A stretch of DNA of 64,000 bases from Lachnospiraceae bacterium. Its GTDB lineage: Bacteria > Bacillota > Clostridia > Lachnospirales > Lachnospiraceae. The notes beneath the pieces were generated by a model. The model was not told the origin of the DNA and did not search any database. It saw only the letters and a list, made by a program, of their open reading frames with translations. The stretch is from NCBI GenBank assembly GCA_017399445.1, contig JAFQCM010000056.1, positions 124,001-188,000 of the forward strand, written 5' to 3'. The position numbers were made by a program, and so were the translations under genes. Below are positions 1 to 64,000 of this stretch, in pieces (the first letter of the stretch is position 1; every line of letters starts with the position of its first letter).

Positions 1-1041
1 GCTCGAGAAGTGTGGTACAGAAATACACCAGCGTTATCAACACCATTTTATACATGGAAAGAAACCAAAGATTATGGCTGGAGTGATGATCCGGCAGATA
101 TAGGAGAAACCACAGGAGATGGTGGTAAAGAGGAAAATTTAGTAGGTAACGTTCTACTGACTCAGCAACATTACAACGATAATGGTAAAGGAACTGAATC
201 TTTACAACCAACCAGTGATAATGCATTTTTGAATGGAAATGAATATCACACACCAGATTATAGTCAGAAATCAGGATTAGATGTGATTGACTTCCCAATG
301 CATTGGAATTTTAAACAGGCAAGTGATGCCTTTAATGTTGCTGTAGGTGGTGACCAGTATTACAATGATGCAACTTGGAATGTGACTTATGTAGATTCTC
401 ATGACTATGCACCTGATGGAGCACCGGAAAGTGAAAGATTTAATCAGTCAGAAGATACTTGGGCAGAAAACTTAAACTTAATGTTTACTTTTAGAGGTAT
501 TCCTTGTATTTATTATGGAAGTGAAATCCAGTTCCAGAAAGGTAAGATAATTGACAAAGGTCCATGGATCCCGCTTTCAGAAACTGGTCGTGCATACTAT
601 GGAGATAACTTAGCAGGTACTGTAACAGCTACAGACTTTGGCGAATACACTGCAGAAGGTACCGTAGCAGAAACATTAAGCCATCCATTGGCACAGCATA
701 TCCGCAGATTGAACCAGATCAGAGCAGCAGTTCCAGCTCTTAGAAAAGGTCAGTACTCAACAGAAGGTGTTAGGGGCGGTATGGCATTTAAACGTCGTTA
801 CACCAATGCAGCAGAAGGTATAGATAGTTTTGTATGTGTAGCTATTACAGAAGGAGCAACCTTTACTGGTATTCCAAATGGAACTTACATTGATGCTGTT
901 ACAGGAGATTCCCAGAAAGTAACAAATGGAATTCTGACAATTGAAGATACAGGCAAAGGTAATATGAGAGTATATGTATTAAATGACCTTACCACAAAGG
1001 CACCAGGTAAAGTGGGAGACGATGGAACTTATTTAAAATAA
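1..1041 (+). CDS. Secreted GH13 alpha-amylase, C-terminal part (5' end outside window)
   Basis: This is the 3' part of an alpha-amylase gene; the open frame runs through base 1, so the GTG at 10 is an internal valine and not a start. The visible protein corresponds to the end of the GH13 barrel: conserved region IV is seen as YVDSHDY, followed by TFRGIPCIYYGSE, and then the all-beta C-terminal domain ending PGKVGDDGTYLK. It aligns closely with the complete amylase at 5765-9010 (about residues 735 to the end). Regions I-III, including the nucleophile and acid/base, lie left of the window. It acts on starch outside the cell by analogy with its full-length paralogue. A BspA-like gene follows 24 bases downstream and is probably co-transcribed. 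Confidence 0.93.
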   Translation, partial: AREVWYRNTPALSTPFYTWKETKDYGWSDDPADIGETTGDGGKEENLVGNVLLTQQHYNDNGKGTESLQPTSDNAFLNGNEYHTPDYSQKSGLDVIDFPMHWNFKQASDAFNVAVGGDQYYNDATWNVTYVDSHDYAPDGAPESERFNQSEDTWAENLNLMFTFRGIPCIYYGSEIQFQKGKIIDKGPWIPLSETGRAYYGDNLAGTVTATDFGEYTAEGTVAETLSHPLAQHIRRLNQIRAAVPALRKGQYSTEGVRGGMAFKRRYTNAAEGIDSFVCVAITEGATFTGIPNGTYIDAVTGDSQKVTNGILTIEDTGKGNMRVYVLNDLTTKAPGKVGDDGTYLK

Positions 1042-1065
1042 TAAAATCTGAAGGGAGAAATGAAC

Positions 1066-2487
1066 ATGAAATGCAAAAAAGTACTGTGCGGCGTGATTGC
1101 AGCAGCATTGGTTACAAGTACATTTCAGGGCAGTGTGGTAACACTTGCTGCCCAGAATGTAGCTGTAAGTGAAAGTGTTGTGATAAATGCCACAGCAGAG
1201 AGAGATTTTACGTTTGATAAAGAAACAGCAACTATTAAAAAGTATGTAGGAAGCACATCAGATGTAACCATACCTTCCACAATTGGAGGCGTGGCAGTAA
1301 AAGTAATTGGTGAAGATGCTTTTGCAAGTAATACTACTGTTACTTCTGTAGTAATTCCAAATGGAGTTACTACCATTGAAGCAGAAGCTTTCTTAAACTG
1401 TCCAAATTTAGAAAGTGTAAAAATTCCAAATGGTGTAACATCTATTGGTGAAGTAGCGTTCTTTAAATGTACCAGTTTAGAAGAAGTAGTCTTTGGAAGT
1501 GGTGTGGAAAAGATTTCAGAATCTTGTTTTTACGGATGTTCCGCATTAAGAGAAATCAGCATACCAAACACAGTAAAAGAAATCGGTTCCGGAGCATTTA
1601 TGGGATGTACTTCATTAACATATGTAGCAATTCCAAACAGCGTAACTACGATTAAGTGGGGAGCCTTCCAGAACTGTAGTGAACTGACCGAAATCAGCAT
1701 TCCGTCTACAGTAACAGAAATCGGAGAAGAATTTCTAGCCGGAGTAACAGGTGTAAAAATTACCTGCGAAAGGGGAAGTGTTGCACAGGAGTACGCAAGA
1801 GAAAATGATATCAATTCAAATGTGGTAAGCAAAGTAGATAATGTAACACCGGAAATTGAAATCGAAGAAGAAGTAACACCTATTCCAACAGAGGCAACAC
1901 AAGAACCAACACAGGAACCGGAAGAAGAAGAGGCAGAAGAAGAAACAGAAGAGCCAACACAGGCGCCACAGCCGGTAAAATATAAAATTAATTATGTAGC
2001 AAACGGAGGAACCATAAAAGGAAGCAAAGTTACAAGTTACAATGGAAAGTCAAATGTGCAGTTACCAAAAATCATAAGAAAAGGCTACACTTTTGGAGGC
2101 TGGTATACTGACAGCAGTTATAAAACAAAAGTAGTAGTATTGAAAAAAGGAAGCACAGGAAACAAAACATTCTATGCAAAATGGATTAAGGTAAATAAGC
2201 CATCCAAGCCAACCATTTCTTCTGTAAAGAATAAAAAATCAAAACAGATGACCGTGAAGCTGAAAAAGAAAGTCAGTGGAGCAAAAGGTTACCAAATGGT
2301 ATACGCTACCAAGAAGAACTTTAGCGGTAAGAAAACAGTAAGATTTACAGGCACTTCCAAGACAGTGAAGAGTCTGAAAAAAGGAAAAACATATTATGTA
2401 AAGGTAAGAGCTTATAAAGTGGATTCTGCAAATAATAAAATGTATGGAAGCTACAGTGCAGTGAAAAAGGTAACGATTAAAAAATAA
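1066..2487 (+). CDS. Secreted BspA-like leucine-rich repeat protein, copy 1
   Basis: This is a secreted surface protein of about 473 residues. A signal peptide ending near LAAQ is followed by about seven BspA-type LRR_5 repeats (roughly residues 60-235, pattern IPNGVTxIGxxAFxxCxxL). Then come a Glu/Pro/Thr linker, a Listeria-Bacteroides (InlB B) repeat at about 305-375 with GYTFGGWYTD and FYAKW, and a lysine-rich Fn3-like C-terminus. No LPXTG motif is visible. I chose ATG 1066 over ATG 1060 because AAGGGAG (1051-1057) is 8 bases from 1066 but only 2 from 1060, and the paralogue at 9032 starts at the same codon. The role is unknown. Its place behind an amylase suggests adhesion or starch handling, but that is inference. 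Confidence 0.9.
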   Translation: MKCKKVLCGVIAAALVTSTFQGSVVTLAAQNVAVSESVVINATAERDFTFDKETATIKKYVGSTSDVTIPSTIGGVAVKVIGEDAFASNTTVTSVVIPNGVTTIEAEAFLNCPNLESVKIPNGVTSIGEVAFFKCTSLEEVVFGSGVEKISESCFYGCSALREISIPNTVKEIGSGAFMGCTSLTYVAIPNSVTTIKWGAFQNCSELTEISIPSTVTEIGEEFLAGVTGVKITCERGSVAQEYARENDINSNVVSKVDNVTPEIEIEEEVTPIPTEATQEPTQEPEEEEAEEETEEPTQAPQPVKYKINYVANGGTIKGSKVTSYNGKSNVQLPKIIRKGYTFGGWYTDSSYKTKVVVLKKGSTGNKTFYAKWIKVNKPSKPTISSVKNKKSKQMTVKLKKKVSGAKGYQMVYATKKNFSGKKTVRFTGTSKTVKSLKKGKTYYVKVRAYKVDSANNKMYGSYSAVKKVTIKK

Positions 2488-2500
2488 ATAAAATATAGGG

Positions 2501-2535
2501 GAAAATCCACTGGAATTCTCTGGTGGATTTTCTTT
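2501..2535 (+). terminator. Intrinsic terminator after BspA copy 1
   Basis: A 10-bp stem, GAAAATCCAC paired with GTGGATTTTC (2523-2532), sits 13 bases after the BspA stop. Its own 3' arm supplies the T-rich tract. It separates the first amylase-BspA unit from the second amylase. Confidence 0.75.
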
Positions 2536-2582
2536 ATACCAAAAAGTGAGTTGTATGAAAATGGAAAAGGAGGAGAAGTCCA

Positions 2583-5425
2583 ATGAAAACCGGACAAAAA
2601 AGATTCCTGTCATGGATTCTTGCACTGGTTCTTATGATATCTTGTGTTTTTATAGATTCAGGAATGGCATATGCTGCGCAAAGCGGCACAGTGGCAAGTA
2701 AAAATGGCAGTGAAGGAAACGAACTTATCGTTCATTTTAAAAGTCCATGGAATGGAGCTAACATTTTTTATTGGAATGTAAATGGAAAATACAACAATCC
2801 GGTAAAGTGGCCACGTGATGCCATGTCACCTACCGGAGACGGCTGGTATTCATACATTATTGAAGATGCAAGCAGTGCTAGTATCATGTTTACTTATGAT
2901 GGAAAAATGACAACGGATTTTGTACAGAATGCAGGTGAATTTTGGTACATGAATAATCAATGGTATGATAAAAATCCGTCAGCAGGTGATGTGACACCGT
3001 TACCAACAGCCACTCCAACACCAAAACCAATAGCAACCACAGTACCAACAATTGGGGCAGATGTAACAGTGGTACCAACAGGTGGGCAGATATAACAGAA
3101 ATTCCAATCCCGACAGGTGCAGCAGGGGTAACAATAACACCAGAACCTGTTATTACACCAGGTGATGATATAACTGTAACCCCAGAGCCAACAGCAGAAC
3201 CGATAGTAACGCTGGAAGCAACAGCTACCCCGGAACCAACAGCCACACCAACTCCAACAAAAGTTCCTGTGACAGGAAAAATGGTATTGCATGTTCAGAC
3301 AGACTGGTCAAATGTAAATATTTATTATTGGGCAGTTAATGGAAATGAATCAGATAAGCCGGTGGAATGGCCTGGAACTCCAATGACATCCGAGGGCAAT
3401 AGCTGGTATACATATACCATTGAAGATGCAACTAGTGCAAAGGTAATTTTTAATAATGGCAGTGCACAGACAGATGATTTATCACAAATAGAAGGAGAAT
3501 GGTGGTATCAGGATGGTAAATGGACATCAAATGATCCAACAGTACCAACAGCATCACCGACACCAACATTATCACCAACTCTAAGACCAACAAACACACC
3601 AACACCAACGAGAGACCCAAATGCATCACCAACACCGACACCACAGCCGATGGAGCATAATGATTTCCGAGATGAAACTATCTACTTTGTTATGACAGCA
3701 AGATTTTATGATGGAGATTCCACCAATAACTTCCATAGCGATCATGATGCAGAAGTTGGCAATGGGGATGATGACCCAGCATGGCGTGGAGACTTTAAGG
3801 GACTGATTGAAAAACTTGATTATATTAAAGCATTAGGATTTACTGCAATCTGGATTACTCCAGTGGCAGAAAATGCGTCAGGATATGATTTCCATGGTTA
3901 TCATGCAATCAACTTTAATAAAGTAGATCCTCGTTTAGAGTCAAGCGGTGCAACCTATCAAGATTTAATTAATGAAGCTCATAAACGTGGTATTAAGATA
4001 ATTCAGGATGTTGTATTGAACCATACAGGTAATTTAGGGGAAGAAACCTTATTCCCAATAATGGACAGAACCTATACATTGGGTCAGGGAGTAACAGGAA
4101 ACTCTTATACTATGACACCAAAACAGAGTGCGTTAGACAGCTTGAATCAATTTATGGGTATAGTAAGTGGCGGAACGTTCTCAAATTACAATGATGCTTT
4201 AAGTGATAAACAAAATGGTTCTACCTGGCAGTATAAAGCAAGAGACCAGTGGATGAAGTCTGGTGATTTGATTTATCGTAAAAAAGTAGACATTGGTTGG
4301 GAAGACTTTACTGTTACAACAGGGCAGTTTGCCGGTGACTGTATGGAGTTAAATACAGAATTACCAACCGTATATAACTATTTAACTGACGCTTATAGTA
4401 AATACATCGATATGGGTGTAGATGCATTCCGTATTGATACTGTAAAGCATATTTCAAGACTAACCATGAATGAAGTATTTATTCCAGCATTTAAGAAAGC
4501 AGCTGCGGAAAATGGAAATGACAATTTCTATATGTATGGTGAAGTAGCATGTCGTGTATCTGAAACATGGAATCATGGAAGGGCACAGGTATCACCACCA
4601 TACTATACATGGAAATCTAATAAAACTTATGCATGGAATCATAATTCTGTAGATGGACTAGATAATCTGGCATTGTGTAAGCAGGAATATGATGACAATG
4701 ATGGAACAGATAAGCAGCCAAAAAGTAAAAATGTATTCTTAAATGGAAATGAATACCATGAACCGGATTATAGCCAGAGTTCAGGAATGGGAGTAATTGA
4801 CTATAGTATGCATTTCAATTTCCAAACTGCAAATAAAGCATTTAATGCAGCGAAAGCGGAAGATGAGTATATGAATGACTCTTCCTACAACGTTGTATAT
4901 GTAGATTCCCATGATTATGGTCCGGGTATTGATGGAAGAAATGATCAGGATGGAAATGATTTGTGGAGATATGAAGGCGGTACAGATGCATGGGCAGAAA
5001 ATCTGAATCTGATGTTTACCTTTAGAGGAATTCCATGTGTTTACTATGGTAGTGAAGTGGAATTTATGAAGGGAGCAAGAATTGATAATTATGAAAAAGC
5101 ATTAAGTCAAACAGGGCGTGCTTACTATGGTGATTATCTGGAAGGAACTGTAACAGCTACAGACTTTAGTGAATACACTGCTTCTGGTCCGGTTGCAGAT
5201 ACCTTAAGCAAGCCATTGGCACAGCACATTCAGAGACTGAATAAAATCAGAGCGGCTATTCCTGCTTTAAGAAGAGGTCAGTACTCTTTAGAAGGTGTAA
5301 GTGGAGATATGGCATTTAAGAGACGTTATACTAACAAAGAAGAAGGCATTGACAGTTTTGTATGTGTATCCATTACAAATGGTGCGACATTTACAGGAGT
5401 ACCAAATGGAACCTATTTGAAATAA
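2583..5425 (+). pseudogene. Secreted CBM26-GH13 alpha-amylase, frameshifted and shortened
   Basis: An amylase gene split into two frames. Segment 1 (2583-3095) encodes a signal peptide ending near AYAA and one CBM26 starch-binding module, then stops in the Thr/Pro linker. From about 3086 the linker continues in another frame through a second CBM26 (about 3269-3530) and a full GH13 domain. Catalytic motifs are all present: DVVLNH (region I), FRIDTVKH (nucleophile Asp), MYGEVA (acid/base Glu) and YVDSHD (region IV). One missing G in the run at 3084-3086 explains the shift: adding it restores GGADITEIP. The protein also ends at PNGTYLK, lacking about 46 C-terminal residues found in its neighbours. 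AAAGGAGGAG precedes the start. It is probably inactive as a full enzyme unless slippage or a sequencing error is involved. Confidence 0.85.
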
Positions 5426-5450
5426 TTATGATAAAAAAGTAAAATAGTGG

Positions 5451-5489
5451 AAAAGGGAAAGCATGCAGAGCCTGTAACTTTCCCTTTTT
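5451..5489 (+). terminator. Intrinsic terminator after second amylase
   Basis: An 11-bp stem AAAAGGGAAAG / CTTTCCCTTTT with a 16-base loop runs into TTTTT. It lies 26 bases after the amylase stop. The 5426-5764 gap holds this terminator and the promoter of the next amylase; I see no gene in it. Confidence 0.8.
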
Positions 5490-5658
5490 CTTATATACAG
5501 ATCTTTGCCGGAAAAATGATTTGTAAGTAATTGTGCAAAAATAAAATTCTGCAAAAAAGGATTTTGAAAAATCTATGTGAAAAGTGACAAAAAATACATA
5601 ATTACTATGGTGATTATGATGATTATCACGAGAAAAAAAGGAAAACGATGGGGATTTA

Positions 5659-5687
5659 TTGACAAGCGTTTGGTCAAATGTTAGAAT
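5659..5687 (+). promoter_or_regulatory. Sigma-A promoter with overlapping inverted repeat, upstream of third amylase
   Basis: A consensus -35 TTGACA (5659-5664) is separated by exactly 17 bases from -10 TAGAAT (5682-5687). The -35 lies inside an imperfect inverted repeat, TTGAC (5659-5663) and GTCAA (5673-5677), with a central GCG. This resembles operators of LacI/GalR-family sugar regulators. The distance to the amylase start is about 78 bases, leaving an untranslated leader of about 70 bases. Confidence 0.65.
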
Positions 5688-5764
5688 TATTACAAAACTG
5701 TTAAAATAGTATAAACAGAACCGAAAAATAAGCAAAAAAAGAAATTAGCAAGGAGGAAAAAGAA

Positions 5765-8700
5765 ATGAAAGCAGGGCTGAAAAGATTCCTGTCATCAATT
5801 CTTGTATTGGCACTTGTAATTTCCAGTATCTTTACAGATACGGGAGTGGCTTTTGCCGCAAAAAGTAGTGCAGTGACAAGTAAGAATGGCAGTAAAACAA
5901 AAGAACTTATTGTTCATTTTAAGAGTCCATGGGAGGATGCCAATATTTTCTACTGGAATCTAAATGGTCAGTATAACAATCCGGTAAAATGGCCGGGAGA
6001 TTCCATGTCACCTACAAAAGATGGTTGGTATTCTTATATTATTGAGGATGCTGACAGTGCAAATATCATGTTTACTCATGATGGAAAGATGACAAAAGAT
6101 TTTGAAATGAATTCAGGTGAATTCTGGTATGAGGATGATCAGTGGTATGATAAAGATCCAGCTGGAGGAGACGTAACACCATTGCCAACAGCAATTCCAA
6201 CACGGAAGCCAACAGCTACAGCCACACCGAAGCCAACAAAAGAACCAGCAAGCACACCAGAGGCAGTGCCTACGAATATTCCTTTTGAAGATGGTATTAA
6301 AATCAACTTTAACAGTACAGAAGATAATGTAAAATTAACATACTGGAACCTTAAGGGAAAAAATGCTTCTACAGAAAAAGTTACCGTAGATATGGTTAAG
6401 GTAGGAGATGAATGGCATACCTATATCTTAGAAGGTGCTTCCAGTGTATCTTTTATATTTAGTGTAAATGGAACAGATACAAATAAAATGTTTATTACAG
6501 AAGGTGAATGGTGGTATGCAGATGGTGAATTGGCTGATTATGGCCCGGCAGTGAAGGGGGATATAGCATTTGATATTTCACCACTACCAACAGAAGAACC
6601 AGAGGCTACAGCCACACCAGAGCCAACGAAAGAGCCAGAAGCAACAGTAACACCAGAACCTACTACTTCTGAAAGAGTAACAGCAACACCAGGTATAGAA
6701 GTAACAGTAACACCAGAACCAACAAAAGAGGCAGAAGTAACAGCAACACCAGAACCAACAGCCACACCGGTACCAACAAAAGAACCGGTAAAAGGAAAAA
6801 TGATTTTGCATGTTAAATCAGACTGGACAAATGTAAATATTTACTATTGGGAAATTAATGGAAATGAATCAAATAAACCGGTGCAATGGCCTGGAACTCC
6901 AATGACATCTGAGGGAAATGGCTGGTTTACATATACTATTGAAGATGCAACCAGTGCAAACATAATCTTCAATAATGGTAGTTCTCAAACAGATGATTTA
7001 TCACAAAAAGAAGGAGAATGGTGGTATAAGGATAATAAGTGGTCTTCCGAAGATCCAAATGGTCCAACACCAACACCAGGACCAACCAACACACCAAGAC
7101 CTACAAATACACCAAAACCAACCAGAGATCCAAACTTACCAACACCAACACCAGGCACTGGTGCAGAAAGAGGAGAAGACTGGGATTTCCGAGATGAAAC
7201 AATTTACTTTGTTATGACAACAAGATTCTATGATGGTGATGAAAGCAATAATGTATCCACATGGAGAGATAACACAAATCAGGGAGTAAATCCGGAAAGT
7301 GATCCAGGCTGGCGTGGAGACTTTAAGGGATTAATTGAGAAGTTAGACTACATTAAGGCATTAGGATTTACCGCTATCTGGATTACACCAGTAGTAAAAA
7401 ATGCATCTAACTATGACCACCATGGATATCATGCGATCAATCATTCTATGGTAGATGTAAGATATGAATCTGAAGGTGCTACCTATCAGGATTTAATTGA
7501 TGCATGTCATGCAAAGGGATTGAAAATCATTCAGGATATTGTTTTGAATCACAGTAGTGAATATGGAGAAGAAAACTTATATCCATTGTATACAAGAAGT
7601 GATAATCTTGAAGATTTAGCAAATGAATCTACAGCTATGACACTAACAGACTTTGGACGATCTAAGGGAGTAGTGGATGATCTTACTTCTAATCAGGTAG
7701 GAGCATCGAGAATGGATGCAATGAAAAATGACGATACAGATACAGAACGTATTTATCATCTTGAAAAATCTATGCAGTGGGAAGGTTATACCGTACAGAC
7801 TGCACAGATGGGTGCCAACTGTGTGGATTTGAATACAGAAAATCCTGTAGTAACAGAATACTTAAAAGATTGTTATGTAAATTATATTAATATGGGTGTA
7901 GATGCCTTCCGAATTGATACGGTAAAACATGTTTCTAGATTAAGTTTTAATAACGGATTTTTACCATACTTCTCAGAAGCAGGTGGTGAAGACTTCTTTA
8001 TGTTTGGAGAAGCATGTGTACTTCGAAATGAAGTATGGAATGATAATAAACCAGCAATTTCTGTTCCATTCTATACATGGAAAGAAAGTAAAGAGTATGG
8101 TTGGAGAAATGATAAGACACTAGAGGCAACTTTAAATAATGAAGCATTAGCATTCCAGCTGTATGAAGATCAGGATGTGGGTAGTCAGCCAATTAGCACA
8201 AATGCATTCTTAAATGGAAATGACTACCATACACCAGATTACAGTCAGTTCTCAGGTATGGCTATGATTGACTTCTATATGCATCATCAGTTTGCAAATG
8301 CGAACAGTGCATTTGGGGTTGCAAAACAAGAGGATTCTTACTTTAATGATTCTACATGGAACGTAATGTATGTGGATTCTCATGACTATGGTCCAAATAA
8401 TGATGGTGGTTTGACCCAGAGATTTGCAGGAGGTACAGATGCTTGGGCAGAAAACTTAAACTTTATGTTTACTTTTAGAGGAATTCCATGTCTTTATTAT
8501 GGTTCTGAAATTGAATTTAAAAAAGGACTGAAAATTGATGACTGGGGAAGCCCATTAGAAAATTCAGGCCGTGCATATTATGGTGACCATCTGGAAGGAA
8601 ACGTAACAGCAACAGACTTTGGAGAATATACTGCAGAGGGAAAAGTAGCAGAAACTTTAAGTTATTCATTAGCACAACACATCCGTAGATTAAATAAAAT

Positions 8701-9010
8701 CAGAGCTGCAATTCCTGCATTAAGAAAGGGACAGTATTCTACAGAGGGTGTAGATGGAAGCCTGGCATATAAACGTCGTTATACTAATGCAGAAGCAGGC
8801 ATTGATAGTTTTGTTTGTGTATCAGTTACAGGCGGAGCAACCTTTAGCGGAATTCCAAATGGAACATATGTTGATGCTGTTACCGGAAAATCACAAAATG
8901 TAACTAACGGAACTCTTACCATTGAACCATCAGGTAAAGGAAACATGAGAGTGTATGTATTAAATGGTCCAGGTAAGGTAGGAGAAGATGGACCTTACTT
9001 GAAAGAATAG
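5765..9010 (+). CDS. Secreted multimodular alpha-amylase, three CBM26 + GH13
   Basis: A complete extracellular amylase of 1081 residues that hydrolyses alpha-1,4 links in starch. Order: signal peptide (about 1-31, ends AFAA), CBM26-like module 1 (about 40-135), Thr/Pro/Glu linker, a divergent CBM26 (about 175-265), a long PTxEP linker, CBM26 module 3 (about 342-432), linker, GH13 barrel (about 475-985), and beta C-terminal domain. GH13 motifs are intact: DIVLNH, FRIDTVKH (nucleophile), MFGEAC (acid/base) and YVDSHDYG. The ribosome site AAGGAGG is 9 bases from the ATG. No sortase motif or SLH domain is seen, so release or non-covalent retention is likely. A BspA gene follows 21 bases later. 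The GH13 subfamily cannot be fixed by eye. Confidence 0.95.
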   Translation: MKAGLKRFLSSILVLALVISSIFTDTGVAFAAKSSAVTSKNGSKTKELIVHFKSPWEDANIFYWNLNGQYNNPVKWPGDSMSPTKDGWYSYIIEDADSANIMFTHDGKMTKDFEMNSGEFWYEDDQWYDKDPAGGDVTPLPTAIPTRKPTATATPKPTKEPASTPEAVPTNIPFEDGIKINFNSTEDNVKLTYWNLKGKNASTEKVTVDMVKVGDEWHTYILEGASSVSFIFSVNGTDTNKMFITEGEWWYADGELADYGPAVKGDIAFDISPLPTEEPEATATPEPTKEPEATVTPEPTTSERVTATPGIEVTVTPEPTKEAEVTATPEPTATPVPTKEPVKGKMILHVKSDWTNVNIYYWEINGNESNKPVQWPGTPMTSEGNGWFTYTIEDATSANIIFNNGSSQTDDLSQKEGEWWYKDNKWSSEDPNGPTPTPGPTNTPRPTNTPKPTRDPNLPTPTPGTGAERGEDWDFRDETIYFVMTTRFYDGDESNNVSTWRDNTNQGVNPESDPGWRGDFKGLIEKLDYIKALGFTAIWITPVVKNASNYDHHGYHAINHSMVDVRYESEGATYQDLIDACHAKGLKIIQDIVLNHSSEYGEENLYPLYTRSDNLEDLANESTAMTLTDFGRSKGVVDDLTSNQVGASRMDAMKNDDTDTERIYHLEKSMQWEGYTVQTAQMGANCVDLNTENPVVTEYLKDCYVNYINMGVDAFRIDTVKHVSRLSFNNGFLPYFSEAGGEDFFMFGEACVLRNEVWNDNKPAISVPFYTWKESKEYGWRNDKTLEATLNNEALAFQLYEDQDVGSQPISTNAFLNGNDYHTPDYSQFSGMAMIDFYMHHQFANANSAFGVAKQEDSYFNDSTWNVMYVDSHDYGPNNDGGLTQRFAGGTDAWAENLNFMFTFRGIPCLYYGSEIEFKKGLKIDDWGSPLENSGRAYYGDHLEGNVTATDFGEYTAEGKVAETLSYSLAQHIRRLNKIRAAIPALRKGQYSTEGVDGSLAYKRRYTNAEAGIDSFVCVSVTGGATFSGIPNGTYVDAVTGKSQNVTNGTLTIEPSGKGNMRVYVLNGPGKVGEDGPYLKE

Positions 9011-9031
9011 AATCTGAAAGGAGAATTAACC

Positions 9032-10453
9032 ATGAAATGTAAAAAAGTACTCTGCGGGATTATTGCAGCAGCACTTGTTACAGGTACATTTCAGGGCAGC
9101 GTGGTAACACTTGCTGCCCAGAATGTAACTGTAAAGGAGACTGTTGCTGTAAATGCCACAGCTGAAAGGGACTTTACATTTGATAGCTCAACGGCTACTA
9201 TTACCAAATACGTGGGAAGTGCATCAGATGTGACTATACCTTCCACAATCGGCGGAGTGGCAGTAAAAGTAATTGGTGAAGATGCTTTTGCAAGTAATAC
9301 CACCGTTACTTCTGTAGTAATTCCAAAGGGTGTTACTACCATTGAAGCAGAAGCTTTCTTAAACTGTCCAAACTTAAGGAGCGTAAAAATTCCAAATGGT
9401 GTAACATCTATTGGAGAAGTAGCGTTCTTTAAATGTACTGGTTTGGAAGAAGTGGTTTTCGGAAGCGGTGTGGAAAAGATTGCAGAATCCTGCTTTTACG
9501 GATGTTCTGCATTAAGAGAAATCAATATACCAAACACGGTAAAAGAAATCGGTTCTGGAGCATTTATGGGATGTACTTCATTAACATATGTAGCAATTCC
9601 AAACAGTGTAACTACGATTAAGTGGGGAGCCTTCCAGAACTGTAGTGAACTGACTGAAATCAGTATCCCATCTACAGTAACAGAAATCGGAGAAGAAATT
9701 TTAGCCGGAGTGACAGGTGCAAAAATTACCTGCGAAAGGGGAAGTGTTGCACAGGAATATGCAAGAGAAAATGATATTACTTCAAATGTGGTAAGCAAAG
9801 TAGATAATGTAACACCGGAAATTGAAATTGAAGAGGAAGTAACACCAACTCCAACAGCAGTAACACAAGAACCAGAAAAAGTACCAACGGAAGAACCAAC
9901 CAAGGTACCAACTAAAGAACCAACCAAGGCACCACAGCCAGTAAAATATAATATTAACTATGTAGCAAACGGTGGAACCATCAAAGGAAACAAAGTCACC
10001 AGCTACGATGGAAAGTCCAATGTGCAATTACCAAAAATCATAAGAAAAGGCTATACTTTTGGAGGCTGGTACATTGACAGCAGTTATAAAACAAAAGTAG
10101 TAGTATTGAAAAAGGGAAGCACAGGAAATAAAACATTTTATGCAAAATGGATTAAGGTAAATAAGCCATCCAAGCCAACCATTTCTTCTGTAAAGAACCA
10201 AAAATCAAAACAGATGACTGTGAAGCTGAAAAAGAAAATCAGTGGAGCAAAAGGTTACCAAATGGTATATGCTAACAAGAAGAGCTTTAGCGGCAAGAAA
10301 ACAGTAAGCTTTACAGGTACTTCCAAGACAGTGAAGAGTCTGAAAAAGGGAAAAACTTATTATGTAAAGGTAAGAGCTTATAAAGTGGATTCTGCAAACA
10401 ATAAAGTATATGGAAGCTACAGTGGTGTGAAAAAAGTAACGATTAAAAAATAG
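9032..10453 (+). CDS. Secreted BspA-like leucine-rich repeat protein, copy 2
   Basis: A near-duplicate of the protein at 1066-2487 with the same architecture: signal peptide, BspA LRR_5 repeats, Thr/Pro/Glu linker, InlB B-repeat and Fn3-like lysine-rich tail (473 residues). Differences cluster in the linker, where this copy carries PTEEPTKVPTKEPTK and the other has an Glu-rich stretch. AAAGGAG lies 8 bases before the ATG. It follows the intact amylase by 21 bases, so the pair is almost certainly co-transcribed and ends at the terminator near 10474. The function is unknown, and the surface location is inferred from the signal peptide. Confidence 0.92.
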   Translation: MKCKKVLCGIIAAALVTGTFQGSVVTLAAQNVTVKETVAVNATAERDFTFDSSTATITKYVGSASDVTIPSTIGGVAVKVIGEDAFASNTTVTSVVIPKGVTTIEAEAFLNCPNLRSVKIPNGVTSIGEVAFFKCTGLEEVVFGSGVEKIAESCFYGCSALREINIPNTVKEIGSGAFMGCTSLTYVAIPNSVTTIKWGAFQNCSELTEISIPSTVTEIGEEILAGVTGAKITCERGSVAQEYARENDITSNVVSKVDNVTPEIEIEEEVTPTPTAVTQEPEKVPTEEPTKVPTKEPTKAPQPVKYNINYVANGGTIKGNKVTSYDGKSNVQLPKIIRKGYTFGGWYIDSSYKTKVVVLKKGSTGNKTFYAKWIKVNKPSKPTISSVKNQKSKQMTVKLKKKISGAKGYQMVYANKKSFSGKKTVSFTGTSKTVKSLKKGKTYYVKVRAYKVDSANNKVYGSYSGVKKVTIKK

Positions 10454-10473
10454 CCAGTGAATAAGATAAGGCT

Positions 10474-10520
10474 ACAAAAGGAGACAGGCAGAGAAATCTG
10501 TAGGTTTCCTTTTGTTTTTT
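10474..10520 (+). terminator. Intrinsic terminator after amylase-BspA operon
   Basis: Stem ACAAAAGGA (10474-10482) pairs with TCCTTTTGT (10507-10515), enclosing a smaller GGCAG/CTGT helix, followed by TTTTT. Confidence 0.75.
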
Positions 10521-10602
10521 ATAAAGCTCTTGAATAAATTGCCAAAATCGTATAAGATATTCTATAGGTGATTAATCAGGGGAATTATTTAGGAGGAAGT
10601 AT

Positions 10603-12063
10603 ATGAAAAAAATATTATTTGTAGCATCAGAAAGTGTACCTTTTATTAAAACAGGCGGGCTTGCCGACGTAGTTGGAGCATTGCCAAAGTCATTTAATAA
10701 GGAGGAGTATGATGTAAGAGTAGTAATACCAAATTATACAGCAATACCTTGGAAGTACAGAGAACATTTTGAATATGTTCATCATTTCTATATGGATATG
10801 GGAAATATGCAGAACCATGTTTATGTGGGAATCATGAAATATGTATACCAGGGAGTAACTTACTATTTTATAGATAATGAACAGTATTTTGGCGGTGATA
10901 AGCCATATGGCGATATTCGCTATGATGTTGAAAAGTTTTCCTATTTTTCAAAAGCAGCATTAGCAATTCTTCCGGTAATTGATTTTAAACCGGATATTAT
11001 TCACTGTCATGACTGGCAGACAGGTCTGGTTCCTGTTTACTTACGTACTTTTTATAGAGAAAATGGATTTTTCTGGGGAACTAAGGTAATTATGACAATT
11101 CATAACTTGAAGTTCCAGGGAGTTTGGGATATTAAAACCTTTAAACATATTACAGGACTTCCAGATTACTGTTTCTCAGAGTATGACATGGGATTTACCA
11201 GAGGATATGACAAAGACGCCAATATGTTAAAAGGCGGAATTGTATATGCTGATTATGTTACTACAGTAAGTGATACTTATGCAGGTGAAATTCAGACAGA
11301 ACAGTATGGAGAAGGTTTGGACGGATTGTTAAGGTATAAGAATCATTCTCTTTGCGGTATCGTAAATGGAATTGATTACGATGAATACAATCCTGATACG
11401 GATCCAAACATTTCCGTTCATTATAATGCAGATTCTTTTGATAAAAAAATCTTCAGTAAACGTGCATTACAGGCAGAATTAGGATTACCAATTGATGATA
11501 ATAAATTTATGATTGCCATTATTTCACGTTTAACAGACCAGAAAGGTTTGGATTTGGTAAAATGGGCAATGGAAGGAATCGTAGATCCAAATGTACAGTT
11601 AGTAGTACTTGGAACAGGAGACCATGGATATGAAGATTTCTTTAGATACTATCAGGACAAAATGGGGGATAGAGTATCAGCAAGCATTTTCTTCTCTGAA
11701 AACAGAGCTCACAGAATCTATGCGGCAGCAGATGCTATTATGGTTCCATCTTTATTTGAACCATGTGGTCTGACACAGTTGATTGCATTACGTTATGGTA
11801 CTGTACCAATTGTTCGTGAAACAGGTGGATTAAGAGATACTGTGGAAGCCTTTAATGAATTTGAAGAAAGAGGAACAGGTTTCTCCTTCTATAACTATAA
11901 CGGACAGGAATTATTAGATACTGTGAATTATGCAAAACGTGTATACTTTGATATGAGAGATAAGTGGAATCGTATGGCAGTAAGAGGCATGCATACAGAC
12001 TTTTCCTGGAATACAGCAGCGAAAAAGTATGAACACCTTTATGGAAGAATACTTGGATGGTAA
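10603..12063 (+). CDS. glgA: Glycogen (starch) synthase, GT5
   Basis: ADP-glucose:alpha-1,4-glucan glucosyltransferase (486 residues, the usual GlgA length), cytosolic, which elongates glycogen. The N-terminus shows FVASESVPFIKTGGLADVVG with the ADP-glucose-binding KTGGL motif. HCHDWQTG, the ISRLTDQKG core and the C-terminal FEPCGLTQL / RETGGLRDTV motifs are all in place. AGGAGG lies 7 bases before the ATG. It stands alone between two terminators, without glgB, glgC or glgP beside it. Its position after the amylase genes links glucan import and storage by context only. Confidence 0.96.
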   Translation: MKKILFVASESVPFIKTGGLADVVGALPKSFNKEEYDVRVVIPNYTAIPWKYREHFEYVHHFYMDMGNMQNHVYVGIMKYVYQGVTYYFIDNEQYFGGDKPYGDIRYDVEKFSYFSKAALAILPVIDFKPDIIHCHDWQTGLVPVYLRTFYRENGFFWGTKVIMTIHNLKFQGVWDIKTFKHITGLPDYCFSEYDMGFTRGYDKDANMLKGGIVYADYVTTVSDTYAGEIQTEQYGEGLDGLLRYKNHSLCGIVNGIDYDEYNPDTDPNISVHYNADSFDKKIFSKRALQAELGLPIDDNKFMIAIISRLTDQKGLDLVKWAMEGIVDPNVQLVVLGTGDHGYEDFFRYYQDKMGDRVSASIFFSENRAHRIYAAADAIMVPSLFEPCGLTQLIALRYGTVPIVRETGGLRDTVEAFNEFEERGTGFSFYNYNGQELLDTVNYAKRVYFDMRDKWNRMAVRGMHTDFSWNTAAKKYEHLYGRILGW

Positions 12064-12072
12064 AAGAAAAAA

Positions 12073-12102
12073 TGGTCTGGTCCAGAAGGACCAGGCTGTT
12101 TT
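12073..12102 (+). terminator. Intrinsic terminator after glgA
   Basis: Stem GTCTGGTCC / GGACCAGGC with an AGAA tetraloop, followed by TGTTTTGC, 11 bases after the glgA stop. Confidence 0.75.
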
Positions 12103-12207
12103 GCATTCACAATAATTTGAAAAAATAAAGCATACCAAAGAAAAGACAGACGAAAAACCACAGCAACATTGGAAAAAAATTCTTAAACAATTTTTTTGAT
12201 TTACATA

Positions 12208-12236
12208 TTGTAAAAGGAACTTGATTGTCCTATACT
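12208..12236 (+). promoter_or_regulatory. Promoter of the amidase gene
   Basis: TTGTAA (12208-12213), 17-base spacer, TATACT (12231-12236), about 50 bases upstream of the amidase start. It is preceded by A/T-rich tracts that could act as an UP element. Confidence 0.55.
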
Positions 12237-12285
12237 AAAAAAAGTGGAATTAATTTATTAAAATTAGAGAAAGTAGGAGAAGTAG

Positions 12286-15147
12286 ATGCGATTATTTTTA
12301 AAACAGAAAGGTTCGCATTTAAACAAAGCAGGCAAAATAATGGCAATTATGCTTTCTTTTGTTTTTATGCTGAGTTTAAGCGAAATAAGTGCATTAGCAG
12401 GTAATACTATTACAGTAAATACCAGTAGTAGTTTTTCTGTTAATAAGGTGGGATATAATAGTATTTTTATCTCATGGACTCCATTGGAAGGTGCTGAAGG
12501 TTATGAAGTACTGCGAGCAGTTACAAAAAACAGCCAGACAGGTCCCACAATTCCATCACAGGATGACTTTAAAACAATAAAAAAGGATATAACAGATACA
12601 AGTTATACAGATACAGAACTGGAACCATATCAAACATACTGGTATCAGGTAAAAGCGGTAGTTGGCACATCTTCACTTACTATGGGAACTGGAAGTGCAC
12701 GCCCAGAATATGATAACACAAAAAATGTAAAAGCTGTGTCAAATGGCGATGATGTTACAATTACATGGGACATGGTGGAAGGTGCTACACAATATGCAGT
12801 AACAAGAAGTTATATTGTTAATGGTACTGTAATAAGAGACGACTATGAAAAAATAGTTAACAGCAATATTTTTACAACAGATAAAGATAACTCTAAAATA
12901 TATATGTATAGAGTAACTGCCTATCTGGAAAAAGAGGTAGGAGATAGTGTTAGTAAGTTTTATGGTGATACAGACTGTCAGAAAATATATGTAATGACAG
13001 CACCTGAGAATGTGACAGCAGAAAGTCAGAATTATAATACAAATATTGTAAGTTTCTCTGAAGTAGAAGGAGCAAACGGTTATAATATTTATCGTTCTAC
13101 TAAAAGTGAAACTGGATATAAAAAGATAGGATTTACTGAAGCTGGGGTATATACATTCAAAGATACAAAACTAAGTACTGGTACTACATATTATTATAAA
13201 GTAGAAGCTTATAAAACAGAAAAAGATACTGTAAGTGCAGGTATTATGAGTAAAGCAGCAAGTGCAAAACCAACGCTTACAGAGCCGGCAGAAGTTACAG
13301 TTGTGAGCAGAAGTTACAATAGTATTAAAGTTTCCTGGAGTAAGGTTCCGGGGGCAAAGAGTTATGAAGTGTATCGTTCCACTTCTAAAAATTCAGGTTA
13401 TAAAAAGGTTGCTACGGTAACCAAAAAGTACTATATTGATAAAAATCTTAAGACAAATGTGAAATATTATTATAAGGTTAAGGCAGTAAGAGGAAACAAT
13501 AGCAGTGGTTACAGCAAGATTATGAACACAAAGGCAGTACCATCAGCAACTACTTCTATTGTAATCACCAGCAGAGACTACAATACCCTGGAAGTTAAAT
13601 GGAAAAAAGTGGCAGGAGCGGATAAGTATGCTTTATATCGCTCCACGAAGGAAAAAAGTGGATTTAAGAAAATAGCAACTGTTACATCTACTACATATAT
13701 AGATTCCAAGGTAAAAGGTGGAATAAAATATTATTATAAAGTGGTTCCATATAAGGGAAAAGCAGCGGGAAAAGAAAAAATTGAATCTGGAATTGCAGTG
13801 ACGAAGCCTGTTGCAAATGTAAAGGTGAAAAATACAAGTGCTACATCCAACAAGATTTCATGGAGTAAATCAGCAGGAGCAGAATCTTACAAGATTTATC
13901 GTTCTACTGAAAAAGATGGATCCTACAAGTCTATTGGTACTACTAAGAAAACAGTATATACTGATAAAAAAGCAAAGACCGGTGTAGAATACTATTATAA
14001 AGTATGTGGCGTAGTGAAAGGATATGAAGGTGAATTTAGTGAACCTTCTAAAATTGTAACAAAGCCATTAGCAGTAAAGAATTTGAAAGCTACTGGTGCA
14101 AGTTCAGGAAAAGCAAAACTTACTTGGGATAAATCAAAAGATGCAGATAGTTATCAGATTTATGTTTCAGCAGAGAAAAGTTCAGGATATAGACTGGCAA
14201 AAACTGTAAAAACAAATAGTTGCATTGTAAGTTTAGCATCAAATTCAACAACATACTTTAGAGTGTATGCTGTTGTAAATGGAGTGAAAAGTGCTTCTAA
14301 ACGGGTTTCGTTTACGGCAGTTTCCTCTATTGTTTTAAATAAAACAGAGGAGAATATTAAGGCGGATCAAACATTCCAGTTGACTGCAAGTGTTCTTCCA
14401 GCCAATGCAACAGATACTACGATTACATGGAAAACTTCCAATAAGACTGTTGCCACAGTAACTTCCGATGGTATTGTTACTGGTAAGAAAAATGGTACTT
14501 GTACAATTACTGCAACAGCAAGTAATGGTATGACGGCAACATGTAAAGTAACTGTAAGTAATATTATCATTGTAATAGACCCGGGACATGGAGGAATGGA
14601 TCCAGGTACATCATTTAATGGTGTTTATGAAAAGAATGTAAACCTTAAGATTGCTCATTATGTAAGAGCAGAATTAGAAACTTACAAAAATGTAAAAGTT
14701 GTTATGACAAGAACTGGAGATACATATCCAACATTGTTGGAAAGAAGTCAGATTGCAGCAATTAATAAGGCAGATTTCTTTGTCAGCATTCATTGTAATA
14801 TGCTTGCAAACAAATCTACAGCAGCCAATGGTACAGAAGTTTATGTTTCTTTAGCACCAAATTACAGTGTTTCAACAGCAAGGATGGGAAATCTTGTGAT
14901 GAATGAAATGGTAAAAGCAGGTATGAATAACCGTGGAGTAAAGACAGTACGAGGTGAAAATGGAGCAGATTATTATGCTGTCATTAGAAATACTGTTGCA
15001 AAAGGCGTTCCGGCAATTCTGATTGAAGAAGGATATTTATCCGGAAGTTCAGACCATGCAGTACTTACCAGTGATGCAGGACAGAGAAAATTAGGTATAG
15101 CAAATGCAACAGCAATTGCCACATATTTTGAGTTGAAAAAGGAATAA
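12286..15147 (+). CDS. Secreted multi-Fn3 / Big2 N-acetylmuramoyl-L-alanine amidase
   Basis: A cell-wall hydrolase of 953 residues. A signal peptide (about 1-37) precedes six or seven fibronectin-type-III-like repeats (about 40-680; recurring SWSKVPGAKSYEVYRST and YYYKVKA). A Big2 (Ig-like) domain follows (about 685-765, with LNKTEENI, TWKTSNKTVATV and TCKVTVS). The C-terminus is an Amidase_3 domain (about 765-953): IDPGHGGMDPG supplies a zinc His, SIHCN a second, and ILIEEGYLS the catalytic Glu. It cleaves the lactyl-peptide bond of peptidoglycan. AGTAGGAG precedes the ATG. The many Fn3-like modules probably act as spacers or adhesion units. It stands as a single gene with its own promoter and terminator. 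Confidence 0.92.
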   Translation: MRLFLKQKGSHLNKAGKIMAIMLSFVFMLSLSEISALAGNTITVNTSSSFSVNKVGYNSIFISWTPLEGAEGYEVLRAVTKNSQTGPTIPSQDDFKTIKKDITDTSYTDTELEPYQTYWYQVKAVVGTSSLTMGTGSARPEYDNTKNVKAVSNGDDVTITWDMVEGATQYAVTRSYIVNGTVIRDDYEKIVNSNIFTTDKDNSKIYMYRVTAYLEKEVGDSVSKFYGDTDCQKIYVMTAPENVTAESQNYNTNIVSFSEVEGANGYNIYRSTKSETGYKKIGFTEAGVYTFKDTKLSTGTTYYYKVEAYKTEKDTVSAGIMSKAASAKPTLTEPAEVTVVSRSYNSIKVSWSKVPGAKSYEVYRSTSKNSGYKKVATVTKKYYIDKNLKTNVKYYYKVKAVRGNNSSGYSKIMNTKAVPSATTSIVITSRDYNTLEVKWKKVAGADKYALYRSTKEKSGFKKIATVTSTTYIDSKVKGGIKYYYKVVPYKGKAAGKEKIESGIAVTKPVANVKVKNTSATSNKISWSKSAGAESYKIYRSTEKDGSYKSIGTTKKTVYTDKKAKTGVEYYYKVCGVVKGYEGEFSEPSKIVTKPLAVKNLKATGASSGKAKLTWDKSKDADSYQIYVSAEKSSGYRLAKTVKTNSCIVSLASNSTTYFRVYAVVNGVKSASKRVSFTAVSSIVLNKTEENIKADQTFQLTASVLPANATDTTITWKTSNKTVATVTSDGIVTGKKNGTCTITATASNGMTATCKVTVSNIIIVIDPGHGGMDPGTSFNGVYEKNVNLKIAHYVRAELETYKNVKVVMTRTGDTYPTLLERSQIAAINKADFFVSIHCNMLANKSTAANGTEVYVSLAPNYSVSTARMGNLVMNEMVKAGMNNRGVKTVRGENGADYYAVIRNTVAKGVPAILIEEGYLSGSSDHAVLTSDAGQRKLGIANATAIATYFELKKE

Positions 15148-15167
15148 ATTTATAGGATAATATGATT

Positions 15168-15202
15168 ACACACCCTGTATAATACAGGGTGTGTTTGTTT
15201 CA
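15168..15202 (+). terminator. Strong intrinsic terminator after amidase
   Basis: A nearly perfect inverted repeat, ACACACCCTGTAT and ATACAGGGTGTGT around one central base, followed by TTGTTT. Confidence 0.85.
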
Positions 15203-15234
15203 GTAGAAGAAAATATCAGAAAGGATTTAAGAAA

Positions 15235-16983
15235 ATGAAAATTCTTTTAGGGGCAATTAATGCCAAATATATACATTCAAATCTTGCAGTATATTCTTTA
15301 AGGGCAAATTTAGGACAGTATAAGGATTTTGTGACTTTAAAAGAGTACACCATTAATAATAAAAGAGAAGATGTAATCCAAAGCATTTATCTGGAAAAAC
15401 CTGAAGTACTGGCATTATCCTGCTATATTTGGAATATTGAATTTATCAAAGGGATTTTGCCGGATTTGAAAAGACTTCTGCCGGATATGGATATCTGGCT
15501 GGGAGGACCAGAAGTAAGCTACTTACCAGAAAAGTTTCTGAGGGAAAATTCCTATGTAAAAGGGATTTTAAGAGGAGAAGGAGAGGTAACTTTTCGTGAA
15601 CTTGTGAGTTTCTATGTGGATAAAAATCAAGATTTAACAAATATATGTGGATTAACTTACAGAGAAGAAGAGATTTTTAATACGGGAGAACGGGAACTGC
15701 TGGATATGGATACTCTTGTTTTTGCTTATGAAGATTTGGAGGATTTTAAAAATCGTATTATTTATTATGAGAGTAGCAGGGGATGTCCCTATTCCTGTAG
15801 TTACTGTTTGTCTTCTGTGGATAAAAGTGTCCGTTTCCGAAGTCTGGAACTGGTGGAGAAGGAGCTGAAGTTTTTTATTAACAATAAGGTTCCACAGGTG
15901 AAGTTTGTGGACAGAACTTTTAATTGTTCTCATAAACATGCTATGGGAATTTTCAAAATTATTGAGAAATATGATAATGGGATTACAAATTTTCACTTTG
16001 AAATATCTGCAGATATTTTAAATCAAGAGGAATTAGAGTTTTTAGGTACTTTAAGGCCAGGGCTGGTCCAGTTGGAAATTGGTGTTCAGTCCGTAAATGA
16101 AAAAACTATTTCAGCTATTCACCGTAAAATGAAGTTTGAGAAATTAAAAGAAAATGTACTATCTATTAAAAGCCATGGAAATATTCATCAACATCTGGAT
16201 TTGATTGCAGGACTTCCTTTTGAGGATTATAGGAGTTTTGCCAATTCATTTGATGAAGTATATGCCTTAAGGCCGGAACAGCTCCAGTTGGGCTTTTTAA
16301 AGGTGTTAAAAGGGGCTTATATTTATGATGAGCAGCAAGAGTATGGAATTTTATATAGTGAGAATCCTCCCTTTGAGGTTTTAAAAACAAACTGGCTGTC
16401 TTATGATGAAATAATAGAGCTAAAGCAGGTAGAAGAGATGGTGGAGGTATATTATAATAGTGCCCAATTTACCAGAACAATGGAATTATTATTGAAGTTT
16501 TTTGAAAGTCCTTTTCAGATGTATGAAACTTTGGGAAAATATTATAAAGAAAAAGGGCTGTTTCAGTTAAATCATGCAAGAATGGCAAGGTATGACATTT
16601 TGCTGGAGTTCGTAAAAAAACGAATACTGACACAGGTTCCGGAAGAATTGCAGCAAGAAACCACTCATTGTTTTAAAGAAAGCCTTTTATATGATTTGTA
16701 CTTGAGAGAGAATCTAAAAAATCGTCCTATATGGGCGGAAAGTCAGGAGAATTATAAAGATAAGATACGGTTATTTTATAAGAAAGAGGCAGTAGAAAAG
16801 CAATATCTTGCAAATTATGAGAAAACAGAAGAAAAACAGTTGTACCGTATGACCCATTTGGAAGTGTTCCAGTTCCAGGTGCAGCAAAATTTTGAAAAAC
16901 AGGAAACAGCAATTCTTTTTGATTATGAAAATAGAAGTCCTTTGACTCATGAGGCAAGGACTATTCAGATAGAGGAATTTTAA
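15235..16983 (+). CDS. B12-binding-domain radical SAM protein, DUF4080 type
   Basis: 582 residues. An N-terminal cobalamin-binding-like domain (about 1-140; GGPEVSY) is followed by a radical SAM core starting YYESSRGCPYSCSYCLSS, where the CxxxCxxC cluster binds the [4Fe-4S]. The C-terminal third matches the region usually called DUF4080. The reaction is unknown; members of this class modify or ligate small molecules or lipids using SAM and sometimes B12. The ribosome site AAAGGA lies about 9 bases upstream. The stop is 13 bases before nth, so the two are likely co-transcribed although functionally unrelated. Confidence 0.85.
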   Translation: MKILLGAINAKYIHSNLAVYSLRANLGQYKDFVTLKEYTINNKREDVIQSIYLEKPEVLALSCYIWNIEFIKGILPDLKRLLPDMDIWLGGPEVSYLPEKFLRENSYVKGILRGEGEVTFRELVSFYVDKNQDLTNICGLTYREEEIFNTGERELLDMDTLVFAYEDLEDFKNRIIYYESSRGCPYSCSYCLSSVDKSVRFRSLELVEKELKFFINNKVPQVKFVDRTFNCSHKHAMGIFKIIEKYDNGITNFHFEISADILNQEELEFLGTLRPGLVQLEIGVQSVNEKTISAIHRKMKFEKLKENVLSIKSHGNIHQHLDLIAGLPFEDYRSFANSFDEVYALRPEQLQLGFLKVLKGAYIYDEQQEYGILYSENPPFEVLKTNWLSYDEIIELKQVEEMVEVYYNSAQFTRTMELLLKFFESPFQMYETLGKYYKEKGLFQLNHARMARYDILLEFVKKRILTQVPEELQQETTHCFKESLLYDLYLRENLKNRPIWAESQENYKDKIRLFYKKEAVEKQYLANYEKTEEKQLYRMTHLEVFQFQVQQNFEKQETAILFDYENRSPLTHEARTIQIEEF

Positions 16984-16996
16984 AAGGAGAATGAGA

Positions 16997-17623
16997 ATGG
17001 CAACAAAACGTACCAGGGAAATACTTGAACTTTTTGACCAGCAATACACAAGAGAATACAAATGTTATCTGAATTATGAAACACCATGGCAGTTATTGAT
17101 TGCAACAATGCTTAGTGCCCAGTGTACAGATGCCAGAGTAAATATAGTAACAAAGGATTTATTCGTAAAATACAAAACGCTGGAGGATTTTGCAAGGGCA
17201 GACCTGAAAGAATTAGAACAAGATATTCATTCTACAGGGTTCTATCATAATAAAGCGAAGAATATTATTTCTTGTACGAATACATTGGTGGAGAAATATA
17301 ATGGGGAAGTGCCTAATGATTTGGAAGCGTTGACTTCTTTGGCTGGAGTGGGACGGAAGACAGCAAATGTTATCCGGGGCAATATTTTTCATGAGCCTAG
17401 TATTGTTGTGGATACTCATGTGAAAAGAATTTCTAAGAAGTTAGGATTTACAAAGGAAGATGATCCGGTGAAGATTGAGTATGACCTTATGAAGGTACTG
17501 CCAAAGGAGCATTGGATTTTGTACAATATACAAGTAATTCGGTTTGGGCGAGAGATTTGTTTTGCCAGGAGTCCTAAGTGTGAGGCGTGTTTTTTATATA
17601 AGTATTGTAAAACAAAAGGATAA
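16997..17623 (+). CDS. nth: Endonuclease III (DNA glycosylase/AP lyase)
   Basis: Base-excision repair enzyme removing oxidised pyrimidines (208 residues, standard length). The helix-hairpin-helix LAGVGRKTANV carries the catalytic Lys, VVDTHVKR the catalytic Asp, and the C-terminal C-x6-C-x2-C-x5-C (CFARSPKCEACFLYKYC) the [4Fe-4S] cluster. I chose ATG 16997 over 16991 because AAAGGAGA ends at 16990 and leaves proper spacing only for the second ATG. Confidence 0.97.
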   Translation: MATKRTREILELFDQQYTREYKCYLNYETPWQLLIATMLSAQCTDARVNIVTKDLFVKYKTLEDFARADLKELEQDIHSTGFYHNKAKNIISCTNTLVEKYNGEVPNDLEALTSLAGVGRKTANVIRGNIFHEPSIVVDTHVKRISKKLGFTKEDDPVKIEYDLMKVLPKEHWILYNIQVIRFGREICFARSPKCEACFLYKYCKTKG

Positions 17624-17637
17624 CCAGATACTGTTTC

Positions 17638-17661
17638 ACTTCCCCCAGGAAAGGGGGGAGT
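17638..17661. terminator. Hairpin between convergent genes
   Basis: ACTTCCCCC (17638-17646) pairs with GGGGGGAGT (17653-17661) around AGGAAA. There is no clear T-run on either strand. It lies between nth and the convergent hypothetical gene and may act as a terminator or mRNA-stabilising stem for both. Confidence 0.45.
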
Positions 17662-18299
17662 TAATCAAGTAGGTCAGCGAAACCGGAGCTGATGTAGGCT
17701 CTTTCCAGGTCTTTGAGGATTTTGTTTTTTAAAAGGGTGTTTAGGGTTTCGGCGGTTTTTATTAGGTTTTGGATTTTTTCACCCTGATGTTTCTCGGAGT
17801 AGATGGCAGAGAGCATTTGGTAGGTGGTGCTTACATCGCTTTTGCAGTCAATGGCAAATTCAAGGATTGTTTGGGCGTGGTCTGTTTGATTTAGTTCTAA
17901 AAGTCGTTTTGCCCATTGGTTAAGTGTTCTTACCAGGTCGGTGAAGTTTTGATCGCAGCGGCTTAAGTATGGAAAGTTTGGGGCACCGTAGGTTAGTTTC
18001 AAATCTGTGTTGGAGATACCGGTCAGGTTGATGATATCTTGAGTGGCAAGAGTGCGGATTATGTCTTCACATTCTTTAAGGGTATTATCTTCGGAATCAG
18101 AAAATGGGAGAGACTCCAAAGGAATGGTAATTAATTCCAAGCCATCCAGTGTCTTTTTTCTTGTACTGTTGGCAAGGGACTCTCTTTCCCAGAAATCATG
18201 GGATTTTTTCTCATATTCCCGAGTGGCATGATTACGCTGTAGGGCATAGCCTACAATAAATATCATTACAATGAAAAAGGTTGCAAAAAAATGAAACAT
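17661..18299 (-). CDS. Membrane-anchored hypothetical protein with helical repeat-like C-terminus
   Basis: 212 residues; I do not recognise the family. One N-terminal transmembrane segment (about residues 3-18, FFATFFIVMIFIVGYAL) with a short outer tail is followed by a charged helical stretch and a C-terminal half (about 110-205) of amphipathic helices. The spacing there suggests degenerate TPR-like repeats (LNQTDHAQTILEFAI, TTYQMLSAIYSEK). AAAGGATA precedes the ATG on the minus strand. It is transcribed alone and convergent to nth. Confidence 0.6.
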   Translation of the reverse strand: MFHFFATFFIVMIFIVGYALQRNHATREYEKKSHDFWERESLANSTRKKTLDGLELITIPLESLPFSDSEDNTLKECEDIIRTLATQDIINLTGISNTDLKLTYGAPNFPYLSRCDQNFTDLVRTLNQWAKRLLELNQTDHAQTILEFAIDCKSDVSTTYQMLSAIYSEKHQGEKIQNLIKTAETLNTLLKNKILKDLERAYISSGFADLLD

Positions 18300-18371
18300 A
18301 GTTTATAATATCCTTTCTAGAAAGAAGTTTTTGTGTACAGTAAACTTTTATTATAAAAATGAGGTGAAGCA

Positions 18372-18476
18372 ATGTTTAATATGAATAACCCAAAAACAAA
18401 AAGAAAAATTGCAAGCGTAATTGCAGGTATTTTGGTATTATCAATGGTTGTTGGCATATTTGCATCAGTTATTTAA
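18372..18476 (+). CDS. 34-residue single-pass membrane protein
   Basis: A short ORF: MFNMNNPKTKRKIAS, then a hydrophobic helix (VIAGILVLSMVVGIF) and stop. GAGGTGA lies 6 bases before the ATG. The basic N-terminus with a single helix follows the positive-inside rule. The layout resembles the tiny membrane proteins of Firmicutes such as Prli42, but that similarity is architectural only. It lies between the hypothetical gene on the other strand and the VanW gene. Confidence 0.6.
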   Translation: MFNMNNPKTKRKIASVIAGILVLSMVVGIFASVI

Positions 18477-18665
18477 TAGCAAGGTACATATATGGGAAAT
18501 ATGCACATTATGTTTCTCAAATTAGATACATATCTTGGTATAGTTTATCAGAAAAGGCATAAATATGTCAAACATATTGGTATATATGCATCTTTTAAAA
18601 ACTACAATTTTATGCTAAACTAGTAGTAATAGTGTCAAAATTATAATTATGAGAAGGGAAAAATT

Positions 18666-20342
18666 ATGAGTAAAGCTAAGAAAATTGCACTGTTCCTAAG
18701 CACCCTTTGCATATTGGGTGGTGTAGGATATGGAATGCAAGCAAATGCAACAGACAGCGGTGAGCAGGTATTTAAAAATGGCATCTATATGGGTGACATT
18801 AATGCGGCAGGAAAAACAGTAGATGAAGTAAAAGCTGAAGTAGAAGCATATGTAGAAGATTTAAAGTCAAAAACCATTACTTTAAGTGTATTTGATAATA
18901 AAGTAGAGGTAACAGGAGGAGAATTTGGTATCTCCTGTACAAATCTGGATGTGCTTACAGAGGCTCTAGAGTATGGTACAAAAGGAAACATTATCCAAAG
19001 ATACAAAGCATTAAAAGACTTGGAAAATCAGCCAATAGAATACAACATTGAATTGGAAGTAGACCAGGAAGCACTGAAAAATATAGTAGTTGAAAAGTGT
19101 GAAACTTTTAATCAGGAAGCAGAAGATGCAACTATAGAGAAAACTTCCAGTGGATTTAATGTAATTGAAGGAAAAGATGGCATTGTTGTAAATGAAGAGG
19201 AAACTATTCAGAAGTTAAAAGAGTTTATCACCAAAGAATGGAAAGGCGATAATGCAGAGTTTGAGGTAAGCGTACAAGTAGAAAAACCTCGTGGGGATGC
19301 AGAACAACTTGCAAAAGTAAAGGATGTACTTGGAAGCTTCTCCACAAGCTATACAAGCTCAGGTTCTTCTCGTTCAGCTAATGTTGCCAATGGAACCAAA
19401 TTAATAAATGGAACACTTCTTTACCCTGGAGATAGTTTTTCTACTTACGAGACAATCAGTCCATTTACAGAAGAAAATGGATATTATCTTGCAGGTTCTT
19501 ATATGCAGGGGAAAGTAGTAGAAAGCTTTGGTGGAGGTATCTGTCAAGTAAGTTCCACATTATACAATGCAGTATTAAGAGCAGAACTTCAGGTAGATGA
19601 AAGACATAATCATTCTATGGTTGTAAATTATGTGGATCGTTCTGCAGATGCTGCTATTGCAGGTACATCAAAAGATTTTAAATTTACAAATAATACAGAT
19701 TATCCTATTTATATTGAAGGATATACTGCAGATAAGCATGTATACTTTAATGTTTATGGATGTGAAACAAGAGATACTGTAAATCGTAAGGTAAGTTTTG
19801 AAAGTGTAACATTAAGTACAACACAACCGGGAGCACCAAAAATGGTAGCAGATGGAGGACAGGGAATTGGTTATGTTAAGGTAACACAGTCTTCTCATAC
19901 AGGTTATGTAGCAGAACTTTATAAGATAGTAACAGAAAATGGTGTTGAAGTAAGCCGTGAAAAAGTAAATAAAAGTACTTATCAGATGTCACCACAATAT
20001 GTAACAGTAGGAACCTCTAGTGCGGATCCAAATGCAGTGGCTGCTATTAATAATGCTATTGCTACAGGAGATCTTGCTACAGTAAAATCAGTGGCAGCAA
20101 CTTATTCAGCAGCAGCGGCAAATGCAGCAGCTCAGGCAGCATTACAACAACAGTTATGGCAGCAGCAACAGCAGCAGTTGATACAGCAGCAACAACAGCA
20201 GATGCAGCAGCAACAACAGCAGATGCAGCAGCAACAACAGCAGATGCAGCAGCAACCACAAGAGCAACAACCACAAGAGCAACAGCAGGCACCAGCAACT
20301 GAGGTTTCACCAAATGAGGTGCCAGAAGAGGCTGCACAGTAA
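18666..20342 (+). CDS. VanW-family secreted/anchored protein with polyglutamine tail
   Basis: 558 residues. An N-terminal hydrophobic signal/anchor (about 6-25) precedes peptidoglycan-binding-4-like domains (about 35-215). A VanW domain follows (about 225-350; LLYPGDSFSTYE, VVESFGGGICQVSSTLYNAV, ERHNHS), then a G5-like region (about 395-435) and a tail of almost pure Gln/Met (about 490-545). VanW proteins occur near vancomycin-resistance clusters and widely in Firmicutes envelopes, but their reaction is not established; no other van gene is present here. GAAGGGAAAAATT precedes the ATG. The start of the next gene is 12 bases after the stop. Confidence 0.88.
   Translation: MSKAKKIALFLSTLCILGGVGYGMQANATDSGEQVFKNGIYMGDINAAGKTVDEVKAEVEAYVEDLKSKTITLSVFDNKVEVTGGEFGISCTNLDVLTEALEYGTKGNIIQRYKALKDLENQPIEYNIELEVDQEALKNIVVEKCETFNQEAEDATIEKTSSGFNVIEGKDGIVVNEEETIQKLKEFITKEWKGDNAEFEVSVQVEKPRGDAEQLAKVKDVLGSFSTSYTSSGSSRSANVANGTKLINGTLLYPGDSFSTYETISPFTEENGYYLAGSYMQGKVVESFGGGICQVSSTLYNAVLRAELQVDERHNHSMVVNYVDRSADAAIAGTSKDFKFTNNTDYPIYIEGYTADKHVYFNVYGCETRDTVNRKVSFESVTLSTTQPGAPKMVADGGQGIGYVKVTQSSHTGYVAELYKIVTENGVEVSREKVNKSTYQMSPQYVTVGTSSADPNAVAAINNAIATGDLATVKSVAATYSAAAANAAAQAALQQQLWQQQQQQLIQQQQQQMQQQQQQMQQQQQQMQQQPQEQQPQEQQQAPATEVSPNEVPEEAAQ
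20145..20292 (+). repeat. CAG/CAA repeat tract with 21-bp period in the VanW gene
   Basis: In-frame glutamine codons with three exact copies of a 21-base unit; the ATG codons at 20202, 20223 and 20244 mark the period. Each unit encodes Met plus six Gln. Such tandem units are prone to gain or loss in steps of seven residues without frameshift. Confidence 0.9.
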
Positions 20343-20353
20343 GGGTGATACAG

Positions 20354-21340
20354 ATGAGAACCGGTAAAGTACCAGAAAATGTACTGAAACGTTCTGTTTT
20401 AAAAGAAATTAAAAATAGAAGAAAAGAAGTTATAAAAGGAGCCGAAGCAGGAGCGGATTACGCACTGCTTCGGCTTGAAATGCTTGAAGATATTGTGGTT
20501 ACCACCAATGCCTGTGAAGCAGGAAGTGAGTTATCGGCATCTTTGGCAATTTACAAAGTAGGAAATAATATTGCCTGTGCAGGGGCTGTTCCAGTGGCAG
20601 TGACAATTTCTATAGTTCTGCCTGTTAGTTTTGATGAACTACAGCTTAAGAAGTATATGAGAACTATGGAAGCAGCGGCAGAAAAGATGGGAGTTGAGAT
20701 TGTAGGTGGGGACACGAAAATTTTGGCTGGAGTCAGTGTTCCTGTGATTACAGTAACCGGAATGGGGAAAATAAATCCGTCAGAATCCATAGAAGAAAGA
20801 AAAGTAACTCCTGGACAGGAACTGGTAGTTACTAAATGGATTGGTATGGAAGGAGCTTTGCTGGTGGTAGATTCTAAAGAAGAGGAATTGAAAGAACGTT
20901 ATTCGTTCCAGCTTTTAGATCATGTGAAAGCTATGGAAGACAAAATGATGGTTCTTTCGGAGGCCGCCACCGCCATTAAGTCCGGTGCCAGTGCAATGCA
21001 CGACTTATCAGAAGGCGGAATTTTAGCTGGACTCTGGGAATTCGGGCAGAAACATGGCGTCGGACTGGAAATTGATTTAAAGAAAATACCTGTAAAGCAG
21101 GAAATTATTGAAATCTGTGAGTTTTATGAGTTAAATCCATATGGACTTCGTTCCGGTGGTTCTATGCTGATTGCAGCAGATCATGGTTCTAATTTAGTAC
21201 GAGACCTTAATAAAATAGGTATAGAAGCTTCTGTGATAGGGAGAGTTACTGGAGAAAATGACAGAATCATTAAAAATGGCGACGAAACTCGTTATTTGGA
21301 TTTGCCTCAGGCAGACGAAGTATATAAAATGAAATTTTGA
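20354..21340 (+). CDS. AIR synthase / HypE-like protein
   Basis: 328 residues from ATG 20354 (AAGGGTG at 20341-20347 supports it over the GTG at 20345). The fold is that of the PurM/HypE/SelD/ThiL superfamily: an N-terminal domain with GNNIACAGAVPVAVTISIVLP and IVGGDTKI, and a C-terminal domain with GALLVV, GASAMHDLSEGGILAGLWE and LRSGGSMLIA. The residues HDLSEGG and the Asp-rich loop fit ATP/metal use. Unlike true HypE it lacks the C-terminal Cys tail, so hydrogenase cyanide-ligand maturation is not supported. The substrate is unknown. It is followed 16 bases later by an Lrp-type regulator in what looks like one operon. Confidence 0.75.
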   Translation: MRTGKVPENVLKRSVLKEIKNRRKEVIKGAEAGADYALLRLEMLEDIVVTTNACEAGSELSASLAIYKVGNNIACAGAVPVAVTISIVLPVSFDELQLKKYMRTMEAAAEKMGVEIVGGDTKILAGVSVPVITVTGMGKINPSESIEERKVTPGQELVVTKWIGMEGALLVVDSKEEELKERYSFQLLDHVKAMEDKMMVLSEAATAIKSGASAMHDLSEGGILAGLWEFGQKHGVGLEIDLKKIPVKQEIIEICEFYELNPYGLRSGGSMLIAADHGSNLVRDLNKIGIEASVIGRVTGENDRIIKNGDETRYLDLPQADEVYKMKF

Positions 21341-21356
21341 TTTGGGAGGAAATAAC

Positions 21357-21839
21357 ATGAGAGAGGAAATCTTAACATTTATAGAAAAAAACAGTCGTGT
21401 AGATTTAAAAGAATTGGCTGTAATTCTTGGAGCAGATGAAGTAACTGTTGCAAATGAAATGGCAGATATGGAAAAAGAAAACATTATTTGTGGATATCAC
21501 ACAATGATTGACTGGTCAAAAACTTCAGCAGAAAAAGTAACTGCATTAATCGAAGTTCGTGTCACACCTCAAAGAGGACAGGGATTTGACAAAATTGCAG
21601 AAAGAATTTACAAATATCCGGAAGTACAGTCTGTATACTTAATCTCCGGAGGATATGACTTAATGGTAATCCTGGAGGGAAAGACACTTCGTCAGGTATC
21701 ACAGTTTGTATCTGATAAACTTTCTACACTAGATACAGTTTTAAGTACAGCAACTCACTTCGTTTTGAAAAAATATAAAGACCATGGAACCATTCTTGAC
21801 ACACCGGAAAAAGATGAAAGGATATTGGTGACACCATGA
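21357..21839 (+). CDS. Lrp/AsnC-family transcriptional regulator
   Basis: 160 residues: an N-terminal HTH (about 1-55; VDLKELAVILGADEVTVANEM) and a C-terminal RAM ligand-binding domain (about 65-145; VTALIEVRVTPQ, SVYLISGGYDLMVILEG). These proteins sense amino acids and regulate their metabolism. The start at ATG 21357 is fixed by GGGAGGA at 21344-21350. The stop overlaps the next start by 4 bases (ATGA), so it is translationally coupled to the aminotransferase it probably controls. Confidence 0.93.
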   Translation: MREEILTFIEKNSRVDLKELAVILGADEVTVANEMADMEKENIICGYHTMIDWSKTSAEKVTALIEVRVTPQRGQGFDKIAERIYKYPEVQSVYLISGGYDLMVILEGKTLRQVSQFVSDKLSTLDTVLSTATHFVLKKYKDHGTILDTPEKDERILVTP

Positions 21840-23014
21840 GAAATCCATTGTCAGATAAAGTAGTAGAAATACAACCATCCGGAATCCGGAAATTTTTTGA
21901 TATTGTAAGTGAAATGAAAGATGCTATTTCCTTAGGTGTGGGCGAACCTGATTTTGATACTCCATGGCATATAAGAGATGAAGGAATTTATTCGTTAGAA
22001 AGAGGAAAAACATTTTACACTTCCAATGCAGGACTGATGGAATTAAGAGAAGCAGTAGCAGCATATTTGAAAAGACGTGTGAATGTAAGTTATGATCCAG
22101 TTCATGAAATCATGATTACAGTTGGGGGTAGTGAAGCAATTGACCTTGCTCTTCGTGCTATGATTAACCCTGGAGATGAAGTACTGATTCCACAGCCAAG
22201 TTATGTATCTTATCTTCCTTGTGCTGTACTAGCAGACGCAGTGCCGGTTACGATTAATTTGAAGGCGGAAAATGAATTCCGTCTAACCAAGGAAGAATTG
22301 TTAGAACATATTACACCAAAGACAAAAATCTTAGTTTTACCATTTCCAAATAATCCAACAGGAGCCATTATGGAGCGAAAGGATTTGGAAGAAATTGCAG
22401 AAGTGGTAATAGAATATGATTTATATGTGATTTCTGATGAAATTTATTCAGAACTTACTTATAAGGAAGAACATGTTTCTATTGCATCCCTTCCTGGAAT
22501 GAAAGAAAGAACCATTTTAATTAACGGATTTTCAAAAGCTTATGCTATGACAGGATGGCGTTTAGGATATGCTTGTGGACCAAAACTGATTTTAGAGCAG
22601 ATGTTGAAAATTCATCAATTTGCAATTATGTGTGCACCTACCAATTCCCAGTATGCAGCAGTAGATGCATTGAATCATGGGGATGAAGATGTAAAGAATA
22701 TGCGAGATTCTTATAATCAGAGACGAAGATATCTGATGCACCGTTTCAAAGAAATGGGATTGGAGTGTTTTGAACCGTATGGAGCTTTTTATGTATTTCC
22801 ATGTATTAAGGAATTTGGCATGACTTCGGAAGAGTTTGCTACGAAATTATTAGAGGAAGAAAAGGTAGCTGTAGTGCCTGGAACTGCTTTTGGAGACTGT
22901 GGAGAAGGCTTCCTACGTATTTCTTATGCTTATTCTTTGGAAAACCTGAAAGTTGCGTTAGGACGTATTGAAAATTTTATTACAAAACTACGTAAGGAGA
23001 AAAACAATGGCTAA
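21836..23014 (+). CDS. PLP-dependent class I/II aminotransferase
   Basis: 392 residues, fold type I. Seen: SLGVGEPDFDTPWHI, the GSEAIDLALRA cofactor loop, FPNNPTGA, SDEIYSEL (Asp binding the pyridine N), NGFSKAYAMTGWRLGY (Schiff-base Lys) and a C-terminal Arg in GFLRISYA binding the substrate carboxylate. It transfers amino groups between amino acids and 2-oxo acids; the specificity (aspartate-, alanine- or aromatic-type) cannot be read by eye. It overlaps the Lrp gene by 4 bases and trmL by 8, making a tight operon. Confidence 0.93.
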   Translation: MRNPLSDKVVEIQPSGIRKFFDIVSEMKDAISLGVGEPDFDTPWHIRDEGIYSLERGKTFYTSNAGLMELREAVAAYLKRRVNVSYDPVHEIMITVGGSEAIDLALRAMINPGDEVLIPQPSYVSYLPCAVLADAVPVTINLKAENEFRLTKEELLEHITPKTKILVLPFPNNPTGAIMERKDLEEIAEVVIEYDLYVISDEIYSELTYKEEHVSIASLPGMKERTILINGFSKAYAMTGWRLGYACGPKLILEQMLKIHQFAIMCAPTNSQYAAVDALNHGDEDVKNMRDSYNQRRRYLMHRFKEMGLECFEPYGAFYVFPCIKEFGMTSEEFATKLLEEEKVAVVPGTAFGDCGEGFLRISYAYSLENLKVALGRIENFITKLRKEKNNG

Positions 23015-23504
23015 ATTGAATATTGTTTTATTTCAGCCGGAAATACCTGCAAATACAGGGAATATTGGAAGAACCTGTGTAGCAACTGACACCAGACTTC
23101 ATTTAATTGAGCCTTTGGGATTTCGCTTAAATGAGAAAGAAATCAAACGTGCAGGAATGGATTACTGGAATGATTTAGAGGTAATTCGTTATGTAAATTA
23201 TGAAGAATTTCTGGAAAAGAATCCGGGAGCGAAAATATATTACGCTACTACCAAGGCAAAACATACATATACAGAGGTGTCCTATGAGCCGGATTGTTAT
23301 ATTATGTTTGGAAAGGAAAGTGCGGGTATACCGGAAGAAATTCTGGTAGAAAATCCGGAAACCTGTATCAGAATTCCTATGCTGGATTCCATTCGTTCAT
23401 TGAATTTATCAAATTCAGTGGCAGTGGTATTGTATGAGGCATTAAGACAAAACAATTTTGACCATATGCAGATGGAAGGAGAACTTCACAGATTGCATTG
23501 GTAA
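23007..23504 (+). CDS. trmL: tRNA (cytidine(34)-2'-O)-methyltransferase
   Basis: SPOUT-family enzyme of 165 residues that methylates the wobble ribose of tRNA-Leu. The N-terminus KLNIVLFQPEIPANTGNIGRT and the knotted C-terminal motifs FGKESAGIPEEIL, IRIPM and RSLNLSNSVAVVLYEALR identify it. The start is ATG 23007 with AAGGAGA at 22994-23000. Confidence 0.95.
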   Translation: MAKLNIVLFQPEIPANTGNIGRTCVATDTRLHLIEPLGFRLNEKEIKRAGMDYWNDLEVIRYVNYEEFLEKNPGAKIYYATTKAKHTYTEVSYEPDCYIMFGKESAGIPEEILVENPETCIRIPMLDSIRSLNLSNSVAVVLYEALRQNNFDHMQMEGELHRLHW

Positions 23505-23540
23505 GGAAAATGAATATTTACAAGCGAAAGGCGAATTTAG

Positions 23541-24974
23541 ATGGAAAGTAGGAAAAAATTTGTTCAGCTGTGCGAAGTTGTGGTGGCAGCTGCATTTGTT
23601 GCAGTGTTGCTAGTAAGTATATTAGCAGCAGTTAGTGGAGGAATTGACAATATATGGCAGATGGCAGCAGCCTTGATACTTGGTATCTTGCTTGTTGTAC
23701 TTGTATTAAAATGTAATATTAACTATGAAAGCAAATATGCATTACTCTTTTTAGTAATAGTTTCCATGATTATAAAGGGAGGGACTGTTATTCTAGTCCG
23801 TCCTACTCCTGGAATCGACGATTTAGCTATGTTTGGATTTGCAGAAGAGATACTTTCTAATGGAAGAATAACGATTTCTAGTAGATACATAGCAGGGTTC
23901 CCACATATTATGGGATACGTTTCTTTTGTTACTATATTTTTCAAATTATTTGGACATGTACCTGTTGTTGCAGCTTGTGTAAATGCTTGTTTGAGTATTT
24001 TCTCCATGTTAGTTATCTATAGAATTGGCCACAAGGTTTTTGAGAATAAGAAGGCAGCTTTTTGGGCTTCATTCTTGTGGTGTATATGCCCTTCTCAGAC
24101 ATTGTGGAACTGTTTTGTTTTGTCAGAGGCTTATTATACAACGCTTTTATTAGTATCTATATATGTCATTATGCGGGCACTAAAAGAGAGAGAGGGTTCT
24201 ATTAAAAAAACAGCATGTTATGGTATTTGTATTGGTGTTGTAGTAGCACTGTTTAATATGACAAGACCAGTGGGAATCGTTTTTATTATTGCTTTGGCTT
24301 TGATTATATTTTGTTTGGAAAATTTAAGAATAAATAAGCAGATGATTGTGCTGTTGGTAAGCAGTATTATTTGTTTTTTGCTGATGCAAAATGTAACAAA
24401 TTTATATGTCAGATATATGGTTGGTGAGGAACCAGCGGGTCTTCCATGGTATAATATTGCAGTGGGATGTAATGAAGAAGGTGCCGGGAAGTGGAATGAG
24501 GAAGACTGGAATAGTTTTATAGGATTCCTGAATAGTGAAGAGAGTGCTGGAATTGCACAGGAAAAAATGCAGCCAATTGTAATAGAACATGTGAAAAGTA
24601 TTGATAATTGGGGAACATTTTTGCTAAAAAAAATGCAAATCTTTATAGGAGATGATAGTTCTACACTTACGGCCTATTTAGATAAGGGTGGTGTGGATTA
24701 TGAAGAGTATAAAGCTCTTTTGTCTAATGCATGTAATATTTTCTTCTATATGATAGAACTTATGGCTCTTGGAAGTTTGTTTTGGTTTATAAAAAAGAAA
24801 GAAAATCGGGAAATGTATTTATGCCTGTTAGTTTATATAGGTTCATTTCTTGCATATACGATAGTAGAAGTACAAACCAGATATCATTATCCATTAACTG
24901 CTATTGCAATAGTTTTGGCAGGGTATTTGTTGGGGACACTAGAAAAAGGTGCAAAAAGTATAGAGGAAAAATAA
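23541..24974 (+). CDS. Polytopic GT-C glycosyltransferase (PMT_2/GT39-like)
   Basis: 477 residues with about eleven hydrophobic segments. After the second or third helix an acidic loop RPTPGIDDLAMFGFAEEI occupies the place of the catalytic Asp-containing first outer loop of GT-C enzymes. These enzymes move a sugar from a polyprenyl-phosphate donor to protein, lipid or glycan on the outer face of the membrane. Acceptor and donor are unknown. The next gene, a secreted protein 35 bases downstream, could be co-expressed. AAAGGCG is a modest ribosome site. Confidence 0.78.
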   Translation: MESRKKFVQLCEVVVAAAFVAVLLVSILAAVSGGIDNIWQMAAALILGILLVVLVLKCNINYESKYALLFLVIVSMIIKGGTVILVRPTPGIDDLAMFGFAEEILSNGRITISSRYIAGFPHIMGYVSFVTIFFKLFGHVPVVAACVNACLSIFSMLVIYRIGHKVFENKKAAFWASFLWCICPSQTLWNCFVLSEAYYTTLLLVSIYVIMRALKEREGSIKKTACYGICIGVVVALFNMTRPVGIVFIIALALIIFCLENLRINKQMIVLLVSSIICFLLMQNVTNLYVRYMVGEEPAGLPWYNIAVGCNEEGAGKWNEEDWNSFIGFLNSEESAGIAQEKMQPIVIEHVKSIDNWGTFLLKKMQIFIGDDSSTLTAYLDKGGVDYEEYKALLSNACNIFFYMIELMALGSLFWFIKKKENREMYLCLLVYIGSFLAYTIVEVQTRYHYPLTAIAIVLAGYLLGTLEKGAKSIEEK

Positions 24975-25009
24975 TATATAATCAATAAAATTACAAGGAG
25001 GAAAAAATA

Positions 25010-25726
25010 ATGAAGGGTACATGGAAGAAAATTATAGCAACTATAGTAACATTTGTATTTGTTTTGGAAGCAGCATTTGCACTAGGAGAGCCTGTAAATG
25101 CGGAAGCGGCAACTAAAAATTATATGAAAAAGGTAAATGTAAATTGGGATTTGAAGAAGAATAAATCTGTTACATTTAAAACGAAATATGCTGGCATTGG
25201 TATGAAAAAACAAAAGGCAAAAATCACAAATTATAAGATAAAAAATTCAAAGAAAAAGGGGTATAAAGAGTTAACATTTACACTAAGCTTTTCCCGACAA
25301 TGGAATGTGAAAGCCAGTGAGGTTCACAAAATAGCTAATTCTGATTATTGTCAGAAAACAGGTCAAATTGGTGCTGGATGTTACTACGCAATAGTAGATT
25401 ATAATACAGGAAAAACTTTGGAGAAAGAAAATAAGTACAATGTTACAGTGGAGAAGGAGTTAAAAAGTCAGACACCAAAATATTATTATTGCTATCATCA
25501 GGATGGCTATTATGAATGGGTATGTATATCAAATGGCAGTATGGAGATAAAGGTAACTTATCCAAAAAATTATAAAGGTCTTTGTATTGGAATAGGCGGA
25601 AAAACAACATTAGCTGAAACAAAAAATGATACAAAGTTTTGGAATGGTAAAGTTCCGTTTGGAAAAACAACATATTATAGTAAGAAAGATAAGAGTATCG
25701 CACATTTCATGCGTGTGACAAAATAA
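25010..25726 (+). CDS. Secreted hypothetical protein
   Basis: 238 residues; the family is not recognised. A classic signal peptide (about 1-33: Lys-rich start, hydrophobic core, NAEAA) is followed by a lysine- and tyrosine-rich beta-type protein with four cysteines (DYC, AGCYYA, YYYCYHQ, EWVCIS) that could form disulfides outside the cell. AAGGAGG lies 8 bases before the ATG. It follows the GT-C enzyme and ends at a convergent terminator. Confidence 0.75.
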   Translation: MKGTWKKIIATIVTFVFVLEAAFALGEPVNAEAATKNYMKKVNVNWDLKKNKSVTFKTKYAGIGMKKQKAKITNYKIKNSKKKGYKELTFTLSFSRQWNVKASEVHKIANSDYCQKTGQIGAGCYYAIVDYNTGKTLEKENKYNVTVEKELKSQTPKYYYCYHQDGYYEWVCISNGSMEIKVTYPKNYKGLCIGIGGKTTLAETKNDTKFWNGKVPFGKTTYYSKKDKSIAHFMRVTK

Positions 25727-25789
25727 AGTTTTTGGTATTCAAGGTGATAATTGTAAATAAAATTTTTTAAGCAGGCAGGAAGTGTATAA

Positions 25790-25826
25790 ATAACGGACGC
25801 AAGAGAAAAACTCAAGCGTCCGTTAT
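25790..25826. terminator. Bidirectional terminator between convergent operons
   Basis: A perfect 11-bp inverted repeat, ATAACGGACGC and GCGTCCGTTAT (25816-25826), with a 15-base loop. It sits between the secreted protein (plus) and the kinase gene (minus). T-tracts are weak on both sides. Confidence 0.7.
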
Positions 25827-25841
25827 CCATATATAAAAGCA

Positions 25842-27266
25842 CTAATTTTCATTAATTCCTTTGGATTTTGTCAAAGTAAAAATAAACTCTGTCCCTACCT
25901 CTTCCGTAGAAACCACATTAATATTTTCATTATGAACCTGAATAATTTCCTTTACAATACTAAGCCCCAGCCCGGTTCCTTTCTTATCTTTTCCTCTTGA
26001 AGTATCAATCTTATAAAACCGGTCCCATATCTGGTTAAGACTTTCTTTTGGAATTCCAATTCCCGTATCCTTTACAGAAATCAGTACTTTTTCACTCTTT
26101 TCCGTAGTTTCCACATAAATGCTAGAGTCATTTTGGGAAAACTTAATAGCGTTATCAATTAAATTATACAGTACCTGCTGAATTTTCCCCATATCAGCAA
26201 ACACATACAAAGATTGCCCTGTTAAAATCAATTCAATAGATAAATTCTTTGCCATACAGCTTCCGCCAAAAGAAGCGGCAGTATCCTTAATTACTTTATT
26301 TATATCAAAGTTAGTTTTTTCTAACATTAATTCTTTGGAGTTTAAGTTGTTCAACTGTAACATACCCTGCGTAAGCTTATTTAATCTTGCTGTTTCAGAC
26401 AGAACAATATTCAAGTACTTTTCCTGCATTTCCACCGGAATAGTGCCATCTAAGATAGCTTCCAGATAGCCTTTAATAGAAGTTAAAGGAGAACGGAAAT
26501 CGTGGGAAATATTTGCTATAAATTTCTTCTGATATTCCTCCGAAGCATCTAACTCACTTGCCATATAATTAAGAGAGTGGGCAAGGCGCCCGATTTCATC
26601 GTCTTTATGAATGGAAAGCTGATATTTAAAATTACCATGAGCATATTCGTTGGTTGCAGCAGTAATCTTTTTCAAAGGCAGATATACCATATATGTAAAT
26701 ACTCCAAGAATGATAATAGAAAGAAGAAAAATTACACATAAGGAAATATAGGAAATATTTAATATCTGGTCTCTGGATTCGGTAATTTGTGTCATGGAAG
26801 TATGAATGGCAATATATCCTTTTACAGTAATACCAGAAGTAATGGGATAGATTACACTTAAAACATCCTCTGAAAACATGCCATAAAAGTTCCCTGTACT
26901 ATAAAAAGAATGGGAATTAGAGGCTGGATTAAAGCTTTCTATATGGGTTCGATTTGCCAGGTTCAGTTCTTCCCTTGAGTTTGCAATAATATCTCCCTGG
27001 GGTGAAATAATCCATATCTGGGCGGACATATAGGTGTCTAATGCCTGCAAATGGGAATGAACTGTAGACAAAGCCATTTCATTATTATAGTAACTGCTGG
27101 CATACTGGCTGGAAACTAATGTAGCTTCCTTATATAAATCATCTGCTTTTTGCTCCACCAAGTGGTTTAAAGTAAGATTGGAAGTAAGAAAAACAATGGT
27201 AAGAAAACTTAAAAAACCAAAAATCAGGTAGGCAAAAAGAAATTTTCGGTAAAGTGTATGCTTCAT
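25842..27266 (-). CDS. Sensor histidine kinase (HAMP, HisKA)
   Basis: 474 residues. TM1 (about 9-28), an extracytoplasmic sensor (about 30-165), TM2 (about 170-195), HAMP (about 195-245), HisKA with H-box ISHDFRSPLTS (about 255), and HATPase_c with N-box LYNLIDNAIKFS, G1 VKDTGIGIP and G2 GTGLGLSIV. It autophosphorylates and signals to the response regulator encoded 1 base upstream. The stimulus is unknown. With the regulator and mutS2 it forms a minus-strand cluster. Confidence 0.95.
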   Translation of the reverse strand: MKHTLYRKFLFAYLIFGFLSFLTIVFLTSNLTLNHLVEQKADDLYKEATLVSSQYASSYYNNEMALSTVHSHLQALDTYMSAQIWIISPQGDIIANSREELNLANRTHIESFNPASNSHSFYSTGNFYGMFSEDVLSVIYPITSGITVKGYIAIHTSMTQITESRDQILNISYISLCVIFLLSIIILGVFTYMVYLPLKKITAATNEYAHGNFKYQLSIHKDDEIGRLAHSLNYMASELDASEEYQKKFIANISHDFRSPLTSIKGYLEAILDGTIPVEMQEKYLNIVLSETARLNKLTQGMLQLNNLNSKELMLEKTNFDINKVIKDTAASFGGSCMAKNLSIELILTGQSLYVFADMGKIQQVLYNLIDNAIKFSQNDSSIYVETTEKSEKVLISVKDTGIGIPKESLNQIWDRFYKIDTSRGKDKKGTGLGLSIVKEIIQVHNENINVVSTEEVGTEFIFTLTKSKGINEN

Positions 27267-27267
27267 T

Positions 27268-27969
27268 CTATCTCACCTCAAATTTATAACCAATCCCCCA
27301 TACTGTGGCAAGTCCCCAGTTTGCATGGTCCTTAATTTTTTCACGGAGACGTTTAATGTGAACGTCTACCGTACGGGTATCTCCCACATATTCATAGCCC
27401 CAGATATGGTCTAAAAGCTGTTCTCTGGTAAATACCTGATTTGGGGAAGAAGCAAGGAAATAAAGCAGCTCTAGCTCTTTTGGAGGCATATCCACGGTCT
27501 GTCCCTTGTAAAGTACTGAATAATTGGTCTGGTTAATAACTAATTCCGGATACTCCACAATTTTAGCATTACTGTTAGGTGTGGGCGTATTTTTCACAGG
27601 TTGGTAACGTCTAAGAACTGCTTTCACTCTTGCCACCAGTTCCTTTGAATCAAAAGGCTTAATAATATAGTCATCTGCCCCTAATTCAAGCCCAAGTACC
27701 TTGTCAAAAATTTCACCTTTGGCAGAAAGCATAATAATAGGTACCTGGGATTTTGCACGGATTTCCCTGCAGACTTGATAACCATCAATTCCGGGGAGCA
27801 TCAGGTCTAATAAAATTAAATTAGGTTCAAAGGAGTCAAAGGTAGTTAAAGCTTCTTCTCCATCATTTACAATAGTTGTTTCAAAACATTCTTTGGTCAA
27901 ATAAAGCGAAATTAGTTCCGCAATATTATTATCATCATCTACAATTAAGATTTTTTGTTTTGCTGCCAT
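27268..27969 (-). CDS. OmpR-family response regulator
   Basis: 233 residues: receiver domain (about 5-120; ILIVDDDNN acidic pocket, LLDLMLPG phospho-Asp, and Lys in YIIKPF) and winged-helix Trans_reg_C domain (about 140-230; TREQLLDHIWGYEYVGDTRTV, VWGIGYKF). A GGGAGGGAG-type site precedes the ATG. It pairs with the kinase directly downstream and lies 15 bases after mutS2. Confidence 0.96.
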   Translation of the reverse strand: MAAKQKILIVDDDNNIAELISLYLTKECFETTIVNDGEEALTTFDSFEPNLILLDLMLPGIDGYQVCREIRAKSQVPIIMLSAKGEIFDKVLGLELGADDYIIKPFDSKELVARVKAVLRRYQPVKNTPTPNSNAKIVEYPELVINQTNYSVLYKGQTVDMPPKELELLYFLASSPNQVFTREQLLDHIWGYEYVGDTRTVDVHIKRLREKIKDHANWGLATVWGIGYKFEVR

Positions 27970-27984
27970 AATCTCCCTCCCAGA

Positions 27985-30363
27985 TTATTTAAATTCAACA
28001 ATAGTAACACCGGCATCTCCTTCGCCAAATTCTCCAAGACGAAAGGAAGATACATATTTTAAACGTCTTAAATGCTTGTGAACAGCGGCTCTTAAGGCAC
28101 CAGTTCCTTTACCGTGGACCACTCGTACACTTGGCAGGTGGGCAAGATAAGCATCATCTAAATATTTATCTAATAAGGCAATTGCTTCATCAGTAGTTCT
28201 TCCAATTAAATTAATTTCTGTAGAAACGCTGGCAGATTTGGACATTTTCATTTTTCCGGTGCCAGTGCGGCTTACATTATCATTGGAAGGCTTTGGCTGT
28301 GCAATAATTTCTAAGTCTTTGATATTAACTTGAGAACGTAAAATTCCCATTTGTACATATAAATCCCCTTTGGCATTTGGCAGGGTACTAACAGTACCAT
28401 CAAGTCCCATGCTTAACACCTTTACGCTGGTTCCAACTTTAAAATCGGCAGGTTTATGAAGCTTCTTAGGTTTTGCTGTGTTTTTCACTGCCAGTTTGTT
28501 GTTAACAGAATCCAGTTTCTTTTTGGCTTCCTGACGACGTTTTTCCATTTCCTTGGAAGCACCGCTTTCTTCATAGAAGCGGCGGAAATCCTTCATAGTC
28601 TGGTCGGCATAGGATTTAGCATCATTTAAAATTTCACGGGCCTTTTCATTGGCATCCCGTAAAATATCTTCTCGCCGTTTATCAATATTATCATTTTTCT
28701 TTTCCAAGCGGAGCTTTAACTGCTTGATTTCCTCTTTGTACTGCTTAATTTCTTCTTGTTCTTTTTCGATAGTTTTTCTGCTTTCTTCTAAGTCAGCAAT
28801 GACATCTTCAAAGCTTTCTGCTTCTTTACTGATTCGGGTTTTGGAATCTTCGATAATATAATCAGGAAGTCCAAGTTTGGAAGAAATAGCAAAAGCGTTA
28901 CTTTTTCCAGGAATTCCAATCAGTAAACGGTAAGTTGGGCGAAGAGTTTCCACATCAAACTCACAGCAGGCATTTTCTACACCATCAGTAGAAAGGGCAA
29001 ATACCTTCAATTCGCTATAGTGAGTAGTAGCCATGGTGCGAATTCCCAAATTATGCAGATGGGAGAGAATGGAAGTAGCCAGTGCAGCACCTTCGGTAGG
29101 GTCGGTACCGGCGCCCAATTCATCAAACAACACTAAGGAGTTTTCATCTGCATGTTGAAGAATTTGCACAATATTTGTCATATGAGAGGAAAAAGTACTA
29201 AGAGACTGTTCAATGCTTTGCTCGTCCCCAATATCTGCAAACACATCCTGAAATACCGTCAATCTGGAATGATCTAAAGCAGGAATATGAAGTCCTGCCT
29301 GTCCCATAAGAGAAAACAGCCCTACTGTCTTTAAGGAAACAGTTTTACCACCAGTATTAGGTCCGGTAACAATTAACAGGTCAAAATCTTCTCCAAGACG
29401 GATGGTAATTGGCACTACTTTATGCTTGTCTAACAGTGGATGACGTCCCTCTTTAATATGAATGATTCCATCGGTATTAAATTCCGGTTCACTACCCTTG
29501 TAGGATTTAGAAAGTAATGCTTTGGCAAAGATAAAATCTAACTTTGTCATAAGCTTGTAGTTTTCTATGATTTCCTCAATATGTTCTGCAGTAGCTGCAC
29601 TTAAAGAAGCAAGAATACGTTCAATTTCTTCCTGCTCTTTTAATACAAATTCTTTATAGTCGTTATTTAATTTCACAACAGCCATAGGCTCTACGAAAAA
29701 GGTGGAACCACTGGAAGACTGATCATGAATCATACCAGCAATCTGGGAACGGTGCTCCGCTTTTACCGGGAGGCAGTATCTTCCGTTACGCTGGGTAATC
29801 ACCGCATCCTGTAAATAAGTTCTGGTAGTAGCATTAGAAGTCATGGAAACCAGCTGGGCATGAATTCGCTCATTGATATTTCGCATGTTTCTACGAATAT
29901 TCTTCAGTTCCGGAGAGGCATCATCACTAATTTCATCAATGGAAATAATACATCTTCTGATTTCCCCGGATAATAAAGTAAGAGGCTCTAAAGCATTAAA
30001 GTACACGGCAATGCTGTCCTCTGGTAAATCAGGGTTTTCATTTCTGGAATATTGTTTTACACGATTGGTGTTTTCCAAAAGATTGCAAACATTTAATAAT
30101 TCTTCCTGATTTAAAGTACTTCCGATTTCAAGACGTTTTAAGGAGGCCCGGATATCATGGACACCGCCGAAGGAAACACTTCCATGTTTATAAACACGAA
30201 CTAAAGCATCGGAAGTTTCCTTCTGAGCTTGTTCAATTTCTTCTTTATTTGTCATTGGAACCAGCTCTTTACACATCTGCTGGGCACCGGCGCTACAGGC
30301 GTGGGAGATGAGCAGGTCTATGACTTTTGTATATTCAAGTGTTTTAAGAGATTTCTTGTTCAT
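27985..30363 (-). CDS. mutS2: MutS2 / RqcU family ATPase with Smr domain
   Basis: 792 residues from ATG 30363; GAAAGGTAG sits upstream and makes the alternative TTG at 30381 unlikely. Walker A (VTGPNTGGKT) and Walker B (VLFDELGAGTDPTEG), a coiled-coil clamp (about 515-640), a KOW-like segment and a C-terminal Smr nuclease domain (INLIGRTTDEA, VVHGKGTGALR) are in the canonical order. Family members suppress recombination and, in Bacillus, split collided ribosomes. It heads the minus-strand run with the two-component pair. Confidence 0.96.
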   Translation of the reverse strand: MNKKSLKTLEYTKVIDLLISHACSAGAQQMCKELVPMTNKEEIEQAQKETSDALVRVYKHGSVSFGGVHDIRASLKRLEIGSTLNQEELLNVCNLLENTNRVKQYSRNENPDLPEDSIAVYFNALEPLTLLSGEIRRCIISIDEISDDASPELKNIRRNMRNINERIHAQLVSMTSNATTRTYLQDAVITQRNGRYCLPVKAEHRSQIAGMIHDQSSSGSTFFVEPMAVVKLNNDYKEFVLKEQEEIERILASLSAATAEHIEEIIENYKLMTKLDFIFAKALLSKSYKGSEPEFNTDGIIHIKEGRHPLLDKHKVVPITIRLGEDFDLLIVTGPNTGGKTVSLKTVGLFSLMGQAGLHIPALDHSRLTVFQDVFADIGDEQSIEQSLSTFSSHMTNIVQILQHADENSLVLFDELGAGTDPTEGAALATSILSHLHNLGIRTMATTHYSELKVFALSTDGVENACCEFDVETLRPTYRLLIGIPGKSNAFAISSKLGLPDYIIEDSKTRISKEAESFEDVIADLEESRKTIEKEQEEIKQYKEEIKQLKLRLEKKNDNIDKRREDILRDANEKAREILNDAKSYADQTMKDFRRFYEESGASKEMEKRRQEAKKKLDSVNNKLAVKNTAKPKKLHKPADFKVGTSVKVLSMGLDGTVSTLPNAKGDLYVQMGILRSQVNIKDLEIIAQPKPSNDNVSRTGTGKMKMSKSASVSTEINLIGRTTDEAIALLDKYLDDAYLAHLPSVRVVHGKGTGALRAAVHKHLRRLKYVSSFRLGEFGEGDAGVTIVEFK

Positions 30364-30657
30364 TTTATTACTACCTTTCAAAAAAGTGTATTCGTTATCT
30401 ATTATACAATAAATGGGGGGAGTTATACAAGACCTGTGTTGGCTAGGGAGTCAGGCAGAGGGACGCCCAGAAGGGACACTGCGGCTGTGAATGGTAAACG
30501 TCAGTGGTATTAGTGAAATAAGCATTGCGGCAAATAAAATTTTACATTGGTTCATAAATTGTTCATATGTATTTGTTACAATATTTTTACATGTGCGTTT
30601 AACAAGTAAAATTGCTTGGTGTAAGATTTGTATAAGGAAGGACAGGGGCTCTGTGAT

Positions 30658-31959
30658 ATGAAGGAAGAACAGGAAAAAAAAGAACTAGAGCAGGCGTCAG
30701 AATATTCATTTATTAAAGAAAAGATTAAAGAAAGGCCGAAAAATAAAAAGAAAATAGCCCTCCAGTGGGGAGGATTTCTGGCAGGGGCGGTGATTTTCGG
30801 AGCGATAGCCAGTCTGGTTATGGTTGTTATGACACCTTGGCTGGAAGAAATGATGTATGGAAAAGATGAACCGGAAGTGGTGACCATTCCAAAAGATGAG
30901 CTGTCCTCATCCGAAACCACCATAACACCTACACAGACTCCGGTCCCAACACAGGAACCTGTGGTGAATGTAGTGGAGAAAAATTTGGAAACCAAAGATT
31001 ATATTAATCTTTACAGCCAGATTTATCATGTGGCAGACAGTGTGAAAAATTCTTTAGTCACAGTAGTAGGAGTAAGTAATAATGTGGACTGGCTGAACAA
31101 TCCTTATGAAAATGAAGGCCAAGCCTCTGGTATTGTAGTGGCAGATAATGGGCAGGAGATTTTGATTCTTACCGATAAAAGCATTATTCAAAATGTAGAG
31201 GAAATTAATGTCTCATTTGCAGATGGTGCCAGTGTTCCGGCAGTTCAGAAAAAATATGATGGAAATACAGGATTGGCTATTTTAGCAGTAGAACGTAAGA
31301 ATGTGAAGGCAGAAAGTTTAAGTAAAATTCTACCAATTACTTTAGGAAATTCCAAGCTGGTTCAGTTGGGAACACCTGTGCTGGCTGTGGGAAGTCCTCT
31401 TGGTACTACAGAGTCTGTTCTGAGTGGAAATATTACCTCTTTAAAAACGGTTTCTACTACAGAAGATGTGATATATCCTTTGATTCGGACAGATATGCTG
31501 GGAAGCAGCAGCGGAAATGGGATATTACTTAATTTTAATGGAGAAGTAGTAGGTATTTTTACAAGAGACCTTAGTGCATCCTCGGAAAATGGAACGATTA
31601 CCGCTTATGCTATTTCAGAATTAAAAGGGATTATTGAACGACTTTCTAACAACCTGGGAATTGCCTATTTGGGAGTAAGGTGCAGGGAAGTTACGGAAGA
31701 AGACCAGAAAACTTATAACATGCCAAGAGGTGTAGGGGTAACTAATGTAGCCATGGATTCTCCGGCAATGGCATGTGGTATTCAGAGCGGTGATATTATA
31801 GTGGAAATAGAAGAAAAAGAGATAACTACCCAAAGAGAGTTTGAAAACGCTATCAGTGCCTGCGAGCCGGAACAGATTATTTCTATTACTGCAATGCGGA
31901 TGGGAGCAGAAGGATACGTGGAAGTTAAGTTTGATGCTACATTAGGCGTAATGTTATAA
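30658..31959 (+). CDS. HtrA-like membrane protein with degenerate trypsin fold and PDZ domain
   Basis: 433 residues: a charged cytosolic N-terminus, one TM helix (about 40-65), a Thr/Pro linker, an S1C-like double beta-barrel (about 115-325) and a PDZ domain (about 335-425; YLGVRCREVTE, GVGVTNVAMDSPAMACGIQSGDII). In place of the HtrA motifs TNNHVV, DLAVL and GNSGG it has TDKSII, GLAIL and SSSGNG, so catalytic His and Asp are replaced and Ser is uncertain. It is probably a non-proteolytic scaffold or chaperone. ATG 30658 was taken over TTG 30628 for lack of a ribosome site at the latter. Confidence 0.85.
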   Translation: MKEEQEKKELEQASEYSFIKEKIKERPKNKKKIALQWGGFLAGAVIFGAIASLVMVVMTPWLEEMMYGKDEPEVVTIPKDELSSSETTITPTQTPVPTQEPVVNVVEKNLETKDYINLYSQIYHVADSVKNSLVTVVGVSNNVDWLNNPYENEGQASGIVVADNGQEILILTDKSIIQNVEEINVSFADGASVPAVQKKYDGNTGLAILAVERKNVKAESLSKILPITLGNSKLVQLGTPVLAVGSPLGTTESVLSGNITSLKTVSTTEDVIYPLIRTDMLGSSSGNGILLNFNGEVVGIFTRDLSASSENGTITAYAISELKGIIERLSNNLGIAYLGVRCREVTEEDQKTYNMPRGVGVTNVAMDSPAMACGIQSGDIIVEIEEKEITTQREFENAISACEPEQIISITAMRMGAEGYVEVKFDATLGVML

Positions 31960-32068
31960 GGCTTTAGAAGACAAAAAAGTAGTTGCAACCAATTTAGGGT
32001 TGGTGTATGATAATAATACGAAAAAGCTGTGAAGTGACAGCGGGCTGAAAACGTGGAAATCAGCTCCT

Positions 32069-32110
32069 AAAAGGGAATGTAAAGTGCATGGGCATTAACA
32101 TTCCCTTTTT
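32069..32110 (+). terminator. Intrinsic terminator after HtrA-like gene
   Basis: Stem AAAAGGGAATGT (32069-32080) pairs with ACATTCCCTTTT (32098-32109), ending in a T-run. The segment 31960-32068 before it shows no convincing gene. Confidence 0.8.
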
Positions 32111-32231
32111 AAATGAAGCTGCAAATTTTATGAAATATTTGCAGGAAAATCTCATATTAATATAGAATGCTAGTATAGTATTTTCAGAATGTTTTACAAG
32201 TACAAGAAATTAGAAAGGTTTGGTAGAAATT

Positions 32232-33185
32232 ATGAAATATATTGAAACATTAAAAGAAGGAGAAAGAATCTCAGACATTTATCTTTGCAAACAGAAACAG
32301 GCATTAGTAACGAAAAACGGAAAGCCATATGAATCCGTGATTTTACAGGATAAAACAGGAACATTGGATGCAAAAATCTGGGAGCCAAACTCTGCGGGAA
32401 TTGATGATTTTGATGTAATGGATTATATAGAAGTAATGGCAGATATTACTAGCTTTCAGGGGGCGTTACAGGCTAATGTGAAGCGTGTAAGAAAGGTATC
32501 TGAGGGAGAATATGATCCAAAGGATTTTCTTCCTACTTCAGAACAAAATATTGAAGATATGTACAAGGAATTTATAGCTTACATAGATAAAGTGAAAAAT
32601 CCATACTTAAATAAACTTTTAAAAAGCTTTTATGTAGAGGATGAAGATCTGATTAAGAAATTTAAGTTCCATTCTGCAGCAAAAAGTGTCCATCATGGCT
32701 TTGTAGGAGGACTTCTAGAGCACTCTTTAAGTGTAACAAAGCTTTGCGACTATTATGCAAAAACATATACCGTATTAAACAGAGATTTACTTTTAACAGC
32801 AGCCATGCTTCATGATGTGGGAAAAACACAGGAATTATCTTCCTTCCCGGTAAATGATTATACAGATGACGGACAGTTGCTGGGACATATTATGATTGGA
32901 GCAGAAGAAATTGGTTACCGTATTCGAGGAATCGAAGGTTTTCCAGCAAAATTAGCCAGTGAATTAAAGCATTGTATTTTGGCTCATCATGGGGAACTAG
33001 AATATGGTTCACCAAAGAAACCGGCACTGGCGGAAGCAGTAGCCTTAAATCTGGCAGATAATACAGATGCCAAGATGGAAACTATTAAAGAATTATTTAA
33101 TAGTGCAGGGGATAATAACGGCTGGCTTGGTTATAATCGTTTGTTTGAATCCAATTTTAGAAAAAGTACTAAATATAACGATTAA
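32232..33185 (+). CDS. YhaM-like 3'-5' exoribonuclease (OB fold + HD domain)
   Basis: 317 residues from ATG 32232. The N-terminal OB fold (about 10-90; VTKNGKPYESVILQDKTGTLDAKIW is one long strand region) is followed by an HD domain (about 155-275) with HHGFVGGLLEHSLSV, MLHDVGK and CILAHHGELEYGSP metal ligands. YhaM trims single-stranded RNA and DNA 3' ends using Mn2+. GAAAGG lies 13 bases upstream, so the exact start is less certain than the identity. Confidence 0.9.
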   Translation: MKYIETLKEGERISDIYLCKQKQALVTKNGKPYESVILQDKTGTLDAKIWEPNSAGIDDFDVMDYIEVMADITSFQGALQANVKRVRKVSEGEYDPKDFLPTSEQNIEDMYKEFIAYIDKVKNPYLNKLLKSFYVEDEDLIKKFKFHSAAKSVHHGFVGGLLEHSLSVTKLCDYYAKTYTVLNRDLLLTAAMLHDVGKTQELSSFPVNDYTDDGQLLGHIMIGAEEIGYRIRGIEGFPAKLASELKHCILAHHGELEYGSPKKPALAEAVALNLADNTDAKMETIKELFNSAGDNNGWLGYNRLFESNFRKSTKYND

Positions 33186-33341
33186 GAAAGAGTGAAAATA
33201 TAGAGGGTAGTGAAAGAATATATAAGGTGAAAGTATATAAAATGATGTTGGGTCCAAAAGGTATTTTGACCCTGCTATCAAAAATGCAGTGATTAAGGGA
33301 AAAGGCGTAGCAATATAGAGAAATCAGAGGCTTAGGTAGAT

Positions 33342-34982
33342 ATGAATTTTAAGAAAAATGATGTGGTAACAGTAACAATTGAAGATATGGGACAGGATGG
33401 CGAAGGAATCGGCAAAGTAGAGGGGTTTACTTTGTTTATTAAGGATGCCGTGATTGGTGACGTGGTAGAAGCCAAGCTTATGAAGGTGAAAAAGAATTAT
33501 GGCTACGCCCGCCTTATGAAGCTGGTAACACCTTCTCCTTATCGTGTAGAACCTAAATGCCCAGTATACAGACAGTGTGGTGGCTGTCAGATACAGGCTC
33601 TGGATTATCAGGAACAGTTGAAATTTAAGGAGCGGAAAGTTCGTGGAAATCTGGAACGTATTGGTGGATTTAAACACATTCCTATGGAACCAATTATGGG
33701 AATGGATATGCCATATTATTACCGCAACAAGGCACAGTTCCCTGTTGGAACTGATAAAAATGGCCAGATTATTACTGGTTTTTATGCAGGAAGAACCCAT
33801 GATATTATTCCAAATACCAAGTGTTATCTAGGAGTTTCAGTGAATGAAGAAATTTTAAACGTGGTTTTGGAGTTTATGAAAAAGTATCATGTGACTGCTT
33901 ATGATGAAGCTACTGGAAAGGGGCTGGTACGACATGTGTTGATTCGTGTGGGCTTTACCAGTAAGGAAATTATGGTGAGTCTTGTGGTGAATGGAAGAAA
34001 ACTGCCTCATTCAGAAGAGCTGGTGGAAGAGTTGGTGAAAATTCAGGGAATGACTTCTATTACTTTGAATGTGAATACTAAGAAGACCAATGTAATTCTT
34101 GGGGATGAGGTGATTTTGCTTTGGGGCGAAACTTATATTAAGGATAATATAGGTGACATTGTATATCAGATTTCTCCATTGTCTTTTTATCAAGTGAATC
34201 CGGTGCAGACCAAGAAGCTTTACGAGACTGCTCTTGAGTATGCCGGACTGAAAGGTCAAGAAACGGTTTGGGATTTGTACTGTGGAATTGGAACGATTTC
34301 CTTATTTTTGGCACAGAAAGCGAAGCAGGTGTATGGAGTGGAAATTGTACCTCAAGCCATTGAGGATGCCAAGCGGAATGCCAAATTAAATGGGATTGAA
34401 AATGCAGAGTTTTATGTGGGGAAGGCGGAAGAAGTGTTGCCGGAACTTTATGAGAAGGAAGGGATTTATGCGGATGTGATTGTAGTGGATCCGCCGAGAA
34501 AAGGATGCGATGAGAAGTGTCTGGAGACCATTGTGAAGATGAAGCCGGAACGAGTGGTGTACGTGAGCTGCGATTCAGCTACCCTGGCACGGGATTTGAA
34601 GTATCTTTGCGGGGAGGGGTATGAAGTGACGAGAGTGCGGGGGTGCGATATGTTTCCGATGACTGGGCATGTGGAGACGGTATGCTTATTGTCCAAACTT
34701 CATGAAGCGAAGCATCATATCAACGTAAAGGTAGATATGGATGAGCTTGATTTGACAAGTGCGGAGGCTAAGGCGACGTACAAAGAGATTGAGGAATGGG
34801 TTCAGGAACACTATGGATTTCATGTGACGAATCTGAATATTGCTCAGGTGAAGCAGAAACATGGGATTATAAAAAGAGAGAACTACAATAAGCCTAAATC
34901 AGAGAACAGCAGACAGCCTGGATGTCCGGAGGAAAAAATAAAGGCTATAGAGGATGCAATGAGGCATTTTCAGATGATATAA
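33342..34982 (+). CDS. rlmD: 23S rRNA (uracil-5-)-methyltransferase RlmD/RumA family
   Basis: 546 residues. N-terminal TRAM domain (about 1-60), iron-sulfur Cys set CPVYRQCGGC, and Rossmann methyltransferase domain with VWDLYCGIGTISLFLA, VVDPPRKGCD (catalytic Cys region) and YVSCDSATLARDL. It methylates C5 of a uridine in 23S rRNA or a related RNA. The last ~95 residues, after the usual end near VETVCLLSK, form an extra domain (KVDMDELDLTSAEAKATY, QVKQKHGIIKRENYNKP). The Nudix fusion gene starts 14 bases later. Confidence 0.92.
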   Translation: MNFKKNDVVTVTIEDMGQDGEGIGKVEGFTLFIKDAVIGDVVEAKLMKVKKNYGYARLMKLVTPSPYRVEPKCPVYRQCGGCQIQALDYQEQLKFKERKVRGNLERIGGFKHIPMEPIMGMDMPYYYRNKAQFPVGTDKNGQIITGFYAGRTHDIIPNTKCYLGVSVNEEILNVVLEFMKKYHVTAYDEATGKGLVRHVLIRVGFTSKEIMVSLVVNGRKLPHSEELVEELVKIQGMTSITLNVNTKKTNVILGDEVILLWGETYIKDNIGDIVYQISPLSFYQVNPVQTKKLYETALEYAGLKGQETVWDLYCGIGTISLFLAQKAKQVYGVEIVPQAIEDAKRNAKLNGIENAEFYVGKAEEVLPELYEKEGIYADVIVVDPPRKGCDEKCLETIVKMKPERVVYVSCDSATLARDLKYLCGEGYEVTRVRGCDMFPMTGHVETVCLLSKLHEAKHHINVKVDMDELDLTSAEAKATYKEIEEWVQEHYGFHVTNLNIAQVKQKHGIIKRENYNKPKSENSRQPGCPEEKIKAIEDAMRHFQMI

Positions 34983-34996
34983 GGAGTTGATAACAC

Positions 34997-35896
34997 ATGA
35001 GTGAATTGTGGGATGTGTATACTATAGACAGAAAGACGACCGGAAAGACTTGTATTCGTGGTGAACAGAACACACTATCGGATGAAGAATTTCACCTTTG
35101 GGTTATGGTTTGGATAAAGAATCCGACGACCGGTAAATATCTGATATCACAGAGAACTGCTAACAAAGACACGGATCCGCTGAAATGGGAAACTGTTGCA
35201 GGGCATTCTATATTAGGTGATACAAGTCTTGATGCAGCACTGCGTGAAGTTTATGAGGAAGTTGGAATCGAACTGAAAGCTGAGAATGCAAAAATACTTG
35301 CAACTAAAATAGCTTTGACAATAGACGGACGGCGCCATAACTGGATATGTGATTCGTTCTATTTTGAAACAACTATGGAGCCTGATTTAGACAAAGCAAC
35401 TACCAATGAGGTCATACAAACAAAGTGGCTCACTTTTGATGAAATAAAAGAAATGTATGAACGCGGTGATTGCTGTCTTAATATGGGAGAACTTTATGGA
35501 TTTGAATTAAACCCAGTACCGCAGGACGAGTATCAGGATATTATTGGTCAGACTGTAAAAGGCAAAATTGACCGTCCTATGGGAAGTTACCATCCACGTC
35601 ACAAAGATCTTTATTATCCAGTCAACTATGGCTATGTTGATGGAATTACAGGAGGTGATGGAGAAGAACAGGATGTATATCTTTTGGGCGAGACTTCTGC
35701 AGTTATGGATTTTGTAGGAAAAGTAATTGCCGTCTATCATAGATATGATGATAAAGAAACGAAATGGATTGTTGTTCCTTGCGATGAAAAAGGCATTATA
35801 CGGAGTGATATTAAGACACCTAATAAAGATGAAATATATGCTCAGATTGCCTTTCAGGAACAGTTTTACAGCGGAGTTTTGGTGGGATTACAATAA
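34997..35896 (+). CDS. Nudix hydrolase fused to inorganic-pyrophosphatase-like domain
   Basis: 299 residues. Residues ~1-170 are a Nudix domain: the box begins at GHSILGD and ends REVYEEVGIEL, intact except that the first conserved Glu is Asp. Residues ~185-299 resemble small soluble pyrophosphatase-like proteins (KIDRPMGSYHPRHKDLYYP, NYGYVDGI, GEEQDVYLLG). Nudix enzymes cleave nucleoside diphosphate-X compounds. A pyrophosphatase partner would pull a phosphate-releasing reaction, though here the pairing on one chain is inference. AAGGAG lies 10 bases before the ATG. It starts 14 bases after rlmD. Confidence 0.82.
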   Translation: MSELWDVYTIDRKTTGKTCIRGEQNTLSDEEFHLWVMVWIKNPTTGKYLISQRTANKDTDPLKWETVAGHSILGDTSLDAALREVYEEVGIELKAENAKILATKIALTIDGRRHNWICDSFYFETTMEPDLDKATTNEVIQTKWLTFDEIKEMYERGDCCLNMGELYGFELNPVPQDEYQDIIGQTVKGKIDRPMGSYHPRHKDLYYPVNYGYVDGITGGDGEEQDVYLLGETSAVMDFVGKVIAVYHRYDDKETKWIVVPCDEKGIIRSDIKTPNKDEIYAQIAFQEQFYSGVLVGLQ

Positions 35897-35951
35897 AATG
35901 CATAAATAATGCACTATGGCAAAAATGAAAATGGAAGTTTGCTGATATGAA

Positions 35952-35981
35952 TTGCAGTGTTCGTGTGTTTTTTGTTATAAT
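35952..35981 (+). promoter_or_regulatory. Promoter of leader-methyltransferase unit
   Basis: TTGCAG (35952-35957), an 18-base spacer and a perfect TATAAT (35976-35981) lie about 47 bases ahead of the 11-codon leader ORF. Confidence 0.6.
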
Positions 35982-36027
35982 AGCTTTCGTGGCATACTGA
36001 TAATCAGGAGTCACATAGGAGGTAATC

Positions 36028-36063
36028 ATGAGAATGCGAGATAACTACTCGGTGCAGTTTTGA
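36028..36063 (+). CDS. 11-residue leader peptide
   Basis: The ORF MRMRDNYSVQF has a near-ideal ribosome site (AGGAGG at 36017-36022, 5 bases from ATG), which is stronger than that of the methyltransferase downstream. Its codons 7-11 form one arm of a long hairpin (see the regulatory feature at 36048). This layout is typical of drug-inducible attenuation leaders (erm, cat, msr types), where ribosome stalling in the leader frees the next gene. Stalling itself is inferred. Confidence 0.6.
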   Translation: MRMRDNYSVQF

Positions 36064-36123
36064 TGCTGACAGCAGGTTGTACCGAGGTTAATAGATGTTA
36101 TTTGCTGTCACATACTGCACCGA
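36048..36123 (+). promoter_or_regulatory. Mutually exclusive leader hairpins (putative attenuator)
   Basis: Stem A pairs TCGGTGCAGT (36049-36058) with ACTGCACCGA (36114-36123), 10 perfect bp. Nested stem B pairs TGACAGCA (36067-36074) with TGCTGTCA (36103-36110). Competing stem C pairs CTCGGT (36048-36053) with ACCGAG (36081-36086). Arm 1 is within the leader ORF, so a ribosome on it would break A and C. No T-run follows, which favours translational rather than transcriptional control. Confidence 0.6.
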
Positions 36124-36165
36124 ACAAATAATGAAGAACAGACTTTTATTTGAAAAGGAGCAGAT

Positions 36166-36183
36166 ATGGTATTGTCAATATGA
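36166..36183 (+). other. Five-codon ORF coupled to the methyltransferase start
   Basis: ATG GTA TTG TCA ATA TGA sits 5 bases after the only good ribosome site of the region (AAAAGGAG, 36153-36160). Its TGA overlaps the methyltransferase ATG (36180) as ATGA. This makes it a likely entry point for translational coupling, or a trace of a start-codon change. Confidence 0.45.
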
Positions 36184-36953
36184 ATACAGATAGAATGAGT
36201 GAATTAAGAAAAGAGTGGGAAGCAGAGGAGAAGGTTGCACACATACATGGTTGGGACTTTTCTCATATTCATGATAGATATGAAGAGGAGGATGATCTCC
36301 CGTGGGACTACAAAAAGATAATTGAAGAGTTTCTTCTTCCTGATATGAAACTGTTGGATTTTGATACAGGTGGTGGCGAGTTTCTATTATCTTTGAAACA
36401 CCCATACAAGAACACTGCAGCTACTGAAGGATATGCCCCTAATGTTGAATTGTGTAAGGAGGTTCTGTTACCGCTTGGGATTGATTTCAGACCTTGCGAT
36501 GATGAGTCTAATATACCTTTTGCTGACAGCTCTTTTGACATAATGATAAACAGGCATGGAAGTTTTGATCCTGTGGAAGCACATAGACTTCTTAAGCCAG
36601 AAGGACTTTTTATCACACAGCAGGTAGGAAGCAAAAACGATAGAGATCTCGTTGAAATGGTTCTTCCTGATGTGCCTGCCCCTTTCCCAGAACTTGAATT
36701 ATCTATTCAGAGGAAGAAGTTTGAAGAAGCAGGCTTTGAGATAATCCGTGCTGAAGAAGTATTTAAGCCAATTAGGTTTTATGATGTAGGGGCATTTGTA
36801 TGGTTTGCGCACATCATTGAATGGGAGTTCCCGGGATTCTCCGTTGAAAAATGCTTTGATAAATTACTTGAAATGCAGGAAGTAAGTGACAAGAATGGTT
36901 TTGTAGAAGGTACTATTCACAGATACCTTATAGTGGCAAAGAAAAAAGGCTAA
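36180..36953 (+). CDS. Class I SAM-dependent methyltransferase
   Basis: 257 residues from ATG 36180. Motif I is the altered LLDFDTGGGEFLL, motif II ATEGYAPNVEL, and the post-I acidic region IPFADSSFDIMINRHGSFD; the remainder is a standard Rossmann fold with a C-terminal helical part. The substrate is unknown. The upstream leader peptide and attenuator suggest induction by a ribosome-acting compound, so a resistance or drug-modifying role is a fair hypothesis only. The good ribosome site AAAAGGAG (36153-36160) is 19 bases away and points to a 5-codon ORF (36166-36183) whose TGA overlaps this ATG, suggesting coupling. Confidence 0.8.
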   Translation: MNTDRMSELRKEWEAEEKVAHIHGWDFSHIHDRYEEEDDLPWDYKKIIEEFLLPDMKLLDFDTGGGEFLLSLKHPYKNTAATEGYAPNVELCKEVLLPLGIDFRPCDDESNIPFADSSFDIMINRHGSFDPVEAHRLLKPEGLFITQQVGSKNDRDLVEMVLPDVPAPFPELELSIQRKKFEEAGFEIIRAEEVFKPIRFYDVGAFVWFAHIIEWEFPGFSVEKCFDKLLEMQEVSDKNGFVEGTIHRYLIVAKKKG

Positions 36954-36963
36954 TAATGATGGA

Positions 36964-36991
36964 GCGGTAAGTATAAACTTGCCGCTTTTTC
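36964..36991 (+). terminator. Intrinsic terminator after methyltransferase
   Basis: GCGGTAAGT (36964-36972) pairs with ACTTGCCGC (36977-36985) around an ATAA loop, followed by TTTTTCTTT. Confidence 0.85.
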
Positions 36992-37041
36992 TTTGCAGGA
37001 AGATTGAGGAATAAATCCCAGACGAGTCCTTCGGTCTTGCG

Positions 37042-37854
37042 TTATTTTTTCTTCTTACCACGCCCATTCCCTTTGATGGGTTTGCAGAGAACGGAGTACC
37101 GCTGCAGTATATCGGTAAAGGTCTTAAACTCATAGGGATCCATCTTGGTAAAGTTTATTTTGAAGAGTTTGCTGTACATTATCATTTGAGCTTGCGTAGC
37201 ATTATCGGCAGTCTTTAGTTCTTCAAATGAGTCGAGGATATCATCCACAGGCGTAGTTGTATCACCGGTTTCTGCATCTTTGCTATGAGCATCTCTTAAA
37301 TCTTTTGCAATTTTTACGATGTCATTTCCGAGAAGATTGTTGAAGTAATTATCTTCAGAAATAGATGCTGTCTTTAAAGTTTTCATGTAGTGATCTTCGT
37401 CAGAAATACCTTTGCGCTGAAGACGAACTCTAGTCTGTTCAATCATTTTGTTGATGTTCCTAAATTGCATGCCTGCTAGATTATCAACATAGATTTCCAT
37501 GTCTGTGAGAAAATTCGTAAACTCAGGATGTTTTATTATTTCACAAATCAGGCGAGCATTCAGTTTGCCTTTTTTTAATATCTCAACAGTTTCATCATCT
37601 AACCCTAAGTTATCAACCGGGAATCTGTGTTGTTCACGATTTTCGGTAAGTCCTAATAAATAATCAGATGTTACACCATAAAAATTTGCAAGGGTGACAA
37701 TAGCCTTGTGAGTAATTTCTTTATAATTATCTGTTTCATAATTTCCCAGAGATGCTCTGGATATGCCGGTCTGCTCTGACAGTTCTTGCAGAGACAGACC
37801 TTTTTCTATTCTCAAATCTTTCAATTTTTCCTGAATCGATAATTTACATTTCAT
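37042..37854 (-). CDS. XRE-family transcriptional regulator
   Basis: 270 residues. The N-terminal Cro/CI HTH (about 8-62; LKDLRIEKGLSLQELSEQTG) is followed by a long helical C-terminal part with no domain I recognise, ending GNGRGKKKK. ATG 37854 fits the AAAGGGG site 9 bases upstream; a TTG at 37875 is the alternative. It lies at the edge of the mobile-element remnant and is probably its regulator. Confidence 0.85.
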   Translation of the reverse strand: MKCKLSIQEKLKDLRIEKGLSLQELSEQTGISRASLGNYETDNYKEITHKAIVTLANFYGVTSDYLLGLTENREQHRFPVDNLGLDDETVEILKKGKLNARLICEIIKHPEFTNFLTDMEIYVDNLAGMQFRNINKMIEQTRVRLQRKGISDEDHYMKTLKTASISEDNYFNNLLGNDIVKIAKDLRDAHSKDAETGDTTTPVDDILDSFEELKTADNATQAQMIMYSKLFKINFTKMDPYEFKTFTDILQRYSVLCKPIKGNGRGKKKK

Positions 37855-38068
37855 GAATCCAGTCCCCTTTAACAAAGTTTATATAAAATGGCACATCTAC
37901 ATTATAGCTGAGCGCACGTTTGTAGGATACGGCTAAATCTAAAAACATGGAATTTTATATTCTTTTAAAAATATTCCTACCTCTTGGATATACGGATTGG
38001 ACCGCTTATTTCTTGGATAATGTGTTCATGAACGATGATTCCTTGTCGGGAGAGGAGGTGAAAAGCAA

Positions 38069-38374
38069 ATGCTAAATCAAGGATATGTTCCATGTGACAA
38101 ACAAATTCATATCAAGTTATCAGAGGCAGAATTACAGATGATTCGGGATAGGATGGCGCAGATGGGATTCAGAAATCTGAGCGCTTATGTTCGCAAGATG
38201 GCAATTGATGGATATTACATTCATGTCGATTTTAAAGAACTTCTTGAAATCATCAGGCTCATGAGAATTGACAGCAACAATATCAATCAGATATTGCGAA
38301 ATACAGAAATGATAATGACCCAAGATTTGTTATTCAGAACTGGATGCGAAACAGAAATACAGTTGAGTTTTTAG
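38069..38374 (+). pseudogene. MobC-like relaxosome protein, truncated and chimeric
   Basis: 101 codons. Residues 1-75 match the bacterial mobilisation protein MobC (IHIKLSEAELQMIRDRMAQM, NLSAYVRKMAIDGY, IDSNNINQI). After NNINQI the typical continuation is lost and the frame runs into KilA-N sequence read out of frame. GGAGGTG lies 7 bases before the ATG, so a shortened protein may still be made. Confidence 0.72.
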
Positions 38375-39036
38375 CAGTTTGGGAAGAACTTCATAATCCG
38401 GATTTTAACCGTGTGCAATTAGAGGCGGTTAGAAGTGAGGCTGGATTAAACAGATTTGTTATGACACCTACTAAATGGATTGAACAGACAAATGCTATTG
38501 GAATAGTGTCGAAAGCTGGCAGGTACGGTGGAGGTACTTATGCACATAGCGATATTGCAATGGCATTTGCCACATGGATTTCTCCAGAATTCCAGTTGTA
38601 TATTATGAAAGACTACCGTAGGTTAAAGCAGGATGAAAATAGTCGGCTTTCATTGGATTGGAACTTGAACAGAGCTTTATCAAAGGTGAACTACCGTATT
38701 CATACAGATGCAGTGAAAGAAAATTTGATTCCACCAGAATTAACGCCAGAACAGATTGCCTATACATATGCCAGTGAAGCAGATCTTTTAAATGTTGCTT
38801 TATTTGGACAAACTGCAAAGCAATGGAAGAATAACAATCCAAGCAAAAAGGGTAATGTGCGTGACGATGCAAATTTAAATCAGTTATTGGTGTTGGCAAA
38901 TATGGAGAGTTATAATGCTATTTTAATTGAGCAGGGGAAATCTCAATCAGAAAGACTTATATTGCTTAGAAATTTGGCAATTAAGCAGATGGATACACTA
39001 TCCAGTATCAATTTATCAGCGGTTCGGCACTTCCTG
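38287..39036 (+). pseudogene. KilA-N domain protein, 5'-truncated
   Basis: Reading from about 38287 in the frame of the next ORF gives DIAKYRNDNDPRF, VIQNWMRNRNTVEFL and TYAHSDIAMAFATWISPEF, the core of a phage-type KilA-N DNA-binding protein. The usual first ~20 residues are missing and replaced by mobC. The first in-frame ATG is 38344, without a ribosome site. The frame continues without stop into the recombinase, giving an apparent fusion of 484 codons. Confidence 0.7.
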
Positions 39037-39051
39037 GAGGTGACATGTAAT

Positions 39052-40734
39052 TTGAAGAAAGAAAAAATTAAAGTGTATTTATACACTCGTGTCTCAACAG
39101 CTATGCAGATAGATGGTTATTCACTGGAAGCACAGAAAACCAAAATGAAAGCCTTCTGTGACTATAATGAATATGAGATTGTTGGCGAGTATGAAGACGC
39201 AGGAAAATCCGGTAAATCCATAGAAGGAAGAATTGCTTTTAATCAGATGATGGACGATATCAAATCAGGAAAAGATGCAGTATCTTATGTCCTTGTATTC
39301 AAGCTTTCTAGATTTGGCAGAAATGCAGCAGATGTACTTGCCACACTACAGGTGATGCAGGACTTTGGAGTTAATCTAATCTGCGTAGAGGATGGAATTG
39401 ACTCATCTAAGGATGCCGGTAAGCTCATGATATCTGTGCTGTCAGCAGTGGCGGAGATTGAGCGTGAGAACATTCGTGTTCAGACCATGGAAGGCAGGAT
39501 GCAGAAAGCCAGGGAAGGCAAATGGAATGGTGGCTTTGAACCGTATGGATATTCGCTTATTGATGGCAAACTGGAAGTCAATGAGGAAGAAGCAGTTGCC
39601 ATCAGAACGATATTTGATCAATATGTAAATACGGATTTGGGGGCTAATGGAATTGCTAAGTATTTAGAAAATCACGGAATCCATAAGATAGCCAGACAAA
39701 ATGGTACAAATTCATTATTTGATGCTGCTCTTATCAGAAGGATTATTCAGAATCCGGTTTATTGCGGTAAAATTTCTTATGGCAGGAGACGGACTTAAAA
39801 GGTTCATGGTACGAGGAATGAGTATAGGCAGGTAAAAAAGGATGATTATCTATTAGTAGATGGTTTGCACGAAGCTCTTGTATCAGAAGAAGTGTGGGAA
39901 CAGGTGCAGGTCAAAGTGGCTGCACAGGCAAAAAAGTATGAAAAAGTCAATCGTGATAAAGGAGAAAAGATTCATCTTTTATCAGGAATTTTGAAATGCC
40001 CTGTCTGTGGCACAGGCATGTATGGTAATAAGGCTATTAAGAAACGCAAGGATGGAAGCAATTATAAGGATTTTTATTACTATGGTTGCAAGCACCGCAA
40101 TATGACCAGAGGCCATAAGTGTGATTACAGAAGACAGGTGCATGAAGAGATGTTGGACGCTGCTGTTGCAGAGGTAATCAGCAAGTTGGTTAGTAATCCT
40201 AAGTTCTCAGATTTGATCCGTAGCAAGATAAATATGGAAGTAGATACCAGTACACTGGATCAGGAGATAGCAAATTATGAGAAGCAATTAAGACAGCTAT
40301 ATCATAACAAAGATTCCATTTTGTCTGATATTGATTCTCTTGACTACGAGGATAAGCATTATCAACGAAGAAAGACAGATTTGGATAATCGTTTGTACAA
40401 AACCTATGATAAAATAGAGGAAGCAGAGGAACTGCTTGTATCTGCAAAAGCCAAGAGACGTTCTTTGCTGGCAGATAAGATTACTGGAGATAATATCTAC
40501 AAGGCACTTATTTTCTTTGATAAGTTGTATGATAAAATGAACGAAGCAGAGAAACGAGAATTCCTGTCACAGTTAGTGGATAATGTACAGATTTATGAAG
40601 AACGGAAAGAAAATGGTCAGTGGCTAAAATCCATAGAATTCAAGTTGCCTATTATAGAAAAAGAGTTTACACTAAGTTTGGACAACAATGCGCAAACTGA
40701 GACGGTTGTCTTGATGTCTAGGAAAGATAAATAA
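39052..40734 (+). pseudogene. Large serine recombinase interrupted by an in-frame TAA
   Basis: Serine recombinase for element integration/excision. Likely start TTG 39052, 8 bases after GGAGGTGA. Resolvase domain: VYLYTRVSTAMQIDGYSLEAQ (catalytic Ser), FKLSRFGRNAADV, SVLSAVAEIERENI. Recombinase domain: KWNGGFEPYGY, IIQNPVYCGKISYGRR. A zinc ribbon (KCPVCGTGMYGN ... YGCKH) and coiled coil follow. A single TAA at 39796-39798 splits it; the same frame resumes at once (KVHGTRNEYRQVKKDDY) and runs to 40734. One substitution, such as GAA to TAA, explains this. The truncated N-terminal part could not bind att DNA normally. Confidence 0.88.
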
Positions 40735-40918
40735 ATAGCGAAAAGTAGCGTATTTACGGGCTTTTTTGAGATTAGGCAATAGCTCATGAAAGTCCGTAAT
40801 TCTTATATTGAAACATATCTACTGTAAAAGCGGTCAGAGGGTTTAGGCAGTGGATTAGATGTTGTGGGTTGTGGCACTAGGATAGATTTACTATAAAACG
40901 TAAATGGTGAAAAACCAA

Positions 40919-41855
40919 CTATTTTTTATATCGCATAATCTTCTCCCAGTTCGCTGGGAACCCCATTTCCTTGAGTAACTGTTCACGAGTAAGATGCGGG
41001 CATTGTTTGAGAACCTTATTGATGAGTTTTGTTAAACAGGATTTGAAAGCTTTAAAATCTTCATCACTGGTAAGATAGCGTAAGGCTATCACGACGGCAA
41101 ATAAGTCTTGTTTTCCATATTGATAGCTTTTGTTTTTCTGAGAAATTTGCAACTTTTTATGTAACAGCGTATCTGGTATTGTCTCATGTATACGGAATGA
41201 AAAGAGACGCTCTCCATGGGCACATACATTTCTGCATCGTGCAATTATTGTAACAAATTGGTGCAACTGCTTTTCTGAAATATTAGTAAAATTCTTGCTT
41301 ATTTTGGTTCTTAAGTCAGTAGTCGCATATTGATACATTTTGGAAATCTGACCAAATGTAAGTGCATTGGTTGCTACCCATAATGGTACATTGTGGTGCA
41401 TGTTTGCGGAATGATTTATATATGCATATTGGCTAGGTACCGAAATAGCTTTTTGCAAAGAATGAACTAATCTTTGAACTTGCTGTTGTTTTTTTCTTAT
41501 TGTAATTATAGCAGTTTACATTAAGATAATGACTTTGTTGTTCGCCATATTTTTCACAAAAGTGATAAGAAAACATGGACTTCATATGACGTTCCACATG
41601 AAGGATATACTTTAAAAATAAAGTGCGAAGCTCTTCGTCAAAATAATAAAAGGAAACCAATTCATCAAAAGTTACGCCATGAGCATATTTGTTGGATGCG
41701 TTGTGTTTAAACAAAGATTTATATCCACCGATAAGGGAATAATAACTGATTTCTTCCAGCATTTTCTTGGCATAATCCGGGTCGGGAATTGCCAGTTGCT
41801 TGTCATGTTCAAGGATATGTAATTGTTGTTGGTATGTTAGAAATGTTTTTGCCAA
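40919..41855 (-). pseudogene. Abi_2 family (AbiD/AbiF-type) HEPN toxin gene, frameshifted
   Basis: Two overlapping frames make one Abi_2 protein of about 311 residues. Part 1 (41855-41433) starts at TTG 41855 with AAGGGG 5 bases upstream: KTFLTYQQQLHIL, YYSLIGGYKSLF, HVERHMKSMFSYHFCEKYG. Part 2 (to 40919) carries the HEPN RNase motif RNVCAH (R-x4-H) in IIARCRNVCAHGERLF. The frames would join at the A7 run (plus-strand T7 near 41489-41495); with six A the sequence reads NKKKQQQVQRLVHSLQKAIS. AbiF-type proteins are RNA-cleaving toxins that abort phage infection. As read, the toxin is truncated before its active site. The upstream ncRNA unit is intact. Confidence 0.82.
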
Positions 41856-41884
41856 ATGTACCCCTTCTTCCTATGTTGTGGTAT

Positions 41885-41955
41885 AAAAAAAGTGGAGCCC
41901 ACGCATGGAACTCCACCGGCTGCGGGCATCGCAAGTTTCCGCAGCACAACCACTA
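41885..41955 (-). ncRNA. Putative AbiF-associated antitoxin ncRNA
   Basis: On the minus strand, between a consensus promoter and the Abi gene, lies a ~70-nt unit. Hairpin 1 is GCTGCGG/CCGCAGC (41939-41945 with 41919-41925); hairpin 2 is GTGGAG/CTCCAC (41911-41916 with 41892-41897), directly followed by seven T, i.e. an intrinsic terminator. It ends 29 bases before the toxin start. Conserved structured ncRNAs upstream of abiF are reported to act as RNA antitoxins and to be related to the ancestry of Cas13 repeats. Assignment here rests on position, structure and signals, not on a covariance search. Confidence 0.65.
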
Positions 41956-41960
41956 GGTAT

Positions 41961-41989
41961 AATATACCATCGAAGACAAAAGCTGTCAA
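41961..41989 (-). promoter_or_regulatory. Promoter of the Abi-linked ncRNA
   Basis: On the minus strand TTGACA (41984-41989), a 17-base spacer and TATATT (41961-41966) form a near-consensus sigma-A promoter. The predicted start is near 41954, at the foot of hairpin 1. Confidence 0.7.
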
Positions 41990-42229
41990 ATGGATTTTTA
42001 GTGGTATTGATAGTTTATACGTTTTTATTTGTAGTTATTCTGTTTGTGTTAAAAAACGTCAACAGGATATTTATCATACAATGATGTATATCTGATAGAA
42101 TCAAATGATGAATAAAATTGGGGGATAAGGATAAGTTACGAGTTTGCGGATATTACGGTTTTGGTAAATAGACAAAAGGTAATGCGAATGGGTGGATAAA
42201 GTCAGATAAGTAAGAAAGGTGGTAGTAGT

Positions 42230-42376
42230 ATGGCGGATATAGTTCGAATAGTGATAAAAGGCGCATCAGGATACTGTTGCTTGGATGATGCTTTTAATGA
42301 TAAGGTTACGATCACTGGTGAGTCAATTTCATATGAATATATCCCCGATGTGGAAAAAGAAATGAAGTATTTATAA
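42230..42376 (+). CDS. 48-residue ORF, possibly a truncated accessory protein
   Basis: The ORF starts MADIVRIVIKGASGYCCLDD and ends EKEMKYL. AAAGGTGG lies about 8 bases before the ATG. It has the look of the N-terminal part of a longer protein that ends early, in line with the decay around it. The family is not recognised. Around it, 41990-42229 and 42377-42640 contain only short degenerate ORFs and no gene I can support. Confidence 0.4.
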   Translation: MADIVRIVIKGASGYCCLDDAFNDKVTITGESISYEYIPDVEKEMKYL

Positions 42377-42642
42377 CGTTTTTGCCTTACAAACGTGTTA
42401 CAAAATATCGGTGCACTCGCCACACGTATGCCAAGTCCAAAGGTTTGTACGCCAAATGAAGTAGGCAATACCGCTTAAACACATAAAATAGCAAAAGGTG
42501 TAAAAATCCAGTACTCTGATATGGAAACCATAAATTATCAAGGAGCAAAGCAAAATGACAGAGTCATAGATGAGAAGTTGTGCAATATTACTAAAAAAGA
42601 ATGAAAAAACGACAAAAAAACAATAGAAATGACAAGAAAAAA

Positions 42643-42671
42643 TTGACATTAGCTTAAAAAATATCTATACT
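42643..42671 (+). promoter_or_regulatory. Promoter of MCP gene
   Basis: TTGACA (42643-42648), 17-base spacer, TATACT (42666-42671); near-consensus sigma-A promoter 58 bases before the MCP start. Confidence 0.75.
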
Positions 42672-42729
42672 AGAATAAGGTGATTGTTTTTGGAAAATCA
42701 TGGAGATTAAGAGAGGAAGAGGTGCGTCT

Positions 42730-44214
42730 ATGGGGAAAAAGGATATTTCAGGGGAACAGTTGAGTAATCGTATCAGTCTGGCATGTTATACGGTTTTGGT
42801 CACTATATTAATGGCATGTTATTTGTTGGAAGTAATTAAGGGGGCTAGAACCATTTCTTATTATACAGTGTTTTCTGTGCTTGCATTAGTGCCGGTGATA
42901 GCAACATATATAATGTATTATCGGAATAAGGAAAGTAAGATAGTACGTTATAGTATAGCAGCAGGATTTGGAGTTTTTTACCTATTTGTTATTTTTACTA
43001 CCGTATCTCCTATTGCTTATGTGTATGCAATCGTGTTATTGCCTGTTTTGGTGGCATATAGTGATATAAAGCTTATGTCACTTTTTTCTATTCTTGTAGG
43101 TTTGGGGAATGTTGTATATGTGATTTATAGTGGAATAACAGGGCAGATTCGTGCAAGTGATGTTGCAAATGTAGAGATACGAGTTGCATCTGTAATTTTA
43201 TTTAGTATTTTTGCAATAGTGGCAACTAGAGTGTTGCAGAAGAATAATGAGAAACAGTTGAATACAATTCGAGAGGAAAAAGAGAATACTGCACGGTTGA
43301 TGGAAGAGTTAGTTGTGGCATCTAAGAATATGATACATAATATTAAATTAGTATCAGATAAGATGGAAGTGTTAGAACATTCTGCCAATGACACTATGGC
43401 TTCTATGAAAGAAGTAACCCAAGGGACTACGGATACAGCAACAGCCATACAATTACAAATGGAAAAAACATCAGAGATTCAAGATGCTATTGAAAGTGTA
43501 ACGCAGTTTTCGGAACAAATGGATGTTAATTTAGAATGTACCAAGCAAGAATTGGTACAGGCTCAGAATGAAATTGATCATTTGATTCAATGTGTGAATA
43601 TTTCGAATGAAGAGAATGGCCGTGTGTCTTCGGAATTAAAAGAGTTACATGTATATACAGAGCAGATGAACTCCATTACGCAAATGATTGGAGAAATCAC
43701 AACGCAGACCAGTTTGCTTTCTTTGAATGCAAGTATTGAAGCAGCAAGAGCAGGAGAGGCAGGAAAAGGATTTGCAGTAGTTGCTTCTGAGATTTCTACT
43801 TTAGCAACGCAAACGCAGGATGCCACAGAGAAGATATCTGAGTTAATCGAAAATATATCTGCAAAAATAGTGAAAGTAGTGAAAGTGGTAGAAGTTATGA
43901 TTACAAATAGTAATTCGCAAAATACAGCTGCCAATTGTTCGGTGGATAGTTTTGGGAAGATTCATGTGTCTACACAACAGGTTTGTGAAAGTTCTAGCAA
44001 ATTAAAGGAAATGATAATACAATTGTCAGAGGCGAATCAAGGAATTGTATCAGGAATTGGAAATATTTCTGCATCAACACAAGAGGTGACAGCACATTCT
44101 AGTGAAACGTTGGAAAGAAATGCAAAGAATGCAGATATTACCAATGAAATTGGACATATAGTAGAACAACTAAATGAGATGGCAAAAAAACTAGTGATGG
44201 TGGAAAAAGAATAG
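42730..44214 (+). CDS. Methyl-accepting chemotaxis protein with six-helix membrane sensor
   Basis: 494 residues from ATG 42730 (GAAGAGGTG upstream). Six TM helices in the first ~190 residues replace the usual periplasmic ligand domain, and no HAMP is evident. The cytosolic coiled coil contains the MCP tip [36 protein letters not shown] (quoted in parts: [20 protein letters not shown]). It would control CheA/CheW. The motif [15 protein letters not shown] in the last sensor helices resembles the sensor of the MCP at 59517. It is flanked by its own promoter and a terminator. Confidence 0.93.
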
Positions 44215-44262
44215 GAAAAATACCTGAAACCCCTTGAATTCAATAAAATAACAAAGTGGTCT

Positions 44263-44312
44263 GAGCCGCTTATTTTCAAGTAATTTTGAAGGTAAGCGGC
44301 TCCTTCTTTTTA
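44263..44312 (+). terminator. Intrinsic terminator after MCP
   Basis: GAGCCGCTTA (44263-44272) pairs with TAAGCGGCTC (44293-44302), followed by CTTCTTTTT. The rest of the 44215-44505 gap is AT-rich, with a TATAAT-like -10 near 44437 but no good -35. Confidence 0.8.
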
Positions 44313-44505
44313 CGTGTTTTTATTCATTGAACACCTCTGTTTAATATTTATAAGTCCAATGATATATAATTATTTAATATATGATTTAATGTAACGTTTG
44401 CTAGATTTGCATCTGTTCAATTTTTAAAATACATATTATAATATATACATCTACCGGGATTAGCTAACTAGCATATATGCGTTTTAAAGAACAGAGGTAA
44501 TAATT

Positions 44506-46209
44506 ATGAAAAAATTTTTAAAAAGAGAGAAAAGCATAATAACTTTTCTATATATATTGGGATTAGTGGGAATGTTCTCAATATTGATGGCAATTTGTAT
44601 TAGTCGAGAAAAACAGGAACAGAAGATAGAACAGGAAACATATCAAAACATCACTGCATCCTGGACGTTAGATAGAGAAGGGACGAAACCGGTTGAAGTG
44701 AAAAAACTGGGTGAATATATGGATACGGAAACCGGGATATTGTCTATGTATTATCAACTTCCGGAAATGGAGGCAGACATTAGTCTTGTGTACCGTTCAA
44801 AGGATGTATATACTCGTGTATTAATTGGTGAAGAGGTCATTTACGAAACATCAGTATATGACTCAAGATTTTATAATAGATCCCCCGGGAATCTTTGGAA
44901 CGTACTTAACATTAATTCGAAATACTCAGGAAAATGTCTGGAATTACAGATAAGTATGGTCTATGATACAAAAGCAATAACAGTAGACTCTTTATTGCTT
45001 GGCGATAAAGCAGATATTATTTTAGGGCTTTTTGCAGAGAATATGTTTGGTATTATTGTTAGTTTGTTATTGATTTTGCTGGGCGTAGTACTAATAGTGG
45101 TTGATTGTCTGCCATCCTATGGTCGTTCCAAAAAACATCATGGCTTATGGTGGGTAGGAGTATATGCATTTTTAACCGGAGTATGGAGTTTAATTGAAAC
45201 TAATGTAGTGCAGTTCTGTGTTGAAGACATGCGTATCCTGCAGTTGATTGATAATATGATTATGATGATTGACACAATACCACTATTTTTATATTTGAAT
45301 ACGGAATATAAGATTTTAAAAAACAGAGGGATGCGTGCACTGGCATATATTCTTACCGGGTATCCATTGCTATGTGTGGTCATGCAGTATAGTGGAATAA
45401 AAGATTTGCATGACATGCTTAATGGTGGACTTTATATTATGTTAATTGCTGATTTTGCAATGTGCACATGGCTTCTTTGCAGATTTTTTAAATTGAAAAA
45501 GAAAAAAAAGCCGGTACTTAATTGCTTTTTAATGTTTTTTGGATTGAGTTGTTGTTGTTCCTGTACTATATTTGAAACATTCAGATCACTTAGGGTGGAT
45601 AGAATGGATAGAGCAGGACTGATTCGAATTGGTATGTTGATACTTTGTATTTGTTTTGCTATTGGAAGTCAGATTGATACATATAAAATTGTAGAGCAGG
45701 GACTGAAATATGATTTGATTAGCAAACTTGCATATTCTGACGGATTGACAGGACTTGGGAACAGAACAGCTTACTTAGAACAACTGGAGTTCTACGGAAG
45801 TAATCCCAAAGAAATCATGCAGTTAGGTATTGTATATTTAGATGTAAACAATTTGAAAATGGTAAATGACAGTCAGGGACATGAATTTGGAGATGAATTA
45901 ATCAAAGGTGCGGCTAAGATTATTGAGGACAGCTTTGGACATTTTGGAAAGTCTTACCGTATTGGTGGAGATGAATTCTGTGTTTTGATCACAGGCATTG
46001 ATGTAGGTGAAAAGTATAAACGAGGGGTAAGTATTTTCCAGCAGTTAATTGATGAGGTGAATAAAGTAGAATCACATACATTTGATGTTCAAATTGCTCA
46101 TGGATTTGCGGTTTGTAAGGAGATTACAAAAGAAAGGATAGAAGAAACTATAGCAATCGCAGACAGTGAAATGTATCAGAATAAGACAAAATTAAAAAGA
46201 AGAGCATAA
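44506..46209 (+). CDS. Membrane diguanylate cyclase (GGDEF)
   Basis: 567 residues. TM1 (about 15-35), an extracytoplasmic beta domain (about 45-175; RSKDVYTRVLIGEE), about seven TM helices (about 180-395), and a C-terminal GGDEF domain (about 410-560) with DGLTGLGNR and RIGGDEF. The intact GGDEF predicts c-di-GMP synthesis. The inhibitory RxxD site before it is absent, so no product feedback is expected. The layout resembles 7TM-DISM-type receptors, but the outer domain is not one I can name. AGAGGTAATAATT precedes the ATG. Confidence 0.92.
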   Translation: MKKFLKREKSIITFLYILGLVGMFSILMAICISREKQEQKIEQETYQNITASWTLDREGTKPVEVKKLGEYMDTETGILSMYYQLPEMEADISLVYRSKDVYTRVLIGEEVIYETSVYDSRFYNRSPGNLWNVLNINSKYSGKCLELQISMVYDTKAITVDSLLLGDKADIILGLFAENMFGIIVSLLLILLGVVLIVVDCLPSYGRSKKHHGLWWVGVYAFLTGVWSLIETNVVQFCVEDMRILQLIDNMIMMIDTIPLFLYLNTEYKILKNRGMRALAYILTGYPLLCVVMQYSGIKDLHDMLNGGLYIMLIADFAMCTWLLCRFFKLKKKKKPVLNCFLMFFGLSCCCSCTIFETFRSLRVDRMDRAGLIRIGMLILCICFAIGSQIDTYKIVEQGLKYDLISKLAYSDGLTGLGNRTAYLEQLEFYGSNPKEIMQLGIVYLDVNNLKMVNDSQGHEFGDELIKGAAKIIEDSFGHFGKSYRIGGDEFCVLITGIDVGEKYKRGVSIFQQLIDEVNKVESHTFDVQIAHGFAVCKEITKERIEETIAIADSEMYQNKTKLKRRA

Positions 46210-46243
46210 TATGCAGTAAAAAATTAATGAACAGAGGTTAAAA

Positions 46244-46306
46244 ATTGAACGAGAACAGAGCTACAATTAAAGATATTGTAGGAGTCTGGGGAGATAAAAC
46301 ATCATA
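46244..46306 (+). other. Short ORF with LacI-like N-terminus (remnant)
   Basis: From the TTG at 46244 the frame reads MNENRATIKDIVGVWGDKTS and stops. RATIKDI matches the start of LacI-family HTH domains; the rest does not. AGAGGT lies 8-13 bases upstream. It is either a chance match or the stump of a deleted regulator. Confidence 0.3.
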
Positions 46307-46328
46307 GAAGAAGCAGGAGGACAAAAAA

Positions 46329-47327
46329 GTGACTAGGATCTGGTTAAATCACTGGTTCAGTTCAGCGTACAACATTATCAATTTAATTAAGAAAGAAGAA
46401 AAAGATTTTTATATCATTGGAAGCAGTGGAAACAGCAATTCCGTTGTGAAAAGTGCTTGTGATGAATGGTATGAGGAACCTGTTTGGAATGAGCAAGAAT
46501 ATGTAGATTACTGCCTGGACTTTTGCAGACAGCACAAAGTAGATATCTTTATGCCGAGAACAGGTATGATACAGATTAGTGAACGGAAAAAAGAGTTTGA
46601 AAAAAATGGTACTTGGGTAATGGCAGATGATTATGAGAAAATATGGACTTTAAATCAAAAGGATAAAGCCTATGAACTTTTTAAAGAAAAAGGAATTGGA
46701 ACAGTGCCAGAATATAGAATTGTGACAGAAAGTGCTGGATTTCAGAAAGCTTATGAAGAACTGATGACATGCTATCAGCAGTTGTGTTTTAAGTTTGTTC
46801 AGGATGAGGGTGCCAGAAGCTTTCGAGTTATAGATAATCATCAAAAAGGATTTGAAGCACTGTTAAACTATGCAGAAGTGAGAATTTCATATGAAGAAGC
46901 ACTAAATGCATTATCCCAACGAGATTCTTTTCCGCCAGTTATGGTGATGCCTTATATGCCGGGGCAGGAAGTTAGTGTGGACTGCCTAAAAACCTCCCAA
47001 GGAGTGATTATGGTTCCAAGGATAAAAGGTGAAGATAGGGTGGAAAAGATAGCTTATGATAAAGAAATTTTAGATATTTGCAGGGATTTCTATGAGAAAG
47101 TAGGATTAGAGCATCCATGTAATATTCAGTTTCGATATTTAGATGGAATTCCTTACTTTTTGGAAGTAAATACAAGAATGTCAGGAGGAGTGCAAATGTC
47201 CTGTCTGGCAAGTGGTATTAATATTCCTAATATTGCAGTAAATAAGATGTTGGGAAGGGAAAAGAAATGGCAGAATAGACAGGAAGAAAAACTGGTATCC
47301 TATGTAGAAGCACCAGTTATTGTATAA
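46329..47327 (+). CDS. ATP-grasp family ligase-like protein
   Basis: 332 residues starting at GTG 46329, 8 bases after AGGAGG. An N-terminal pre-ATP-grasp Rossmann-like part (about 1-110) is followed by ATP-grasp lobes (about 115-315): LNQKDKAYELFKEKGIGTVP, CFKFVQDEGARSFRV, PYMPGQEVSVDCL and metal-binding IPYFLEVNTRMSGG. It joins an acid to an amine or thiol via an acyl phosphate; the substrate is unknown. Carbamoyl-phosphate-synthase-like and PylC-like members look closest. The nitrite/sulfite reductase begins 66 bases later. Confidence 0.82.
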   Translation: MTRIWLNHWFSSAYNIINLIKKEEKDFYIIGSSGNSNSVVKSACDEWYEEPVWNEQEYVDYCLDFCRQHKVDIFMPRTGMIQISERKKEFEKNGTWVMADDYEKIWTLNQKDKAYELFKEKGIGTVPEYRIVTESAGFQKAYEELMTCYQQLCFKFVQDEGARSFRVIDNHQKGFEALLNYAEVRISYEEALNALSQRDSFPPVMVMPYMPGQEVSVDCLKTSQGVIMVPRIKGEDRVEKIAYDKEILDICRDFYEKVGLEHPCNIQFRYLDGIPYFLEVNTRMSGGVQMSCLASGINIPNIAVNKMLGREKKWQNRQEEKLVSYVEAPVIV

Positions 47328-47393
47328 AAAAGAAAAGGATAGAAAGTAATTATAAAGAAGAAAAATAAAGAGAGATGATAGCAAGGAGAGAGA

Positions 47394-48938
47394 ATGGAAA
47401 AAATATATTTAGAAAAATTTCGTAAGGATTTGAAAGAATTCCACGAGATGACAGAAAAGTTTTACAACAAAGAAATCACAGTGGTAGAATATAAAGGTTT
47501 TTCCGGAGGTTTCGGAAGTTATGCCCAGCGTGGGGGAGAACGTAGTATGCTGCGCCTTCGTCTTGCTGGTGGTGAAGTAGATAAGGAAAAGTTAAAGTTT
47601 ATTGCAAACAGTATTGAAAAGTATAAAATTAATAAAGTTCATCTTACTACCTGTCAGACTATTCAACTTCATAATTTAGACAAGAAAACAGTCTGCGAAC
47701 TGGTGGAAGCGGCTTGGGAAAATGGAATTATCACCAGAGGTGGTGGTGGAGATTATCCACGAAATGTAATGTGTTCCCCGCTTTCCGGTGTTAGTAAAGA
47801 AGAAACCTTTGATGTGCTTCCCTTTGTAAAAGAAGCGGGAAATTATCTGTTAGGCTTTATTGGAGAAGTGAAGCTGCCAAGAAAATTGAAGGTGTGTTTT
47901 TCTAATGATAATAAAAATGAAGTTCATGCAACATTCCGGGATCTTGGCTTTGTGGCAAGGGAAAATGGTGAATTTGATGTGTATATCGCCGGCGGATTGG
48001 GGATAAAACCAAAATTTGGAGTAAAAGTTGTGGAAAACCTAGCTCCTTCTAAAGTTTTATACTGCATAAAAACTATGGTAGATATTTTTGCCCAATATGG
48101 AAATTATGAAAGTCGTGCAATGTCCAGAACCAGATATTTGCAGGAAACTTTGGGCGTGGAAGAATTAAAGAAAGTATTTCAGGAAAAACTGGAAGAAAAT
48201 TTAAACAGTGAAGAACTGGAATTGAATATAGATTTGGAAAGTTTTCAGCCAAAAAAGCAAGGAAAGTTGGGAGATTTGAAGAATTCAAGAGTAATTCCAC
48301 AAAAACAGGAAGGTTTGTATGCAGTTTCCTATCATCCGGTGGGCGGAAATATAGCGCCTGATTTTTTTGGAAAACTGTATGAAGCCATAAAAGATATGGT
48401 AGAGGTAAAAGTTCGACTCACACCAACTCAGGGGATGTATATTATCAACCTGACAGCAGAAGAAGCAGAGAAAATTTTAGAAATTACTCAAGGTGAAGCA
48501 GAAACAATCTTTGAATGTTCTGCTGCCTGTATTGGAGCAGATATCTGCCAGCAGGGAATTGGCTTATCTCAGACTTTATTAAAAGCCTGTGTGAAAAGAG
48601 TAAGAAAAGAAAATTTTGCAGACGGAGTACTGCCTGCAATTCATATTTCCGGATGTCCATCTTCTTGTGGAGCCCATCAGACTGCTCTTATCGGACTTCG
48701 AGGAGGTAAGAAACCATCTCCAGAAGGGGCAAAGTTTGCTTTTGCGGTTTATGAAAATGGTTGTCAAATGGAAGGAGAAGAACGTTTCGGACAGGATTTG
48801 GGAGTTATGTATGAAGAACTGATTCCGGAATTTTTTGTGGAATTGGGACGTGCAGTTGAAGCGGAGGGTATGAAGTATGAAGAGTTCCGAAAAACGTATC
48901 CGGAAAAAATTGCAGAAATCGCAGGGAAATACGTTTAG
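47394..48938 (+). CDS. Sirohaem nitrite/sulfite reductase family protein
   Basis: 514 residues with the duplicated ferrodoxin-like/sirohaem fold: N-terminal half with FGSYAQRGGERSMLRLRL and HLTTCQTIQLHNL, Arg-rich sirohaem contacts (YPRNVMCSPLSG), and C-terminal cluster ligands CIGADIC and SGCPSSCGAHQ binding the bridged [4Fe-4S]-sirohaem. It reduces nitrite to ammonium or sulfite to sulfide with ferredoxin-type electrons; sequence alone does not decide between them. AAGGAGAG lies before the ATG. Ammonium transport genes are 12 kb away. Confidence 0.9.
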   Translation: MEKIYLEKFRKDLKEFHEMTEKFYNKEITVVEYKGFSGGFGSYAQRGGERSMLRLRLAGGEVDKEKLKFIANSIEKYKINKVHLTTCQTIQLHNLDKKTVCELVEAAWENGIITRGGGGDYPRNVMCSPLSGVSKEETFDVLPFVKEAGNYLLGFIGEVKLPRKLKVCFSNDNKNEVHATFRDLGFVARENGEFDVYIAGGLGIKPKFGVKVVENLAPSKVLYCIKTMVDIFAQYGNYESRAMSRTRYLQETLGVEELKKVFQEKLEENLNSEELELNIDLESFQPKKQGKLGDLKNSRVIPQKQEGLYAVSYHPVGGNIAPDFFGKLYEAIKDMVEVKVRLTPTQGMYIINLTAEEAEKILEITQGEAETIFECSAACIGADICQQGIGLSQTLLKACVKRVRKENFADGVLPAIHISGCPSSCGAHQTALIGLRGGKKPSPEGAKFAFAVYENGCQMEGEERFGQDLGVMYEELIPEFFVELGRAVEAEGMKYEEFRKTYPEKIAEIAGKYV

Positions 48939-49101
48939 GTAATAAACCTAAGAACTATAGTGACAAGCTATTTTAAAGAAATAGTTATGTATTAGATGAT
49001 ATAAAAATTGAAGGGATGAAATGAGATTATCTGTGGGGTGCGGTGCAAAATTGCAGAGTTTGAAGTATAAAATTATACTTTAAAGAGAAAGGTGAGGAAT
49101 T

Positions 49102-50940
49102 ATGAAATTAATGAAAAAGATTCTGGGTATTACCTTGTCTGCAGCTTTACTTTTGACAGGTTGCAGTACAACAGACAATAATGTGGAAGGTGACAGCGAC
49201 AGTAAGGTAACAAAAGGCGTTGAGGAAACAAAGAACAGTGAAGAAACAAAAAACGCTGAGGTAAATGTAGCGTGGGATCAAATTGATGCAGCAAAATGGA
49301 ACTACAATTCCGAGGACAATGTGTACTGGCAGGTGGGAATCTTTTATTGTGAAAATCCTGTGGCAGAAGAATATGAAACATTAGGTATTTTTGTTCCTGG
49401 AGATTATATGAATGGAGTTGAAAATGGAGATGGAACTTATACTTGTGAAATGAATGTTCAAGCAACCGTTGGAGATTATGCAGCAGAAACAGCACCATTG
49501 GTAATTCCAGTAGATACACCAGGGTATTCAGCAATGCCAGCACCTACAGACTATGTCAGTGATGCAGCAAAATATACCAGTCAGGGCTTTGTGTATGTAA
49601 ATGTAGGATGTCGTGGCCGTGATGCAGGAGCACCAGCCGGAGTTACGGATTTGAAAGCAGCAATTCGCTATATTAGACATAATGAAGGAAATATTCCGGG
49701 AAACATGGAACGCATTTTCTCCTTTGGCATGAGCGGTGGAGGAGCACAAAGTGCATTGCTTGGAGCAACCGGTGACAGCCAACTATATACACCATATTTG
49801 GAAGCCATTGGAGCAGTTAGTGATGTTAGTGATGCAGTAGCAGGCTCTATGTGCTGGTGTCCAATCACCAATCTTGATTATGCAAACGAAGCGTATGAAT
49901 GGAATCTTGGGGTGACACGTACAGATTTAGAGGAAGAAATGCAGCAATTATCTAATGGTATGGCAGAGGCATTTGCATCTCATATAAATGAATTAGGACT
50001 TACAGATAAAAAGGGCAATGTTCTTTCTTTAACTGAATCTGAAGAAGGAATTTATCAGGCAGGCAGCTACTATGATTATTTAAAATCCGTGATTGAACAA
50101 TCCTTGAATAACTTCTTACGGGATACTTCATTTCCTTATGATGCACAGAGCAGTTCCAAGGGATTTGGTATGAGAGGCAACGGAGGTGGCAGAGGTAATC
50201 GTGGAGAACTGGCAGATGGAGAGTTACCAGATGGAAAACTGCCAAAAGGGGAATTACCGGACGGAAAACTGCCGGATGGAGATATTAAGAATGAATATAA
50301 GGATGATATTAATCGGATTACCACAACTGGAGGCATTACACTTTCAGGAACCTATGAAACTCCACAGGATTATATTGATGGGTTAAATGCAGAAACCAAC
50401 TGGGTTACATACAATAGTGAAACCAACACTGCAACAATTACAAGCATTGCTGATTTTGTAAAGGCACTCAAGATAGCATCAAAAAATGTTGGAGCCTTTG
50501 ATGATTTGGATAGAACACAGGGAGAAAATACATTGTTTGGTTATGGTGATGGTTCTGGGGCTCATTTCGATTCTGTTATGGCAGAATTGTTGAAGGATAA
50601 TACAGAATATGGAGAAACTTATGCAAGTGACCTGAAAAAAAAGGATTCCCTAGGTAATACTGTAGACTATCGTTTAAATATGTATAATCCAATGTATTAT
50701 CTGGAAGATTATTATGAAGGATATCAGTCAGCCAACGTGGCAAACTATTGGAGAATTCGTACAGGAATTAATCAGGGGGACACTGCATTGACAACAGAGG
50801 TAAACCTGGCACTGGCACTGGAAAACTATGGTGCAGATGTGGATTTTGAAACAGTATGGGGGCAGGGACATGTAGAAGCAGAGCACACAGGGGATTCTAC
50901 TTCTAATTTTATTGCATGGGTGAAGGAATGTTTGAAGTAA
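49102..50940 (+). CDS. TanB-like tannase / esterase lipoprotein
   Basis: 612 residues. The lipobox LLLTGC gives a lipid-anchored surface protein after a Ser/Glu/Lys-rich spacer. The alpha/beta-hydrolase body matches subtype-B bacterial tannase: ETAPLVIPVDTPGYSA, RGRDAGAPAGVTDLKAAIRY, nucleophile Ser in FGMSGGGAQSALLGATG, YWRIRTGINQGDTAL (acid loop), and His in WGQGHVEAEH. Tannases cut galloyl esters of plant tannins. Residues ~355-395 are an insert of Gly/Arg followed by (D/K)G(E/K)LP repeats absent from the Lactobacillus TanB I recall. Its stop overlaps the response regulator start, so the two are coupled. Confidence 0.85.
   Translation: MKLMKKILGITLSAALLLTGCSTTDNNVEGDSDSKVTKGVEETKNSEETKNAEVNVAWDQIDAAKWNYNSEDNVYWQVGIFYCENPVAEEYETLGIFVPGDYMNGVENGDGTYTCEMNVQATVGDYAAETAPLVIPVDTPGYSAMPAPTDYVSDAAKYTSQGFVYVNVGCRGRDAGAPAGVTDLKAAIRYIRHNEGNIPGNMERIFSFGMSGGGAQSALLGATGDSQLYTPYLEAIGAVSDVSDAVAGSMCWCPITNLDYANEAYEWNLGVTRTDLEEEMQQLSNGMAEAFASHINELGLTDKKGNVLSLTESEEGIYQAGSYYDYLKSVIEQSLNNFLRDTSFPYDAQSSSKGFGMRGNGGGRGNRGELADGELPDGKLPKGELPDGKLPDGDIKNEYKDDINRITTTGGITLSGTYETPQDYIDGLNAETNWVTYNSETNTATITSIADFVKALKIASKNVGAFDDLDRTQGENTLFGYGDGSGAHFDSVMAELLKDNTEYGETYASDLKKKDSLGNTVDYRLNMYNPMYYLEDYYEGYQSANVANYWRIRTGINQGDTALTTEVNLALALENYGADVDFETVWGQGHVEAEHTGDSTSNFIAWVKECLK
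50203..50286 (+). repeat. 15-bp tandem repeats in tannase gene
   Basis: About five and a half copies of a degenerate 15-base unit encode the pentapeptide (D/K)G(E/K)LP between two conserved parts of the hydrolase. They follow a Gly/Arg/Asn-rich stretch and probably form an exposed loop. Confidence 0.8.
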
Positions 50941-51620
50941 GTTGGAAAAAGATAGCGATTATAGAAGATGATAAAGGGCTGAATCAGGGAATTGCACTGG
51001 CACTGAAAAATGAAAATTATCAGTTTGACCAATACTATTCCCTGACAGAAGCCAAAAGTATGGGAATCAGTCCGGAAGTAGATTTAATTATTTTGGACAT
51101 TAATTTGCCAGATGGTAACGGATTTGAGTATTTAAAAGAATTACGAAAAAAATCAGAAGTTCCGGTGATTATTCTTACAGCCAATGATTTGGAAACCGAC
51201 GAAGTAATGGGACTGGAACTGGGAGCAGATGATTACATTACCAAACCTTTCAGTCTGATGGTGCTTCGGACAAGGATTGAAAAGGTATTAAAAAAGAATA
51301 GAATCCAAGTAAAGCGTGTGTACCAAATTGGAAATTTATCCTTTGATTTTGAGCACATGTATTTTACAAGAAATAAACAGGAAATAGAACTTAGTAAAAC
51401 AGAACAGAAATTGTTAAGAGTATTAGTAGAAAATAAAGGGCTCACCTTATCAAGGGCAAAACTGGTGGATTGCATATGGACAGATGGGGCAGAATATGTA
51501 GATGAAAATGCCCTATCTGTTACTATAAAACGTTTAAGAGATAAAATCGAAGAAAATCCATCCAAACCAAATTACATTCAGACCATATACGGAATTGGCT
51601 ATGTATGGAGGGAACAATGA
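50916..51620 (+). CDS. OmpR-family response regulator
   Basis: 234 residues: receiver (about 12-125; IAIIEDDKG, phospho-Asp in LIILDINLPDG, Lys in YITKPF) and winged helix (about 140-232; TKTEQKLLRVLV region, VDCIWTDGAEYVDENALS, YGIGYVW). The start is ambiguous: ATG 50916 or 50928, both inside the tannase 3' end. The stop overlaps the kinase start. Together with the kinase and ABC genes it resembles BceRS-type peptide-sensing modules, but the linkage to a tannase is unusual. Confidence 0.92.
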   Translation: MGEGMFEVSWKKIAIIEDDKGLNQGIALALKNENYQFDQYYSLTEAKSMGISPEVDLIILDINLPDGNGFEYLKELRKKSEVPVIILTANDLETDEVMGLELGADDYITKPFSLMVLRTRIEKVLKKNRIQVKRVYQIGNLSFDFEHMYFTRNKQEIELSKTEQKLLRVLVENKGLTLSRAKLVDCIWTDGAEYVDENALSVTIKRLRDKIEENPSKPNYIQTIYGIGYVWREQ

Positions 51621-52465
51621 GAAAAAGAGGTATAAGGTACACCTATGCAAGGTTAAATCAAATGATAGATGAAGCAATGACAGGGAATTTTGAAGAGCAG
51701 AGTTATGATGAAACAGAACTTTCCAAGCTGGAAGTAAAGTGGAAACGGTTTTTAACTTCTTCCAAGCTGTCAAATCAAAAGTTAGAAGAAGAGCGAGCAA
51801 ACATAAAAGAAATTGTATCAGACATTTCTCACCAGACAAAAACCCCTTTATCCAACATACTTCTGTATTCCCAGTTATTAGAAGAACAAAATATAGATGA
51901 AAACAGCAAAAAACTGGTTTCTGAAATTATAAAACAGTCAGAAAAACTGGAGTTTTTAATTCAATCTTTGGTGAAAACTTCACGGTTAGAAACAGGTACA
52001 TTTCAGTTAAATCCTAAGCTTCAGGAGATTAACCAGGTTTTAGAAGAGATTTTAGTACAGGTAAAAAAGAAAGCTGAGAAAAAAGGAATAGAAGTTATTG
52101 TAGAAGAGTTTCCAGTTTCCATAAAGGCAGTGTACGATAAAAAATGGTCTGGTGAAGCTTTATACAATATTTTGGACAATGCTGTGAAATATTCCAAAGA
52201 AAAAAGCAAGATACATATTCAAGTAAAGGAATATGAGTTATTTGTATGTATTGAAATCAATGATGCAGGTGAAGGGATTGCAGAAGAAGAAATTCCTCTT
52301 ATTTTTCAAAGGTTTTACAGAGGCAGGAATGTGAAGGAAGAAGAAGGCGTGGGAATAGGTCTTTACCTTACAAGGCAGATTATAGAAGCACAGAAAGGTT
52401 ATATTAAGGTAATTTCAAAAGTGGGAGAAGGCGCTGTTTTTTCTGCGTATTTGCCAAAAAAGTAA
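51617..52465 (+). CDS. Sensor histidine kinase without membrane segment
   Basis: 282 residues from ATG 51617 (GGAGGG 3 bases upstream, ATGA overlap with the regulator). A coiled N-terminal part (about 1-75) leads to HisKA with DISHQTKTPLSNILLY and HATPase_c with LYNILDNAVKYS, INDAGEGI and GVGIGLYLT. No TM helices are present, although related clostridial kinases with this H-box carry two N-terminal helices. It may sense through the ABC permease or in the cytosol. Confidence 0.92.
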   Translation: MRKRGIRYTYARLNQMIDEAMTGNFEEQSYDETELSKLEVKWKRFLTSSKLSNQKLEEERANIKEIVSDISHQTKTPLSNILLYSQLLEEQNIDENSKKLVSEIIKQSEKLEFLIQSLVKTSRLETGTFQLNPKLQEINQVLEEILVQVKKKAEKKGIEVIVEEFPVSIKAVYDKKWSGEALYNILDNAVKYSKEKSKIHIQVKEYELFVCIEINDAGEGIAEEEIPLIFQRFYRGRNVKEEEGVGIGLYLTRQIIEAQKGYIKVISKVGEGAVFSAYLPKK

Positions 52466-52478
52466 AATGTTATGGGAA

Positions 52479-52502
52479 AAATCTTTCAAAACTGAAAGAT
52501 TT
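52479..52502 (+). promoter_or_regulatory. Palindrome upstream of ABC exporter (putative operator)
   Basis: A perfect 10-bp inverted repeat, AAATCTTTCA / TGAAAGATTT, around AAAC. Further GAAAGAATCT and GAAAGATT direct half-copies follow to 52525. It is a good candidate binding site for the co-encoded response regulator. Confidence 0.55.
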
Positions 52503-52531
52503 CAGAAAGAATCTGGAAAGATTGATTTGAT

Positions 52532-52566
52532 ATAGTCTATGTTGAAAGAAACATAGGCTATTTTAA
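52532..52566 (+). terminator. Hairpin with short T-run between kinase and ABC gene
   Basis: ATAGTCTATGTT (52532-52543) pairs with AACATAGGCTAT (52550-52561; one G-T pair) around GAAAGA and is followed by TTTT. It could end the tannase-kinase transcript or attenuate the ABC operon, whose ribosome site begins 11 bases later. Confidence 0.6.
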
Positions 52567-52587
52567 ATTGCAAAGGAGGATATATGT

Positions 52588-53262
52588 ATGGAAGTTTTAC
52601 ATACAGAAGGATTGAGAAAATATTACGGCAATCAGGAAAATCAGGTAAAAGCCTTGGATGGAATTGATTTGTCTATTAAGCAGGGAGAATTTGTTGCCAT
52701 TGTAGGTACCAGCGGAAGTGGAAAATCTACCTTGCTTCATATGCTTGGAGGACTGGACAGACCTTCGGAAGGGAAAGTGTATGTAGAAAATAAAGATATT
52801 TTCTCTCTAGAAGATGATGCCCTTACTATTTTCCGAAGAAGAAAAATTGGATTTGTATTTCAGGCATTTAATCTGGTGCCGGTATTAAATGTATATGAAA
52901 ATATAGTACTTCCTATAGAACTGGATGGAAATTCGATAGATAAAAATTATGTAAATCAGGTCATTGATTCTTTGGGGTTAACAGAAAAGGTAAACAGCAT
53001 GCCTAATCAGTTATCCGGGGGACAACAGCAAAGGGTAGCAATCGCCAGAGCTTTAGCAACGAAACCTGCCATTGTATTGGCAGATGAGCCTACCGGAAAC
53101 TTAGATTCTCGTACCAGTCAGGATGTATTAAGCCTTTTAAAAGTAACCGGACAAAACTTTAACCAGACCATAGTTATGATTACTCATAATGAAGAAATTG
53201 CCCAAATGGCAGACCGAATCATACGTATTGAAGATGGAAAAATCATCAAAGGGGGCAAATAA
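52588..53262 (+). CDS. ABC transporter ATP-binding protein (MacB/LolD type)
   Basis: 224 residues with Walker A GTSGSGKST, Q-loop FQAFNLVPVLNVYEN, signature LSGGQQQRVAIARAL, Walker B IVLADEPTGNLDS and H-loop MITHNEE. The LNVYEN and DEPTGNLDS motifs place it in the exporter/mechanotransduction group that pairs with FtsX-like permeases. AAAGGAGG is 9 bases from the ATG. The permease follows by 1 base. Confidence 0.96.
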   Translation: MEVLHTEGLRKYYGNQENQVKALDGIDLSIKQGEFVAIVGTSGSGKSTLLHMLGGLDRPSEGKVYVENKDIFSLEDDALTIFRRRKIGFVFQAFNLVPVLNVYENIVLPIELDGNSIDKNYVNQVIDSLGLTEKVNSMPNQLSGGQQQRVAIARALATKPAIVLADEPTGNLDSRTSQDVLSLLKVTGQNFNQTIVMITHNEEIAQMADRIIRIEDGKIIKGGK

Positions 53263-53263
53263 G

Positions 53264-55813
53264 ATGCAAAAGGTACAAAATAAAAAAGTAATCAACCGTC
53301 TTTCCGCCCGAATTGTAACAGCAAAAGGAAAAAAGAATCTGGTGACTATTCTTGCTATTATGCTTACCGCAGTGTTGTTTACCGCACTCTTTACCATTGG
53401 CGGCGGTATGTTACAGAGTTTTCAGGAATCTACTATGCGGCAGGTAGGCGGGAAATCTATGGCAGGAATAAAGTTTGGTTTGCCGAAAGATTATGAAAAG
53501 ATTGCTAAGGACTCCAAGGTAAAAAACATAAGTTATAGAATCATAGTAGGACAGGCAGTAAATGAAGAGTTATTGAAAGTAAGCACAGAAGTAAATTACG
53601 CAGAAGATGAAAATGCCAAAGCAACCTTTTGTTATCCTGAAGTGGGTGATATGCCAAAGAAAAGATTAGAGATTGCCACCAGTACTGTAGTATTGGATGC
53701 CTTAGGAGTACCTCATAAAGTAGGGGAAACAGTACCTCTTGAAATTTCCATTGATGGAAATGTGGTAACAGAAGAATTCACACTTTCCGGTTATTGGGAA
53801 GGGGATGCGGTAGCAATGGCACAGCAATGTTGGGTAGCAAAAGAATATTGTGATGAAGTGGCACCTTCACCAGAAACCTCTTTTTATGAGGGAGTAGGCA
53901 TTGAGTATGCTGGGTACTGGATGATCGATTTTGATTATGGAAACAGCTGGAATATTAAAGATAAAACCATTGCTTTACTAGAACGAAACGGTTATGATGT
54001 GAATCGGATTTCCTATGGTGTAAACTGGGCATATACTACCAGTGATGTGGATGGAGGAATGATAGCTTTGATTGTAGTTTTACTTGGATTGATTCTTACT
54101 TCCGGATATTTGATTATTTATAATATCTTTTCCTTAAATGTAGCAGGAGATATTAAAAGTTATGGACTTTTGAAAACCATAGGAACTACAGAAAAACAGC
54201 TAAAGAGGTTGGTAAGAAAGCAGGCTGTGTTTTTATCTGCTATTGGAATTCCTTGTGGACTTGTATTAGGGGTTGTGCTTGGGAAAATTTTATTTCCTGT
54301 TATTATAAAGAATTTTGAACTTACAGAGGTGGTGAATTTCACCATAAATCCACTGGTGATTGTGGGAGCTGGGGCATTTTCCTTTCTAACTGTGTGGATT
54401 AGCTGTAATAAGCCTTGTAAACTGGCAGCAAAAGTTTCTCCTGTGGAAGCAGTACGATATACGGATAAAACAACCTATAGCAAAAATAAAGAGCGAAAAG
54501 TAAGAAAAGTAACTGCGATTTCTTTTGCCTGGGCAAATCTGGGACGAAACCAAAAAAAAGTTGTATTGGTAGTGGCTTCTCTTTCTTTAAGTATGATTTT
54601 ACTAAATTCTGTTTATACCGTAATAAACGGATTTGATATGGATAAATTTGTTTCTAATTTTCTTGTGGGAGATACTATAGTGACGGATGCCACTGTTTTA
54701 AAACCTGGTGTTGCAGAAAATAATTTAGAAGGAATTACTAAAGAAGTGCAGAAAGAGTTAGAAACAATGGAGGGAATTGAGGAAGTTCATAATGTGTATT
54801 TTAATTTAAGTAGCTTTAAAATTAGTGATAATTCCAAAGAAAAATTTATGGAGTTTGTAGAGGAAAATTCCCAATATCTTTCCAATTCAGATATAACAGA
54901 GGAATTTCAATTTGGAGAAGAAAATGTTATTTCAGTGGGCGGGGTGTATGGTGTAGACACTTGGGGAATGCAGCAGCTGGAATGTTACGAAGGAGAGTTT
55001 GATTGGGAGAAATTTAAAACAGGAAAATATTGTTTTGTTAACACATATGGAGCAAGGTATGAACTGGAAGATCCAATGGATGGTAAGTTCTGTCAGATTG
55101 GAGATAAATTAACAATAGAACTTTGGGATGGTACTACAAAAGAATATGAAGTATTGGGAATTGCTGGTGTGCCAAATGCCATGAGCAGCCGTTTCTCAAC
55201 TATGCTGGGAATGGAAGTAATATTGCCGCAACAGGAGTATATAGCACTTGTGAATCCAACCGGAGCTTTACTTAGTGTTTTAATTCAGGATGAAGCTGTT
55301 GGAGACTCTCTTGATAAGATTATGGAAAATTATACAGAACGAGTACATACAAATTTATCTGCTGTTTCAAAAACTACTTATGAAGGCGAGTTTAAAGACC
55401 TTGTAAATATGCTGGTGATTGTAGGAGGAGCTTTGAGTTTTGTACTTGCTTTGATTGGAATACTAAATTTTGTGAATGCAATAGTCACAGGAATTTTAGC
55501 AAGAAAACAGGAACTTGCCATGATGGAAGCTGTGGGAATGACAGGAAAACAGATGAAGTCCATGCTGGCATGGGAAGGAACTTTATATGCAGTATTCACT
55601 ATGATAGTTTCTATGGTAGCAGGAGCACTTATTAATAATCTAGTGTTAGGGAATATGTTAAGTGATATGTGGTATTTCTCTAGTCACTTTACCATTGTGC
55701 CAATTCTTGCGTGTATGCCTGTACTGCTTTTGGCAGCATGTCTTATTCCTGTGATTGCATATGAAAATATGAAGCAGGAAAGTGTTGTGGTACGGTTAAG
55801 AGAAGTGGAGTAA
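53264..55813 (+). CDS. FtsX-like ABC permease
   Basis: 849 residues from ATG 53264 (AAAGGGGGC upstream). There are eight TM helices: TM1 (about 20-45), a large outer domain (about 45-270), TM2-4 (about 275-410), TM5 (about 440-465), a second outer domain (about 470-720) and TM6-8 (about 725-835). It ends with MKQESVVVRLREVE, typical of MacB/BceB-like proteins. With the preceding ATPase it likely exports or senses peptides, antibiotics or lipoproteins. Control by the adjacent two-component system is inferred. Confidence 0.93.
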   Translation: MQKVQNKKVINRLSARIVTAKGKKNLVTILAIMLTAVLFTALFTIGGGMLQSFQESTMRQVGGKSMAGIKFGLPKDYEKIAKDSKVKNISYRIIVGQAVNEELLKVSTEVNYAEDENAKATFCYPEVGDMPKKRLEIATSTVVLDALGVPHKVGETVPLEISIDGNVVTEEFTLSGYWEGDAVAMAQQCWVAKEYCDEVAPSPETSFYEGVGIEYAGYWMIDFDYGNSWNIKDKTIALLERNGYDVNRISYGVNWAYTTSDVDGGMIALIVVLLGLILTSGYLIIYNIFSLNVAGDIKSYGLLKTIGTTEKQLKRLVRKQAVFLSAIGIPCGLVLGVVLGKILFPVIIKNFELTEVVNFTINPLVIVGAGAFSFLTVWISCNKPCKLAAKVSPVEAVRYTDKTTYSKNKERKVRKVTAISFAWANLGRNQKKVVLVVASLSLSMILLNSVYTVINGFDMDKFVSNFLVGDTIVTDATVLKPGVAENNLEGITKEVQKELETMEGIEEVHNVYFNLSSFKISDNSKEKFMEFVEENSQYLSNSDITEEFQFGEENVISVGGVYGVDTWGMQQLECYEGEFDWEKFKTGKYCFVNTYGARYELEDPMDGKFCQIGDKLTIELWDGTTKEYEVLGIAGVPNAMSSRFSTMLGMEVILPQQEYIALVNPTGALLSVLIQDEAVGDSLDKIMENYTERVHTNLSAVSKTTYEGEFKDLVNMLVIVGGALSFVLALIGILNFVNAIVTGILARKQELAMMEAVGMTGKQMKSMLAWEGTLYAVFTMIVSMVAGALINNLVLGNMLSDMWYFSSHFTIVPILACMPVLLLAACLIPVIAYENMKQESVVVRLREVE

Positions 55814-55928
55814 CTGGCATTTATTTGTAAAGGTAATCCGGATGGATAGACAAGGAAAATATGGAAACACTAATTGAGACTGAAAATGGAAAATTTCAAA
55901 AGAAACAAGGAAGGTTAGTGGTGACATC

Positions 55929-57368
55929 ATGGAATCCATCTGGAAAATCACAGCAAAAAAGCAAATAGAATCAAAGACATTAGATAGAATAGAAGCAGAA
56001 ACTGTAGTAATTGGAGCAGGAATGGTAGGGGTTCTTACTGCATGGTTTCTGCAGCAAAATGGAAATGATGTAATCGTGCTGGAAGCCAATGAAGTAGGCA
56101 GCGGGCAGACAGGAAATACTACTGCAAAAATAACTTCCCAGCACAGACTAATTTATGACAAATTAATTTGTAATCAGGGTATAGAATTTGCAGGGTTATA
56201 TGCCAAGGCAAATGAAGAAGCCATAAAGCAATACAAAAAATTGATAGAGCGAGAGGCAATTTTATGTGATTTTGAAGAAAAATCATCTTACCTCTATACG
56301 AAAAAAGATCTACACAGCTTGATGAGGGAAGCGGAAGCAGCCCATAGTCTGGGAATTTCCGCTTCCCTTGTTACAGAAACAGAGCTACCTTTTTGGGTAG
56401 AGGGAGCTGTGTGTTTTGAAAATCAGGCACAATTTCATCCATTGAAATTTCTATATACACTGGCAGAAAAGCTTTCTGTGTACGAACATACAAAGGTTTT
56501 AAAGGTAGAAGGAAACAACGTAGAAACAGAAAAAGGAAATATAAAAGCAGAAAATATCATATTTGCCACCCATTACCCGTTTGTAATCAGACCAGGCTAT
56601 TATTTTATGCGAATGCATCAGGAACGAAGTTACGCAATTGCGGTAGAAGGTGCACAGCAGTTTCAAGGGATGTATCTTGGTATAGATGAGGATGGAATTT
56701 CTTTTCGAAATTACCGGGAATTGATGATTATAGGCGGCGAAGGACACAGAACAGGAGAAAATCCTTTTGGTGGACAGTATGAAAAGTTATATGGAGAAGC
56801 AGTGAAACTTTGGAGTGGAATAAAGGAAAAAGCAAGGTGGTCAGCTCAGGATTGTTTCACGCTAGATGATATTCCTTATATTGGAACTTTTTCAAAAAGT
56901 ACACCAAACTGGTATGTGGCAAGTGGATTTCAAAAATGGGGAATGACTGGTTCCATGGTAGCAGCAAGACTGCTAACAGATAAAATTTTAAAGGAACAAA
57001 ACGAATACCAGAAATTGTTTTCCCCACAGAGAAAATTAGTATGTCAGGTAAAAAAGAATTTTTTTTATGACAGCATGTATTCAGCAGTTCATTTAACTCA
57101 AAGGATTATCAAACCGGCAAAAGGTGAAATGGAAGATTTATTGCCAGGACATGGAGGTATTGTAAAATACCAGGGAAAAAAGCAAGGAGCGTACAAGTCA
57201 GAAACTGGAGAGATTTTTCTGGTAGATATTAAATGTCCTCACTTAGGATGTCAGCTGGAATGGAATTCCCAAGAGCATACATGGGACTGCCCGTGCCATG
57301 GTTCCCGGTTTGATTACCGGGGAAACCTGATAAATAATCCGGCACAGGAGGATATCGGAAAAAATTAA
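55929..57368 (+). CDS. FAD-dependent oxidoreductase with C-terminal Rieske domain
   Basis: 479 residues. A DadA/GlyOx-type FAD fold at the N-terminus (TVVIGAGMVGVLTAWFLQQ, VLEANEVGSGQTGNTTAKIT) and a Rieske [2Fe-2S] domain at about 405-479 with ligands in CPHLGC and CPCHGSRFDY. The substrate (an amine or alpha-amino acid) is not known. The Rieske domain would pass electrons from FAD to an unknown acceptor. The gene stands alone. Its stop overlaps that of the convergent LytTR gene by 3-4 bases, with no terminator between. Confidence 0.9.
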   Translation: MESIWKITAKKQIESKTLDRIEAETVVIGAGMVGVLTAWFLQQNGNDVIVLEANEVGSGQTGNTTAKITSQHRLIYDKLICNQGIEFAGLYAKANEEAIKQYKKLIEREAILCDFEEKSSYLYTKKDLHSLMREAEAAHSLGISASLVTETELPFWVEGAVCFENQAQFHPLKFLYTLAEKLSVYEHTKVLKVEGNNVETEKGNIKAENIIFATHYPFVIRPGYYFMRMHQERSYAIAVEGAQQFQGMYLGIDEDGISFRNYRELMIIGGEGHRTGENPFGGQYEKLYGEAVKLWSGIKEKARWSAQDCFTLDDIPYIGTFSKSTPNWYVASGFQKWGMTGSMVAARLLTDKILKEQNEYQKLFSPQRKLVCQVKKNFFYDSMYSAVHLTQRIIKPAKGEMEDLLPGHGGIVKYQGKKQGAYKSETGEIFLVDIKCPHLGCQLEWNSQEHTWDCPCHGSRFDYRGNLINNPAQEDIGKN

Positions 57369-58084
57369 AAAGCTTGCTTTGTATGAATATCGAATTTCAT
57401 ATAAGCAGAAAGAAGTGAAGTCCATTTCCGGCGTGAGACAGAAAGTTTCACGCCGTTTTTTAATACTACTGTATGATTTTTAAAACTAGAAATCTGACCT
57501 AAATTTACCAGATATTTTTTGTGGCATCGGAAAAAGAGGTGGGGAGGAAGTGTATTTTCCCATTGCAGCAGGCTTTCATCACAATAATAGTTGTTATCAT
57601 AAGTAAAAAGTTCACTTCCACCAGACTGAGCCTGAAAATATAAAATATCTTTTAAAAAAATTTTATGGGAAATGCCACTGCGGAAGAAAGATATTTGCGT
57701 TGCTATCTGCAATTCGTTTAGACAGTCATCCAAATATTCAAATAATTCATCCTCAATAATAGGTTTGGTCATGAAACGGAAAGCCCGGACAATATAGCCT
57801 TCCTTATATCTGTGTGGATATCCGGTTAAAATCAGAATAAGAGCCTTAGGAAAATCCTGGTGAATTTTTTTAGACCAGAGTATTCCATCTTCTTCATTAT
57901 TTTCAAATTCCAAATCCATAAATATTAAATCAAAAGGTTTTTCTTGCATATCAGAATGAAGCAAAGAAGGCAAAGAGAAGTAAGAAGTTTCTATTTGCAC
58001 ATCTCTTTCTCTTTGATACTTGGCAAGCAAACGGTGTAGTTGTGCGGAAATATATTCCTGATCATCACATATAGCAATTCGCAT
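57365..58084 (-). CDS. LytTR-family response regulator (AgrA-like)
   Basis: 239 residues: receiver (about 1-120; IAICDDQEY, phospho-Asp in FDLIFMDLEFE) and LytTR DNA-binding domain (about 135-230; ILYFQAQSGGSELFTYDN, FFRCHKKYLVNL, VKLSVSRRKW). LytTR regulators bind pairs of 9-bp direct repeats 12 bp apart; such a pair lies in the divergent region at 59414-59443. It is the partner of the kinase 46 bases upstream. Confidence 0.93.
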   Translation of the reverse strand: MRIAICDDQEYISAQLHRLLAKYQRERDVQIETSYFSLPSLLHSDMQEKPFDLIFMDLEFENNEEDGILWSKKIHQDFPKALILILTGYPHRYKEGYIVRAFRFMTKPIIEDELFEYLDDCLNELQIATQISFFRSGISHKIFLKDILYFQAQSGGSELFTYDNNYYCDESLLQWENTLPPHLFFRCHKKYLVNLGQISSFKNHTVVLKNGVKLSVSRRKWTSLLSAYMKFDIHTKQAF

Positions 58085-58130
58085 AAGTTTCCTCCATAAA
58101 TATATTACAATTAAAAATAGGTAAATGCAG

Positions 58131-59327
58131 TTAAATTGGCAGATAAATAGTGGTAGTAATCATATTTTCCGAGCTTATTTGTTCAAAATTCCCCTGATAT
58201 TTGGAAACAATTCCTTTTATTTTATCAACTCCAAAACCATGATTTCGGTCTAGTTTTTTAAGCCAGGAAGATTCTAAGTCAGGAGGTGTAAAGTGGTTTG
58301 TGACAGTAATTGAAAAATAGTGTTGCCCGGATTTGAAATGAATAGACAATTCAGGTTCTTTCAATTGGCAATCATTTACTGCTGTAATAGCATTAGAAAG
58401 CAGATTGGAAAACAAGGTACATAAATCGATAGAAGACAATTGATTCATTTCTGGGAGGCTTCCATAAACTGTAATTTTTACATTAGAATGACAGCTGTGG
58501 GCTAAGTTGTAGTTTAAGATAGAATCCACAATAATATTTCCAGAAAAATAAAGTTTTTCCTGAAAAGAAAAGTCTTCCTTTAAATTTTGAAAATAAGTTA
58601 AGCAATCATCTGATTGATTATTAGAAAGCAGATTTTGCATTACAACAAAATGATTTTTTATATCATGGCGGAATTTTCGAAGTTCCTTATCCATTAAATC
58701 AGTATGCTGATAGTATTCTAACTGTCTTTCTAATAGAAATTGGTTTTCTTCCTCATCCATTTGTGCCTGTAATAGAAAGTGCTGTACAAAGTAGGTAATA
58801 AAAAGAAGGCAGATAACGGTCAAGCACATAACAACAAAATGATAAAAAAATTCTTCATCATATATGATAGTGTCAAGTGGAAGAACTTGAGCTGGATGGA
58901 GTATATGTCCAATTAACAAAAAAATAAAATAACCAACAATGTGTAAAACCAACATTTTGATATCAAAGAAAAACATAACAAGAACCAGAAAAATATAGGT
59001 ACAAATCCACATATAAGTGGTAGGAAATAAGTGCAGGATAAAATTGTATTGAACAAAGAGAACCAAAGTAACATAAACCTTTAATAGGAATAAATGCCTG
59101 GGAATAAAGGTATTATCATAACTGCTTTTGAAAACAATTATTAGGGAAATAAGGAGATATACCAGTTGACTTACGTCAAAATAGAAAACTCCTAAAATTG
59201 GAGTATCAGGAAAACTTCCTAATAATTTTCTTGCAGTATAGTAAATGGCAGCACACATACAGGTGCATGGAATGACTAAAAGCACATATATATAGGACTT
59301 TTCCCAGTATTTTCGAATGATATTCAT
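58131..59327 (-). CDS. GHKL (AgrC-like) sensor histidine kinase with six-helix sensor
   Basis: 398 residues from ATG 59327 (GGAAGGAG 10 bases upstream). Six TM helices fill residues ~12-205, then a coiled linker, the H-box ELRKFRHDIKNHFVVMQ (phospho-His), and a GHKL ATPase (LCTLFSNLLSNAITA, GFGVDKI). The sensor domain is clearly homologous to that of the divergent MCP: QYNFILHLFPT and FFFDIKM here against [11 protein letters not shown] and FFLDIKM there. Signal unknown. No agrB/agrD-like gene is next to it. Confidence 0.93.
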   Translation of the reverse strand: MNIIRKYWEKSYIYVLLVIPCTCMCAAIYYTARKLLGSFPDTPILGVFYFDVSQLVYLLISLIIVFKSSYDNTFIPRHLFLLKVYVTLVLFVQYNFILHLFPTTYMWICTYIFLVLVMFFFDIKMLVLHIVGYFIFLLIGHILHPAQVLPLDTIIYDEEFFYHFVVMCLTVICLLFITYFVQHFLLQAQMDEEENQFLLERQLEYYQHTDLMDKELRKFRHDIKNHFVVMQNLLSNNQSDDCLTYFQNLKEDFSFQEKLYFSGNIIVDSILNYNLAHSCHSNVKITVYGSLPEMNQLSSIDLCTLFSNLLSNAITAVNDCQLKEPELSIHFKSGQHYFSITVTNHFTPPDLESSWLKKLDRNHGFGVDKIKGIVSKYQGNFEQISSENMITTTIYLPI

Positions 59328-59413
59328 AGCTACAACACTCCTTCCTTTCATCGTTTTCTTTATTATTTCATAGGTAGCTATTTTTTGCAACAATAGGACA
59401 AAAACTACAAACT

Positions 59414-59459
59414 TCCGTTTAATATGGTAAAACGACCGTTAAAGAGTCTAACTGTTAAA
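59414..59459 (+). promoter_or_regulatory. LytTR-type direct repeats in the kinase/MCP divergent region
   Basis: Nine-mers TCCGTTTAA (59414-59422) and ACCGTTAAA (59435-59443) are separated by exactly 12 bases, the spacing of AgrA/LytTR sites. A third, ACTGTTAAA, lies at 59451-59459. A TATAAT -10 element follows at 59478-59483. They lie upstream of the MCP and of the regulator's own operon. Confidence 0.6.
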
Positions 59460-59516
59460 AATAAGTTGGGACAATTGTATAATAGAAACAGTAAAACAAG
59501 TGGGAGGTATTGGCTT

Positions 59517-61067
59517 ATGGGTAAAAACAAACAAAATGAAATTAGTGTAATAGATATGTATATGACGAGAGTTTATGTATGGATTATGATGCTTGTTACA
59601 GGTGCTGTTACATGTGCAGGAGTATCTTTTGCAGCATTAAAGATATTAGGCTATTATCCTGAAGTACCCTGGGCAGGGTTGATAACTTTTGTAGGCACAG
59701 ATGTCCTTTACGTTATTGTTGGGATTATTTTGATTAAAAAGGCAGTTGTAAACGGAAAACTTCGGGATGGAATGTTAAGAATTGGAAAATTATATATTAC
59801 CATTATTTTGGTTATACAATATAACTTTATTTTATACCTGATTCCAACAAGAGAATTTTGGGGATATAGCTTCTTCTTTCTAATTTTAACAGCATTTTTT
59901 CTGGATATAAAAATGACTACCATATTGTCTGTTGTATTTTCAGGTTCTTACATAGTATTTCTTTTCTTTCACTGGAAGGATGGCTTGCCAGTTCAGGACA
60001 GTTTATTTGGAGCAGAGGTTTACTTAAGGACAGTAGGATTTATTTTGTCCATGTTTAGTATTGATTTATTAACCTACTTTACAGGAGCGTTTTTAGCAAA
60101 TGCCAAAAGAGACGATTTGGAAAAGAAATCAAATCAGGCACAAAATGTACTTGTGACGGCAGCAGAGATTGGGGAATCATTAAAAAGTACCAGTGCAAGA
60201 GTGTTAGAAACTACGGAAGGTCAAAGTGGTGCTACAGAAGAGTTGGCGGCTATTACGGAAGAATTATCAGATATGAGTCAAAATCTTCTGGTGCATTCTC
60301 AGGAAAATACAGGTCATCTGAAAGATTTAAATAAGATGAGTGAAAATGTGTCTGAAAGAATAGCACAAATGAGTCAAATGTCAAAACAGTTGGTAACATT
60401 ATCTGGTGAAAATGAGGCAGCCATTAATCATTTAATGGATGGAAGTAAAGTAGTGGCAAGTGCAAATCAGGGTACTTTAGAAGCAACAGAAAAACTATTG
60501 GAGGGAACCAAACAGGTAGCTACTACATTGGATATTATTGACCAGATTGCTTCTTCTACAAATTTACTTGCGTTAAATGCTTCTATTGAAGCAGCAAGAG
60601 CTGGGGAAGCTGGAAGAGGATTTGCAGTAGTAGCAGGTGAGATAGGAACTCTTGCAAATAATACACAGTCATCCCTAAAAGAAATTAGTGTATTGATGAA
60701 TAGTTTAACGCAAAACGTAGATTTGGTATCACTGTCTATTCATTCCAGCTCTGATAAGTTAAATGAACAAAATGAAGTTATGGCAGAAACTGTTGGAAAG
60801 GTAAAACATATGATTGAAGTGCTGTATGAATGTTTGGATTCTATGGATATAATTTATCAAGAGAATGTACAGCAGAAAGAATTGGTAGAGTTGACTTATG
60901 AATATAATAACAAAATGCAAAACCAGATTGAAAATCAAGATAAGCGATTTGGAGAAATATCAAAAGTAGTATCTAATAATGCACGGGAGATTGAAGGTCT
61001 TGCATCGCAGGTAGATGAACTGAATCGCATTGTAAATCAGTTGACAAACTTATTGGAAAATAAATAA
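59517..61067 (+). CDS. Methyl-accepting chemotaxis protein sharing the kinase's sensor domain
   Basis: 516 residues from ATG 59517 (GGGAGGT 8 bases upstream). Six TM helices (about 18-195) homologous to those of the divergent GHKL kinase, no HAMP, then the MCP signalling coiled coil with the tip in [20 protein letters not shown] and [15 protein letters not shown]. It should report to CheA/CheW the same unknown signal that the kinase reports to LytTR. The gene has its own promoter with LytTR-type repeats. Confidence 0.93.
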
Positions 61068-61126
61068 AATGACAAAATCCAACAAAACCAAAAGAATTTT
61101 GTGAAAATAAAATTAAAAATTAGGTA

Positions 61127-61155
61127 TTGCATGAAAATAAGTTTTGTGTTAGAAT
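61127..61155 (+). promoter_or_regulatory. Promoter of the amt-glnB leader
   Basis: TTGCAT (61127-61132), 17-base spacer, TAGAAT (61150-61155). The predicted start near 61162 is only a few bases before a strong terminator hairpin. Confidence 0.6.
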
Positions 61156-61166
61156 TACATTCAGAC

Positions 61167-61215
61167 AAAGGAGTCTAGAAAAATCTCAAGGGATTTTCTA
61201 GGCTCCTTTTCTTTT
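61167..61215 (+). terminator. Leader terminator hairpin upstream of amt
   Basis: AAAGGAG-CTAGAAAA pairs with TTTTCTAG-CTCCTTT (61194-61209), with one G-T pair, followed by TCTTTT. It stands between the only good promoter and amt (61267), so it is either a conditional (riboregulated) terminator or the distant terminator of the MCP gene. Confidence 0.75.
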
Positions 61216-61266
61216 GCGCGTAAAAGAAATGTAAACAAATATGTCAATGATATGGAGGATGAAATT

Positions 61267-62505
61267 ATGAATAGTGGTGATATTGGATTTATGCTGATTT
61301 GTACAGCATTTGTATTTTTAATGACACCTGGTCTTGCTTTCTTTTACGGTGGTTTAGTTCGCCGAAAAAACGTGGTTAACACTATGATGGCATGTGTTTC
61401 TATTATGGGATTATCCGTAGTAATGTGGTGTCTGTTTGGATATTCTTTGGCATTTGGTGGAAATCATTTTGGAGTGATTGGCGATTTCCGTTTTCTTGGT
61501 TTAAATGGAGTGGGAATGGAGGCTGGTCCTTATGCAGATACTATTCCACACTTTGTATTTGCGGCATTCCAGATGATGTTTGCGATGATTACTCCGGCTT
61601 TAATTACGGGTGCAGTGGTAGGGCGTATGCGTTTTAAAGCACTGTTTCCATTTATTGCACTTTGGTCTTTGATTGTATATTATCCAATGGCCCATATGGT
61701 TTGGGGTGAAGGTGGATTTTTAGCAGAAATTGGTTCTGTGGATTTTGCTGGTGGAAATGTAGTACATATCAGTTCTGGTGCCAGCGCATTACTTTTAGCT
61801 TTTATACTTGGAAAAAGAAAAGGATTTGAAAGTTCTTCCTATCGTATACATAATATTCCTTTTGTTGTCCTTGGAGCTTCTCTTTTATGGTTTGGATGGT
61901 TTGGATTTAATGCAGGAAGTGCATTGGCTGCAGATGGCCTGGCAGCACATGCATTTATGACATCTGCAATTTCAGCAGCAACAGCCTTAGTTGTATGGAT
62001 GTTAATTGATGTAATTAAAGAAGGGAAACCAACTTTAGTGGGTGCTTCTACCGGCTTAGTAGTAGGTTTGGTAGCAATTACTCCGGGTGCAGGCTTTGTT
62101 CCAATCTGGTCTTCCTTTATTATCGGAGGATTAGTTAGCCCGATTTGTTACTTTACAATGTCATTTATCAAAGGTAAATTGAAAATTGACGATTCCTTAG
62201 ATGCATTTGGATGTCATGGTATTGGTGGTATCTGGGGCGGTATTGCAACAGGTATTTTCGCTCAGTCTTCTATTAATGATGTAGCAAGATGGGATGGACT
62301 TATCTTTGGAGATTACCAATTATTTGTAGCACAGATTATTGGGGTAGTGGTTTCTATTGTAGTAGCATTGGCAGGAACTATAATCTGCGTTGGTATTGTG
62401 AAACTCTTTACTCATCTTCGTGTGGAAGACAAAGCCGAAAAAATCGGTTTGGATATTTCTGAACATGGTGAGAATGCATACCCTTCATTTAATGGTTGGG
62501 ATTAA
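61267..62505 (+). CDS. amt: Ammonium transporter
   Basis: Amt/MEP/Rh channel of 412 residues with eleven TM helices; start ATG 61267 with GGAGGATG 9 bases upstream. Seen: FFYGGLVRRKNV, the twin pore histidines in VVHISSGASALL and AFGCHGIGGIWGG, and Phe-gate region AAFQMMFA. It imports NH4+/NH3 when nitrogen is scarce. The P-II gene 17 bases downstream would block it when nitrogen is ample. Confidence 0.97.
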   Translation: MNSGDIGFMLICTAFVFLMTPGLAFFYGGLVRRKNVVNTMMACVSIMGLSVVMWCLFGYSLAFGGNHFGVIGDFRFLGLNGVGMEAGPYADTIPHFVFAAFQMMFAMITPALITGAVVGRMRFKALFPFIALWSLIVYYPMAHMVWGEGGFLAEIGSVDFAGGNVVHISSGASALLLAFILGKRKGFESSSYRIHNIPFVVLGASLLWFGWFGFNAGSALAADGLAAHAFMTSAISAATALVVWMLIDVIKEGKPTLVGASTGLVVGLVAITPGAGFVPIWSSFIIGGLVSPICYFTMSFIKGKLKIDDSLDAFGCHGIGGIWGGIATGIFAQSSINDVARWDGLIFGDYQLFVAQIIGVVVSIVVALAGTIICVGIVKLFTHLRVEDKAEKIGLDISEHGENAYPSFNGWD

Positions 62506-62522
62506 TTAGGAGGATATAGATT

Positions 62523-62879
62523 ATGATTATTAAAATAGAAGCAATTGTACGCGAAGAGAAAATGGAAGATGTAAAAGAGGCACTGAATGGAATTGGTGTC
62601 AATGGTATTACAGTTTCACAGGTCATTGGATGTGGAACCCAGAGAGGATATACAGAAGTGGTCCGTGGTACGGAAATTGACATTATGATGCAGCCGAAGG
62701 TAAAGTTTGAAATTGTAGTATCTTCGGAAGAATGGGAAGAAAAAGTAATTAAAACCGTTCGGGAATCTGCCTATACCGGAGAAGTTGGTGATGGGAAAAT
62801 CTTTAGTTATGAAATTCGAAATGCGGTGAAGATTCGAACTAATGAAACTGGGTATGATGCGGTGCAAGGGACAATTTAA
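62523..62879 (+). CDS. glnB: Nitrogen regulatory protein P-II
   Basis: 118-residue trimeric P-II protein. The T-loop region is TQRGYTEVVRGTEIDIMMQPK, shorter on tyrosines than the enterobacterial form: the Tyr-51 position reads Val-Val, so uridylylation is unlikely. The ATP/2-oxoglutarate pocket GDGKIF and the Arg-rich KIRTNETG are present. Clustered with amt, it fits the GlnK role of gating Amt. AGGAGG is 8-9 bases before the ATG. Confidence 0.95.
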   Translation: MIIKIEAIVREEKMEDVKEALNGIGVNGITVSQVIGCGTQRGYTEVVRGTEIDIMMQPKVKFEIVVSSEEWEEKVIKTVRESAYTGEVGDGKIFSYEIRNAVKIRTNETGYDAVQGTI

Positions 62880-62897
62880 AATTAATAGGTAAATTTT

Positions 62898-62941
62898 GGA
62901 ACCGGGTTTTTGGAGAAATTCAGAAAACCGGTTCTCTTTTT
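62898..62941 (+). terminator. Intrinsic terminator after glnB
   Basis: GGAACCGG-G-TTTT (62898-62910) pairs with AAAACCGGTTC (62924-62934) with one bulged G, followed by TCTTTTT. Confidence 0.85.
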
Positions 62942-62942
62942 G

Positions 62943-62951
62943 TGGTATAAT
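62943..62951 (+). promoter_or_regulatory. Extended -10 promoter of the hydE leader
   Basis: TGGTATAAT is a perfect extended -10 (TGn-TATAAT) directly after the glnB terminator. The -35 region is T-rich and weak. Transcription would start near 62958, leaving a leader of about 175 bases. Confidence 0.6.
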
Positions 62952-62975
62952 TGAATTTATTGGACTATTGGACAT

Positions 62976-63033
62976 ACTGCTGCCACTTCCCGGTAGGGTA
63001 TGGAGACTACTAGGGAGAGGGAAGGGTAGCAGT
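62976..63033 (+). ncRNA. Structured leader RNA upstream of hydE (unassigned)
   Basis: A long interrupted hairpin: ACTGCTGCC (62976-62984) pairs with GGGTAGCAGT (63024-63033, wobble at one step), A62985 bulges, and CTTCCC (62986-62991) pairs with GGGAAG (63019-63024). An asymmetric internal loop (TAGGGAGA, 63011-63018) follows, then a small GTAG/CTAC helix with a 10-base loop. It does not match the riboswitch consensus sequences I know. It lacks a T-run, so it is not a simple terminator. Confidence 0.5.
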
Positions 63034-63134
63034 TGATTAGGGGAGGACAGGAGAGTTGAAATTATTAAGAGAGAAAATAATTTAGATAATATTGAAAGTG
63101 TAATATGGATTTTGGAGTGGAAGGAGAGAATGAA

Positions 63135-64000
63135 GTGGAGCTTATTGGGTTGGTTGATAGATTGGAAGCAGAGGGAATATTGGAGAAGGGAGAATGGATT
63201 GAGCTGTTGGAGAATTACGGAGAGAGGGAAAGGGAATATGCAGCAAGGAAAGCAAGGAAAATAGCGGATGATATTTATGGAAAGGATATTTATATCCGAG
63301 GACTGATTGAGTTTACAAATTATTGTAAAAATGACTGTTTTTATTGCGGAATACGAAGAGGGAACCAGAAGGCAGAACGCTATCGTTTATCGAAGGAGCA
63401 GATTCTTTCCTGTTGTGAAAGTGGTTGGAAATTAGGGTTTCGCACCTTTGTATTACAAGGGGGAGAAGATGGATATTATGCAGATGAGTGGTATGAAGAT
63501 GTGATTCAAAGTATCAAAGAGTTATATCCGGAATGTGCCATAACTCTTTCTATTGGAGAACGTTCCAAGAAAAGTTATGAGCGATTGTATCAGGCAGGGG
63601 CGGCTCGGTATTTGTTACGGCATGAAACGGCTAATGAAGAGCATTATGGGAAGCTTCATCCCAAAGAGATGTCTTTAAAAAATAGAAAGAAGTGCCTGAT
63701 GGAATTAAAGGAGATTGGGTATCAAACTGGTTGTGGATTTATGGTAGGGTCTCCTTTTCAAAGTGTGGAAACACTGGCAGAAGATATGATGTTTATTCAT
63801 CAGTTAAAGCCCCATATGGTGGGGATTGGCCCCTTTATTCCTCATGAAGATACCCCCTTTGCAAAAGAACCACAGGGGAACCTTTCTTTGACATTGTTTT
63901 TGTTAAGTTTAATACGTATTATGGAAAAAAGGGTGTTGCTTCCGGCTACTACTGCTTTGGGGACAATTGATCCTAATGGCAGAGAACTGGGGATTCTGGC
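63135..64000 (+). CDS. hydE: [FeFe]-hydrogenase maturase HydE (3' end outside window)
   Basis: Radical SAM enzyme of H-cluster assembly; 288+ residues visible. The cluster motif is YCKNDCFYCGIRRGNQ (CxxxCxxC), followed by YRLSKEQIL, GFRTFVLQGGEDGYY, ARYLLRHETAN, GYQTGCGFMVGSPFQ and GPFIPHEDTPF, all in HydE order. The frame is open to base 64000. I prefer GTG 63135, with AAGGAGA 7 bases upstream; ATG 63105 is an in-frame alternative with a weak site. A structured leader precedes it. Confidence 0.92.
   Translation, partial: MELIGLVDRLEAEGILEKGEWIELLENYGEREREYAARKARKIADDIYGKDIYIRGLIEFTNYCKNDCFYCGIRRGNQKAERYRLSKEQILSCCESGWKLGFRTFVLQGGEDGYYADEWYEDVIQSIKELYPECAITLSIGERSKKSYERLYQAGAARYLLRHETANEEHYGKLHPKEMSLKNRKKCLMELKEIGYQTGCGFMVGSPFQSVETLAEDMMFIHQLKPHMVGIGPFIPHEDTPFAKEPQGNLSLTLFLLSLIRIMEKRVLLPATTALGTIDPNGRELGIL

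Follow-up and report, generated by a model that had tools for sequence, protein, structure and literature searches.

A putative leader-peptide translation attenuator with a conserved CGA arginine codon ahead of methyltransferase, exporter and radical-SAM genes in Bacillota

The short region preceding a methyltransferase gene in a Lachnospiraceae genome (in a window of 64,000 nucleotides, by which we mean the whole stretch of DNA analysed) probably acts as a leader-peptide translation attenuator, in which a ribosome would halt at an arginine CGA codon, likely because of a drug, and would thereby control genes for resistance or tolerance. RNA geometry and codon conservation, which are two independent lines of evidence, point to one and the same codon. 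Inducible leaders flag genes that are switched on against ribosome inhibitors; one leader that precedes a methyltransferase gene, exporter genes of two classes and radical-SAM genes would mark several uncharacterised genes as candidate resistance genes, located in gut anaerobes and in plasmids of food bacteria, and the leader together with its codon offers a direct handle for finding the compound responded to.

Architecture of the leader locus

All elements of the locus are located on the forward strand. The promoter (35952-35981) is composed of a weak -35 hexamer (TTGCAG, 35952-35957), a spacer of 18 bases and an extended -10 element (TGT-TATAAT, with the TGT starting at 35973 and the box at 35976-35981). 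It is followed by a Shine-Dalgarno (SD) site (AGGAGG, 36017-36022) and by a leader ORF at 36028-36063 (ATG AGA ATG CGA GAT AAC TAC TCG GTG CAG TTT TGA) which encodes the peptide MRMRDNYSVQF. The perfect TATAAT box, the 11-codon ORF and the AGGAGG site are present as a first-pass annotation, made from the sequence alone, had stated, the box being of the extended type. Perfect TATAAT boxes were detected upstream of 36 of 80 leaders (11% in shuffled sequence), most aligned leaders have an SD-like site 5' of the ORF, and the leader region folds more stably than its shuffled counterparts (z = -2.95).

Two stems compete for one arm inside the leader ORF. Stem A is formed by a 5' arm within the ORF (36041-36058) and a non-coding 3' arm (36076-36091), whereas stem C consists of an outer helix between CGGTGCAGT, i.e., the Ser-Val-Gln codons at 36050-36058 that are also part of stem A, and ACTGCACCG (36114-36122), and of an inner helix between TGACAGCA (36067-36074) and TGCTGTCA (36103-36110). 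Covariation of these arms was scored on 53 leaders, the alignments over the whole element comprising 35-53 leaders. For stem C, 10 of 19 pairs have changed on both sides (62 cells), with a score of 0.278 compared with 0.163 for shuffled alignments (0/500), and for stem A, 6 of 16 pairs have done so (24 cells; 0.234 versus 0.192, 0/500), although these counts are not phylogenetically independent and are inflated by common ancestry, the independent cases being L007, L055, L058, L088 and L135. When the arms of stem C were slid, only 20-51% of positions were paired, compared with 95% in the proper register. Covariation of stem A was weak in the first 35 sequences and became clear only after leaders of ABC and radical-SAM genes had been added.

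The common arm has left its own trace, in that the Ser and Val codons vary at their third positions jointly with both partners; in 13 sequences the Ser codon ends in A instead of G, and its partners in A and in C have both changed from C to U alongside, as expected from one shared arm. Most arm changes are found at third codon positions (e.g., TCG GTG CAG to TCA GTA CAG) and S-V-Q is still encoded, implying that both the peptide and the RNA are under constraint. In the radical-SAM leaders L157 and L159, a Gln codon has changed from CAG to CGG together with its partner (CTG to CCG), which adds one more pair of compensatory changes within the ORF. Stems A and C with one common arm, which the first-pass annotation had described, are therefore real and both covary, and mutually exclusive stems with such support are what characterises translation attenuators operated by ribosome arrest. 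No covariance model in Rfam matched the leader region, either at the gathering threshold or at E-values up to 5.

A fourth element, absent from the earlier description, is the complementarity between the 3' arm of stem C and the spacer/SD region of the downstream gene (pairing D), which in the window involves the methyltransferase ribosome-binding site (RBS) GGAGCAGATATGG at 36157-36169 (CUGCaCC:GGaGCAG), in many methyltransferase loci AACUGC:GCAGUU, and in the ABC group AACUGUACU:AGUACAGUU. The duplex of each arm with its own RBS has a mean energy of -10.6 kcal/mol, compared with -8.4 +/- 0.28 when arms and RBSs are permuted among loci (0/5000), and is hence locus-specific; within methyltransferase loci only, the values are -10.1 and -9.3 +/- 0.17, respectively (0/5000). 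In addition, a GCAG motif is present in the RBS spacer of 32 of 34 loci with the leader but in only 9 of 38 leaderless loci. Modelled in this way, the RBS of the downstream gene is sequestered by one alternative pairing (D). Taken as a whole, the attenuator architecture proposed at first pass is strongly supported, the leader ORF and the complementary arms having been kept in homologues.

The second mini-ORF that had been included in that architecture (MVLSI*, 36166-36183) does overlap the methyltransferase start by ATGA, but it is not conserved and lies outside the device. In close relatives (such as L015, L017 and L022), GGAGCAGAT stands immediately 5' of ATGAATACAG, whereas the window contains 14 extra bases, ATGGTATTGTCAAT, at 36166-36179, which create both MVLSI* and the ATGA overlap. 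Judged by this comparison, the mini-ORF is a local change rather than a conserved part of the device, and it was perhaps rescued by translational coupling.

A conserved CGA codon and the predicted switch

Across leaders the peptide retains the core R-x-N-Y-S-V-Q-[FL]. At homologues of the methyltransferase, the leader reads MRTRIIYSVQFNAGSRLYRG at 73% enzyme identity, MRKRINYSVQS at 69%, M(M)KRINYSVRF at 65% and VKRIKRIKFSVQLR at 50%. The strings YSVQF, YSVQL and NYSVQ did not occur in any of the papers on leaders that were searched. The fourth codon before Ser (36037-36039 in the window) is CGA in 81 of 88 leaders, irrespective of the downstream gene, and every Arg at this place is encoded by CGA (81/81) and never by another Arg codon, although CGA is otherwise an uncommon choice for Arg (5.5% in the methyltransferase genes, 10.8% in the ORFs of the window) and the other Arg residues of the same leaders are mostly encoded by AGA. 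Leaders without CGA at the predicted A-site place are L119, L129, L130, L132, L134 and L138. Another locus, L070 (2823-2931), has an intact RNA switch in which CGA has become TGA, and offers a naturally occurring mutant with which the part played by translation of the leader may be tested.

The same codon is reached from the RNA side. By masking, in each of 52 leaders, the footprint of a ribosome stalled at every codon in turn and computing the accessibility of the downstream RBS, we found that accessibility is maximal when the P-site is at the fifth codon before Ser in 36 of 52 loci, and in 32 of 52 when the footprint edge is varied by one base to either side; the stall site obtained in this way moves by one codon if the footprint edge is set at 14 or 18 instead of 15-17. 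The peak disappeared when the intervening RNA was shuffled. A ribosome at the peak position allows stem C to form and D to open, whereas one codon further C is lost and D closes. Thus, the RBS is predicted to be open at one ribosome position only, with the fourth codon before Ser, CGA, in the A-site, suggesting an attenuator keyed to arrest at Arg-CGA.

In the mechanism that we propose, arm 1 within the leader ORF (36041-36058) would have two alternative partners, arm 2 in stem A and arm 3 in stem C, and arm 3 could in turn pair instead with arm 4, the methyltransferase RBS (pairing D). When the leader is completed by elongating and terminating ribosomes, or when stem A has formed, arm 3 would be free and the RBS masked (OFF). 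A ribosome halted with CGA-Arg in its A-site, most likely because of a ribosome-targeting compound, would cover the part of arm 1 that belongs to stem A only and leave the stem C part exposed, so that stem C could form, arm 3 would be sequestered and the RBS would open (ON). The genes placed under this control (methyltransferase, ABC or MFS exporter, radical-SAM enzyme) would be resistance or tolerance genes. However, equilibrium folding of the window RNA without ribosomes already prefers stem C, implying that the OFF state must depend on translation of the leader or on kinetic folding of A, and this preference is the main weakness of the switch model. Each arm of this topology (two alternative partners for arm 1, and an RBS masked by arm 3) lends itself to testing on its own, and the strict use of one rare codon for Arg at the presumed A-site position reduces the question of whether the codon or the amino acid is sensed to one mutation.

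Possible triggers and relation to known attenuators

The macrolide/phenicol assignment made at first pass has lost ground, because the R/K-X-R/K (+X+) motif of this leader (RMR) is missing in many relatives and the constant features are Arg-CGA and S-V-Q. A macrolide or ketolide attenuator of the Erm/TlrB sort, in which a tunnel-bound drug would halt the ribosome at R2-M3-R4, Met then occupying the P-site and Arg the A-site, is conceivable but rather doubtful: the +X+ motif stands exactly at the predicted place in this and many other leaders (MRMR, MRTR, MRKR, MKKR), RlmA is among the profile and fold matches of the methyltransferase, and TlrB/YxjB of B. subtilis is a precedent with Arg in the A-site (PMC6851288), but many leaders lack the first basic residue (MKIIR, MKYIR, MQFVR, MIKR; see also the leaders MKIIRDNYSVQL and MQFVRGNYSVQF), the second one alone being nearly constant, and +X+ gives no reason for the exclusive use of CGA. 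This strict codon use (81/81 in spite of its rarity, next to AGA elsewhere in the same peptides) suggests that the incoming tRNA matters. The halt may, with about as much doubt, be ascribed to Arg-tRNA arriving at CGA, caused either by a drug of the accommodation corridor that is selective for the A-site tRNA or by loss or shortage of tRNA-Arg(ICG), e.g., through an anticodon nuclease or arginine starvation. Orthosomycins are a tentative candidate inducer, and an abstract from 2022 reportedly describes a regulatory ORF ahead of an orthosomycin-resistance gene. Context-specific arrest has been reported for evernimicin, as far as the citing source relates it (Mangano 2022, as cited in PMC13410324). 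Against a role of Arg-tRNA, the downstream genes include none of arginine metabolism, a slow codon read by I:A wobble could merely sharpen any drug-induced halt, and a few leaders do without CGA, as listed above. On a broader and equally speculative view, the leaders would constitute an undescribed, horizontally spread regulon of Bacillota, which senses halts at Arg-CGA and activates different defence genes, among them methyltransferases and radical-SAM enzymes that are not known to confer resistance, its trigger being the decoding by tRNA-Arg(ICG), disturbed by a selective drug or by tRNA damage, and not a nascent-peptide motif.

Two explanations that dispense with translation attenuation fare worse. 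Stem C is long and G+C-rich and is followed by five T in L007, as an intrinsic terminator would be, yet transcription attenuation is improbable considering that the window and most other loci (L007 excepted) have no U-tract after stem C, the 3' arm of which complements the RBS instead. Still less credible is a role of the short ORF as a RiPP-like peptide gene, with the radical-SAM or ABC proteins encoded behind it modifying or exporting the peptide: the radical-SAM protein distantly resembles the epimerase YydG and an ABC exporter follows some leaders, but the usual downstream gene is a lone methyltransferase, the peptide has only 11-13 amino acids, silent codon changes follow the RNA pairing, and two of the enzymes were never observed behind one leader in flanks of 1.5 kb.

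The translation attenuator favoured here resembles the erm-type devices (ermC, ermB) in having a short ORF with its own SD site, mutually exclusive stems and a methyltransferase RBS that is masked until the leader ribosome halts. In the classical erm scheme, pairings 1:2 and 3:4 alternate with 2:3 and arm 2 switches, whereas here the switching arm is arm 1, which is located in the ORF and has 2 and 3 as alternative partners, and the RBS is masked by arm 3; the present peptide is also unrelated, and the present enzyme is not an Erm. Closer in some respects is tlrB/yxjB of B. subtilis, where a tylosin-dependent halt at RYR, with Arg in the A-site, unmasks the RBS of a 23S rRNA methyltransferase gene, and which shares with the switch proposed here an Arg in the A-site, SD sequestration and a downstream methyltransferase, its own leader having 9 codons and an Arg-rich end (PMC6851288). 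It differs in possessing an intrinsic terminator, a single SD-sequestering hairpin and the leader MIIQFIRYR, and its RlmA(II) enzyme methylates G748 (PMC6851288). Drug-responsive leader peptides also precede the efflux genes mef/msr(D) and bmrCD, like the ABC and MFS loci here, but mef/mel and bmrCD are described as transcription attenuators, whereas the present device has no visible terminator (PMC4335068, PMC10314930, PMC4191407). The toiL-topAI uORF of E. coli is likewise a sensor of translation stress that frees the RBS of the gene behind it; there, however, a halt anywhere suffices and several drug classes induce, whereas the permissive stretch predicted here is about one codon wide (PMC12121999).

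Distribution of the leader and the genes behind it

Covariance searches detected the leader module at about 90 loci. A first model was run on genomes of the family, 30 of 397 of which contained a leader, and a second one on the wider ranks (26/392 for the order, 8/391 for the class and 6/398 for the phylum). The genes behind the leaders found with the first model encode the methyltransferase, an ABC exporter and a radical-SAM/SPASM protein distantly resembling YydG; the second model added MFS transporters (L131 and L134), a second radical-SAM protein (L130) and more members of the first three kinds. The presence of the leader ahead of several unrelated genes indicates that it is a regulatory module capable of transfer, and not the private leader of one gene. 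Accordingly, the idea of an orphan arrangement does not hold, the device being found ahead of at least four other kinds of genes, and the leader peptide, for which the first-pass annotation had suggested searching, does recur, both in front of methyltransferase homologues and in front of unrelated genes. On the sequence evidence at hand, the module is spread over gut and soil Bacillota.

The leader and both stems persist from 98% down to about 37% methyltransferase identity, and a mobilizable plasmid of Lactiplantibacillus plantarum carries a 37%-identical enzyme with the leader MQIKYDNCSVQL and both stems. Scanning 84,980 species genomes yielded 80 methyltransferase loci, about half of which have the leader, and of the 81 methyltransferase loci that were retrieved, roughly one in two is leaderless. 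The enzyme itself is sporadic (12 of 98 relatives, some matches being weak) and occurs on mobilizable plasmids. In L063 (2990-3100), the start of the leader (MVNRMNYSV) is fused in frame to the methyltransferase and the switch is wholly lost, resembling constitutive attenuator deletions, and L032 and L066 retain leader remnants only; in sequence, these three leaderless loci look like natural deletions. One complete genome (G274) contains two leader copies (C1:2673473-2673578 and 3230351-3230458), the first of which is followed by the methyltransferase gene. An origin of the leader as a mobile repeat was rejected, given a single copy in a 2.97-Mb genome, and blastn searches with the leader DNA against plasmids and phages returned no real match.

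The methyltransferase of the window (36180-36953, 257 aa) belongs to an uncharacterised family of class I SAM-dependent enzymes, as assigned from a match to Pfam Methyltransf_11, an AlphaFold model (pLDDT 92) and Foldseek. It is neither an Erm nor a Cfr, as had been read from its motifs: neither Erm/RrnaAD nor the profile of Cfr radical-SAM methyltransferases matched in Pfam and NCBIfam. A profile match to RlmA(I) (1p91) has an E-value of 1.7e-5 over 70 positions, and RlmA(I) ranks third in Foldseek with a TM score of about 0.6, comparable to those of many small-molecule methyltransferases. Considering that the class I fold matches include RlmA(I) at low TM scores, both rRNA and a small molecule are candidate substrates. 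A phage or defence origin was rejected, the enzyme being absent from phage records, without a PHROGs family, present in one IMG/VR contig and matched only marginally by PADLOC. The surroundings of distant methyltransferases (in S. clavuligerus, P. aeruginosa and Glutamicibacter plasmids) did not point clearly to any drug, and searches on EmtA and on Glutamicibacter OTC-16 gave nothing usable. A 31%-identical methyltransferase (L167, 1465-2193) lies beside IS6100 on a plasmid of Glutamicibacter nicotianae from sludge near a pharmaceutical factory, and is possibly a mobile resistance gene.

Directly upstream of the leader promoter, the window encodes a NUDIX hydrolase (34997-35896, forward strand) with a weak C-terminal match resembling inorganic pyrophosphatase, below the Pfam cut-off. 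Further downstream, a KilA-N domain is in frame with a serine recombinase (resolvase and recombinase domains; 38344-39798, forward strand), the frame of which stops at 39798, and another ORF of the same nature lies behind it at 39865-40734 on the same strand, so the serine recombinase gene may be split or broken. The KilA-N and recombinase ORFs possibly lie within a mobile element that begins just after the methyltransferase gene and that would include a Cro/C1 regulator on the reverse strand (37042-37875).
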